A stretch of DNA of 31,834 nucleotides, taken from IMG/VR virus record IMGVR_UViG_3300022707_000179, positions 1 to 31,834 of that record; one strand, given 5' to 3'. Origin of the DNA: a virus. The translations under genes and the position numbers were made by a program. Each line of letters starts with the position of its first letter. Within the stretch, counting starts at the first letter, position 1. Of this stretch, positions 1-31,834 are shown piece after piece. The notes under the pieces are model-generated. The model had not been told where the DNA came from, did no database searches, and saw only the letters and a list, made by a program, of their open reading frames with translations.

Positions 1-69
1 TACATCATAACAGTTGAGATTGTATTTGTTTTGGCTGTGATTATTATAAAGGATATATGTAATGTCTGA
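1..69 (+). CDS. C-terminal end of a hydrophobic protein (cut by window edge)
   Basis: Frame 1 is open from the window edge to a TGA at 67-69 and encodes about 22 mostly hydrophobic residues (IVFVLAVIII), like the last membrane segment of a small protein. The stop overlaps the next start by 8 nt, the same ATGxxTGA/TAA pattern used by the following genes, which supports a real operon member. The other two frames close within 40 nt. Function unknown. Confidence 0.4.
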   Translation, partial: YIITVEIVFVLAVIIIKDICNV

Positions 70-238
70 TTTAGAACTTGGTTTTATGATTACCTTAACT
101 TTTATGCTCGGCTTATTGGTTGGCTTTGCATTTGGTGAGGACTCAGAAAGCGCAGAAAGAAAAGTAGAAGTAATCGAATTAAGTATTGAATTAACAACGC
201 TTGAAATTAAAAAGCTAAAAGGGGTTTGTAATGGATAA
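62..238 (+). CDS. small single-pass membrane protein
   Basis: 58 aa. An AAAGGA ribosome site at 48-53 lies 8 nt before the ATG. Residues 7-24 form one transmembrane segment (Gly/Leu/Phe-rich), followed by an acidic stretch and an amphipathic Glu/Lys-rich C-terminus that could be a short coiled coil. The stop overlaps the next ATG by 8 nt. Not recognised as a known family; the context is a nin-like accessory operon. Confidence 0.6.
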   Translation: MSDLELGFMITLTFMLGLLVGFAFGEDSESAERKVEVIELSIELTTLEIKKLKGVCNG

Positions 239-404
239 CATGACAGATTTTGTAAAGAACGCGGGTAAGTCAAACCAGCCAGCGATTGAGATAACGCGCA
301 GTCGTTCGGGTGATTGGAAGTTTGATTTATTAGATGTGATTGATTTTGGTTTGAGAGTTTTAGCGGGTATTTTGTTTTGTTTATTTGCATGGTGGTTAGC
401 ATGA
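231..404 (+). CDS. small protein with C-terminal membrane anchor
   Basis: 57 aa. Polar N-terminus (residues 1-38), then a hydrophobic C-terminal segment (about 41-57, ending FAWWLA) that would anchor it in the inner membrane as a tail-anchored protein. Translation is coupled to its neighbours: the start overlaps the upstream stop by 8 nt, and its TGA overlaps the next ATG (ATGA at 401-404). No known function. Confidence 0.6.
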   Translation: MDNMTDFVKNAGKSNQPAIEITRSRSGDWKFDLLDVIDFGLRVLAGILFCLFAWWLA

Positions 405-738
405 GAGAATTAAAGTTTCGCGGTATTTGTTTAGCTTCTGGCAATATGGTTTTTGGTGGTGGCATTGATACACAAAGAGATACGCCAAGAATATTCAATC
501 AGGGTGTTGTTTTGATGCTAAAACAGTGTGTCAGTTTACAGGGTTAATCGACAAGAACGGCGTTGATATTTATGAATCAGATGTTATTTCTGCAACCTAC
601 CGTGGCGTTAGCTTAGTTAGTAGATATCCTTCAAAACAAGTTAAATGGGATGCTGAAAAATGTGGATTTAATATATCAAGAGGTACTGAATGCGAAGTCA
701 TAGGTAATATTCATCAGGATAGGGAGTTATTAAAATGA
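401..738 (+). pseudogene. YopX-family phage protein, broken by a 1-nt frameshift
   Basis: The first reading frame (401-547, 48 aa) starts MRELKFRG, the classic YopX start. It ends early at TAA 545-547. The following frame, from about 514, continues with DAKTV then QFTGLIDKNGVDIYESDVI, the equally classic YopX core, and runs to TGA 736-738. Family alignment from memory (KFRG... then [25 protein letters not shown]) places the break at the T-run 510-513, where one extra T would restore a protein of about 112 aa. It may be a true mutation, a sequencing error, or less likely programmed slippage. YopX proteins are common in phage and prophage accessory operons; their role is unknown. The ATGA overlap at both ends shows it sits in the operon. 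Confidence 0.75.
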
Positions 739-941
739 TCAATGTAAAAATAACCTCATTAAATGAAATACTAATGACTCCTGCGATAAAGTACAACAAA
801 ACTAAATTAGCCAAGTTTCTAAAGATAGACAGGGGAATAATAAACTCATATCTTGATGACATTAACTGTGAAAGGCATTCTATTATTTGTAGAGATGGCA
901 AGTATATTTTTATGAGTACCACCCGTAAGAGGACAGCATAG
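735..941 (+). CDS. ninH: NinH-like DNA-binding regulator
   Basis: 68 aa. Residues 21-45 (NKTKLAKFLKIDRGIINSYL) form a Fis/NinH-type helix-turn-helix, followed by DD...RHSI and a short G-x-x-x-FM ending. This order matches lambdoid NinH (N-Q-T-E-V-A-x-x-L ... R-G-T-V-R-K-Y ... H-x-I ... L-M). NinH is a small Fis-related DNA-binding protein of the nin region. Assignment rests on motif order seen by eye, not on an alignment score. ATGA overlap with the upstream YopX gene; its TAG overlaps the next GTG start. Neighbouring YbcO and RusA genes support a nin-region setting. Confidence 0.65.
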   Translation: MINVKITSLNEILMTPAIKYNKTKLAKFLKIDRGIINSYLDDINCERHSIICRDGKYIFMSTTRKRTA

Positions 942-1261
942 TGATTGATTATAACGATGCAGACGCGGCAATAAAATACCTAGTATCAACTGATGACGAA
1001 CTAGGTAGAGCCAAGACTCTTTATGATGGGCTGTATGACCAAAGGAAAACCATTCAAGCAATACAGTTTTTAAAGGCTGCTGGTAGCGCGGCAGAAAGAA
1101 CACAACGAGCTTTAGCTAGTGAAGAGTATCAAGAGCATATGGAGTTAATTAAAGATGCTCAAATTGATTTTGAGATACTTAGAAATAAAAGACAGTCGCA
1201 AGCATGTGTTATTGATATGTGGAGATCGGTAAATTCCAACCAGAGAAAAGGGAATATATAA
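941..1261 (+). CDS. conserved phage protein of unknown function
   Basis: 106 aa, GTG start overlapping the upstream TAG, with AAGAGGA just before it. Almost entirely helical and charged. The C-terminus (RNKRQSQACVIDMWRSVN...) and the centre (KAAGSAAERTQRALASEEY) match a family I recognise from many temperate phages, usually near recombination or nin genes, but which has no established function. No catalytic motif is visible. The TAA overlaps the following ATG by one base. Confidence 0.75.
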   Translation: MIDYNDADAAIKYLVSTDDELGRAKTLYDGLYDQRKTIQAIQFLKAAGSAAERTQRALASEEYQEHMELIKDAQIDFEILRNKRQSQACVIDMWRSVNSNQRKGNI

Positions 1262-1392
1262 TGAAAATTTCAAACTCATCAGGCAAAGTCAAGAAGTGTA
1301 TCAGGTGCCGTAAAAATATATATTCATTTGAAAAGCGTAAAGAGGGCCGTAATGGTCGTGTTGAACACTTAAAAGGACAATGTAATGATTGA
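1261..1392 (+). CDS. mini zinc-finger-like protein
   Basis: 43 aa, Lys/Arg-rich. It has a CxxC knuckle (C13, C16) and a further Cys at 41 close to the C-terminus, so a partial zinc ribbon is possible but lacks a clear fourth ligand. Start overlaps the previous stop by one base, and the stop overlaps the next gene by 8 nt. Function unknown. Confidence 0.5.
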   Translation: MKISNSSGKVKKCIRCRKNIYSFEKRKEGRNGRVEHLKGQCND

Positions 1393-1627
1393 ATTTATTA
1401 AAAACCTATTCAGGCAAAAAGCACTAAAGCAGGTTTGGTTATTATCACTAAGAAAAAAGGTTACTGTTTATCATGGCCTTGGTGGGTTTGTATACGAATA
1501 CAAGACGGTTATTGAGTCTGATTATTATAGTAATTCAAACATAGGTGAAAGGCTTGAAGGGCTATGGGAGATTATAGACAGGGATAAATGTGTAATTATA
1601 AAGGATCAATGTAATGAACAAACATAA
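1385..1627 (+). CDS. hypothetical protein
   Basis: 80 aa, basic N-terminal helix (residues 1-27), then mixed strand-like segments. No motif recognised. It is linked to both neighbours by overlaps (8 nt upstream, 14 nt downstream), and AAAAGGACA precedes the ATG, so it is very likely translated. Confidence 0.6.
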   Translation: MIEFIKNLFRQKALKQVWLLSLRKKVTVYHGLGGFVYEYKTVIESDYYSNSNIGERLEGLWEIIDRDKCVIIKDQCNEQT

Positions 1628-1838
1628 TGTATGGACTACATATCAAGCCGGCTGCCTTAAAAGGTTATCAAGGAATTTTAAAAAGACAGCTAACGAATTA
1701 ATTGAATACAGCGGTGGGTTAGATGATACCGACACAGAAGTATTCGCAAAGGATATAATAGGAAACGCTGGGCTGCTTGATTACCTCGCGGATTGCTTAG
1801 AGCGCTATGAAAGTAAAGAGGATGATTCGGATGGGTAA
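1614..1838 (+). CDS. small acidic hypothetical protein
   Basis: 74 aa, helical, with an acidic C-terminal half ending ESKEDDSDG. AAAGGATC lies upstream of the ATG. The stop TAA 1836-1838 overlaps the likely start of the next gene (ATG 1831) by 8 nt. Small phage proteins ending in a similar LxxYLADxLERYE pattern occur in nin-like regions; no function is known to me. Confidence 0.6.
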   Translation: MNKHNVWTTYQAGCLKRLSRNFKKTANELIEYSGGLDDTDTEVFAKDIIGNAGLLDYLADCLERYESKEDDSDG

Positions 1839-2124
1839 ACAAACTAAAATAACTAAGTCGGCAAGGGATGAAGATTGTACTTTATTGCTTGGTAACTGCT
1901 CGGGTAATGAAACCGTTGTGTTATGTCACATTGGCAAAAATAGAGGGATGTCCATTAAGTGTGGTGATCACTTTGCTGTATATGCCTGTTCAAATTGCCA
2001 TGATGTTATAGACGGTAGAGCACCAGCTTTGTATGGTTATGAGATGGTTGACAATGCCAAGCTATACGCACTAGAAAGAACTCAGCAGAAATTAATTGAT
2101 AAGGGTTTGTTGGTGATTGCATGA
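1831..2124 (+). CDS. YbcO/DUF1364-like nuclease
   Basis: 97 aa from ATG 1831, chosen over ATG 1807 because AAAGAGG (1815-1821) is well spaced from it and the 8-nt overlap matches the operon pattern. The KITKSARDEDC start, the Cys in LLGNCSGN, the LCHIG motif, and the CSNCHDVIDGR block reproduce the metal-binding pattern of the DUF1364/YbcO family (E. coli DLP12 prophage YbcO), thought to be an HNH-type nuclease. The H in CHIG and the CxxCH motif are the likely metal or catalytic residues. Next to rusA, as in several lambdoid nin regions, so a role in DNA processing or recombination is inferred. Confidence 0.8.
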   Translation: MGKQTKITKSARDEDCTLLLGNCSGNETVVLCHIGKNRGMSIKCGDHFAVYACSNCHDVIDGRAPALYGYEMVDNAKLYALERTQQKLIDKGLLVIA

Positions 2125-2444
2125 GAATAGATATCAAACCTCTATCTGTAAATCAAGCGTGGAAAGGTCGTCGGTTCAAGACTAAAGCCTATGATAAATA
2201 TATTCGTGATGTTATGTATCTATTAAAGCCGCTTAAAGTGTCAAAGGATAAGCTAGAACTTGAAATAACCTTCGGGCTATCCAATCGTGCGGCTGATATT
2301 GATAACCCGTTAAAATGCTTTATAGACGTTTTACAGAAGAAGTATGATTTTGACGATAAAATGATTTATAGGCTTATAGTTAATAAAGTCATTACTAAAA
2401 AAGGTAGTGAGTTTATTGAGTTTAAATTAAAGGAATTATTATGA
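2121..2444 (+). CDS. rusA: RusA-type Holliday junction resolvase
   Basis: 107 aa (E. coli RusA is 120). The core AADIDNPLKCFIDVL carries D59, D61 and K65, matching the spacing of E. coli RusA D70, D72 and K76. D78/D79 correspond to the third acidic residue (D91), and N62-P63 is the usual DNP. RusA dimers cut four-way DNA junctions symmetrically in a Mg2+-dependent way, resolving recombination and replication intermediates before packaging. The N-terminal PLSVNQAWKGRRFK also fits the family. ATGA overlap on both sides. Confidence 0.92.
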   Translation: MRIDIKPLSVNQAWKGRRFKTKAYDKYIRDVMYLLKPLKVSKDKLELEITFGLSNRAADIDNPLKCFIDVLQKKYDFDDKMIYRLIVNKVITKKGSEFIEFKLKELL

Positions 2445-2566
2445 ATCAGTTAATGAAATTATTTGATGTTGCGCCTATGGATTGGCAAGGCGCTTTTGTT
2501 ATAGCTTACATAGTAATAGTAGGTTTAATTTTAATGTTTAATCACAATGCGAAAAGCCCCGATTAG
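2441..2566 (+). CDS. last gene of nin-like operon, small membrane protein
   Basis: 41 aa, ATGA overlap with rusA. One transmembrane helix at residues 17-33 with short polar ends. Its last codons are inside the transcription terminator stem (2553-2574). Function unknown; a holin-like or accessory role cannot be told from sequence. Confidence 0.55.
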   Translation: MNQLMKLFDVAPMDWQGAFVIAYIVIVGLILMFNHNAKSPD

Positions 2567-2580
2567 AGGGCTTTGTTTTT
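2553..2580. terminator. bidirectional rho-independent terminator
   Basis: Stem AAAGCCC (2553-2559) / GGGCTTT (2568-2574) with an 8-nt loop, followed on + by GTTTTT. On the minus strand the same stem is followed by TTTT. It separates the convergent nin-like operon and the leftward late operon, whose last stop is at 2579-2581. Confidence 0.85.
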
Positions 2581-4705
2581 AGCCTATTCTTTTAGCTACT
2601 ATATCCAAAGAGCCAGTTATTGCGGCAGAACATGTAGCTGTAACAGTTGTCCCGTTAACTACCGCCTCAACTCCAGGGTTAACCCCAGCAACTCCCGTAT
2701 TCCTAGCACTAACCTGAATAAAGTTAGGGGTAAAAAGTAACGAGTCAGAGAAGTCATAAACTGATGTTGTGTTGTTGTTTAAAAACTGATTAGCTTCAAC
2801 TTCTAACTCCCTTAATGTAACGTTACCGTTTCTAGAATTGTCTTTTATCCTAGTCCCATTAACGACAGCGCCAGAGAAATTAACTCCTGCGCCTGTCTCA
2901 TCTAATTCAATAGCGTTGAATAGCTCCCCGTTAGACCTGAAATCGTTCCCTGTTATTTGAAGCCCTGATATTGTTTGGCTCGCTACAGAAGGAGCTAGTT
3001 CTATGAAGTTATCAGATGGCCTTGATACTGGACTATTTAAAAATTTATTCCCTTTTATTTGTAATCCAGTACCGTTTAATGCCTTTATTTTACAACCGTC
3101 AAAGTAGTTATTTATCAAGGTAAGGCCAACACTTGAATCCTGAAACATTTCCACGCCTATTTCCATGTCTATACCTGTTGCCATGTGAACGCCTTCAATG
3201 GAGCAGTATTGAGATTTCTCACCCCTAGCAAATATAAAAGCTTCGGCGCACCCACCAACAAATGCAGGTTTAAATTCACAATCATAAGCCTGAACATCAA
3301 AACAAGTGCCGCTGTTATCAAGCGCTGCTTGGTTATCTTGGAAAGTATTCTTTTCATACTTACCGCCGATAACGTATAGCTCATGTGAACTGTTGCCGCC
3401 AATAGGGTTTATGCCGATCGAGTTGTAAGCATAGCCATGACAATTTAACATGTGAACATCTAAAAACTTATCTAGTTGCACTAAGTTAGCTCGGCGCTTA
3501 CCGTGAAATAATATGTTGGACATCATAAACTTGTGAAGGTCAAAATCACCAGTTCCCGAACCCGTCACTATAAGGAAATCATCCATAGTGTAATCATCAG
3601 TGCATGTAATGCAGCCATTAACTAATCCAAAACCAGAGGATACAGGCAACACAAGTGGCCTATCTAGCGTTAGCGTTCTGCCGTTCAAATCTAGCATGTT
3701 ATAACCGGCAAATGGTATGTCGTCTAACATTCTTAAATCTGCTTGCCCTGCAACTTCTTGCTGTTCAGCTACGGCTTTCATAGCTTTATCTAAAAACAAC
3801 CAATCGTCTGATGGGTTAGGTATTAAAAAGCCAATTGACTTCATTTTGTCAGCTTGGCCTATTTCGTTTTCTCTTAGTTTTATTTGCCAATTTTGGGAGT
3901 TACTATCAAACACATTGAAAATAGTGCCGCTTACTGGGAACGTACCAATGGGTGACACATCCCAAGACGAATCACTTTCTGTTATGTGTAATGCTTTACC
4001 CGTAGGAAAGGCTATAGTGCTATTTATTGCATCATTGAGCGTTGGGAATATATAAGCTTGTGATAGGTCGTTGATTATGCCTGTATCTATCTTTCCCCAT
4101 CCGTTATCGTCAAATAAATAACCGCCGGTTCCAGAATCACCAAAAGGCAAAGGATACCACTGTATGCCGTTGTAATCTGAAACTTGACCGACAACTAAAG
4201 CCCATTGATTGCCGTTAAAATCATTCAACAAGTTATCAACTAGTTGTGTTGGTGTTTGGCTAGGGGTTTGGCCTGTTACGCCTAAAAATCGCCATTGTGC
4301 ACCGCCTCCGTCACCTTCAACGGTAAAGCCAAGCGTTTCAACGATATCGTTAATTGTTGGTGTTTTACTGAATGTGTCAATCATGTTCTGAGTAGTAGAA
4401 AAGAACTGTAAATCAGCATCATTAAAGTTAGGAGTGTCATTATCGCCAACATTGTCACGTTCCCAAATCTGAACGCTGTTAGCATCTTCTAAAACCTGTT
4501 TAGCAGTACCCGTAAAAAACACATTAGGCAATCTCCCCTCGCTATCTAAAACAACAGGATGAGTGTTAGGTATTGTTTCTTGTTGGTCTGAGTATGTTAC
4601 TTTTGGAGTACTTGATTCTGTCTCAAAGTAAAACATTAAGCCGCCAACTAATATTTTATTTTTAGCAGTAAAATACTGTGGTACTGGATTTGATGAACGT
4701 GGCAT
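2579..4705 (-). CDS. tailspike with P22-type head-binding domain and beta-helix
   Basis: 708 aa from ATG 4705, which overlaps the upstream TAA (TAATG) and has AGGGAG about 10 nt before it; an ATG three codons earlier is less likely. Residues 1-90 (MPRSSNPVPQYF..., GGLMFYFE, VVLDSEGRLPNVFFTGTAK, VQIWERDNVG) form the P22 gp9-like head/tail-binding domain. About 300-600 is rich in short Asn/Gly-turn strands typical of a right-handed beta-helix (pectin-lyase fold) found in polysaccharide-degrading tailspikes, then a beta-rich C-terminal part. It probably binds and may cleave host O-antigen or capsule; no specific catalytic residues can be assigned. Last gene of the late operon, as gene 9 is a distal gene in P22. 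Confidence 0.85.
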   Translation of the reverse strand: MPRSSNPVPQYFTAKNKILVGGLMFYFETESSTPKVTYSDQQETIPNTHPVVLDSEGRLPNVFFTGTAKQVLEDANSVQIWERDNVGDNDTPNFNDADLQFFSTTQNMIDTFSKTPTINDIVETLGFTVEGDGGGAQWRFLGVTGQTPSQTPTQLVDNLLNDFNGNQWALVVGQVSDYNGIQWYPLPFGDSGTGGYLFDDNGWGKIDTGIINDLSQAYIFPTLNDAINSTIAFPTGKALHITESDSSWDVSPIGTFPVSGTIFNVFDSNSQNWQIKLRENEIGQADKMKSIGFLIPNPSDDWLFLDKAMKAVAEQQEVAGQADLRMLDDIPFAGYNMLDLNGRTLTLDRPLVLPVSSGFGLVNGCITCTDDYTMDDFLIVTGSGTGDFDLHKFMMSNILFHGKRRANLVQLDKFLDVHMLNCHGYAYNSIGINPIGGNSSHELYVIGGKYEKNTFQDNQAALDNSGTCFDVQAYDCEFKPAFVGGCAEAFIFARGEKSQYCSIEGVHMATGIDMEIGVEMFQDSSVGLTLINNYFDGCKIKALNGTGLQIKGNKFLNSPVSRPSDNFIELAPSVASQTISGLQITGNDFRSNGELFNAIELDETGAGVNFSGAVVNGTRIKDNSRNGNVTLRELEVEANQFLNNNTTSVYDFSDSLLFTPNFIQVSARNTGVAGVNPGVEAVVNGTTVTATCSAAITGSLDIVAKRIG

Positions 4706-5754
4706 TAAAACCATCTCCCTATTGCAATTGCGTTTATGGTTGCTGCTGTGGGTTTTACCCCTGATGTATCGTAAACAATAATATTTGTTGTAGTTGTGTT
4801 TGTTGCGTAAGATTCAGACATCAAACCCGCACCAAATGGACTGCCAGAGTTTGCAGATATAGATGGCGTTATTGTTGGGTCACTTGTTACAAAAGCATGG
4901 GGATACGTCCAAGTTTGACCGCCAGAAGCAATAGTAAAATACTTGATATTACACGTTAATGTACCATCGGCGTATTTAATAAAATCCCCGTTACCATTAC
5001 TTCCAACCTCTAATATTGCACCTGTTGGAACTCCTAATGATTCAGTAACAGTTCCAATAATGTCATCCCTAGCATAAACTGTACTTGCTGCTCTTTTTAA
5101 TAAAACTGAATCAAGATCATTTGCTGTGACAGTATTTAAAGCAGACAAGCCTGTAACTTCTAAGTTATCAAGAGTTAAGCTACCACCTATAGAGGACTTC
5201 CAATTAGTGCCATCATCAACACTAGGGTCGTTGCCTTGGTTCGGGCTATTAACAGACTTCCACATATTACCGTTAGAAGTTTGAACAACCAACCCTAAAG
5301 GGTAGTCGACGTTAGTATTATATACTTCAATAAATCTAATCTCAGCCCAAAAAGTTAAGGAGGCATCAGGCTGATTATTTTGATTTGAGTTTTGCAGTGA
5401 TATAAAGAATAAGCCGTTAAACTTAACAATGTCACCGGCATCATAAGAGATATTTAAATTATAAGAGTTAAAGTCGCTAATCTGCTCAACAGAGCCTACA
5501 TTGTCACGCTCCCATATTTGAACGTCATTTAAATCTTTAAGCACCTGTTTAGCGGTACCCGTAAAGAATACGTTAGGCAGTCTACCAGCCGCATCTAATA
5601 TAACAGGATTAGGATTAGCGATAGTTTCAGCTTCATCTGAATAAGTAGTTTTAGGGGTGCTTCCCCCTGCGTTAAAATAGAATACTTTGCCACCTGATAA
5701 GATTTTATTATCATCGTCGAAATATTGAGGTACTGGATTTGCTGATCTTGGCAT
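4705..5754 (-). CDS. second tail fibre/receptor-binding protein with the same anchor
   Basis: 349 aa. Residues 1-92 are clearly paralogous to the start of the downstream tailspike (MPR-S-NPVPQYF, TYSD--ETI, RLPNVFFTGTAKQVL, VQIWERDNVG). Residues about 100-195 hold two Trp/Asp-Gly repeats (YDAGDIVKFNGLFFISLQ...W, then YPLGLVVQTSNGNMWKS...W) resembling CBM5/12-type carbohydrate-binding folds. The C-terminal 120 residues (GAILEVGSNGNGDFIKYADG, GGQTWTYPHAF) look like a tail-fibre tip domain. Overlaps neighbours through TAATG on both sides. Inferred to be an alternative receptor-binding protein attached to the same virion site. Confidence 0.8.
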   Translation of the reverse strand: MPRSANPVPQYFDDDNKILSGGKVFYFNAGGSTPKTTYSDEAETIANPNPVILDAAGRLPNVFFTGTAKQVLKDLNDVQIWERDNVGSVEQISDFNSYNLNISYDAGDIVKFNGLFFISLQNSNQNNQPDASLTFWAEIRFIEVYNTNVDYPLGLVVQTSNGNMWKSVNSPNQGNDPSVDDGTNWKSSIGGSLTLDNLEVTGLSALNTVTANDLDSVLLKRAASTVYARDDIIGTVTESLGVPTGAILEVGSNGNGDFIKYADGTLTCNIKYFTIASGGQTWTYPHAFVTSDPTITPSISANSGSPFGAGLMSESYATNTTTTNIIVYDTSGVKPTAATINAIAIGRWF

Positions 5755-7430
5755 TAGTCATTACCTTTTAAAAGTGCTTTAATTGCTTTTAGTTGATTCT
5801 TCTCGTTGATGCCTCTTATCCTTTTAGCTCCGGCTTTTGCTCCAACTGCTAACGCGCCTGGTATCGACATTGTAGAAATATCAATAGCAACATCACTACC
5901 AGCCTTTCCGACTTCACCTCTTAATGATGTTCTAGCGCCTGAGCCAAAAACAGCGTCAAGTTCATCAGAGAATATTGATAAGTTTAATATGTCATCATCA
6001 AATGATCCTCCGTATTTTTTAGCGGTATCTTCTAAGTTTTTAATTGCTGTTAACAGGTTAGCCCTGCCTTTAGTGTTATTAGTTTGTGATCTTAATAATA
6101 CACCTGCCGCCTTATCTGCATTAGGACCAGAGAAATCTAACTTTCTACCAGCAACGTCTTGCAGCTCATCTAGTGCGGTTATTGTATCCGAAAACCTTTT
6201 ATTAGCTTCTTTGTATTTAGGGAATTCTGAACTAATACTTTCGTTAACACCTTTCCGTAAGCTTTTAGCTACTGCCTCAGTTTTACCGCCAAGCCCTTCG
6301 GCAGTCTTTCCAAAGCTAACATTTTCATCAATGAACTTTTTAAACTGGTGAGCCTCTAAAGCGTCTGGATTAGGCTTTCTTTTTATTCGTAAAGAAATCT
6401 TATTGATTAGGCTTTCTGCCGGTGCTACACCTTCAATCTGTGAACCCTCAAAGTTTGGCTTTCCGTTTTTATCGAATGTAACCCCTAGTTCATCCATATC
6501 ATTAAAAAACTTATTGATAGGCTCTTTAACGTCTACTTCCTTGCCTTTTAATCCCTTTGCAACTCTATTTAATTGCTGACCTGCTTGTTTATTATTACCT
6601 TTAACGAAATCAATCTTTTTAACCAAAGCATCACCGGCAACATCAGCAGTTCTAACTAAAGCTTTAGCCCTTGCATCACCTTTGCCGCTTTCAACAATAG
6701 AAACCATTCTAGCCATCTTGCGCCTATCAGTAGGGCTAGCATTAGCTATTAATGTTGTAACTGAATCGTCAAACCCTTGCTTTCTGGCTTCTTTAACCAT
6801 GCCAAAAATTCTAGGTTCAAATCTTTCACCGTCTAGCTTTTTAGTAAAGCTCTTTTTGATACTTTCCGATCCTGCCTCGCTAATAGCCGCTAATCCTTTG
6901 TTTTTGCTTTCAGGTAATTTAAATGCAGGAGTTGCTATTTTAGGAATTACACCGCCAGTTAAACCTGTAGGGGGCAAAGCGCCTAGAGTCTTGCCGATAT
7001 CACCAACAAATTCTTGACCTGCTTCTGTGCGTGGTTCAAAGGTAAACTGTCCAGCCCTTTCTTGTGCTAATTGTCTAGCCTCATCTTGTGTTATGTCACC
7101 GGCTAAGTTTCTAGCTATACCCTCTATTGATCCACCAAGAAAACCAAGAGCGCCACCAGTAGCACCGGTTGCAGTTGTCAATGCTGCCTCACCTAATCCT
7201 GTTAATGTTTCGCCCAGTGTTCTTTCTGGTTGCGGTGCTTGCGTAAATGCTTGAGCGCTACCACCTTGAGGTACATCAGGGTTGTTAGCAGAAACAGGGG
7301 TAGCTTGAGCTTGCATCGTTATTAATCCACGATTAACAGCTTCGTCAAACTTGGCCCTAGTAGCAGGATCAAAGTTATCTTGTAATCCTCTGTTGGCAAT
7401 CTCTTGCCATTTCTCTTGAGTGGTAGCCAT
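5754..7430 (-). CDS. ejection (pilot) protein, P22 gp16 position
   Basis: 558 aa. Residues about 74-110 are Gly/Ala/Thr-rich (ETLTGLGEAALTTATG, GGALGFLGG), a glycine-zipper-like membrane-active segment; the rest is charged and helical. Another Ala-rich hydrophobic stretch is near 520-540. It occupies the place of P22 gene 16, the last of three ejection proteins that leave the virion with the DNA and help build the transfer channel. Size (P22 gp16 is 609 aa) fits. Assigned by position and composition rather than by a recognised domain. TAATG overlaps at both ends. Confidence 0.6.
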   Translation of the reverse strand: MATTQEKWQEIANRGLQDNFDPATRAKFDEAVNRGLITMQAQATPVSANNPDVPQGGSAQAFTQAPQPERTLGETLTGLGEAALTTATGATGGALGFLGGSIEGIARNLAGDITQDEARQLAQERAGQFTFEPRTEAGQEFVGDIGKTLGALPPTGLTGGVIPKIATPAFKLPESKNKGLAAISEAGSESIKKSFTKKLDGERFEPRIFGMVKEARKQGFDDSVTTLIANASPTDRRKMARMVSIVESGKGDARAKALVRTADVAGDALVKKIDFVKGNNKQAGQQLNRVAKGLKGKEVDVKEPINKFFNDMDELGVTFDKNGKPNFEGSQIEGVAPAESLINKISLRIKRKPNPDALEAHQFKKFIDENVSFGKTAEGLGGKTEAVAKSLRKGVNESISSEFPKYKEANKRFSDTITALDELQDVAGRKLDFSGPNADKAAGVLLRSQTNNTKGRANLLTAIKNLEDTAKKYGGSFDDDILNLSIFSDELDAVFGSGARTSLRGEVGKAGSDVAIDISTMSIPGALAVGAKAGAKRIRGINEKNQLKAIKALLKGND

Positions 7431-8629
7431 TATTTAAATAGATCCTCATCAGATAATTGACCGATATCTACATCACCGCCAGTAGGTGTAAATATAAAAT
7501 TACTTAAATTTCCGTCTCTAGTTGATTCTATAAGTTGATCAAGCTCTGAATCTTGAGCGTTTTGATCGTTAATGAAATCACTCAGCAATTGAATGTTAAC
7601 TTTTTCATCTCGACCAACACCAAACATAGCTTGCTTCATTCCTTGAACATCTGCATCAGTGGGTCTAGTCTCACCAGAAGCTTTTAATTGCTGTCTAGCT
7701 GCGACCTCTGCGAATGCGTTGAACTCTTCATCAAATTGACCTTGACTAGTAAAAACACCAGGTATAAATGATGCTGCTTTACGACCTGCACCAGAGAAAG
7801 CTTCACCGTTTTCTAATGCCATCTTAAACTTAATAGCCTTTTTCCTTGCTGCACTTCGACCATTTGATGAGGTAGAAAGCATACCTAATCGCCTAATGTT
7901 TCCGCTTTGAATTTCTGTTTGCTGCTTGGTTAAAATACCCTCTTTTGCTTGAGCGCTTTTAATTGTTTGGTCTAATTTTTTTAACTCTATTTTACGGTTG
8001 TGAGCTTGGTCCCTTGATATTGCAACGGCATCTTTAGCAGCATCACCAGTTAATACTTCGCCAGATGGCGATATAACCTGAACCCTGCCACCTCTACCGC
8101 TTTGTATTACTGTTCCATCATCAAGTATTTTTGCTGATTGAACATCAATAGATCCCAGGCCTTCACCTTTAAGAAATCCTGAATCAATACCGGCATCTTC
8201 TGCGCGTTTTAATCCTGTGATAATTCCTTGTATATCACCAGACACAAACTTATCAAGGATCATCTTTGTGCCTTGAGTATCACCGTTTAGCTTTTCAATG
8301 TCATTTAATCGACCTGAGAATAAATCAAGAAAACCCTGATTATCTCCTTGCTCTAAAAGCTTTCGCCCTTCTCTCATATCTTGAAAGTATGCTGTTTTTC
8401 TATCTTCTGAAAGCTCGGTAAAAGTCTGAGTTGCAACTCTTGCCGCTGATGGATCTAAAAGGCTTAACTCTTGAAAGTCCAAACTTGTAGAGGGATTAAA
8501 GCCCCCTTTCTGTATTTGCTGACCAACTTGGCCGCGCAATGCGTTGACTTGATTCTGTTGTTGCTGTTGCTGTATTTGACCTGCTAACTGCACGCCTTGA
8601 CCAAATGATGCTGCTGGATTAAATGCCAT
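7430..8629 (-). CDS. ejection protein, P22 gp20 position
   Basis: 399 aa (P22 gp20 is 471). Gln-rich N-terminus with five consecutive Gln near residue 20, helical middle with long charged heptad-like stretches (about 200-270), and an acidic C-terminus. Contains the Phe-Asn-Ala-Phe-Ala-Glu region with a downstream K-A-S-G-E-T-R-P-T-D pattern (about 300-330) that I recognise from phage DNA-transfer proteins. Overlaps the 558-aa gene by TAATG and is 10 nt from the upstream Gln/Gly-rich gene. Inferred to be ejected with DNA. Confidence 0.6.
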   Translation of the reverse strand: MAFNPAASFGQGVQLAGQIQQQQQQNQVNALRGQVGQQIQKGGFNPSTSLDFQELSLLDPSAARVATQTFTELSEDRKTAYFQDMREGRKLLEQGDNQGFLDLFSGRLNDIEKLNGDTQGTKMILDKFVSGDIQGIITGLKRAEDAGIDSGFLKGEGLGSIDVQSAKILDDGTVIQSGRGGRVQVISPSGEVLTGDAAKDAVAISRDQAHNRKIELKKLDQTIKSAQAKEGILTKQQTEIQSGNIRRLGMLSTSSNGRSAARKKAIKFKMALENGEAFSGAGRKAASFIPGVFTSQGQFDEEFNAFAEVAARQQLKASGETRPTDADVQGMKQAMFGVGRDEKVNIQLLSDFINDQNAQDSELDQLIESTRDGNLSNFIFTPTGGDVDIGQLSDEDLFK

Positions 8630-8639
8630 TATTAATTCC

Positions 8640-9671
8640 TTATCTTGGTACTGTTGCTGCTGGTAATGAGTTTACAGGCTGTGCAATAGCTGCCGGTGGT
8701 GGCGTTTGATTACCTGCAAAAATACCAGCCGCGCTAGTTAAATTACCAAGCAATTGCTGCGTGTTTGCACCTTGTGCTAATGCGTTTTGAGACTGTAAGT
8801 TACCAAGTGATAACGCGTTGTTTGATAATTGTGTGCCTGTGCCTGTAGATATATTAGCAAGTATCTGCGCTAGTTGTGTTTGCTGTTGTGCCGTGAACTG
8901 ACCAGCACCACTAAGTATACCCGCTAGATTACCTGCACCTCCACCTATTATATCAGATAAGCCTGCGCCTTGTTGACTAGCTAAGTTGGCAAGTGCTGAT
9001 GTACTTTGGCCAACCTGTGAGGCTATGTCTCTGCCTGCTTGCGATCTAAATCCTGCTAAGTTTTGACCAGTACCAGTAAATAAGTTAGCTGCATTTGCAC
9101 CGGTTTGTTGGTTCATTTGTGCTTGTTGGCCTAATAAATTACCAATCTGACCTTGAGCCTGTAACCCTTGTCCTGATACTTGGCCTAAACGGTTAAACTG
9201 ATTGCCAAAATCTTGTTGTGCCAATCCAGTGCCAAATCTTGCTAATTCTCTGCGAACATCGCCGCCACCTAACCCACCTAATGCAGCAGATTGATTAATT
9301 ATACTTTGCTCGCCTTGCTCTCTTAGAAACTGTTGTCCAGGAGATGCGTTAAAGTTTGAAAAAGCTTGTTGTTGAGCATCAGCACCAGAAGCACCAGAAA
9401 GTGCCGCTTGTTGGTTGAATGCTTGAGCGCCAGGTTGTGCAAATTGGTTAAGACCAGTTACACCTTGACCTATGTTTTGAGCAGCACCAGCCGATCCTTG
9501 CCTAAGGGCATCTATGCCACCCCTAAAGCCTGTTGTAAGCGCATTTTCAGCACCAGCAAGCCCAAACTGGGGAGTTGGAGCAATACCAGTTTGCGCTAAA
9601 GCCTGTTGTGGTACTCTATTAACGCCAGCCTGTGGCCCTTGAAAATTCTGCAATTGATTTATGTTTGCCAT
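8640..9671 (-). CDS. Gln/Gly/Ala/Asn-rich DNA-transfer protein (gp7-like, C-terminal type)
   Basis: 343 aa of low complexity, very rich in Q, G, A and N and poor in Lys. Residues about 109-170 (SPGQQFLREQGEQSIINQSA, LGGGDVRRELARFGTGLAQQ, FNRLGQVSGQGLQA) reproduce the signature of P22 gp7-like phage transfer proteins: S-P-G-Y-Q-F, then G-x-x-x-x-x-x-L-x-R-Y-G-Q, then N-R-L. Such proteins are mature-virion components injected ahead of the genome. Upstream lies a 184-aa gene that looks like the usual N-terminal half, so the ancestral protein may be split here. 40-nt spacer upstream. Confidence 0.65.
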   Translation of the reverse strand: MANINQLQNFQGPQAGVNRVPQQALAQTGIAPTPQFGLAGAENALTTGFRGGIDALRQGSAGAAQNIGQGVTGLNQFAQPGAQAFNQQAALSGASGADAQQQAFSNFNASPGQQFLREQGEQSIINQSAALGGLGGGDVRRELARFGTGLAQQDFGNQFNRLGQVSGQGLQAQGQIGNLLGQQAQMNQQTGANAANLFTGTGQNLAGFRSQAGRDIASQVGQSTSALANLASQQGAGLSDIIGGGAGNLAGILSGAGQFTAQQQTQLAQILANISTGTGTQLSNNALSLGNLQSQNALAQGANTQQLLGNLTSAAGIFAGNQTPPPAAIAQPVNSLPAATVPR

Positions 9672-9711
9672 GTTTACCTCTAATTAAATTTATTGTGATA
9701 GTTTTGTAATT

Positions 9712-10266
9712 CTACCGTCCAAAATTACCGGTAAATCTGCCGCTAGTGTTACCGCCAACTGTAACCCCAGCCAAAGGGTTGCTTATTCCAACTAAAGGGT
9801 TACTTGGTCCAGCAAAAGCAAATGATTCTGGCTGTTGCTGCTGCTCTAGTGGGTTTGTAAACTCTGGTAACTGTTGGTTAAAAAAACCTAAGTCAGTTTG
9901 TATGTTGGTTGGTTGCAAAGCGCTTAAATCAACATTACCGCCTAGTATTGCATTTTGTATTTGTGGCAGTCCTGCTAGTATTTGCTGTTGAGCGCCAACA
10001 TTACCTTGTTGAAAAGCATTGACCTGTTGAGGTAAAGACTGTCCAAATACATCAAGCGCGCCTTGAAAGCCTAGCCCTGCATTTTGTTGCGCACCTGCAA
10101 ATAACGTTTTAGATTCTGCTCTTGCTTCATTAGCAGCATCCCTTGTTATTTGTGCAGCTTTATCGCCAGCCTTGCCACTAGCCTTAATTGCCTTGTCTCC
10201 GGCTTTCTTTGAAGCAATTGATCCTATAACTGCTGATGCAACCACCGCCGTAGCTATTCCTGACAT
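9712..10266 (-). CDS. virion/ejection protein (gp7-like, N-terminal type)
   Basis: 184 aa. Small hydrophobic Ala/Val/Ile-rich N-terminus (residues 3-19), then an Ala/Lys-rich helix (KKAGDKAIKASGKAGDKAAQ) and an R-x-E-S-K-x-L-F-A-G-A-x-x-N-A-G-x-G segment. This order (Ala-rich segment, AANxA helix, L-x-P-Y-x-x-x-G) is what opens single-chain gp7-like DNA-transfer proteins. The C-terminal half is Gln/Pro/Asn-rich. Overlaps the upstream SET-domain gene by 13 nt. Inferred membrane-active ejection component. Confidence 0.55.
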   Translation of the reverse strand: MSGIATAVVASAVIGSIASKKAGDKAIKASGKAGDKAAQITRDAANEARAESKTLFAGAQQNAGLGFQGALDVFGQSLPQQVNAFQQGNVGAQQQILAGLPQIQNAILGGNVDLSALQPTNIQTDLGFFNQQLPEFTNPLEQQQQPESFAFAGPSNPLVGISNPLAGVTVGGNTSGRFTGNFGR

Positions 10267-11090
10267 AAATCCCCCTTAATAAATCTGTCTATAATTACAT
10301 TTCTATAATTAACCGTTATTTCTTCGTTTACTTCTATATCTTTTATTGCGACTAAATCCATACCGTTATGATTAAAAATCATTTTTGCATTAGGCTGTAG
10401 TGCATGATTAGTGTATCTGCCTGCTGGTGTTCTTTTATTTCCAATCCTAGACGGACAAATAAAATCACCATTAATTATTTTTTTGCTTGAATAAATTCCT
10501 TTACCCTCTAGCTTTGAATCATTCAAGTAAATATGCTCATAACCAATAGGCATTTTAATTTGATCTAAATCATTTTCTACCACCGACCTAATATCTTTTT
10601 CAGTGGTATTCATACTATTAACCATTGATTCATAATCAGCACGATTGATAACTGTATTAAATAGCTCTAATTCTTCAAAAGAATCTGCTGTTATAAAGTC
10701 CTGTATACTATCGCCATCTTTACCACTAAACGGATGAAAGGTGATCCATGTGGTATCTTCATGCGCGTAACCTGCTCGTTTTTTACCTGACATACCCTTA
10801 AAGCAGTTGTAGCCAGTAAATCTCTTTGTTTCGCCAGAGTCAGTTGATACTGTTATGTCACCGCTAATCATTACATCAAAGTGATCAAACTTATAAATCT
10901 GACCGGTTATTATCGTATCTTTTGGTATGGTAATCTCTCTGCCATACATGCCACCGTGAATATGATGTTTAACAGGTATTTCTAACTGAGGTTGTTTTTT
11001 AGCTACTTCCTCATACCTAAGTAAACTTTCTCTATTTAGAGTTTTGCTACCTACGCATATATCATCTATAACCTTTAAAGCTAAATTCAT
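10254..11090 (-). CDS. cupin-SET fusion protein (putative lysine methyltransferase)
   Basis: 278 aa from ATG 11090, which overlaps the upstream TGA as ATGA and has GGTGG about 8 nt before it; a GTG at 11102 is the less likely alternative. Residues 40-120 are a cupin-like barrel (HHIHGGMYGREITIPKDTII, SGDITV, RAGYAHEDTTWITFHP) of a kind common in phage genomes, with H43, H45, H70, H110 and H119 as possible metal ligands. Residues 192-262 carry SET hallmarks: GKGIYSSKKIINGD, RYTNHALQPN (canonical RFxNHxCxPN), AIKDIEVNEEITVNY (canonical AxxDIxxGEELTxDY). SET enzymes transfer methyl groups from S-adenosylmethionine to lysines. No pre- or post-SET region. Position between tail and ejection genes suggests a virion protein or modifier of virion proteins; the target is unknown. 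Confidence 0.75.
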   Translation of the reverse strand: MNLALKVIDDICVGSKTLNRESLLRYEEVAKKQPQLEIPVKHHIHGGMYGREITIPKDTIITGQIYKFDHFDVMISGDITVSTDSGETKRFTGYNCFKGMSGKKRAGYAHEDTTWITFHPFSGKDGDSIQDFITADSFEELELFNTVINRADYESMVNSMNTTEKDIRSVVENDLDQIKMPIGYEHIYLNDSKLEGKGIYSSKKIINGDFICPSRIGNKRTPAGRYTNHALQPNAKMIFNHNGMDLVAIKDIEVNEEITVNYRNVIIDRFIKGDLCQE

Positions 11091-11341
11091 ATTAAAATCC
11101 ACCCGAACCGCCTATCACCTGCGCCGTTGTCAATATCACGTTTTATATATTTAATGTTGCCTGCCGTTCCTGTTGTATCCATATATTCAGCCGTTATATC
11201 AGCATCAATAATACCTTCGGGCGATCCGACACCGGTTGTTATTAATTGAATATCAACACTGTTTGACCATGTTCTAAATTCTTGTGTTGCAATGCCTGAC
11301 TCATCAACAAGCGGCCTTGTATTGGTTAATCTATTTGCCAA
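11087..11341 (-). CDS. small conserved phage protein of the tail region
   Basis: 84 aa. TRPLVDESGIATQEFRTWSN, then GSPEGIIDADITAEYMDTTG and a GW-hydrophobic ending (FGWILI). I recognise this layout from small phage proteins near tail or head-completion genes and from the tips of some fibre proteins, without an assigned function. Overlaps gp10 upstream by 11 nt and the SET gene downstream by ATGA. It lies where P22 has the tail-needle gene 26, but is far too short to be a needle. Confidence 0.65.
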   Translation of the reverse strand: MANRLTNTRPLVDESGIATQEFRTWSNSVDIQLITTGVGSPEGIIDADITAEYMDTTGTAGNIKYIKRDIDNGAGDRRFGWILI

Positions 11342-12815
11342 TTAAATACCCTCTAATTTGCGCCTCTAATTTAATTATTACCGGCTTAACTGGGTCTGAC
11401 ATAACAAACTTAAATACAACCAATCTTGGCACTCTGCCGACACTTTTACGCCAAATACAACGTTGATTAAATCGGCCAATCTCACCTAGTGATCGAGGTA
11501 TTTCATTATTAAAAGTCTTGCCATCCTTTGAGACGGACAACCTTACAACGGGGTTTATAGTGGTGAAATCACCAACACCAGACTCAACCGTTAACTCTAA
11601 TTGTGAAACAGTTAATACATTGCCTTGGTCTGCAAATGGCTGAGTGGTAACCGTTCTTATAATGTTATTGCCGTACTCTGTATAAATATCCGGCTCAACT
11701 ATGCCTAGTCTGCCGTCTTGAGAATCACCAACAATTACGCGGTTATACGCTGTAACCATTGAGTTAACACGCCATCTATCAGTAATTGGAGCGCCTTTAG
11801 TTGTGGTTATCTGTGAATTTCTCTCATTCCATAAACCGCTAACAGTGTTGTATTCAAATGTACTCTTGCCGATGTTAAAGCCAATGAATGAAGCACCGTT
11901 TTGTGCGTATGAATAAGCAAATGAATTCGCTATTTCTTCATTAGTAAAATCTTGTAATTCTGAATCTATGGCAGTAGTTGAAACCTTTTGAACTGTTGAA
12001 CCACTAAACGCCCATACAGCAGGGGATTCATTAATACCACCACCAATAAACATAAACGTATCACTAACACCTATTAAGCTAAACGGGGCAAATACACCTT
12101 TGTTTATAATGAAACCGTTAATTCTTTGAAAGCTTAAACCTGTTGCTCCAGTGCCTTCAAATACTTCAATAGTTTCAGAGCCAGCAAGAAATAATTGGTT
12201 CTTAAATACTATCGGGGCCACTATTGGGTCGGGGTCTGCCTCTGCTGTTCCCCGATCCAAAGCATTCCAACTTAAACCGTCATTTGAAGCACTACGAATA
12301 AACTTCTTGGTATCAGTAGTAACGATAAAGAAAGAGTTTATAAACACAACATGTTGAGGATTACCGTTAGCATCAAAATCTGTATCAGTTATCTCTTGAA
12401 ATACCGGTAAAGCATCTTCATTAATTATGTAACCTTTACCGCCTGGTACTAAAATCATTAACTGAGTACCGTTATCAGACATTGAAACGCGATCAGTTCC
12501 CTCAATAATTCCTAGATTAACAAGTGTTACTGTCTCAGTGCCATCAATAGCAACCGATCTATCTACTCTGTAAACTGCATTTCCATTAACAAAATATGGG
12601 ATGCCTGCCTTGACATGTGATCCCCTATTAACTTGGCTTAATGTTCCAGTAGTGGCGAATTCAACAATACCAGGACAACCCAATAAAGTGCCGCTAGATA
12701 ATGCGCCTTGTGTTTGTGGTATGTTCGGATACCAGTTAACACACTGTTGATTGCTAATGGGTAAAGACTCAGACTTATAAGCCCCACCCGCTATCGGTAG
12801 CTCTATGCGACTCAT
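11331..12815 (-). CDS. P22 gp10-like tail accessory (packaged DNA stabilisation) protein
   Basis: 494 aa from ATG 12815 (ATGA overlap with the upstream stop; a TTG two codons earlier is less likely). P22 gp10 is 472 aa. The opening RIELPIAGGAYKSESLPISN, CVNWYPN, and GTLLGCPGIVEFA is typical of the family, as are the beta-propeller-like repeated short strands and the GRF-N-R-CIWR-SVGR-R near the C-terminus. gp10 hexamers plug the tail tube beneath gp4 and keep packaged DNA inside the capsid. Its place right after gp4 is as in P22. Confidence 0.9.
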   Translation of the reverse strand: MSRIELPIAGGAYKSESLPISNQQCVNWYPNIPQTQGALSSGTLLGCPGIVEFATTGTLSQVNRGSHVKAGIPYFVNGNAVYRVDRSVAIDGTETVTLVNLGIIEGTDRVSMSDNGTQLMILVPGGKGYIINEDALPVFQEITDTDFDANGNPQHVVFINSFFIVTTDTKKFIRSASNDGLSWNALDRGTAEADPDPIVAPIVFKNQLFLAGSETIEVFEGTGATGLSFQRINGFIINKGVFAPFSLIGVSDTFMFIGGGINESPAVWAFSGSTVQKVSTTAIDSELQDFTNEEIANSFAYSYAQNGASFIGFNIGKSTFEYNTVSGLWNERNSQITTTKGAPITDRWRVNSMVTAYNRVIVGDSQDGRLGIVEPDIYTEYGNNIIRTVTTQPFADQGNVLTVSQLELTVESGVGDFTTINPVVRLSVSKDGKTFNNEIPRSLGEIGRFNQRCIWRKSVGRVPRLVVFKFVMSDPVKPVIIKLEAQIRGYLIGK

Positions 12816-13513
12816 GGACAACCACGCCCGATATTAAAATCAATATTCTGAGGCTTAGCTCTACCTGTTGAAGTTGTTACGTCAACACAAACTTTACCAT
12901 AACCAAACTGTACACCCTCTGCTGAGAATGTAATAAAGCCATCTAATTCCGCACTAGATATAATAGTTAACTTGTCATTAGCGGTTACTGTAAACGCTGT
13001 TATTGTCGCGCCTTCTAGCAAGTAATGAGTAAAATCAACGGTAAACGAATCTATTTCGCCAACATCTAAAGTTTCAGCATCAGCCGGAATAAGCACGGTA
13101 TTATAGAAGTGATCGTCTGTTCCACCTGTAAACCAATCTTCATTACCTGAACCGATTGGCATAGTGGATGGCATTTTAGTAGGTTTATAAACTAAGGATA
13201 ATTTACGCAATGACTTCATAGCCTCGCGTTTATTTGCTCTTAAATCACCACTGGGTTCGATATCATATTGTGGTGCAAGCTTTAACGCTAAACTAAAGAT
13301 AACGCCTTCAATAGCGCCCTCATCAATAGTGATAGCATCACTAGGATTAACCACATCAACAAAGCCTAAGCCGTTATAAGGAATAGTTGCCATCATTCTA
13401 TTTAAGTAGCGTATACCTGATTGAAACTCATTAGCTTCTATTGGTTGCTCGGATGCTTGAACAAGTAACTCTTGTAACGCATCTTTGATTACGCTCTGTG
13501 CTGTTTCGTGCAT
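12812..13513 (-). CDS. P22 gp4-like head-to-tail adaptor
   Basis: 233 aa, longer than P22 gp4 (166 aa). Residues 1-125 match the helical gp4 core: AxxVIKDALQELLVQ near the start, RYLNRMMATIPYNGLG, EGVIFSLALKLAPQYDI. The extra C-terminal part (about 135-233) is beta-rich with Ig-like alternation and may be an added decoration domain. gp4 binds the portal ring after packaging and begins tail assembly. ATGA overlap with gp10; TAATG overlap with the small gene upstream. Confidence 0.85.
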   Translation of the reverse strand: MHETAQSVIKDALQELLVQASEQPIEANEFQSGIRYLNRMMATIPYNGLGFVDVVNPSDAITIDEGAIEGVIFSLALKLAPQYDIEPSGDLRANKREAMKSLRKLSLVYKPTKMPSTMPIGSGNEDWFTGGTDDHFYNTVLIPADAETLDVGEIDSFTVDFTHYLLEGATITAFTVTANDKLTIISSAELDGFITFSAEGVQFGYGKVCVDVTTSTGRAKPQNIDFNIGRGCP

Positions 13514-13650
13514 TAGTCAGCCTTTTTAGATGGTTTTTTAACTGCCTTTTTAGATGGGTCCTTCTTGGTCCAACCTAAATCTAAAGCAGCCTTTAATGAA
13601 TGATCATTAACTTCTACTTTACTACCGTCTGGCCTGTATAATTTATTCAT
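13513..13650 (-). CDS. small Lys-rich protein before gp4
   Basis: 45 aa. MNKLYRPDGSKVEV then a G-W and a Lys-rich tail with the repeat PSKKA (twice). GAGGTG precedes the ATG, and the TAA overlaps the gp4 start (TAATG), so translation looks coupled. The first 30 residues resemble small phage proteins found between coat and adaptor genes. It may bind DNA or an acidic surface of the head; function unknown. Confidence 0.6.
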   Translation of the reverse strand: MNKLYRPDGSKVEVNDHSLKAALDLGWTKKDPSKKAVKKPSKKAD

Positions 13651-13676
13651 GTTGCACCTCGTTAATAACCTTGATG

Positions 13677-13699
13677 ATAGCCACTCAATGAATGGCTAT
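13677..13699 (-). other. stem-loop after the HNH gene
   Basis: Perfect 7-bp stem ATAGCCA (13677-13683) / TGGCTAT (13693-13699) with a 9-nt loop, between the HNH stop (13711) and the 45-aa gene start (13650). No T-run follows on the minus strand, so it is not a standard terminator. With the hairpin at 14211-14256 it brackets the HNH gene. Confidence 0.5.
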
Positions 13700-13710
13700 T
13701 ACAATATTAC

Positions 13711-14205
13711 TTACCAGTATTTTGATTCAGCCTCTAATCTAGCAGAGATGGCATCTTCTTTCTTTAAGAATGTGCCTAGGCTAATTGATTTATCATTTAC
13801 CATAATTCTAGCCCTCCACTTATTCGAGTCCTTTCTAAAATTAACGCCAGAGCTTCCACTTTTATTATCTTTGTGTCTATTCTGGTTTTTGCCATTTACA
13901 CTATGACTTACACTTCTGATGTTTTCCCATTTATTGTTCAGTCCGTTGCCGTCTATATGGTCTATTTCTTTTGGTTGCTCCTTGGTCATTAAAACCCAAG
14001 CAACCCTATGGACATAATAAAACCCAGTTTTAAACTTAAACCTGTAATACACCTTTTTTGAGGTTTTTGCCCCGCAAACATGCTTACATCCAACAATAGA
14101 GCCTACTACGTACTGGTTAACCTTTATCTTTCTTCTTATCTCGCCTGTTTTGATATCATACGAAAAAAAGGAGTTGAAAGAATCGAAATCTATATGTTTA
14201 GCCAT
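13711..14205 (-). CDS. HNH homing endonuclease with AP2 DNA-binding domain
   Basis: 164 aa. HNH core: YYVHRVAW (H66) and IDHIDGNGLNNKWENIR (D82, H83, N87, N91). Residues 117-160 (SGSSGVNFRKDSNKWRARI, ISLGTFLKKEDAISARLEAE) form an AP2-like DNA-binding domain. This HNH-AP2 layout is typical of free-standing phage homing endonucleases that nick or cut related genomes lacking them and spread by repair. It interrupts the otherwise tight coat-gp4 stretch without splitting either gene, the usual sign of a mobile insertion. Its ribosome site is inside a strong stem-loop, implying low translation from long late transcripts. Confidence 0.9.
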   Translation of the reverse strand: MAKHIDFDSFNSFFSYDIKTGEIRRKIKVNQYVVGSIVGCKHVCGAKTSKKVYYRFKFKTGFYYVHRVAWVLMTKEQPKEIDHIDGNGLNNKWENIRSVSHSVNGKNQNRHKDNKSGSSGVNFRKDSNKWRARIMVNDKSISLGTFLKKEDAISARLEAESKYW

Positions 14206-14210
14206 AAATA

Positions 14211-14256
14211 CCTACCTTTGATTAAAGCTAAATAATAGCAAATAACCAAAGATAGG
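14211..14256 (-). promoter_or_regulatory. stem-loop sequestering the HNH ribosome-binding site
   Basis: On the minus-strand RNA, CCTATCTTTGGTTA (from 14256) pairs with TAATCAAAGGTAGG (to 14211): 14 bp with two G-U pairs. An inner GCTA/TAGC stem lies in the loop. The AAAGGTAGG ribosome site lies in the 3' arm and the HNH ATG (14205) starts 6 nt after the stem. The structure should block initiation unless opened or bypassed by a shorter transcript. T4 homing endonuclease genes are known to be silenced by similar hairpins. Confidence 0.7.
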
Positions 14257-14269
14257 GCAACGTTAACGT

Positions 14270-15550
14270 CTACGGATTCCCAAATCCTTGACCAGCAAAG
14301 AACGGATTCATTACGCCATATGCAGGACGGAAATCAATTCTTACTAAGTTTTGGTTTTCAAGGAAATTTGTTCCTTTACTTACTCGTAACTGTAAGCCGT
14401 CAGCAGTAGTGGCAACAGTATCGGTACTATGCAACTTCTTAATCGGAACAGAAGCAACAGTAAACGCTTGCTTATGCCAGAATAAGTTAGGCTGAATAAT
14501 CGTACTAGCAGCGCCGCCTAGAGTGATAATATCACCTGCTTCAATAGCTGTATCAACAGTATTATATTGACCATCAGGCTCATTGATTGCTGGACCAGTG
14601 ACCGTTAAGTTACCAGCACCACCGGCACTAAGCACAACGTCTGCTACAACTGTTGCAGTCCATACAACTTGTGAACCAGTATCATCAATAACTGGTAAAC
14701 GAGTCGATAGGTTTAGACGGTTACGGCCTGTGATAGTAATAGTTTCACCGGCTTTAACTTCTAAGTTAGCTTGGAACGCTGTTACACCGATAACCTGAGT
14801 CATAGTGTCTTTAGCTGCTAAATAAGTAGCAACCGGAACACCGACAACAGTACCGTCACGAGTTGAACCAATGCCAGTTTGGTAGTTAGCCAAAGTGGTA
14901 GCGGTCATTACTTTCATACCAGCAAAGTTTTCGCTAATGGTTGCAGTTTGGTTAGCTGTCATTGAACCAGTTTCGCCGCCTAGACTACGTTGATCGCCCG
15001 ACAGTTTACGCTGTGCAAATGGGTTAACCGCATAATTCCACATGCCATCTTTAGGAATACCAGTGGCTTGCATGATTGCGCCTGCTTCTGCTACATCACC
15101 CCAAGCGTCACCGCCTGCACCGATTGCTGAACCAACAGTACCAGCAAGTAATGCTGTATTAGCCATCATAAACGCTGCATAGTCAGTTTCAAAATCAGTA
15201 ACAATACGGGTCGCCATTGGAGCGAGCAATTCATCAAGCTGATCCATTTTAATGGCTTCGTCTGCTTCGTCATAATCAACGAAAGAGGTGAAGTAATCTT
15301 GAACAACTGCCGATGCTTTACCGGTAATAATTGAAGATTTAGTTTCACTAGCCACGTTACCATCAGGAGTACGAACCGTTCTAAAATCAGTCGGACGTTT
15401 TACGTCAATCGTATCACCGGTAGAGCCGTTAAACTTACCTGCGAATAACTGAGTATCCACGTTTTTAGTTAAGACACGTTCAGATTCGAACTTGTCCAAG
15501 AATGAACGCATTAGTTTGCGCGAGAAATTACTGTCAAAATTGTTAGCCAT
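14270..15550 (-). CDS. P22-type major coat protein
   Basis: 426 aa (P22 gp5 is 430). The N-terminal ANNFDSNFSRKLMRSFLD, the KNVDTQLFAG and DTIDVKRPTDF motifs, and NPFAQRKLSGDQRSLGG all match the P22 coat family (HK97 fold). A beta-rich block at about 235-330 (VKAGETITITGRN, VVWTATVVADV) corresponds to the inserted domain region, and the C-terminus (LVRIDFRPAYGVMNPFFAGQ) to the shell-closing strands. It forms the icosahedral shell around the scaffold. AAAGGAG lies before its ATG, a strong site suited to high expression. Confidence 0.95.
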   Translation of the reverse strand: MANNFDSNFSRKLMRSFLDKFESERVLTKNVDTQLFAGKFNGSTGDTIDVKRPTDFRTVRTPDGNVASETKSSIITGKASAVVQDYFTSFVDYDEADEAIKMDQLDELLAPMATRIVTDFETDYAAFMMANTALLAGTVGSAIGAGGDAWGDVAEAGAIMQATGIPKDGMWNYAVNPFAQRKLSGDQRSLGGETGSMTANQTATISENFAGMKVMTATTLANYQTGIGSTRDGTVVGVPVATYLAAKDTMTQVIGVTAFQANLEVKAGETITITGRNRLNLSTRLPVIDDTGSQVVWTATVVADVVLSAGGAGNLTVTGPAINEPDGQYNTVDTAIEAGDIITLGGAASTIIQPNLFWHKQAFTVASVPIKKLHSTDTVATTADGLQLRVSKGTNFLENQNLVRIDFRPAYGVMNPFFAGQGFGNP

Positions 15551-15564
15551 GAGTGGCTCCTTTA

Positions 15565-16374
15565 TTATTCAAATTTAGCCCCTTTGATGTTTTTATATCC
15601 ATCATTGGGAATTACACTATTACCTTGCAGTGTTTCCACTGGGTCGGGCGTGTTGCTTGTTTTCGGTTTTAACGCTGCTGCACTCTTTTTAATTGCATCT
15701 AATTTACTACCAATTGCATAAGGACTCATATTAACAAGCTCTGATGCTTCCATTGGGTTTGCTGCTAAATGTTTAGTAATTAATGGGCCATCTGGGTCTG
15801 ATACAATATGCTTGATCAAATCATCAGATAATCCATAAGTACCAACAGTATTAGCCGCTACTTGTAATTCTTCTGCATTAATGCCTAATTCATTAGCTCG
15901 ATTACTATAATCAGTAAGCTTCTTGTTGAATTCGACCTGTTGTGCTGCTTGCGTTGCTTGTTGTTGACTCTGTTGCTGCTGTAAATAAGCCTGGTTGTTA
16001 GCGTCATAAGTCGCCTTATCCTGTATAGCTTTTACATAAGCCTGCTGTTTTTCTTGATAATCATCATCAAATTGGTCTGGAGCTTCTGGAATATTACCGG
16101 CTGCTTTAGCTTGCCGTTCACGTTCTTTAGCTTCAAACTCTGCAACTTTAACGTTTGCCGCATCACGTTCCCGCTCTGCCTGCTTAGTTTCAAAATGCTT
16201 TTGATTAATGGTTTTCTGAATAGCTGCTTGCTTTTTAGCTTCTTCTTCAACTTGTTCATTTGATTCAGCTTGAACTTGCTCTGTAGTTTCCGACTCTACA
16301 TTAGAATCATTATTTTCGATTACTGGTTGTTCAATTTCTGACTCAATAGTATCGTTTTGCGGAGATTCACTCAT
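15565..16374 (-). CDS. scaffolding protein
   Basis: 269 aa (P22 gp8 is 303), placed directly upstream of coat as in P22. Very acidic N-terminus (residues 1-50), long charged and Gln-rich helices (50-165, with EAKERERQAKAAG and runs of Q), and a Lys-containing C-terminal part ending IKGAKFE. In P22 the basic C-terminal helix-turn-helix binds coat. It directs procapsid assembly and then leaves. No protease is seen nearby, consistent with P22-type release of intact scaffold. Assigned by position, composition and length. Confidence 0.8.
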   Translation of the reverse strand: MSESPQNDTIESEIEQPVIENNDSNVESETTEQVQAESNEQVEEEAKKQAAIQKTINQKHFETKQAERERDAANVKVAEFEAKERERQAKAAGNIPEAPDQFDDDYQEKQQAYVKAIQDKATYDANNQAYLQQQQSQQQATQAAQQVEFNKKLTDYSNRANELGINAEELQVAANTVGTYGLSDDLIKHIVSDPDGPLITKHLAANPMEASELVNMSPYAIGSKLDAIKKSAAALKPKTSNTPDPVETLQGNSVIPNDGYKNIKGAKFE

Positions 16375-16445
16375 GATTTACGCCCTTAAAAGGTATAGTC
16401 TTTCGACAGTGCCAGCAATTAAAGGTTTGCTGTAGACCTTGTTAT

Positions 16446-16475
16446 ATTATACGGTGTTTGCTATATTGATTGCAG
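16446..16475 (-). promoter_or_regulatory. candidate promoter for scaffold-coat genes
   Basis: On the minus strand a perfect TATAAT (16451-16446) has CTGCAA (16475-16470; 3 of 6 matches to TTGACA) 18 bp upstream, about 70 nt before the scaffold ATG. It lies in the divergent region between scaffold and the antisense cassette. The weak -35 leaves this uncertain. Confidence 0.35.
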
Positions 16476-16495
16476 ATAGGCGATTAAGCTATAGG
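16466..16495 (+). promoter_or_regulatory. candidate promoter for the antisense small-gene cassette
   Basis: TTGATT (16466-16471), an 18-bp spacer, and TATAGG (16490-16495), 14 nt before the cassette's first ATG at 16509. It overlaps the divergent minus-strand candidate, so the two could interfere. Each box has 4 of 6 consensus matches. Confidence 0.35.
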
Positions 16496-16508
16496 CTAAA
16501 GGTGATAT

Positions 16509-16670
16509 ATGTTTACAAAGTTGATATATGATAGGGGCTACACAGTAAAAGAAGCGTGTGAAGTATGGGGTATTCGTTATGATGTGTGGCGCAGAAAATG
16601 CCGTAACCCTAAATTAAAAGCACAATTACTGTGTATGTGCCGCGGATTAGAATTAAAGGAGTGTGAGTAA
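16509..16670 (+). CDS. small HTH-like protein, first gene of the antisense cassette
   Basis: 53 aa with AAAGGTG before the ATG. YTVKEACEVWGIRYDVWRRK (residues 11-30) reads like a helix-turn-helix, followed by a basic segment. Three Cys lie close to the C-terminus (C42, C44, C52), plus C17 and C31. It may be a small DNA-binding regulator, possibly of its own divergent promoter; not recognised as a named family. Its TAA overlaps the next ATG (TAATG). Confidence 0.55.
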   Translation: MFTKLIYDRGYTVKEACEVWGIRYDVWRRKCRNPKLKAQLLCMCRGLELKECE

Positions 16671-16882
16671 TGAAAGCTAATATACCTATGACGCCTCGAT
16701 GTATTGCTGCGTTGGTCGGGTACCTAATCGACCATGATGATGATATAAAGGTGGGGATTAATGATTTTGACGATCTAAGGATTGTTTATAATGAGCTAAT
16801 AGCTGATGTTGATCCTAACGGGCTTATTGGTTGGGAAGATATGACTGATTGCGAAAGAAGATCATTCAAGGAAAATAAATAA
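16670..16882 (+). CDS. small acidic hypothetical protein
   Basis: 70 aa, strongly acidic (DHDDDIKVGINDFDD). TAATG overlap at its start and a one-base overlap at its end, with AAAGGAG upstream. No domain recognised. The acidity could suggest a protein-binding or DNA-mimic role, but this is not supported by any motif. Confidence 0.55.
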   Translation: MKANIPMTPRCIAALVGYLIDHDDDIKVGINDFDDLRIVYNELIADVDPNGLIGWEDMTDCERRSFKENK

Positions 16883-17055
16883 TGAATAAATATACAAGAA
16901 AGCAAATTAACATCAAGCCACAATTGCACAGTAAACAGTTTGTAACATGGGAGGATGCTAATACAGCTATGATGCAATTAGCCGCTGCCGCTGTCAGTGT
17001 CGGAGCAGATGAAGATAAACTGATTGAGTTTTTAAACAAGGGTAATAATGATTAA
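16882..17055 (+). CDS. small hypothetical protein
   Basis: 57 aa. Basic N-terminal part (MNKYTRKQINIKPQ), then a helical Ala-rich segment (AMMQLAAAAVSVGADE) and an acidic-amphipathic end. Overlaps the neighbours at both ends (one base; 8 nt), and AAGGAAAA lies upstream. Unknown function. Confidence 0.5.
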   Translation: MNKYTRKQINIKPQLHSKQFVTWEDANTAMMQLAAAAVSVGADEDKLIEFLNKGNND

Positions 17056-17356
17056 ATATCTACCAATATTACTGGTATCAATTAACGTTAATGCGGTAGA
17101 GTTCGATATTAAATCATTTCTCGATAAAACCTATGTAAAAATTGGAGTAGGTTATAAGTTTAACGAGACACCTTTATATAATGACGGTGCAAGGTTTAAT
17201 GAGCCTTTATCAGCACAATTTGAGTTATCGTATCAATGGTCTGATTCTATTACTATAGGTTATCGTCATCGCTCTCAGTGGCTAGCAGGTAATCCAGAGT
17301 ATTATGTTGATGAGTTGTTTGGTGAATTTAAATTTAGTTTAGGGGGTTTGCTTTGA
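17048..17356 (+). CDS. exported beta-strand protein (moron candidate)
   Basis: 102 aa. Residues 1-16 are a signal peptide (MIKYLPILLVSINVNA, cleavage after NA). The mature 86 residues alternate polar and hydrophobic residues in strand-like segments: YVKIGVGYKF, SAQFELSYQW, SITIGYRHRSQW, ELFGEFKFSL. This looks like part of an outer-membrane or periplasmic beta-barrel protein. Small exported phage proteins often change the host surface or block superinfecting phages; that is inference here. It sits on the opposite strand to all surrounding virion genes, in a cassette with its own terminator. Confidence 0.65.
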   Translation: MIKYLPILLVSINVNAVEFDIKSFLDKTYVKIGVGYKFNETPLYNDGARFNEPLSAQFELSYQWSDSITIGYRHRSQWLAGNPEYYVDELFGEFKFSLGGLL

Positions 17357-17514
17357 AAAAGATCAGAAGCTTTAAATGCTCAGAATGTAAAACAAGCTTT
17401 GAGCGCATGGTAATAGATAGTGTTTTAATCGTTAACTGTGAATGTAAAGGCTTAGCTAATCGTAAACTATCAGCGCCTAAGTATTCAGGGGTAAGAACTA
17501 AGTTTGACTATTAA
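17353..17514 (+). CDS. small zinc-ribbon protein
   Basis: 53 aa, starting with TTG that overlaps the upstream TGA (TTGA) and is preceded by AGGGGG; no ATG offers a better start. FKCSECKTSFERMV and VNCECKG give CxxC (C9, C12) and CxC (C29, C31), a zinc-ribbon pattern. The C-terminus KYSGVRTKFDY resembles small zinc-ribbon proteins of other phages. It may bind nucleic acid; no function known. Confidence 0.6.
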   Translation: MKKIRSFKCSECKTSFERMVIDSVLIVNCECKGLANRKLSAPKYSGVRTKFDY

Positions 17515-17518
17515 AAAG

Positions 17519-17541
17519 AAAGGCTCAATCAAGAGCCTTTT
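17519..17541 (+). terminator. rho-independent terminator of the antisense cassette
   Basis: Stem AAAGGCTC (17519-17526) / GAGCCTTT with a 6-nt loop and a T-run to 17541, 4 nt after the zinc-ribbon stop. The A-run on its other side means it may also work for minus-strand transcripts that would otherwise run into the cassette. Confidence 0.85.
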
Positions 17542-17560
17542 AATAGCATTCAGTTTGTTA

Positions 17561-17695
17561 TTATTGAGACTCTAGTTTAACTATTCTTTCCTCTAACATC
17601 TCAAACTCATTATCAACAAATCCGATGCGGTATGAAAGGACCGCACCTAATAGCATTATTATAATACCGATTAGGAGCTTTTCTTTGTCGTTCAT
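17561..17695 (-). CDS. small membrane protein
   Basis: 44 aa. N-terminal MNDKEK, a membrane helix (residues 7-21, LLIGIIIMLLGAVLS), then a C-terminal charged coiled-coil-like helix. AGGTAGA precedes the ATG, 4 nt after the upstream stop at 17700. It is the last gene of the accessory-virion block before the convergent terminator. Function unknown. Confidence 0.55.
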   Translation of the reverse strand: MNDKEKLLIGIIIMLLGAVLSYRIGFVDNEFEMLEERIVKLESQ

Positions 17696-17699
17696 ATAT

Positions 17700-18944
17700 C
17701 TACCTCTCCGCTACAACATAGAAGCTATCAAGCTCGGCAGTTACGTTTCCTGATGAACTATTATTTGTCACCTCTAGGAATATATAATCATTTTGGTCTA
17801 TTTCAACATGACCAAACAAATTAAAGAACGCTACATTTCTGCCGCCGGATAGATTGTTTACTACTCTAGTTTGAGATTCTATAGTTGATGTTGATGTTGT
17901 TGCGAAGTCAAACTTTCTAACCCTTATTTCTACCTCATCATTTTGCGGCCCCTCAAGTATTATATTCATAACGAATAAAAAATCTCTAGGGCTTACACCT
18001 AAATTCCTAGCCTGTCCGTTTGTTGGGTTGTCAAAATGAACGATTGATTCAGCATTAAACGTACCAGCCAATACCTCAAATGTACCTTGCGTGTTAATGG
18101 TTGTCTCTGACTCTGCCGATATAGAAAGCTTAATTCCTACGAATGTGTTTTTCATCCCTTGGTTTTCAATAAAAGACGAGGCAAGGTCGGACTCTGCAAT
18201 GTTTGGTGTTATATTTGTGTCTTCTGCGTCTGCTACGCCGTCTCTTGTGATTATGCAACCATCTAATTGTAATGTAGAAGGGTTGGCAAAGTTAGCCGGT
18301 GCAAAATCTAAAAACGAAGCGTTAGCGGGTAGGTCAATGTTTTGATTAGATCTAAATCTAGATGCCATAGCAAAGCCAGCACCCGCTTTAAATAAAGAAT
18401 AAGAGCCATCAACTAAGTTTCTCACTATTGATGTATCTAGAAAATAACCGCCTACCCATGTGCCGACAAGTGTTAACTCAGGAGTACCACCAAAACGACC
18501 CGTTCCAACCTCTAGCCCTTGACGGTAATTATCAATAGATCCTAACGACGAACAATCGTTGTAATTTATACGCGAGAATTCAAAAGCATTAAAGCCATTA
18601 TCGCTTACTATGTTGTAAACTTGTGAACCCGCGCCTGTGACCTCGATCGCGTAATCCTTGCCTAATATATTGCCGCTACCGCTAACAGGCGAAGTAAATA
18701 AAGTATAGGCAGCTGCACTCGATGTTAATTTAGATAGATCAAAACTATAGCCTGTTAGAGTTAATCCTCCTTGTGGTATCTCTACCGACTGACTTCCCAT
18801 ATCAATAACGCCATCAAGAAAGTATTCCTTGTTACTGTCTAAAGATCCTGACAGGTCCGAGGCTTGAGTCACTATTACTCTATTTAATAACCCTGAACTA
18901 CTACCGCTCCCACCATTAGGATCAAAAGGTTTAAATCCACTCAT
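17700..18944 (-). CDS. accessory virion protein (beta-rich, fibre-like)
   Basis: 414 aa. Gly/Ser-rich flexible N-terminus (PNGGSGSSSG), then strand-turn repeats typical of a beta-helix (SVEIPQGGLTLTGYSFDLSK, GGTPELTLVGTWVGGY, NPSTLQLDGCIITRDG). The C-terminal 150 residues look like a beta-sandwich (VEIRVRKFDFATT, VEIDQNDYIFLEVTNNSS). I have seen similar beta-helix proteins next to portal genes of marine phages. Possibly a head fibre or decoration protein. ATGA overlap with the upstream gene. No enzymatic motif found. Confidence 0.6.
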   Translation of the reverse strand: MSGFKPFDPNGGSGSSSGLLNRVIVTQASDLSGSLDSNKEYFLDGVIDMGSQSVEIPQGGLTLTGYSFDLSKLTSSAAAYTLFTSPVSGSGNILGKDYAIEVTGAGSQVYNIVSDNGFNAFEFSRINYNDCSSLGSIDNYRQGLEVGTGRFGGTPELTLVGTWVGGYFLDTSIVRNLVDGSYSLFKAGAGFAMASRFRSNQNIDLPANASFLDFAPANFANPSTLQLDGCIITRDGVADAEDTNITPNIAESDLASSFIENQGMKNTFVGIKLSISAESETTINTQGTFEVLAGTFNAESIVHFDNPTNGQARNLGVSPRDFLFVMNIILEGPQNDEVEIRVRKFDFATTSTSTIESQTRVVNNLSGGRNVAFFNLFGHVEIDQNDYIFLEVTNNSSSGNVTAELDSFYVVAER

Positions 18945-19459
18945 GTTCTTCTCCTAAATGCTGATACATACAAATTAACCTGCCTAGTTTGACCGTCATT
19001 GTGAACAACCCTTAATGTGTAGTTAGTGTTAGGCTTAAATATTATCGGATAACCTAAAGTGAATGTTGTTGATTTACCGGTAGCGTTATCACCTACATTT
19101 TGAACAGTGGGTAATATCTGTGTGCCTATATCTGAAATAGTCGCATCAACAACTAAACCAGTAACCACAGCAACAAAATCAGAGTTTCTATCATTGTTAT
19201 AAGCTGTTACAGGAGTACCACCAGTAAATACAGTGTCTTCAAATAAATCAAAAGTTAAATCACCGCTATTACTATTAACAACAGGCGAGTCCATTACTAT
19301 CTGTTCGCCGTTTGTCGATATGATTAATTCAAAGCCCGATCCGCTTGTTAGTGATTTATTTACACCTACCAGAAAAGTGCCGCCGGTATAAGTTGCGCCT
19401 ATACCACCACTAGCCATACTTGCGGTTTTTGTTGCTGCTGATTCAGGAGGGCTAAACAT
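18941..19459 (-). CDS. accessory virion protein, beta-rich
   Basis: 172 aa from ATG 19459, chosen because it overlaps the upstream TAA (TAATG) with AGGAGG upstream. Nearly all strand-forming, with Ser/Thr/Gly/Asn turns; the C-terminal YPIIFKPNTNYTLRVVHN and NLYVSAFRR resemble a jelly-roll or Ig-like decoration fold. Lies between two other small structural genes after portal. Function inferred from composition and position only. Confidence 0.6.
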   Translation of the reverse strand: MFSPPESAATKTASMASGGIGATYTGGTFLVGVNKSLTSGSGFELIISTNGEQIVMDSPVVNSNSGDLTFDLFEDTVFTGGTPVTAYNNDRNSDFVAVVTGLVVDATISDIGTQILPTVQNVGDNATGKSTTFTLGYPIIFKPNTNYTLRVVHNDGQTRQVNLYVSAFRRRT

Positions 19460-19725
19460 TATGCCTCCTCGATATGTAACGTTGTTCCTGCGTGTGCATA
19501 AGCCCAAACACCAACAGGAGCAGACGCGCTTGTCATAAAGTTATTTTCAGATACTAGATTAAAACCGCTTGTTAATTCAGGTTGTGCAAGTGATTCGACT
19601 AATCGAGCCTCGTTGCCGCCTGTGTTTTGTATGATTAATTGAGTACCTAATGTAATGCCAGTTGCGGCATATAGGTCAACCCATATTTTGGATGGTAATA
19701 CTACTTGAGGCAATGATGTTGCCAT
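19459..19725 (-). CDS. small conserved virion-associated protein
   Basis: 88 aa. LPQVVLPSKIWVDLYAATGITLGTQLIIQN is a pattern I recognise from small phage proteins encoded near portal or decoration genes (V-L-P-S-x-x-W-x-D-L-Y-A-A-T-G-I). Beta-rich. AGGAG lies before the ATG. Probably a head decoration or small structural protein; role not established. Confidence 0.6.
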   Translation of the reverse strand: MATSLPQVVLPSKIWVDLYAATGITLGTQLIIQNTGGNEARLVESLAQPELTSGFNLVSENNFMTSASAPVGVWAYAHAGTTLHIEEA

Positions 19726-19868
19726 AATTTTAACTCCTAAAAAACGTGCTTCCTTGCACCGTTGGGAAAGTTAAAATTATGTTGGGGTTGGTTTACGTTG
19801 GGAGGTTTGGGGCGTTAGCGCTAACTAGGCTTTCCCAACAAAAGCCTAGAATTATTATAACACGTTTA
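19726..19868 (-). promoter_or_regulatory. structured non-coding spacer after portal
   Basis: No ORF. It holds a 9-bp hairpin CTAGGCTTT (19825-19833) / AAAGCCTAG (19841-19849). A 10-bp inverted repeat GTTGGGAAAG (19761-19770) / CTTTCCCAAC (19830-19839) shares bases with that hairpin, so the two are mutually exclusive. GTTGGG occurs three times (19761, 19781, 19797), each complementary to the hairpin loop. There is also a perfect 12-bp palindrome GTTAGCGCTAAC (19814-19825), and on the minus strand a TATAAT at 19851-19856 and a weak stem before TTTTTT near 19736-19743. Likely a regulatory RNA region or an attenuated promoter separating portal/terminase from the decoration genes. Confidence 0.5.
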
Positions 19869-22067
19869 TTATTCTTGTGTACCCTCTTGCTTTTTATGGT
19901 TGTTTTGATGCTCTGATTGAATCATCTTGCCTGCTTCAATGCTAAATCTTGCCTCAATCTCTCTCATTTTTAATGCAAAATCATCTTCCATCTTGTGAAG
20001 CTTTTGGCCTAAATCAACCCAGCCTTGTTCTAGTTTCTCTTGCCCTTGTTGGATTTTAGCAGCATCAACATTGAACTTATCATCTTGGCCCTTTAAGAAC
20101 TTCTGGGTATCTAAATCAATAACCTTATTCCTTAATTCTAAATCAGCCATTTTGATCTTATTCTCGCTTTGTATTTGAACCTGTTTATTCTGTGCCTCTT
20201 GCATATCAGCTTGGCCTTTTAATTCTTCGGCTCTTGCTGCAACCATCATTGGATCTTCTTGTGGTGGCTGTTGTTGCGCCGCTTCTTGTTGAGCTTGAAC
20301 CTTTTCTTTTTCTTTGTCAGTCCATTGAGACTCAGGTATTAAACCATTATTAAACAGTTGTTCCCTTGCTCGCTCGGCTGCCATATCCATACCTGGTATC
20401 TTTAAGTTTTTGAGCCACAAATCTTTATTAAGTGATGCTGTCTCAGGGTCAATCGCTGCCATATCTAAGAATGCTTGTGCAGTTTCTTTTTGCTGACTGT
20501 TAAATGCTGGACCTACTTCACAAACCACATCGTATTCACCGATAGATAAGTCATTCAGTGTAATGTTTTTACCTGTTTGTTGGTCTAGTATCGGTTGATT
20601 AAGCACTACCATTGAACCAGAACCATCTTCTTCAAGTATTCTAACTTGTCGAGTAGCATCATATACTCTAGGTATGGCGTTAATGATTACTTTACCAGTG
20701 TGACAAATAGCAACTTCAAGCGCTTTAAACCATTTGATAGAGCCTATGTTGCCTTGGTCTATTTGATTCTTTCCAGCTATACCTGATTGAGTTGGAGCAG
20801 CATTACCTTGTTGAGCTAAGAAGATATTGGCGCTTGAACCTATCATCTGTTGCATGTTACTGATAGTTGTCTGTAACCCTGCACTTGGTTGTGGTCCACC
20901 GGTAAATGTAGGCAATAAACTGGGGTTGGCACTGTCTGTATTAAAGATACGAACAGGGGCGCGATCAGTATTCATTTCTGAATAGTCGTTACCCTCTGCC
21001 ATTTCATCAGTCATCCATACAGTAGGTGCAGGACTTAATGAACCATCTTCAATATCTCGACTCATAGCATAGTTTAATGCGCGTTGTTGGTCGTAAAGAT
21101 TCTCGATTTTACCGTAGTAAACTGCTTTATTCTCAACGATATCAAAGTTACCGTATACCGGTATAATCGGAATAAAATCAAATACCGTTTCTTTAGGATC
21201 ATCTAACCATTGAGCACCGTCAAGCATACGAGAATGAACACGCCATGATTTGCGCTTCCTGCGTTTCTCGTTACCTTCTGCATCTTTTTCAATAGTTATG
21301 CCTGCTTGTGCTAATTCATCTTGAACCTTTTCAAAATCATCATCAACTTTATATACTGCGCCGTTAGTCATCCGTACTATTTCAATAGTAACCGGCTCTT
21401 TATAATATAACTGACCAATAATTACCGACTCAGCTTTATTAAAAAACGCTTCATCTTGTTTATCTTCACTGATTGATTGACCTACAACATCAGGATACTT
21501 TTCTTTAAAGTTTGCAGTAGGTATGGCTAGTAATTTAATGGCCCAACTTGCATCACTTCTATCTTGTAATACTGAGTTCAAGTCAAACCATACACTATCA
21601 ACAGCGCTAGGAATTCTACGAATAAATAAATCTTGGTCGAATGAATCACCATCAACCCAGTCTTGAACTACTTCCCAAGCATCAAAGCCGCCTATTACAT
21701 TAGAGCGCCCTGCCGCTTGAAATACATTTTCAGCATTGGATATGTTGCGAATATTTCTAATTAAACCATCAAGAGTTTTTGCAGTATCTTCTGAGGACTC
21801 ACCACCATTAGGGCTGACTCTTAATGTGAAGTCTGATTGATCTATTTCACCGGCTATTTGATCAATGATAGGAGTACACATATCAAAAGTGCCACGGTAG
21901 CGACCTTCCATTTTACCAGTGGCGTATGGGTCCCATTGTCCATCACGTTTAGTAATAAACAATTTAGCCTCTCTTGATGCTTCGCGTTGGTCTTGCTCTG
22001 CATCTTGTGCTTTTTGGACCATGATCAATACATCAGCATGATCATCAAATTTAATAGTTATCGGCAT
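19869..22067 (-). CDS. P22-type portal protein
   Basis: 732 aa (P22 gp1 is 725). The N-terminal half matches the P22 portal family: QREASREAKLFITKRDGQWD, RPxFDM-like RGTFDMCTPIIDQIAGEIDQ, and AGRSNVIGGFDAWEVVQDW. The C-terminal 110 residues are a long Gln- and charge-rich helix (QAQQEAAQQQPPQED, then QNKQVQIQSENKIKMADLEL) matching the barrel of P22 portal. It forms the dodecameric vertex through which DNA enters and leaves. Overlaps terL by 10 nt, giving the P22 order terS-terL-portal. Confidence 0.92.
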   Translation of the reverse strand: MPITIKFDDHADVLIMVQKAQDAEQDQREASREAKLFITKRDGQWDPYATGKMEGRYRGTFDMCTPIIDQIAGEIDQSDFTLRVSPNGGESSEDTAKTLDGLIRNIRNISNAENVFQAAGRSNVIGGFDAWEVVQDWVDGDSFDQDLFIRRIPSAVDSVWFDLNSVLQDRSDASWAIKLLAIPTANFKEKYPDVVGQSISEDKQDEAFFNKAESVIIGQLYYKEPVTIEIVRMTNGAVYKVDDDFEKVQDELAQAGITIEKDAEGNEKRRKRKSWRVHSRMLDGAQWLDDPKETVFDFIPIIPVYGNFDIVENKAVYYGKIENLYDQQRALNYAMSRDIEDGSLSPAPTVWMTDEMAEGNDYSEMNTDRAPVRIFNTDSANPSLLPTFTGGPQPSAGLQTTISNMQQMIGSSANIFLAQQGNAAPTQSGIAGKNQIDQGNIGSIKWFKALEVAICHTGKVIINAIPRVYDATRQVRILEEDGSGSMVVLNQPILDQQTGKNITLNDLSIGEYDVVCEVGPAFNSQQKETAQAFLDMAAIDPETASLNKDLWLKNLKIPGMDMAAERAREQLFNNGLIPESQWTDKEKEKVQAQQEAAQQQPPQEDPMMVAARAEELKGQADMQEAQNKQVQIQSENKIKMADLELRNKVIDLDTQKFLKGQDDKFNVDAAKIQQGQEKLEQGWVDLGQKLHKMEDDFALKMREIEARFSIEAGKMIQSEHQNNHKKQEGTQE

Positions 22068-23587
22068 ACTGAATTAAACCTCATTTTAGTTTTCTTGTTT
22101 AAGTTAACCGGCTCGGCAAATGTTAATCCACCAGCATCACCGAAGTCAGGACTAAACCCATACTTGGATTTAATCTTATCCTTTGACCATAATACTCGCC
22201 TATCGTTTGAATCTCTATCATATGGACTAGCGCATAAGTCAGCCTGTAATTCATCACTATCTGGAATATCAACCGGCAAGCTTTCGTCAACTAGCCAATC
22301 AGCCATCTCGCCCCACATTTCATTCCTTTTATTCTTGTACTTCTTAGGTTTCAATGTGCTTGCACCAAAGTATATAGCCTTAACTCTGCCTTTATATCCT
22401 AGTTCATGCAACCTATCAACGATATCAACACCACCACCGGCATCAACAAACATCTTATCTGGCTTCTTGCCTGCTATCGGGCAAACGGTATCTAGTATAT
22501 CAATACAAATAGCTACATTCTTACCTAGTGAGTTACACTGTTCACCTAAAAAGCTTTGCATTTCGTACATCTTGCGACCATGGCGCTTAATAGTAGCGAA
22601 CCTATCGCCACCTCTTGAGGGATCAACACCTACAATTAATGGACCACTGCCGTTTTCTTTTCTGCTTCTTGCTGACATACAATGATCGGGACTTATTAAA
22701 CCATCACTACCTGATACTTGAAAAGCCTCAGCCGCGTTCATAGGGTATTCTTGTTTAAATGCTTTTGAACCGTCTATACCGTCAGTTGTTAGTTCAGCTA
22801 TTTTCATTCTACGCCAGAACATCTGCTCCCTGGTTAACTTGTGCTGATTAAGCAATATCATTTCTTCATCGTCAAATGATACACCATCAGGTAAAGCCTT
22901 TTTATATTCAGACTGCCAGAACCAAGGCACAAAGATAGGTATAAATTCACTCAACCCCTTCTCTGCTAGCTTCCATTGTTCGTGAAAGTAATTGCCAACA
23001 CCATTTGCGGTACTCTCTAAGATTACTTCTGTTCCATCTGCATCAGGTACGGCTTGCATTATTCCTTTTGTGTGCTCGCTTGCGTTTAACCAAAATGACA
23101 CCTCTGAACCATGAAAGTATTGTATAGTTTGACCTCTACCTACTACCTTGTTTCCTGCTGTACCTATTTTGTAACCTGAATCTAATTTATCAAATTGTAA
23201 TTCTTTAGCGTTTGCAGCTCCGACTGTTGGCTTAACAAATACCGGTAAGTTTTCATAATAACGCTCAGTCATTTCAAACAGTGCGTTAGTTGATTCGCCA
23301 TCGTGAGTTAATATAAATGCCCGTACACCTTTATTATGTGTTGTACGCCATATGTATCTACCTTCAACGTATGTACTTGCACCTTGTTGCCTACCTTTAA
23401 GAATGATAGCCCTAACTTTGCCAGTGTCTTTTATTTGTTGTTCAATTCTTTTATGAATGTATTGCTGTGCATCATTAAGCACTAAAGGTTGAAGTCCTTC
23501 GTTCTTGGTCCTAATCTTTAAACAGTTTCTAGCGTAGAATTCAAAGTCATTCTTTAGCTGTAATCGTTTATCAGTCAAGTGAGTCAA
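22058..23587 (-). CDS. terminase large subunit
   Basis: 509 aa (P22 gp2 is 499). ATPase: Walker A KGRQQGAST (64-72), Walker B/acid HGSEVSFW (159-166, E162), motif III ESTANG (191-196). RNase H-like nuclease: D322 in VGVDPSRGGDR, D382 in FVDAGGG, and D481/D484 in SPDFGDA. It cuts concatemeric DNA and pumps it into the procapsid. The only start that covers the whole domain is TTG (23587; another TTG is three codons later), within the last codons of terS, so translation is probably coupled to terS and kept low. Confidence 0.95.
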   Translation of the reverse strand: MTHLTDKRLQLKNDFEFYARNCLKIRTKNEGLQPLVLNDAQQYIHKRIEQQIKDTGKVRAIILKGRQQGASTYVEGRYIWRTTHNKGVRAFILTHDGESTNALFEMTERYYENLPVFVKPTVGAANAKELQFDKLDSGYKIGTAGNKVVGRGQTIQYFHGSEVSFWLNASEHTKGIMQAVPDADGTEVILESTANGVGNYFHEQWKLAEKGLSEFIPIFVPWFWQSEYKKALPDGVSFDDEEMILLNQHKLTREQMFWRRMKIAELTTDGIDGSKAFKQEYPMNAAEAFQVSGSDGLISPDHCMSARSRKENGSGPLIVGVDPSRGGDRFATIKRHGRKMYEMQSFLGEQCNSLGKNVAICIDILDTVCPIAGKKPDKMFVDAGGGVDIVDRLHELGYKGRVKAIYFGASTLKPKKYKNKRNEMWGEMADWLVDESLPVDIPDSDELQADLCASPYDRDSNDRRVLWSKDKIKSKYGFSPDFGDAGGLTFAEPVNLNKKTKMRFNSVCR

Positions 23588-23915
23588 TCCATTCTTCGTG
23601 TGTTAAGTCTACATTAAGAGATTCAACCTTTTGAGTTGTTACCCTGTCTATTACTTTGTTAGCTGTGTTTAAATCGTCAGAATCTAGGTTGTTGCTTATG
23701 ATACGCCTAGCTTTCATAGTGGGCGAATTCTTTAGTTTGTTTTTTAGCTCCAGAAACTTAGGGTTGTCTTGGCAGTAGCTATATAGAGTAGATGTACTAA
23801 TTTCTGCATAACAACAAGCTTCTGTGTCAGTACAACCCCACGTAAACGAATCTTTTAGTAACTGGAGTGTCTTGTCTGTCATTTTTGTAGGCGCGCCGCC
23901 CTTATCTTTTGCCAT
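23571..23915 (-). CDS. terminase small subunit
   Basis: 114 aa. GGAPTKMTDKTLQLLKDSF, then a helix-turn-helix (GCTDTEACCYAEISTSTLYS, about 27-47) and a charged helical C-terminus. Small HTH proteins with this KGGAPTK...T...KL opening that precede TerL are small terminase subunits; they bind the packaging start site and regulate TerL. Overlaps terL by 17 nt. A pac site, if inside terS as in P22 gene 3, cannot be recognised by eye. Confidence 0.85.
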   Translation of the reverse strand: MAKDKGGAPTKMTDKTLQLLKDSFTWGCTDTEACCYAEISTSTLYSYCQDNPKFLELKNKLKNSPTMKARRIISNNLDSDDLNTANKVIDRVTTQKVESLNVDLTHEEWIDSLD

Positions 23916-23956
23916 TATTGGTTCCTTAACTCCTAATTAACCCAATTATATCATAA

Positions 23957-23980
23957 ATAAAAAAAGCCCGTAATGGGCTT
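23957..23980 (-). terminator. rho-independent terminator upstream of terS
   Basis: Minus-strand stem AAGCCC/GGGCTT with a 5-nt loop followed by TTTTTTTATTTAT (A-run 23957-23965 on +). It lies about 40 nt before the terS start, so it ends transcripts of the 24016-26313 block unless they are antiterminated. Terminase would then need readthrough or its own promoter; none is obvious in the 41 nt before terS. Confidence 0.75.
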
Positions 23981-24015
23981 ATACTTAGGGTGGCAACTAG
24001 TTAACTTGCCGTTGA

Positions 24016-24126
24016 TTAATAAGCCTTTTTCCTCTTAGGCATTTTAGGTTTATTAATCGGTTTTTTCTTCTTTTCCTGAGTCTTTTTGTTTTTCTCGACT
24101 CGTTGACCTCTTTTGTTGTGTGGCAT
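24016..24126 (-). CDS. tiny very basic peptide
   Basis: 36 aa starting MPHNKRGQR, with about 17 Lys/Arg residues and two Lys clusters (EKKKKP, KRKKAY). AAAACT...GGGTGATGT upstream provides a plausible ribosome site (GGGTGA). It is 3 nt after the upstream 59-aa gene's stop. Could bind nucleic acid; no homology recognised. Tiny size keeps confidence moderate. Confidence 0.45.
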   Translation of the reverse strand: MPHNKRGQRVEKNKKTQEKKKKPINKPKMPKRKKAY

Positions 24127-24129
24127 ACA

Positions 24130-24309
24130 TCACCCGTTCACTAAGTTTTGAATTTCTTTTAACTCACCTTGCCTACGCGTTAGCTCTTTATTTAACGAGG
24201 CTATACGTTCGGCGTTGTCTGTTTGTGATATAGCTAGTTTTAACGTGATAATTCTATCTACGTTGCGTTTTATTTTTTGAGTAGAGTTTGCGTTGAATGT
24301 TAAGCCCAT
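24130..24309 (-). CDS. small coiled-coil protein
   Basis: 59 aa, with AGGTGA 5 nt before the ATG. Residues 10-56 form a continuous charged heptad-type helix (KRNVDRIITLKLAISQ, AERIASLNKELTRRQGELKE). Follows the 146-aa structural gene by 7 nt. Possibly a small structural or assembly protein; unknown. Confidence 0.55.
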   Translation of the reverse strand: MGLTFNANSTQKIKRNVDRIITLKLAISQTDNAERIASLNKELTRRQGELKEIQNLVNG

Positions 24310-24316
24310 AAGTCAC

Positions 24317-24757
24317 CTATGTTAAAGTTGCAGTCATTATGCCGTTAGCGTCAAATGATAAAGCTAAATCATTATTGACTAAGTCTAGTGGTGTTGAGCC
24401 ATCTGTTGTGGCATCTATTGCTTGCCATGCATTATCTGCAACTGTGTCGTTAATGATTAATATTGTTCTAACGTCAGTAGGGTTCGAGGCATTTTTAACA
24501 AAAGTTGCCGGATCATCTGCATCAAACTTAACGTTGGTTGTTACCCTGGTAACAGTAAAATTACTTAATGCGGTTTTAACTATCGTGCCGCCTGTTGTTT
24601 CTGTGTATGTTGTCAATACAGGGTTGGTAACATTAACGTCAACAGATGCAAATGTATCAGATAAGAAAACTATACTGTAAGTATCAGTATCAGCGTAATC
24701 CCCTTTGTTCATCTTAAAGGGAAAGTCCCTTAAATATTTAGCTGTACCTTGTGCCAT
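24317..24757 (-). CDS. putative virion protein, beta-rich
   Basis: 146 aa. The start MAQGTAKYLRDFPFKMNKGD and the D-T-D-T-Y-S-I-V-F-L-S motif resemble phage structural proteins that begin with a short helix and D-x-D-x-I-x-V-x-L strand (virion proteins of several siphoviruses and podoviruses). The rest is strand-rich, with Asn/Asp/Thr turns. Follows the 415-aa repeat protein by 5 nt. The likely role, capsid decoration or fibre attachment, is inferred. Confidence 0.55.
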   Translation of the reverse strand: MAQGTAKYLRDFPFKMNKGDYADTDTYSIVFLSDTFASVDVNVTNPVLTTYTETTGGTIVKTALSNFTVTRVTTNVKFDADDPATFVKNASNPTDVRTILIINDTVADNAWQAIDATTDGSTPLDLVNNDLALSFDANGIMTATLT

Positions 24758-24762
24758 GATTA

Positions 24763-26010
24763 TTACCTTACTCTAATGATGTTTGAATTTCTTTTAACTC
24801 TGATTATATTTGATTTCCGGCTGACTCTAATTATATTTTTAGGGTTAATAGTTATTGGCCCTTGAAGCACTATTGTAGCATTTAATGAATTGTAAGTATA
24901 ATTAGTGGCGCTTGCTGTTAATGTGATCTGACCTTGAAGAGCTATATTAACCGGCTCTGCCGTGTAAGTGTAATTAGTAACCTCTAATTCAATACCTATA
25001 GCACCCACTAGCTCTATATCTGCATTCTCGGCAGTATATAAGTAATTGGTTAGTGATGCATCTATTGAGACTGTTGCTGTTGTGGTGATGCTTGCGTCTT
25101 GCGCTGTGTAGGTGTAATTAGTTGTTGTGACTGAAAGCGCTATTTCCCCAGTCAAATCTATAATTGAATCTTGAGCGTTATAAGAATAATTGGTTGTTGT
25201 CGCTGTTATAGTTATACCGCTAGATGTTTCTAAGAAAGCACCTATAAAGCCGCCTGATCCTGTTCCTGCCGTCGCTAATGTGCTGGTTGATTTGGTTCTA
25301 AAGTCACCATTTGCAAAGTCTACTAATTCAGCGCTTGTAAAGCCTGTTAACCCTGAAGTACCCGTTGAATCTTCTGATGCACTTGAGTTTATATCTTGTC
25401 TTGCTGGTGTGTCGTAATCGTCACCAGTATTATTAAAGGCAAAGTTATCTGTTAATATTTGTATGCCTGAACTATCACTAGCATTATAACCGAGCATAGC
25501 AGCGCCAAATGCTATTCCGTTACTAACATTACAACCATCTTCAAACCCTGAATCAATTACACTAGTGCCGCCGCTTGCAACAAAAAACCTTAGGAATGAA
25601 TTTGGCTGATTAGTCGTTATATCAACACATTTCTCGGTGGCAAATGAATTTATAATTCTAACAAATTCAACTATTGTATTATCAATATTCATTGCTAGAG
25701 GTTCTGAAAACTGGCTCACGCCTGTTAATAGCATGTGCCTACAAATAAAATTTTCTGAATTTATTATTAACCTAGTAACTACCGCAAGTGATGATTCGTT
25801 AGTACCATCATATTCTACACCAGTAGTGTACATCAACGCGCCTCTTGGTGTTACACCTGATACCGTTGTATTACCTATATTACCTAAGCACGATGCTTCT
25901 ATTGGGTTTCCTACGCCGTAATCAGTCGATGATTCAGCCGCCCACCATAGCTCGCCCGTTGCATAATCTTCACTGCCGCCGTGATCACCAACTAAGCTTA
26001 TTTGAGGCAT
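24763..26010 (-). CDS. structural protein with 24-residue repeats
   Basis: 415 aa. Residues 1-265 resemble a beta-helix-like surface module (GVEYDGTNESSLAVVTRLII, IICNSFA-type strands, GFTSAELVDFANGDFRTKST), which in many phages precedes repeat tails. Residues about 270-390 are five repeats with period exactly 24 (Asn-Tyr at 274, 298, 322, 346, 370; pattern TNYxYxAxxAxIxLxGxIxLxxx). The C-terminus has three 9-residue units NIIRVxRxS (starting 392, 401, 410), similar to the ENRxxxV-type tails of phage virion proteins. Probably an exposed virion fibre or decoration. Its stop is 5 nt before the next gene. Confidence 0.65.
   Translation of the reverse strand: MPQISLVGDHGGSEDYATGELWWAAESSTDYGVGNPIEASCLGNIGNTTVSGVTPRGALMYTTGVEYDGTNESSLAVVTRLIINSENFICRHMLLTGVSQFSEPLAMNIDNTIVEFVRIINSFATEKCVDITTNQPNSFLRFFVASGGTSVIDSGFEDGCNVSNGIAFGAAMLGYNASDSSGIQILTDNFAFNNTGDDYDTPARQDINSSASEDSTGTSGLTGFTSAELVDFANGDFRTKSTSTLATAGTGSGGFIGAFLETSSGITITATTTNYSYNAQDSIIDLTGEIALSVTTTNYTYTAQDASITTTATVSIDASLTNYLYTAENADIELVGAIGIELEVTNYTYTAEPVNIALQGQITLTASATNYTYNSLNATIVLQGPITINPKNIIRVSRKSNIIRVKRNSNIIRVR
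24766..25203 (-). repeat. in-gene tandem repeats (five 72-bp, then three 27-bp units)
   Basis: Inside the 415-aa gene, five consecutive 24-codon units (25203 down to about 24844) are followed by three 9-codon units (about 24837 to 24766). Protein identity is high at TNYxYxA positions; the DNA is diverged, so the repeat looks maintained at the protein level. Confidence 0.75.
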
Positions 26011-26313
26011 TTAAATGACCTCTACATATTTAATTAAAGTATCGTTATCTGTTGTGATTGTTCCTGTTGATAATAATTCCTGATAAAATGGATCTGTTAA
26101 ATCTGGTGAGCGTAAACGTTTAATGCCTGTTAATAATTCTTCTTCTAGTGTTTCATCTAAATCAATAACAACAATGCGAACAAAAGTTTCACCAATTTTA
26201 TTAACTTCTACGCCCTCAAAGGTTGTTACATCTAAAGAGTCGATAACATCACCAATCACCTTATTAATGTTTGGTTTATTTTGTCTGAGTACGATTAGTT
26301 TTTTTGTTGTCAT
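26011..26313 (-). CDS. hypothetical protein before the repeat protein
   Basis: 100 aa. Basic N-terminus (TTKKLIVLRQNKPN), then alternating strand and helix (FVRIVVIDLDETLEEELLTG), and a hydrophobic C-terminal end. The stop is immediately followed by the ATG of the 415-aa gene (no spacer). It may fold as a small partner or chaperone of that structural protein; not recognised as a family. Confidence 0.55.
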   Translation of the reverse strand: MTTKKLIVLRQNKPNINKVIGDVIDSLDVTTFEGVEVNKIGETFVRIVVIDLDETLEEELLTGIKRLRSPDLTDPFYQELLSTGTITTDNDTLIKYVEVI

Positions 26314-26356
26314 TAGTGTGTTTAACCTTTAACCATGTAAGCCATTGATATGCTTA

Positions 26357-26734
26357 CTAACTTGAGCTTATTACATAACCCATAACTGATACAGCTAAGG
26401 CAAACATTCCGCAAGCAGTAGCTATAATGGCTTTTCTATAATACTCAACCTCTTTAATTATCGGCTTAATTGCCGCTAATTCATTTGTATTTGTTGCTAT
26501 TTGGTCTTGTAGCTTATCAACCTTTCTAGTCAATATTAGTGATGTTTTACTATTTTCATTATGACTTATTGTGTTTTTAGCCATCTCAATAGTTAGGTTA
26601 TTAATGCCATCAACCATACCGTCAATCTTTGCAAACAAACTTTTGAAATTCTCAAAACCTATTTTTAGCGTATTGATTTGATCTTTGTTTTCGCCCGTTT
26701 GTTTCTCTAATTGCTCTAGTTTTTTTTGTTGCAT
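26357..26734 (-). CDS. coiled-coil protein with C-terminal membrane anchor (lysis region)
   Basis: 125 aa. Residues 1-95 are heptad-rich (QKKLEQLEKQ, FENFKSLFAKIDGMVDGINN, LTRKVDKLQDQIATNTNEL), followed by one membrane helix (about 102-122, AIIATACGMFALAVSVMGYV). This topology resembles XhlA-type lysis accessory proteins or a spanin-like part, and it is downstream of the endolysin and multi-pass membrane gene. Overlaps the 196-aa gene by 19 nt. Role in lysis inferred. Confidence 0.6.
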   Translation of the reverse strand: MQQKKLEQLEKQTGENKDQINTLKIGFENFKSLFAKIDGMVDGINNLTIEMAKNTISHNENSKTSLILTRKVDKLQDQIATNTNELAAIKPIIKEVEYYRKAIIATACGMFALAVSVMGYVISSS

Positions 26735-27306
26735 TTCGCACCTTTACCGCACTGTAAAATAGGAATAAAGCGCCAAGCATCAAGGTAATGATTAACGCGC
26801 TCAATAAATATACGTGATCCACGATGCTTCCTTTTTATTATGTGATCCATTCCAATGAAAACAACAAATAAATCAACGTATACGCTTATGTTTTGAATGT
26901 TTTGAACTTTATTATATACTATTAGCAAGGCATTTGTCTCTAGCAGTTGAAATATTGATGATATACCATCTAGAGACATAGCAATTAATAACCATACAGC
27001 ATATAAGCCCGCTGAATTATTACCACCTATAAACAAGGTTAATGACCCTATAAAAACAATTAATGTAAGTGCGAACTGTATTAAATACCACAAGGAAAAT
27101 TTATCAAAGGTAAGCATAGTGAAATTATCAAGTAAGCCAAAGTAAGACCAATCAAGTAAAATATAAAAGACGTAATAGCAAGAAACTAAAACGCCAATAC
27201 TCTTGTCTTTAGCTGAATACGTTAAACATGCGATAATTTGCAACACAAATAAATTAATAATAATAAATGAATTAGCATACAAAAAATCAATCACAATGAA
27301 TAACAT
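26716..27306 (-). CDS. multi-pass membrane protein (possible holin)
   Basis: 196 aa with about five membrane segments (about 8-30, 36-56, 72-95, 99-122, 140-157) and a basic C-terminal cytoplasmic tail (IIKRKHRGSRIFIERVNH, then CGKGAKCNKKN). Located 3' of the M15 endolysin, so it may serve as a holin or lysis regulator, though holins usually have one to four segments. AGAGATAGG lies before the ATG. Confidence 0.55.
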   Translation of the reverse strand: MLFIVIDFLYANSFIIINLFVLQIIACLTYSAKDKSIGVLVSCYYVFYILLDWSYFGLLDNFTMLTFDKFSLWYLIQFALTLIVFIGSLTLFIGGNNSAGLYAVWLLIAMSLDGISSIFQLLETNALLIVYNKVQNIQNISVYVDLFVVFIGMDHIIKRKHRGSRIFIERVNHYLDAWRFIPILQCGKGAKCNKKN

Positions 27307-27443
27307 AACCTATCTCTTTTTAGTTCCGCCGCCGGTTCTTTTTCTTGGCATGGTAGTGTCTCCATCATTAAAGTTGAACTACATTTTACCTTAGAATTCT
27401 TCTTTTTGCGATCTTGACGTGATAGCCGTTTAAATTTAACCAT
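27291..27443 (-). CDS. small basic ORF coupled to endolysin
   Basis: 50 aa. Its ATG (27443) overlaps the endolysin stop as TAATG, the coupling used throughout the operon. Lys/Arg-rich N-terminal half (VKFKRLSRQDRKKK) and an acidic-mixed end. Its 3' part overlaps two other candidate starts (27351 and 27306), so at most one arrangement may be real. Confidence 0.35.
   Translation of the reverse strand: MVKFKRLSRQDRKKKNSKVKCSSTLMMETLPCQEKEPAAELKRDRLCYSL
27310..27351 (-). CDS. 13-residue basic micro-ORF
   Basis: A GGAG 8 nt upstream of an ATG begins MPRKRTGGGTKKR followed by TAG, then after 3 nt the ATG of the membrane gene at 27306. It could be a leader peptide controlling that gene or chance. 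Nested in another frame of the 50-aa ORF. Confidence 0.25.
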   Translation of the reverse strand: MPRKRTGGGTKKR

Positions 27444-27799
27444 TAGCCGCGCCATCTTGCTTTAGTTTTTCTGACATCAATATGCGTAAATCCTTTATAT
27501 AATCCTATGCCATAACTGTTTGGCATGAATGAATCTAAGAACCTATACACCGCATAAGGAGCAACACCTTTTACAACTATGTCAGCAGCAATACCTTGTT
27601 TGTGTTTGCTAGCCCGTGAACCTCCTACTGATTTATTATGTTCTTCACACCGGCAAGCTGAATTGATCTTAACCGCTGCCGTAAAATGACCTCGTACAGT
27701 TTCAAGAACTTTTAATAATTCTACATCTACTGTAGAAAATCCACACCGGCACTTGCACTCGAACTCGCTGCGGCTGAAATTTTTACCTATATCACCCAT
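27443..27799 (-). CDS. endolysin, M15 peptidase (D-Ala-D-Ala carboxypeptidase type)
   Basis: 118 aa from ATG 27799 (AAGGAAAAG 5 nt upstream); a TTG 21 codons earlier is less likely because the family begins at GKNFSRSEFECKCRCG. Peptidase_M15_3 pattern: CxCxCG near the start, NSACRCEEHN, zinc ligands H66 and D73 in SKHKQGIAADI, and H106 in FTHIDVR. Such enzymes cut peptide cross-links of the cell wall. No signal peptide is visible, so it needs a holin. Members of the family are common endolysins in phages of marine gammaproteobacteria. Confidence 0.9.
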   Translation of the reverse strand: MGDIGKNFSRSEFECKCRCGFSTVDVELLKVLETVRGHFTAAVKINSACRCEEHNKSVGGSRASKHKQGIAADIVVKGVAPYAVYRFLDSFMPNSYGIGLYKGFTHIDVRKTKARWRG

Positions 27800-27854
27800 T
27801 TTACTTTTCCTTATGATTAGTCTATCTAGGTTAGTTAGTATTGTCGTTTTGAAT

Positions 27855-28049
27855 TCAATCAAGAAGGTCGCCTATCTCGCCACGCAACAAGGCCAATTCG
27901 CACTTTATATCAACAAGCGCTGAGTATTTATTTGTTATGACATCATCACCTAATAACCTCTTTGCTTTAGTTAAAGTCTCTAAATCTTTACTTATTGCTT
28001 CACTTCTTTTAGATATCAATGCAATAACCTTCTTTAGTTCCACCTTCAT
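27855..28049 (-). CDS. small coiled-coil protein
   Basis: 64 aa. MKVELKKVIALISKRSEAIS continuing into a charged amphipathic helix throughout. GTAGAG lies about 7 nt before the ATG. Not recognised. In the lysis region, but no membrane segment. Confidence 0.5.
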   Translation of the reverse strand: MKVELKKVIALISKRSEAISKDLETLTKAKRLLGDDVITNKYSALVDIKCELALLRGEIGDLLD

Positions 28050-28068
28050 TGTTTCTCTACCTTATTAA

Positions 28069-28245
28069 TTAATTACCATCAAATCCACGAATATTATCTA
28101 ACGGCAACCATCTGCCCTTATGATTAACCATACACCCACCGATAATAGTATATTCAACACCATCAAAGGATCGGCCCTTAGTTAAGCATGACTTTTCACT
28201 CATCCAAACTGCGGCCAATACGATTAAAACAATAATCCAAACCAT
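28069..28245 (-). CDS. small membrane-anchored protein with two cysteines
   Basis: 58 aa from ATG 28245, which has GAAGGG 6 nt upstream; a GTG at 28278 would add 11 residues. Residues 2-15 span the membrane, then a KSC (C20) and GGC (C38) pair, a hydrophobic YTIIGG and KGRWLPLDNIR. I recognise this layout (membrane helix, xKSC, GCxxxxxGxWxPxxN) from small phage proteins near the recombination-lysis junction. The mature part probably faces the periplasm, with a possible disulfide. Function unknown. Confidence 0.65.
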   Translation of the reverse strand: MVWIIVLIVLAAVWMSEKSCLTKGRSFDGVEYTIIGGCMVNHKGRWLPLDNIRGFDGN

Positions 28246-28288
28246 TAAAAACCCTTCTTTAAATTCTGCATTACTCACCTCTAGTTAT

Positions 28289-28309
28289 TGCAGGTAGTTA
28301 ATACCTGCA
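28289..28309 (-). other. perfect 8-bp hairpin in the spacer
   Basis: TGCAGGTA (28289-28296) and TACCTGCA (28302-28309) with a 5-nt loop, between the 86-aa gene stop and the next gene start. No T-run, so it is more likely an RNA processing or stability structure than a terminator. Confidence 0.5.
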
Positions 28310-28322
28310 TGTTGATTTAAAC

Positions 28323-28583
28323 TTAGTTATGTCCTAGCGCTGCAACAGAATCGTTATTATTTAGTGTTTGTCTATATCCAGAATAATAACCTTCAGCCTT
28401 TGCTATCCGAGTTCGTAAGATGCCAGATAAATTACTCATGCAATAAAGCTGCTCAGTTAAATCACTTTGATCATCTATTGTTAATTTGTAAAAAGGTGCT
28501 GTTTTATTGAACTTGGTTAGCTTCTCAAGTCTTACTTCTAACTCTTTCGACTCTTCTTTTAATCTACTTAAAAAATCACTCAT
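28323..28583 (-). CDS. conserved phage protein of unknown function
   Basis: 86 aa. The first 60 residues are helical (FLSRLKEESKELEVRLEKLT, DQSDLTEQLYCMSNLSGILR, TRIA). This pattern (LxxExxxLxxRxxxLxxF...L...DQxxLxxQLxxMxxYxxILxxRI) is widespread in temperate phages beside recombination genes, with no known function. AAGGATAAATACC precedes the ATG. Confidence 0.65.
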   Translation of the reverse strand: MSDFLSRLKEESKELEVRLEKLTKFNKTAPFYKLTIDDQSDLTEQLYCMSNLSGILRTRIAKAEGYYSGYRQTLNNNDSVAALGHN

Positions 28584-28594
28584 GGTATTTATCC

Positions 28595-28975
28595 TTATTG
28601 GTTGTTAAAGCCATTTTGCTGACCTTGTTGTTGTGGTGGCACTTGCTGTCCTTGTTGACCGTTAAAGCCGCCGTTTTGTTGTTGTCCTTGTTGCTGTTGG
28701 TAGCCACCTTGTTGAGGTGCTGACTGTTGGTTGTTATTCTGCATCTGCTCATCAATGATTGAAATCATAACCATATCACTGAGCTTTTCACCCTTATTGG
28801 CGGCTAGTACGTTTTGTTTAACAAGCAATCCAGCTAGAGACACTTCAGGGTTTAATAGCATATACTCTTTACCCTTAGCGCTTACACCTATAATTCCAAC
28901 ATTCGACCAGTCTGCTTTTTGTTGACCGCTTTGCTTGTCTGTGTATTCGCCTACTACTGCTGATAATCTTTTCAT
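28595..28975 (-). CDS. SSB-like protein with Gln/Asn/Gly-rich tail
   Basis: 126 aa. Residues 1-75 are strand-rich (MKRLSAVVGEYTDKQSGQQK, VGIIGVSAKGKEYMLLNPEV), similar to small OB-fold phage proteins beside recombination nucleases. About 80-126 is a low-complexity Q/G/N/P tail (QQGGYQQQQGQQQNGGFNGQ) like those of many single-strand DNA-binding proteins, although it lacks the acidic tip usual in SSB. Probably coats DNA in recombination; low-complexity tail is inferred to be a disordered interaction region. Confidence 0.55.
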   Translation of the reverse strand: MKRLSAVVGEYTDKQSGQQKADWSNVGIIGVSAKGKEYMLLNPEVSLAGLLVKQNVLAANKGEKLSDMVMISIIDEQMQNNNQQSAPQQGGYQQQQGQQQNGGFNGQQGQQVPPQQQGQQNGFNNQ

Positions 28976-28984
28976 TTTTATTTC

Positions 28985-29401
28985 CTATTGGTTATTTTCT
29001 AATTGTATTGGTTTAATTGTAAAATGTTGTTTCATGCCTCGTCTAACTGTTAATGATATTGTTGCAGTGCTGGTAATATGTGATACTGCATCAACTCTAA
29101 TTCCCCCTATATTTTTTTGTTTTCCAAAACTTACTGATGCATCTATATATAAATTCATCCACCTGTTAGCCCATTGATTGCCATCTAAACCCCATAAAGC
29201 TATCAATATGCGCCTTACTGTAAGGCATGGCTTGAACGGCTTGTTTTCGCACCCGTAATAATAAATATGAACTGATTGCTTAGGGTCGTTTGTTAGTGTT
29301 ACACCTTCAACCTGTATCATCATTGGTCCAGTAACCATGTCATCAACATTCAATTGATCCGACTTCGCTTTTATAGTTCCTGATAAATCTAAAACTTCCA
29401 T
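28985..29401 (-). CDS. conserved phage recombination-module protein
   Basis: 138 aa from ATG 29401, with GGAGG 9 nt upstream; an earlier ATG inside the upstream gene is rejected. The body (IKAKSDQLNVDDMVTGPMMI, FKPCLTVRRILIALWGLDGN, and GKQKNIGGIRVDAVSHI) matches a family I recognise from many phages adjacent to RecE-like or YqaJ nucleases; biochemical role is not established, though DNA-binding is plausible. Two nt after the exonuclease stop, so they are made together. Confidence 0.65.
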   Translation of the reverse strand: MEVLDLSGTIKAKSDQLNVDDMVTGPMMIQVEGVTLTNDPKQSVHIYYYGCENKPFKPCLTVRRILIALWGLDGNQWANRWMNLYIDASVSFGKQKNIGGIRVDAVSHITSTATISLTVRRGMKQHFTIKPIQLENNQ

Positions 29402-29402
29402 G

Positions 29403-30269
29403 TTATTTATCCTCCGGTGCAAAGGTAACTTCTATATCATCAACAAAATCTTCTTCAAAATTTGATTTAAAGTTAAAGCTTTCAGAGTGGATCCAATCAT
29501 TATTATCAGTGCAGCGTTTGAACTTTTCAACGTTAGATCTATGTCTATCCCAAAAACCCATTTCAACAAGTTCGCCCCTAGATATTTGAAACACTCCAAC
29601 AGGGTAGCGACCTAATTTAATGCTCTTCTGAACAACCAAGAACACAAAGCTTTCAATAGTCGTATTGTAATGCTGTTCTAAAACGTCAGTGTAAAAACTC
29701 GCTTGGTGGCCATAGTTAAATTTAAATAACGGGTTTATCCATTCTTTATCACTGCGCCAATCATCAAGGCTCATGGTCGTTTTAACATCAATGATAATAC
29801 CGTTAGACTCCACAGCGTCTTTATCTGGGCGAATCTTCAAGTTAACACCCGTTAGCTTATCTTTTACGAATACTGATGATTCACAATCACCAGTAAGCTT
29901 TAACAGGCCACTCGCTGAAGGATGTGCAAATACAGATTTAGCCATTAACTCTATATGATCAAACTCTTCCTGAGTTATTATAATTTTACCTTTATTTTCT
30001 TCTTGCTCGTCTTGAAACTTTTTAGTTGTTCGGCCCTTTACGCTTGATACAAAAATAGTACCCTCGTATTTTTCAGGCTCAAGTAAGCGGCAATGCAGCG
30101 CTGTGCCGATATCCATTGTGTTGGCCTTGCGGTTATCTCTTGGTGCTGATTTTGACCAAATAAAGTCACTAGGATTGCATTCAATCATCATGGCATCACT
30201 ATTAGCCAAGGCATCAGCTGCCCTATAAACCGTATCACTTAAAAAATGCTTACCTTTGAATTCACTCAT
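29403..30269 (-). CDS. RecE-like PD-(D/E)XK exonuclease
   Basis: 288 aa. GTALHCRLLEPEKYE (H59), CESSVFV (E130), RPDKDAV (D149), IIIDVKTT (D161, V, K163; the D-x-K of the active site), and YGHQASFY (186-193) together form the RecE/exodeoxyribonuclease VIII C-terminal nuclease pattern (DUF3799 type). Such enzymes resect dsDNA 5' to 3', exposing single strands for an annealing protein. No RecT-like annealase gene is visible in the window. TAATG overlap with the upstream 65-aa gene and short spacing to the downstream gene make a recombination operon. Confidence 0.85.
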   Translation of the reverse strand: MSEFKGKHFLSDTVYRAADALANSDAMMIECNPSDFIWSKSAPRDNRKANTMDIGTALHCRLLEPEKYEGTIFVSSVKGRTTKKFQDEQEENKGKIIITQEEFDHIELMAKSVFAHPSASGLLKLTGDCESSVFVKDKLTGVNLKIRPDKDAVESNGIIIDVKTTMSLDDWRSDKEWINPLFKFNYGHQASFYTDVLEQHYNTTIESFVFLVVQKSIKLGRYPVGVFQISRGELVEMGFWDRHRSNVEKFKRCTDNNDWIHSESFNFKSNFEEDFVDDIEVTFAPEDK

Positions 30270-30466
30270 TATCCTTCACCTAAAGTTATTTTATCTCTAG
30301 CGTTATCAATAGCGCCTTTAATTTCGTTTACCGTGTAGTTGTGAGTGAGTATTTCCATCATCAACTCACTTAGTGCTAGCAATCTGCCGCCCTCTATACC
30401 TAATTTGTATCTATCGACTAACAGTTTATCTTCCATGCTTAATATGTCATCTGTGTATTTACTCAT
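30269..30466 (-). CDS. small helical protein, first gene of the recombination operon
   Basis: 65 aa from ATG 30466 (AAGGTG 7 nt upstream; a GTG three codons earlier is less likely). All helix: YTDDILSMEDKLLVDRYKLG, then GGRLLALSELMMEILTHNY. Its TAA overlaps the exonuclease ATG. Possibly a small accessory or regulatory protein of the module; unknown. Confidence 0.55.
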   Translation of the reverse strand: MSKYTDDILSMEDKLLVDRYKLGIEGGRLLALSELMMEILTHNYTVNEIKGAIDNARDKITLGEG

Positions 30467-30488
30467 TGTAATCACCTTGTTTGTTTAA

Positions 30489-30579
30489 TCTGTATTGGTG
30501 TGCCGACTAGGATTCGAACCTAGACTTGTACGCTAGCGCGCTCCTCTGCACAGTTGGGATACCGACACACTAATACAGA
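30489..30579 (-). ncRNA. tRNA-like element with encoded CCA but no clear anticodon arm
   Basis: Minus-strand RNA 30568-30496 (73 nt) has a 7-bp acceptor GTGTCGG/TCGGCAC (with G-U pairs), a canonical T arm CTAGG-TTCGAAT-CCTAG, discriminator A and an encoded CCA. The 38 nt between do not form a standard D arm and 7-nt anticodon loop; the best alternative is TGTGC/GCGCG with a 6-nt AGAGGA loop. The acceptor extends into a flanking stem (30489-30506 with 30562-30579, 18 positions, one mismatch), so the CCA is paired in the precursor. It lies upstream of the recombination operon's first gene. It could be a degenerate tRNA, a tRNA mimic, or a regulatory RNA. Confidence 0.55.
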
Positions 30580-30645
30580 CTATTTAAAATTAAACGATTG
30601 CTTATGTATTTTATTGTTAGCCGAGAATCATTTTCCGCTACTACC

Positions 30646-30671
30646 CAAAAAGCCCTCGAATATGTGAGGGC
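30646..30671 (-). terminator. rho-independent terminator upstream of the tRNA-like element
   Basis: Minus strand GCCCTC (30671-30666) / GAGGGC (30657-30652) with an 8-nt loop, then TTTTT (30651-30647). It insulates the tRNA-like element and recombination operon from leftward transcripts arriving from the right. Confidence 0.75.
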
Positions 30672-30797
30672 ATTTCTATGTCGAGTATCCGTTAAGTTAG
30701 TCCATGATGATTGCCCTCGGTTGTTTTAAATCTTAATTCCTGTCTGCCCAATAACAATAGCACACTGATTTCATTCTGCAAGCTTATTTCATATTAT

Positions 30798-30824
30798 TTT
30801 ACACATTGCTTTTCATATGATAAT
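30798..30824 (+). promoter_or_regulatory. candidate promoter of the right-hand early operon
   Basis: TTTACA (30798-30803, 5/6 to TTGACA) and GATAAT (30819-30824, 5/6 to TATAAT) with a 15-bp spacer, somewhat short. It overlaps a TTCAT/ATGAA inverted repeat around 30812-30827 that could be an operator. The gene-free stretch 30580-30864 otherwise holds only the terminator and this promoter region. Confidence 0.4.
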
Positions 30825-30864
30825 GAATTACTATTAAGGCAACTTAAACAAACAGGTAATAAAT

Positions 30865-31017
30865 ATGTCAATAACAACCGTACAGCTACACAAATTAACA
30901 CGAGCCAAACTGAAGGAAATTTCAGACCTTTATAAAGAGGAAGGCACACTGCCTAATAAGCAAATTGAGATACTCACCGACTTAATCAATAAACTACATA
31001 AAAAGGTAATCAAATAA
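30865..31017 (+). CDS. small helical protein, first gene of right-hand operon
   Basis: 50 aa. LHKLTRAKLKEISDLYKEEG then PNKQIEILTDLINKLHKK; amphipathic, basic. AACAGGTAATAAAT gives an AGGT ribosome site. The TAA overlaps the next ATG (TAATG). No known family. Confidence 0.5.
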   Translation: MSITTVQLHKLTRAKLKEISDLYKEEGTLPNKQIEILTDLINKLHKKVIK

Positions 31018-31139
31018 TGAACGATAAAATTTACGCAACAGAACATTACCAAGAATCACTAAGGCAAATTATTTGCGAGTTAGAAAATGAACAGCCTTGT
31101 GGATTATCTTTTAATGAAATGATGAAGGAGTTTTTATAA
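31017..31139 (+). CDS. small acidic hypothetical protein
   Basis: 40 aa. MNDKIYATEHYQESLRQIIC then an acidic segment with Pro-Cys and a helical end (NEMMKEFL). Linked by TAATG on both ends, so it is translated with its neighbours. Unknown function. Confidence 0.45.
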   Translation: MNDKIYATEHYQESLRQIICELENEQPCGLSFNEMMKEFL

Positions 31140-31219
31140 TGAAAGCTTTATATAACCGTATTACAAGAGCAGTTAACGTATTTTTACAATGTGATGATGA
31201 GAGTATTAGCTATGAGTAA
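31139..31219 (+). CDS. 26-residue small ORF
   Basis: TAATG-coupled to the gene before, with AAGGAG 10 nt upstream of its ATG, and overlapping the next likely start (ATG 31212) by 8 nt. The encoded peptide (KALYNRITRAVNVFLQ...) is short and basic, then acidic. Supported only by spacing and coupling. Confidence 0.4.
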   Translation: MKALYNRITRAVNVFLQCDDESISYE

Positions 31220-31511
31220 CATGACAGATACTAAATTTACAAAAGGTGAGTGGCTTATAGTTGACTCAACAGATCAAAGTTTAAGTATATGGGCTAGCGA
31301 GTCAGAATGTATAACCACAATAAACTATAGCTTTTGGGATGAAACTTATAAAGCTGAATTAAAAGCCAACGCACACTTAATAGCCTCTGCTCCTGCTATG
31401 TATAAACTATTGGATGAATTAAAGCGACATATGGATTTAGAGTACAGCGCCTCCCCTGATGAATGGATTGATGACATTAATAAAATACTATCTAAAGCTA
31501 AAGGAGAATAA
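31212..31511 (+). CDS. conserved phage protein with NAHLIASAP motif
   Basis: 99 aa from ATG 31212, chosen for the 8-nt overlap with the stop at 31219; ATG 31221 is also possible and earlier ATGs are less likely. FTKGEWLIVDS and ELKANAHLIASAPAMYKLLD match a phage family typified by W-x-P-G-x-W near the start and A-N-A-x-L-I-A-A-A-P-E-L-Y-x-x-L in the middle; its function is unknown. Followed by a 2-nt gap to the next gene. Confidence 0.75.
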   Translation: MSNMTDTKFTKGEWLIVDSTDQSLSIWASESECITTINYSFWDETYKAELKANAHLIASAPAMYKLLDELKRHMDLEYSASPDEWIDDINKILSKAKGE

Positions 31512-31513
31512 AA

Positions 31514-31681
31514 ATGATTAATAACTGTGATGTATGTAACAAATATCCGAATACCGATAATCTAATCAGCTGTCAGACTGAAACTTGTCCTGAGTTCGGG
31601 CGTGAACATCTTGTTTATGATTGGCAGATTGACCAGGGTAATGATATTGATGCGCTAACTAAATTGGTTGATGATAGTTAA
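31514..31681 (+). CDS. small zinc-finger-like protein, last gene of the operon
   Basis: 55 aa, preceded by AAAGGAGAATAAA. Cysteines at 5, 8, 20 and 25 (CDVC, then C-x4-C) could bind zinc. Acidic C-terminal half. Immediately followed by a terminator. Function unknown. Confidence 0.55.
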   Translation: MINNCDVCNKYPNTDNLISCQTETCPEFGREHLVYDWQIDQGNDIDALTKLVDDS

Positions 31682-31700
31682 TTGGTTACTGGATATAATA

Positions 31701-31726
31701 AAACCACCTTGATTGAGTGGTTTTTT
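31701..31726. terminator. bidirectional rho-independent terminator
   Basis: Stem AAACCAC (31701-31707) / GTGGTTT (31717-31723), 9-nt loop, T-run to 31726 on +. On the minus strand the stem is followed by TTTATTAT. It ends the early operon and any leftward gene at the right edge. Confidence 0.8.
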
Positions 31727-31731
31727 ATTGC

Positions 31732-31833
31732 CTATTTTCCACCAAGATATTTGCTCGGTATCGTGTAGCCGTTCATCAATAACCCATGTTCAATGTATTT
31801 CCTCATTGTTTTTGAGTTCTTAATCAACGGCAT
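31732..31833 (-). CDS. possible small leftward gene at the window edge
   Basis: Minus-strand frame from ATG 31833 to TAG 31734-31732 encodes 33 basic residues (MPLIKNSKTMRKYIEHGLLM...). It may continue beyond the window, so this could be the end of a longer protein. It ends just before the bidirectional terminator, which fits a real gene end. Not identified. Confidence 0.35.
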   Translation of the reverse strand: MPLIKNSKTMRKYIEHGLLMNGYTIPSKYLGGK

Positions 31834-31834
31834 T

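Follow-up and report, generated by a model that had tools for sequence, protein, structure and literature searches.

The window analysed here, a viral DNA record of 31,834 nucleotides, contains a reading frame in which a cupin-like domain is joined to a SET domain. SET domains are an enzyme fold that places methyl groups on lysines, and SET lysine methyltransferases have mostly been studied on eukaryotic histones. The locus raises the question of whether the phage protein is an active methyltransferase and on which proteins it might act.

Gene order and overlapping reading frames

A sequence-only reading had placed the fusion at 10254-11090, within a P22-type tail/ejection block. The coordinates held and the ORF was complete; the strand, which that reading did not give, was found to be minus, and the plus strand is full of stops there. 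The relevant features are:

8640..9671, minus strand, 343-aa DNA-ejection protein (phrog_598), with zero lysine
9712..10266, minus strand, 184-aa ejection-type protein (conserved N-terminus, MSGIATA), its start overlapping the cupin-SET end
10254..11090, minus strand, cupin-SET fusion gene, 278 aa (PHROG 34170)
10254..10277, minus strand, end of the SET gene (KGDLCQE*), DNA AAGGGGGATTTATGTCAGGAATAG, in which the next gene's start (MSGI) and a purine-rich, probable ribosome site also lie
10299..10544, minus strand, minimal SET domain, residues ~183-264 (SxxxGxG 192-198, RTxxGRYTNH 220-229, EEITVNY 256-262)
10545..10724, minus strand, helical linker, residues ~123-182, occurring only together with the SET module
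10725..10988, minus strand, cupin domain, residues ~35-122 (PHROG 12032/24280, 'short tail fiber')
11087..11341, minus strand, 84-aa gene directly upstream, sharing 4 bases with the cupin-SET start
11331..12821, minus strand, gp10-like head-closure protein Hc3 (phrog_578)
12812..13513, minus strand, gp4-like head-tail adaptor Ad3 (phrog_637)

Along the minus strand the 31.8-kb record runs from small and large terminase, portal, two unknowns, scaffold, coat and an HNH endonuclease through the gp4-like adaptor, the gp10-like closure protein, the 84-aa gene, the cupin-SET gene and the 184-aa ejection-type gene to the phrog_598 DNA-ejection gene, two more genes and two tail-fibre-like genes. The PHROG matches thus bear out the P22-type order (portal, scaffold, coat, gp4-like, gp10-like, then ejection genes), and by these matches the cupin-SET gene sits between the gp10-like head-closure and the gp7-like DNA-ejection genes of such a block. 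The same neighbours recur in 172 fusion loci, with the gp10-like family on the upstream side; in 125/172 the gene that follows belongs to a gp7-like ejection family, and in others to smaller families with a similar N-terminus (MSG..). The 184-aa protein matches the gp7-like proteins of relatives in position and N-terminus. The HNH endonuclease gene (13711-14205, minus strand) is inserted between the coat and gp4-like genes.

Many relatives have one single gp7-like ejection protein, whereas in the clade of the window this function is seemingly split between the short MSGIATA gene and the lysine-free gene, whose product is rich in Q, N, A and G.

The ATG of the cupin-SET gene at 11090 overlaps the stop of the gene upstream (ATGA). 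At its other end the C-terminus GDLCQE was considered as a functional tag and rejected, given that the conservation of KGDLCQE is accounted for by the overlapping reading frames: the same DNA holds the next gene's start and its likely ribosome site. Similarly, whether the ejection protein begins with MSG[IV] or MSVV correlates with SET presence, and this was considered as a SET-dependent substrate signature. This too was rejected because the endings CQE*, CQQ* and CQ* overlie, and force, MSGI, MSAV and MSVV, respectively. The overlap suggests translational coupling and no substrate motif.

The SET and cupin domains

The proposed fusion was upheld by a Pfam SET match (PF00856, E = 1.9×10−8, 35.1 bits against a cut-off of 22.4), PHROG matches of the N-terminal half and a modelled cupin fold. 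The two SET motifs quoted in the sequence-only reading (RYTNH...PN and one other) were found in the ORF as given, with RYTNHALQPN at residues 225-234 and AIKDIEVNEEITVNY at residues 248-262. In an AlphaFold2 model built with 53 relatives (pLDDT 93.8, pTM 0.84), the structural matches that this reading had called for were obtained for both domains. Foldseek returned vSET (1.4×10−5) for the SET part, and VIA-align returned EZH2, MLL1, vSET and SETD8 at Z 10.5-9 over residues ~172-271 (MLL1, Z 10.3; vSET, Z 9.4, rmsd 1.9 over 74 residues, 28% identity). A phage-SET profile compared with PDB sequences likewise matched MLL1 (6×10−13) and vSET (7×10−10), and the profile alignment paired the phage NH and EExTxxY with methyltransferase motifs, Y262 lying opposite the DY of MLL1. 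The SET-I insert is absent, with ~8 profile positions in the phage SETs where MLL1 has ~43 residues; this insert forms part of the substrate groove and is widely variable among SET enzymes, and it is no strict criterion.

The SAM-binding residues S192, G196 and G198 (SxxxGxG loop) and N228 and H229 (Asn-His) are present, as is the catalytic tyrosine, Y262. Among 131 distinct fusions the SAM-loop Ser and second Gly are conserved at 100%, as are the Glu, Thr and Tyr of ExTxxY, and the Asn and His of the Asn-His motif stand at 99% and 98.5%, so the catalytic and SAM-binding residues are almost never lost. The longer motif NH-x-x-x-PN was retained by homologues in its NH half, but its PN half varies in the clade of the window (CN, AN, CS). 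The median dN/dS was 0.064 for SET and 0.032 for cupin in 93 non-independent pairs. Residue retention and low dN/dS point to selection for catalysis, and on sequence and model the conserved C-terminal SET is best read as a predicted active SAM-dependent lysine methyltransferase.

The whole protein matches PHROG 34170 (E = 1×10−86), and its N-terminal half matches the PHROG families 'short tail fiber' and 'tail fiber adhesin' (4×10−38 and 7×10−35). The name 'short tail fibre' is taken from PHROG or from database records, and the literature examined gave no proteomic support for it. A cupin beta-barrel was recovered from the model by Foldseek (3×10−6) and by VIA-align over residues ~34-138 (HP0902 at Z 9.1; DddK and ppnP, Z ~9). 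Five histidines had been reported in residues 40-120; we counted six, among which only His42 is invariant and His70 nearly so in relatives. The canonical cupin metal motif G(X)5HXH(X)3-4E(X)6G is not kept (TGQIYKFDHFDVMISG, with one His, H70, and no Glu), and therefore no enzymatic activity is claimed for the cupin.

Distribution and turnover of the SET module

In annotated phages, tblastn gave 64 records, of which only 8 had at least 80% of the protein covered; the remaining records match chiefly the cupin half. Pseudoalteromonas phage PH1 (gp49, 51%) and Rhodoferax phage P26218 (gp30, 27% identity), both cultured phages, are among the eight and have the same full-length architecture with the catalytic residues kept. 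In both phages the fusion is annotated 'hypothetical', and the literature search turned up no study of either protein. The label of one metagenomic record likens it to the PBCV-1 histone methyltransferase. Two profile scans of IMG/VR gave at least 464 and at least 424 contigs, totals that count relatives of the query, and the samples kept were nearly all full fusions. Given that more than 400 contigs have relatives and that most of those sampled bear SET, the fusion is common in this podovirus group, contrary to the rarity in phages that had been supposed. A genome scan added a cupin-only locus in Glaciimonas and four fusions on 32-39 kb MAG contigs, which are perhaps binned phage.

Cupin-only proteins finish in a tail of 27-63 residues, and the fusions mostly have a linker of ~63-79 residues followed by SET. 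On the cupin tree, SET presence requires 11 changes, of which at least 7 are forced by supported branches, compared with 28 for shuffled labels; the SET and cupin trees have fewer than 100 columns each, and the short cupin alignment includes some long branches and one truncated row (L256) whose SET label is unsure. The turnover can be followed in one pair of closely related loci, L009 (SET+) and L011 (SET-), which align at 89% through the cupin and at 77% once the ejection gene begins; the stretch between these two parts measures ~383 bp in L009 and 88 bp in L011. Since the flanks align and the stretch in between differs, the SET module was gained or lost cleanly. This recurrent gain and loss on the tree argues that SET is accessory and no core assembly step. 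Detached SET genes were not found in the cupin-only loci.

The cupin-only locus L252 groups with the SET+ locus L257, and the start of its ejection protein (MTGV) resembles those of SET+ phages; it is perhaps a recent SET loss. The protein directly downstream of the cupin gene has a median lysine content of 1.98% in SET+ and 3.07% in SET- loci, a phylogenetically uncorrected difference that was for this reason left out as evidence. In BPP-1 (L019, 5471-6390) a GNAT acetyltransferase gene, bbp24, overlaps the cupin gene bbp23, and MW202722 has the same pairing. GNAT is another possible protein-modifying fold beside the cupin, unseen in the other cupin-only phages tested, and no Pfam acetyltransferase was detected in the tested neighbours in X14, VvAW1 and BA3. 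The idea that GNAT replaces SET in cupin-only phages was consequently not retained, as its support was confined to BPP-1-like phages and a single metagenomic contig.

Candidate substrates and relation to known systems

The explanation we prefer, with a probability of roughly 45%, is that a tail-associated cupin tethers an active, SAM-dependent lysine methyltransferase, which probably acts on phage virion proteins. The cupin, a member of a family of small podovirus proteins that carry the annotation short tail fibre, would probably place the protein at or near the tail or ejection proteins during assembly. In the SET domain, the SxxxGxG loop and the Asn-His motif would hold SAM, and Tyr262 would serve in lysine methylation. 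Because the SET-I insert is absent, substrate choice probably falls to the helical linker and the cupin. The likeliest substrates would be lysines of virion proteins from the same operon, in the first place the coupled gp7-like ejection protein. Gene adjacency is no proof of a substrate relation, however, and near relatives have similar ejection proteins without SET, so that those proteins do not need methylation. Since close relatives differ in whether they have the SET cassette, methylation would be an accessory and probably host-dependent improvement.

This turnover of the SET module also keeps host targets in play. An active enzyme made late or carried in with the virion could methylate lysines of host proteins (e.g. 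nucleoid, envelope or translation proteins), thereby favouring the phage or excluding others, with the cupin as a tether or host-protein binder. We regard this as a real possibility, though at clearly less than even odds. Repeated gain and loss of the SET module is as expected for a host-dependent function, the catalytic residues are strictly kept, and a close structural match, the chlorella-virus vSET, is a minimal SET named a histone H3-Lys27 methyltransferase in the PDB. Against it, the fusion partner of SET is a conserved tail-block protein, the gene is coupled to ejection genes and lies away from early or accessory genes, and an ejection or targeting signal was not recognised in the cupin-SET protein. 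Fusion and coupling thus favour virion proteins as targets, and the pattern of gain and loss favours an optional, host-dependent benefit. It is improbable that the SET fold has become a structural virion module that methylates nothing any more: the domain is very short, lacks SET-I, lies on a putative tail protein and has a variable PN, but such a module would have no need of a SAM loop, Asn-His, Glu-x-Thr and Tyr kept at 98-100% in 131 sequences with low dN/dS. Chance resemblance, a frame artefact or an assembly chimera deserves hardly any credence, since nothing was found in its favour and the same fusion occurs in many independent contigs and in the cultured phages PH1 and P26218.

Among known proteins, vSET (A612L) of chlorella virus PBCV-1 (PDB 1n3j/3kma) is a minimal viral SET like the phage domain. 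It differs in being stand-alone, with a eukaryotic host and histone H3 as target, whereas the phage SET is cupin-fused, found in bacteriophage, still shorter and has no histone target. The same cupin domain occurs in PHROG 12032 / 24280 (BPP-1 Bbp23, BA3 gp0007, Vibrio and Shewanella phages; NCBI PHA00672), the P22-like members of which have it in the same place between gp10-like and gp7-like genes; the named members end in the short tail and have no SET. PHROG 34170 is clustered over the whole protein and listed as unknown function, with SET and cupin unnamed.

ORF62 of Stenotrophomonas phage Ps15 is a SET domain protein of a tailed phage with function unassigned, and the passage on it gives neither a fusion nor a tail-block context (PMC9025141). 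SET enzymes, phage cupins and SET proteins in phages (as in PMC9025141) are thus already known, as is the fusion as an unnamed PHROG; a description of the cupin-SET fusion was not found in the open-licence literature. We tentatively propose, at somewhat under even odds, that widespread podoviruses methylate lysines of their own tail or ejection proteins with a swappable tail-tethered SET enzyme, which has not been described before in phages. More than 130 distinct phage proteins with intact catalytic residues and fusion in the tail block suggest lysine methylation during phage assembly or entry, and if true this would be a virion-modification system new for phages. With the cultured carriers PH1 and P26218, and with sister loci that naturally have or lack the cassette, this is directly testable.

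The two tail-fibre-like genes (2579-4714 and 4705-5754, minus strand) are adjacent and both match the N-terminal family phrog_26190, as if one anchor type bore two receptor-binding proteins.

Follow-up and report, generated by a model that had tools for sequence, protein, structure and literature searches.

An antisense accessory island with a recurrent small HTH-type gene at the portal-scaffold junction of P22-like marine podoviruses

Here, we describe a cassette of five small genes that lies inside the head operon of a P22-like podovirus, antisense to the structural genes around it, and thus illustrates that accessory islands can occupy such a position. In P22-like marine podoviruses, the junction of portal and scaffold genes serves as a hotspot of insertion, and the first gene of the cassette, orf1, is the recurrent anchor of the islands found there, as first or near-first gene. 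We give about even credence to the view that the cassette is a self-regulated accessory operon of the Acr/Aca-like type, used in lytic infection at a head-operon hotspot. In the following, the window denotes the whole stretch of DNA that was analysed, a virus record of 31.8 kb (31,834 nucleotides), which is apparently an incomplete fragment.

In a Pfam search of the window, a P22-type coat gene (PF11651, E 1.9e-46) and a P22-type portal gene (PF16510, E 2.4e-131) were found on the minus strand and, judged by these two genes, the genome that hosts the cassette is a P22-like podovirus. One flank of the cassette is formed by the scaffold gene (PHROG 8865; 15565-16374, minus strand), the other by sense genes of 44, 414, 188 and 88 aa that lie between portal and cassette (17561-19725, minus strand). 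Between these flanks, five open reading frames (ORFs) run on the plus strand from 16509 to 17514, opposite to scaffold, coat and portal, and are linked by overlaps of 1-8 nt. With a GC content of 36.0% versus 38.3% for the window (13.6th percentile of same-size windows), the cassette is no outlier in composition. A DNA near-identity search with positions 14000-24000 of the window gave no match in phage records. Two neighbouring genes were observed in addition. An HNH homing-type endonuclease (PHROG 99, E 6e-53; 13711-14205, minus strand) is located immediately 3' of the coat gene. The 414-aa protein on the portal side of the cassette (17700-18944, minus strand) belongs to PHROG 16509, whose function is not known, and its gene sits downstream of coat in relatives, e.g., L010 and L011, indicating a mobile position within the structural region.

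The preliminary description of this DNA had proposed five overlapping small genes opposite to the structural genes. The ORFs were confirmed, three of them by homologues and by their substitution patterns. All five are on the plus strand. Orf1 (16509-16670, 53 aa) encodes a small HTH-type protein, orf2 (16670-16882, 70 aa) an acidic protein and orf3 (16882-17055, 57 aa) a helical protein that represents the second most widespread island gene. The product of orf4 (17048-17356, 102 aa) is beta-rich with an N-terminus that, by eye, resembles a signal peptide, and orf5 (17353-17514, 53 aa), which starts with TTG, encodes a Zn-ribbon-like protein with a CxxC...CxC motif. Other contigs carry homologues of orf1, orf3 and orf5 in the same order. 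As pN is lower than pS in 78 of 78 orf1 pairs (medians 0.205 and 0.768) as well as in all compared pairs of orf3 (28/28) and orf5 (10/10), these three are real genes under purifying selection. Orf2 and orf4 are known from this window only, with no relative of either among the fetched loci. For orf4, tblastn in phages and a pattern search in viral contigs returned nothing, and a comparison with PDB sequences gave a single chance match to a de novo protein. The coding status of orf2 and orf4 rests on tight packing, Shine-Dalgarno sites and a weak codon bias; in codon-usage scoring, frame 1 was the best in four of the five ORFs, with scores that overlap those of spurious antisense frames. Sub-threshold Pfam matches connect orf5 to the zinc ribbon PF09723 (E 0.004) and hint at YfaZ, an outer membrane family, for orf4. 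The AlphaFold2 model of orf3 is helical (pLDDT 79), and tblastn with orf3 in phages found nothing.

A coat-protein search of viral contigs yielded 196 relatives, of which 80 loci were kept, and the whole portal-scaffold interval is present in 35 of these. A comparison of this interval between relatives had been proposed before. It separates 14 empty intervals (47-131 bp), 14 with antisense small genes and seven with sense genes only. The frames called antisense in L013 and L071 face long sense genes and were regarded as spurious; both loci were counted as sense-only. Rather than all five genes being conserved everywhere, the content of the interval varies between relatives, which supports the earlier view of an accessory cassette of the moron kind that has a promoter of its own and starts with a small HTH-type gene. 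The length of antisense-only intervals ranges from about 0.5 to 2.9 kb, and in Sf6 and HK620 the interval measures 13 bp. The coat of L014 is 80% identical to that of the window, yet its interval is empty, and thus gain or loss of the island is frequent. Orf1 is present in 11 of the 14 antisense islands, orf3 in eight and orf5 in four. In loci that include neighbouring genes, orf1, orf3 and orf5 repeatedly follow one another in this order, on the strand opposite to scaffold, coat and portal; changes of order are few (L107 and L121, identical with the contigs of L007 and L012). A single locus, L119, departs from the antisense rule, with orf1 and orf3 on the strand of the portal.

With a minimum length of 40 aa, 240 antisense ORFs were called in the islands; 72 are core genes, and the remaining 168 form 114 clusters. 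This cargo is almost wholly orphan: of 86 representatives, at most five received a Pfam name (N6/N4 DNA methylase, HTH_26, HTH_3 of the Cro/C1 type, AP2 and DUF7336), to which a PHROGs scan adds HNH endonucleases. The cargo DNA methyltransferase, an orphan one, is confined to the near-identical trio L001, L002 and L004. No acr gene is among the matches listed for the 86 representatives by PADLOC, Pfam, PHROGs and NCBIfam, and in the cassette of the window neither a known anti-CRISPR gene nor any other named gene for counter-defence is present.

The regulatory part of the islands is not bound to this one position. In two relatives, a second antisense mini-island without orf1 lies directly 3' of coat (L036, 8327-8872, and L109, 2167-2673) and shows the same promoter and repeat that are described below. 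In the second island of L036, one gene start together with the repeat was seen to be duplicated. Searches of viral contigs found 34 contigs from orf1 and 36 from orf3, with overlap of the two sets. Eight of the 34 orf1 contigs have no match to a P22-type scaffold, coat or portal (L137, L139, L141, L142, L144, L145, L148 and L149), and one of them, L145, holds a p414 fragment. L141, which was examined over its whole length, is siphovirus-like; its terminase and portal genes, as well as those for head morphogenesis, scaffold and major head, belong to an unrelated lineage. Here too, orf1 is located antisense and immediately ahead of scaffold, and promoter and repeat accompany it. The promoter/repeat module with orf1 is thus reused across two unrelated phage lineages.

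The first gene had been described as HTH-like. This stands with respect to the predicted fold, as the AlphaFold2 model shows four helices in an HTH-like arrangement (pLDDT 82, pTM 0.59); in Pfam, the HTH matches of orf1 stay below the cut-off. HTH folds are common. Foldseek with the model gave no significant match (E>2). In a second structural comparison, the best neighbours of the model include Aca1 of phage JBD30 (Z 5.0-5.2 over 51 residues, rmsd 2.8), which ties with chains of the unrelated HEPD and one NE0471 chain. The likeness to Aca1 would fit an HTH protein and does not prove kinship. An orf1 profile run against PDB sequences, and thus against Aca proteins with solved structures only, returned no Aca chain at E values up to 10. 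More distant homologues were found in seven Vibrio phages (profile E values between 7e-17 and 4e-15, from a search of small size). In Vibrio phage 1.131.O, the homologue belongs to an antisense pair between two genes annotated as 'coil containing', upstream of the major capsid gene. The other six carry it within accessory runs, some of them close to genes for NinX, DNA methylases or a Lar family protein, and in 13VT501A, 1.054.O and 1.112.O these runs are co-directional and follow the terminase.

The cassette is preceded by a sigma-70-like promoter (16439-16467, plus strand) that consists of TTGTTA (16439-16444), a 17-nt spacer and TATATT (16462-16467). A candidate promoter had been noted before, and its architecture proved to be conserved in relatives. 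Its support comes from this conservation upstream of the relatives' cassettes, because promoter-like matches near the cassette are no commoner than in shuffles (4 found versus 5.9 expected). An inverted repeat, ATAGGCGATTAAGCTAT (16476-16492, plus strand), lies at roughly +1 to +18 if counted from the predicted transcription start. It is near-perfect in relatives and degenerate in the window, where it agrees with ATAGGC/GCCTAT at 10 of the 12 arm positions and is a candidate for either an operator or a 5'-end RNA hairpin. Across 126 loci (1.15 Mb), ATAGGC-N5-GCCTAT occurs with at least 11 of 12 positions at 24 sites, compared to 3.5 expected under a Markov model. Of the 24, 20 stand immediately ahead of a ribosome-binding site that belongs to an antisense ORF; at 19 of these 20 a promoter-like sequence was seen by eye ahead of the repeat. 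The repeat accompanies a close orf1 in 16 of 25 loci and a divergent orf1 in none of 10 (Fisher P 0.0005, with groups assigned by hand, relatedness uncorrected and near-duplicates counted once, and with L087 and the loci of unknown orf1, L008, L018 and others, left out). L019 and L023, which scored 10 from leader sites off the repeat position, entered this test as repeat-lacking. At the other end of the cassette, a terminator-like hairpin (17519-17540) separates the convergent cassette and portal-side genes. It had been called a clear terminator; the hairpin is real and the wording overstated, since its T-tract is better on the minus strand, and it is probably bidirectional.

This layout can be compared with acr-aca operons, in which a small HTH gene (aca) goes with an inverted repeat located at the promoter of the operon (excerpts of PMC9410906), and with the anti-CRISPR accessory region (RGP G) of Mu-like phages of P. 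aeruginosa, which contains variable tiny genes (excerpts of PMC4378225). As far as these sources go, the island is likewise a variable run of tiny, mostly orphan genes with a small gene of putative HTH type and a repeat near the promoter, and by this match of layout the cassette is read as a self-regulated accessory operon. Its sigma-70-type promoter would be served by the host polymerase, and expression would probably be early and antisense to the late genes. Orf1 would most likely act as the regulator of the island, a repressor that binds the inverted repeat at the transcription start as its operator and so limits a strong promoter facing into the late genes. The interchangeable small cargo would most likely aid host takeover or counter-defence during lytic infection. 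In several respects the island differs from acr-aca operons: orf1 is usually the first gene, whereas aca follows the acr genes; the repeat is placed shortly after the -10 box and not inside the core promoter; the phages are apparently virulent and carry no known acr gene; and orf1 has no detectable sequence kinship to solved Aca proteins.

Credible, though on the whole rather unlikely, is a simpler explanation, namely ordinary accessory early genes without a dedicated regulator, with the repeat as a transcript-stabilising hairpin at the 5' end of the mRNA and orf1 as just another small early protein. It draws on the repeat itself, which begins at about +1 and whose left arm reads ATGGGC opposite an unchanged GCCTAT in 11 of the 20 promoter-associated cases. 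Such an exchange keeps an RNA stem by G-U pairing and breaks the dyad symmetry of the DNA, so the repeat may be a 5' hairpin of the mRNA, and these arms suit an RNA hairpin at least as well as an operator. The co-directional accessory runs of 13VT501A, 1.054.O and 1.112.O are in agreement with this. Against the self-regulated operon, a good repeat is absent from nine of the 25 loci with a close orf1. Against the simpler explanation, the repeat tracks the orf1 subfamily and is missing with divergent orf1. The module also precedes the second islands of L036 and L109 that lack orf1, as would be expected of an operator recognised in trans; a portable 5' hairpin is equally possible there. The island offers a practical handle: orf1 as marker, the promoter/repeat signature and the fixed address could be used to find accessory genes, possibly for counter-defence, in marine phages that appear virulent.

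On the opposite strand, the junction holds a second set of signals. The putative leader of the scaffold mRNA contains a conserved H-type pseudoknot with strong covariation (16413-16440, minus strand; S1 AAGGT/ACCTT, S2 CAGCAA/TTGCTG), located 38 nt before the scaffold ATG and followed on its 3' side by a GTC-GAAA-GAC hairpin (16398-16407, minus strand). A conserved TATAAT box (16446-16451, minus strand), possibly the scaffold -10, lies 6-7 nt upstream of the leader structure and falls within the spacer of the cassette promoter. Near this box, a -35-like hexamer was also seen by eye in L013, L014 and L115, where no antisense promoter is present. Box and hexamer together suggest that, within the late operon, scaffold has a promoter of its own.

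Two types of leader were evaluated with sequences picked by eye among those showing the pseudoknot, so that their counts are no estimate of prevalence. In the first type (27 leaders), 87.1% of the cells pair versus 76.0% in shuffles, with none of 500 shuffles as high, and covariation is 0.365 versus 0.156 in shuffles and at most 0.089 in all slid versions. In the second type (17 leaders, including Pseudoalteromonas virus H6/1 and Vibrio phage 340E47.2), 96.6% pair and covariation is 0.499 versus 0.101. An automatic scan of 72 leaders, in which a score of 23 was reached by 50% of the leaders and by 1.25% of mononucleotide shuffles, gave no pseudoknot match in L011, L019, L020, L030, L032, L067, L073, L074, L109 and L151, and some best matches (e.g., in L007, L029, L033, L053 and L157) are probably not the pseudoknot element. 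The initial scan, likewise with mononucleotide shuffles, was weaker, as 8% of shuffles attained the observed median, and the best matches in L014, L019, L099, L102 and L151 were weak or different ones. Since the pseudoknot is present in the cassette-free L014 and L046, it belongs to the scaffold gene. Rfam gave no match on either strand for positions 15000-18500 of the window.

The scaffold protein of P22 is subject to post-transcriptional autoregulation. We hypothesise, from the leader sequences, that the pseudoknot is a candidate control element for scaffold synthesis, and it provides, beside the cassette, a concrete RNA on which this control could be studied. In PMC12005531 and PMC9962691, the terms searched found no mention of scaffold autoregulation, and a literature search with subscription papers mostly outside it turned up neither the antisense island nor the scaffold-leader pseudoknot. 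A bolder proposal, which we regard as speculative and quite improbable, would treat the 134-bp junction of scaffold and orf1 as a switch that works in both directions. A portable module of promoter, repeat and Orf1 would drive antisense counter-defence islands on one strand; on the other, the -10 box would start the scaffold mRNA at a controlling pseudoknot. The module would have moved between unrelated lineages, each time upstream of scaffold, and Orf1 or another factor would couple the shutdown of the island to head assembly.

The preliminary description had favoured lysogenic conversion or superinfection exclusion. Expression as a moron from a prophage, with orf4 as an envelope protein, finds some backing in the antisense layout, the separate promoter and the terminator hairpin, all of which suit morons, and in the signal-peptide-like start and YfaZ hint of orf4. 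P22 itself offers a precedent with its prophage-expressed exclusion genes sieA and sieB (excerpts of PMC10883804). The gene content of the relatives does not support lysogenic conversion. Tyrosine integrase (PF00589), S24 repressor (PF00717) and serine recombinase (PF00239) were found in none of 25 related records, comprising 22 IMG/VR contigs (including that of the window) and the phages H6/1, ZP9 and 340E47.2, many of 34-42 kb and no IMG/VR record listed as at least 90% complete. The controls Sf6 and HK620 were positive for PF00589 and PF00717, and a separate PF00589 run on 30 records found none. As the record of the window is a fragment, lysogeny genes of its own could be missing from it. 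A search of the GTDB-species genome collection gave no true relative of orf1: 2 of 60 pattern matches survived tblastn, and both were rejected for poor profile scores (E 0.0013 and 0.35) in unrelated proteins. The absence of the three lysogeny gene families sought, next to positive controls for two of them, makes lysogenic conversion unlikely, the gene content suggests that the island-bearing phages are apparently virulent, and we regard the prophage explanation as very doubtful.

Hardly probable is that the antisense transcript itself is functional and interferes with the late operon, timing portal versus scaffold and coat expression: the recurrent antisense orientation, the fixed place beside scaffold in two unrelated lineages and the overlap of the cassette promoter with the conserved TATAAT box speak for it, whereas the empty (14/35) and sense-only (7/35) intervals, the variable length of the antisense-only ones and the purifying selection on the encoded proteins speak against it.

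Several other known arrangements resemble the island in part. Like lambdoid and P22-type morons, as defined in excerpts of PMC4378225, it consists of accessory genes with their own promoter and terminator between genes that are adjacent in relatives; unlike these, it unites several genes in one operon, among them a recurrent anchor, runs against the operon around it and belongs to phages in which no lysogeny genes were detected. With the nin region of lambda, again as far as described there, it shares short, packed, dispensable and sporadically shared genes, and a further link is given by the Vibrio phage homologues of orf1 beside or near NinX genes; it differs by its antisense position inside the head operon. 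A positional counterpart was found in the P22-like marine podovirus vB_PspP-H6/1 of Pseudoalteromonas (KX257490), where four small antisense CDS, gp05-gp08, occupy the same portal-scaffold interval; unlike the cassette of the window, they have no orf1, orf3 or orf5 homologue found and no ATAGGC repeat. ZP9 and 340E47.2 show no antisense CDS in this interval. In Shewanella phage ZP9 (L083, 9108-10682), five small annotated antisense CDS were observed slightly farther downstream, between a gp4-like gene and the next late gene, and this run is another antisense island at a different position of the head operon.
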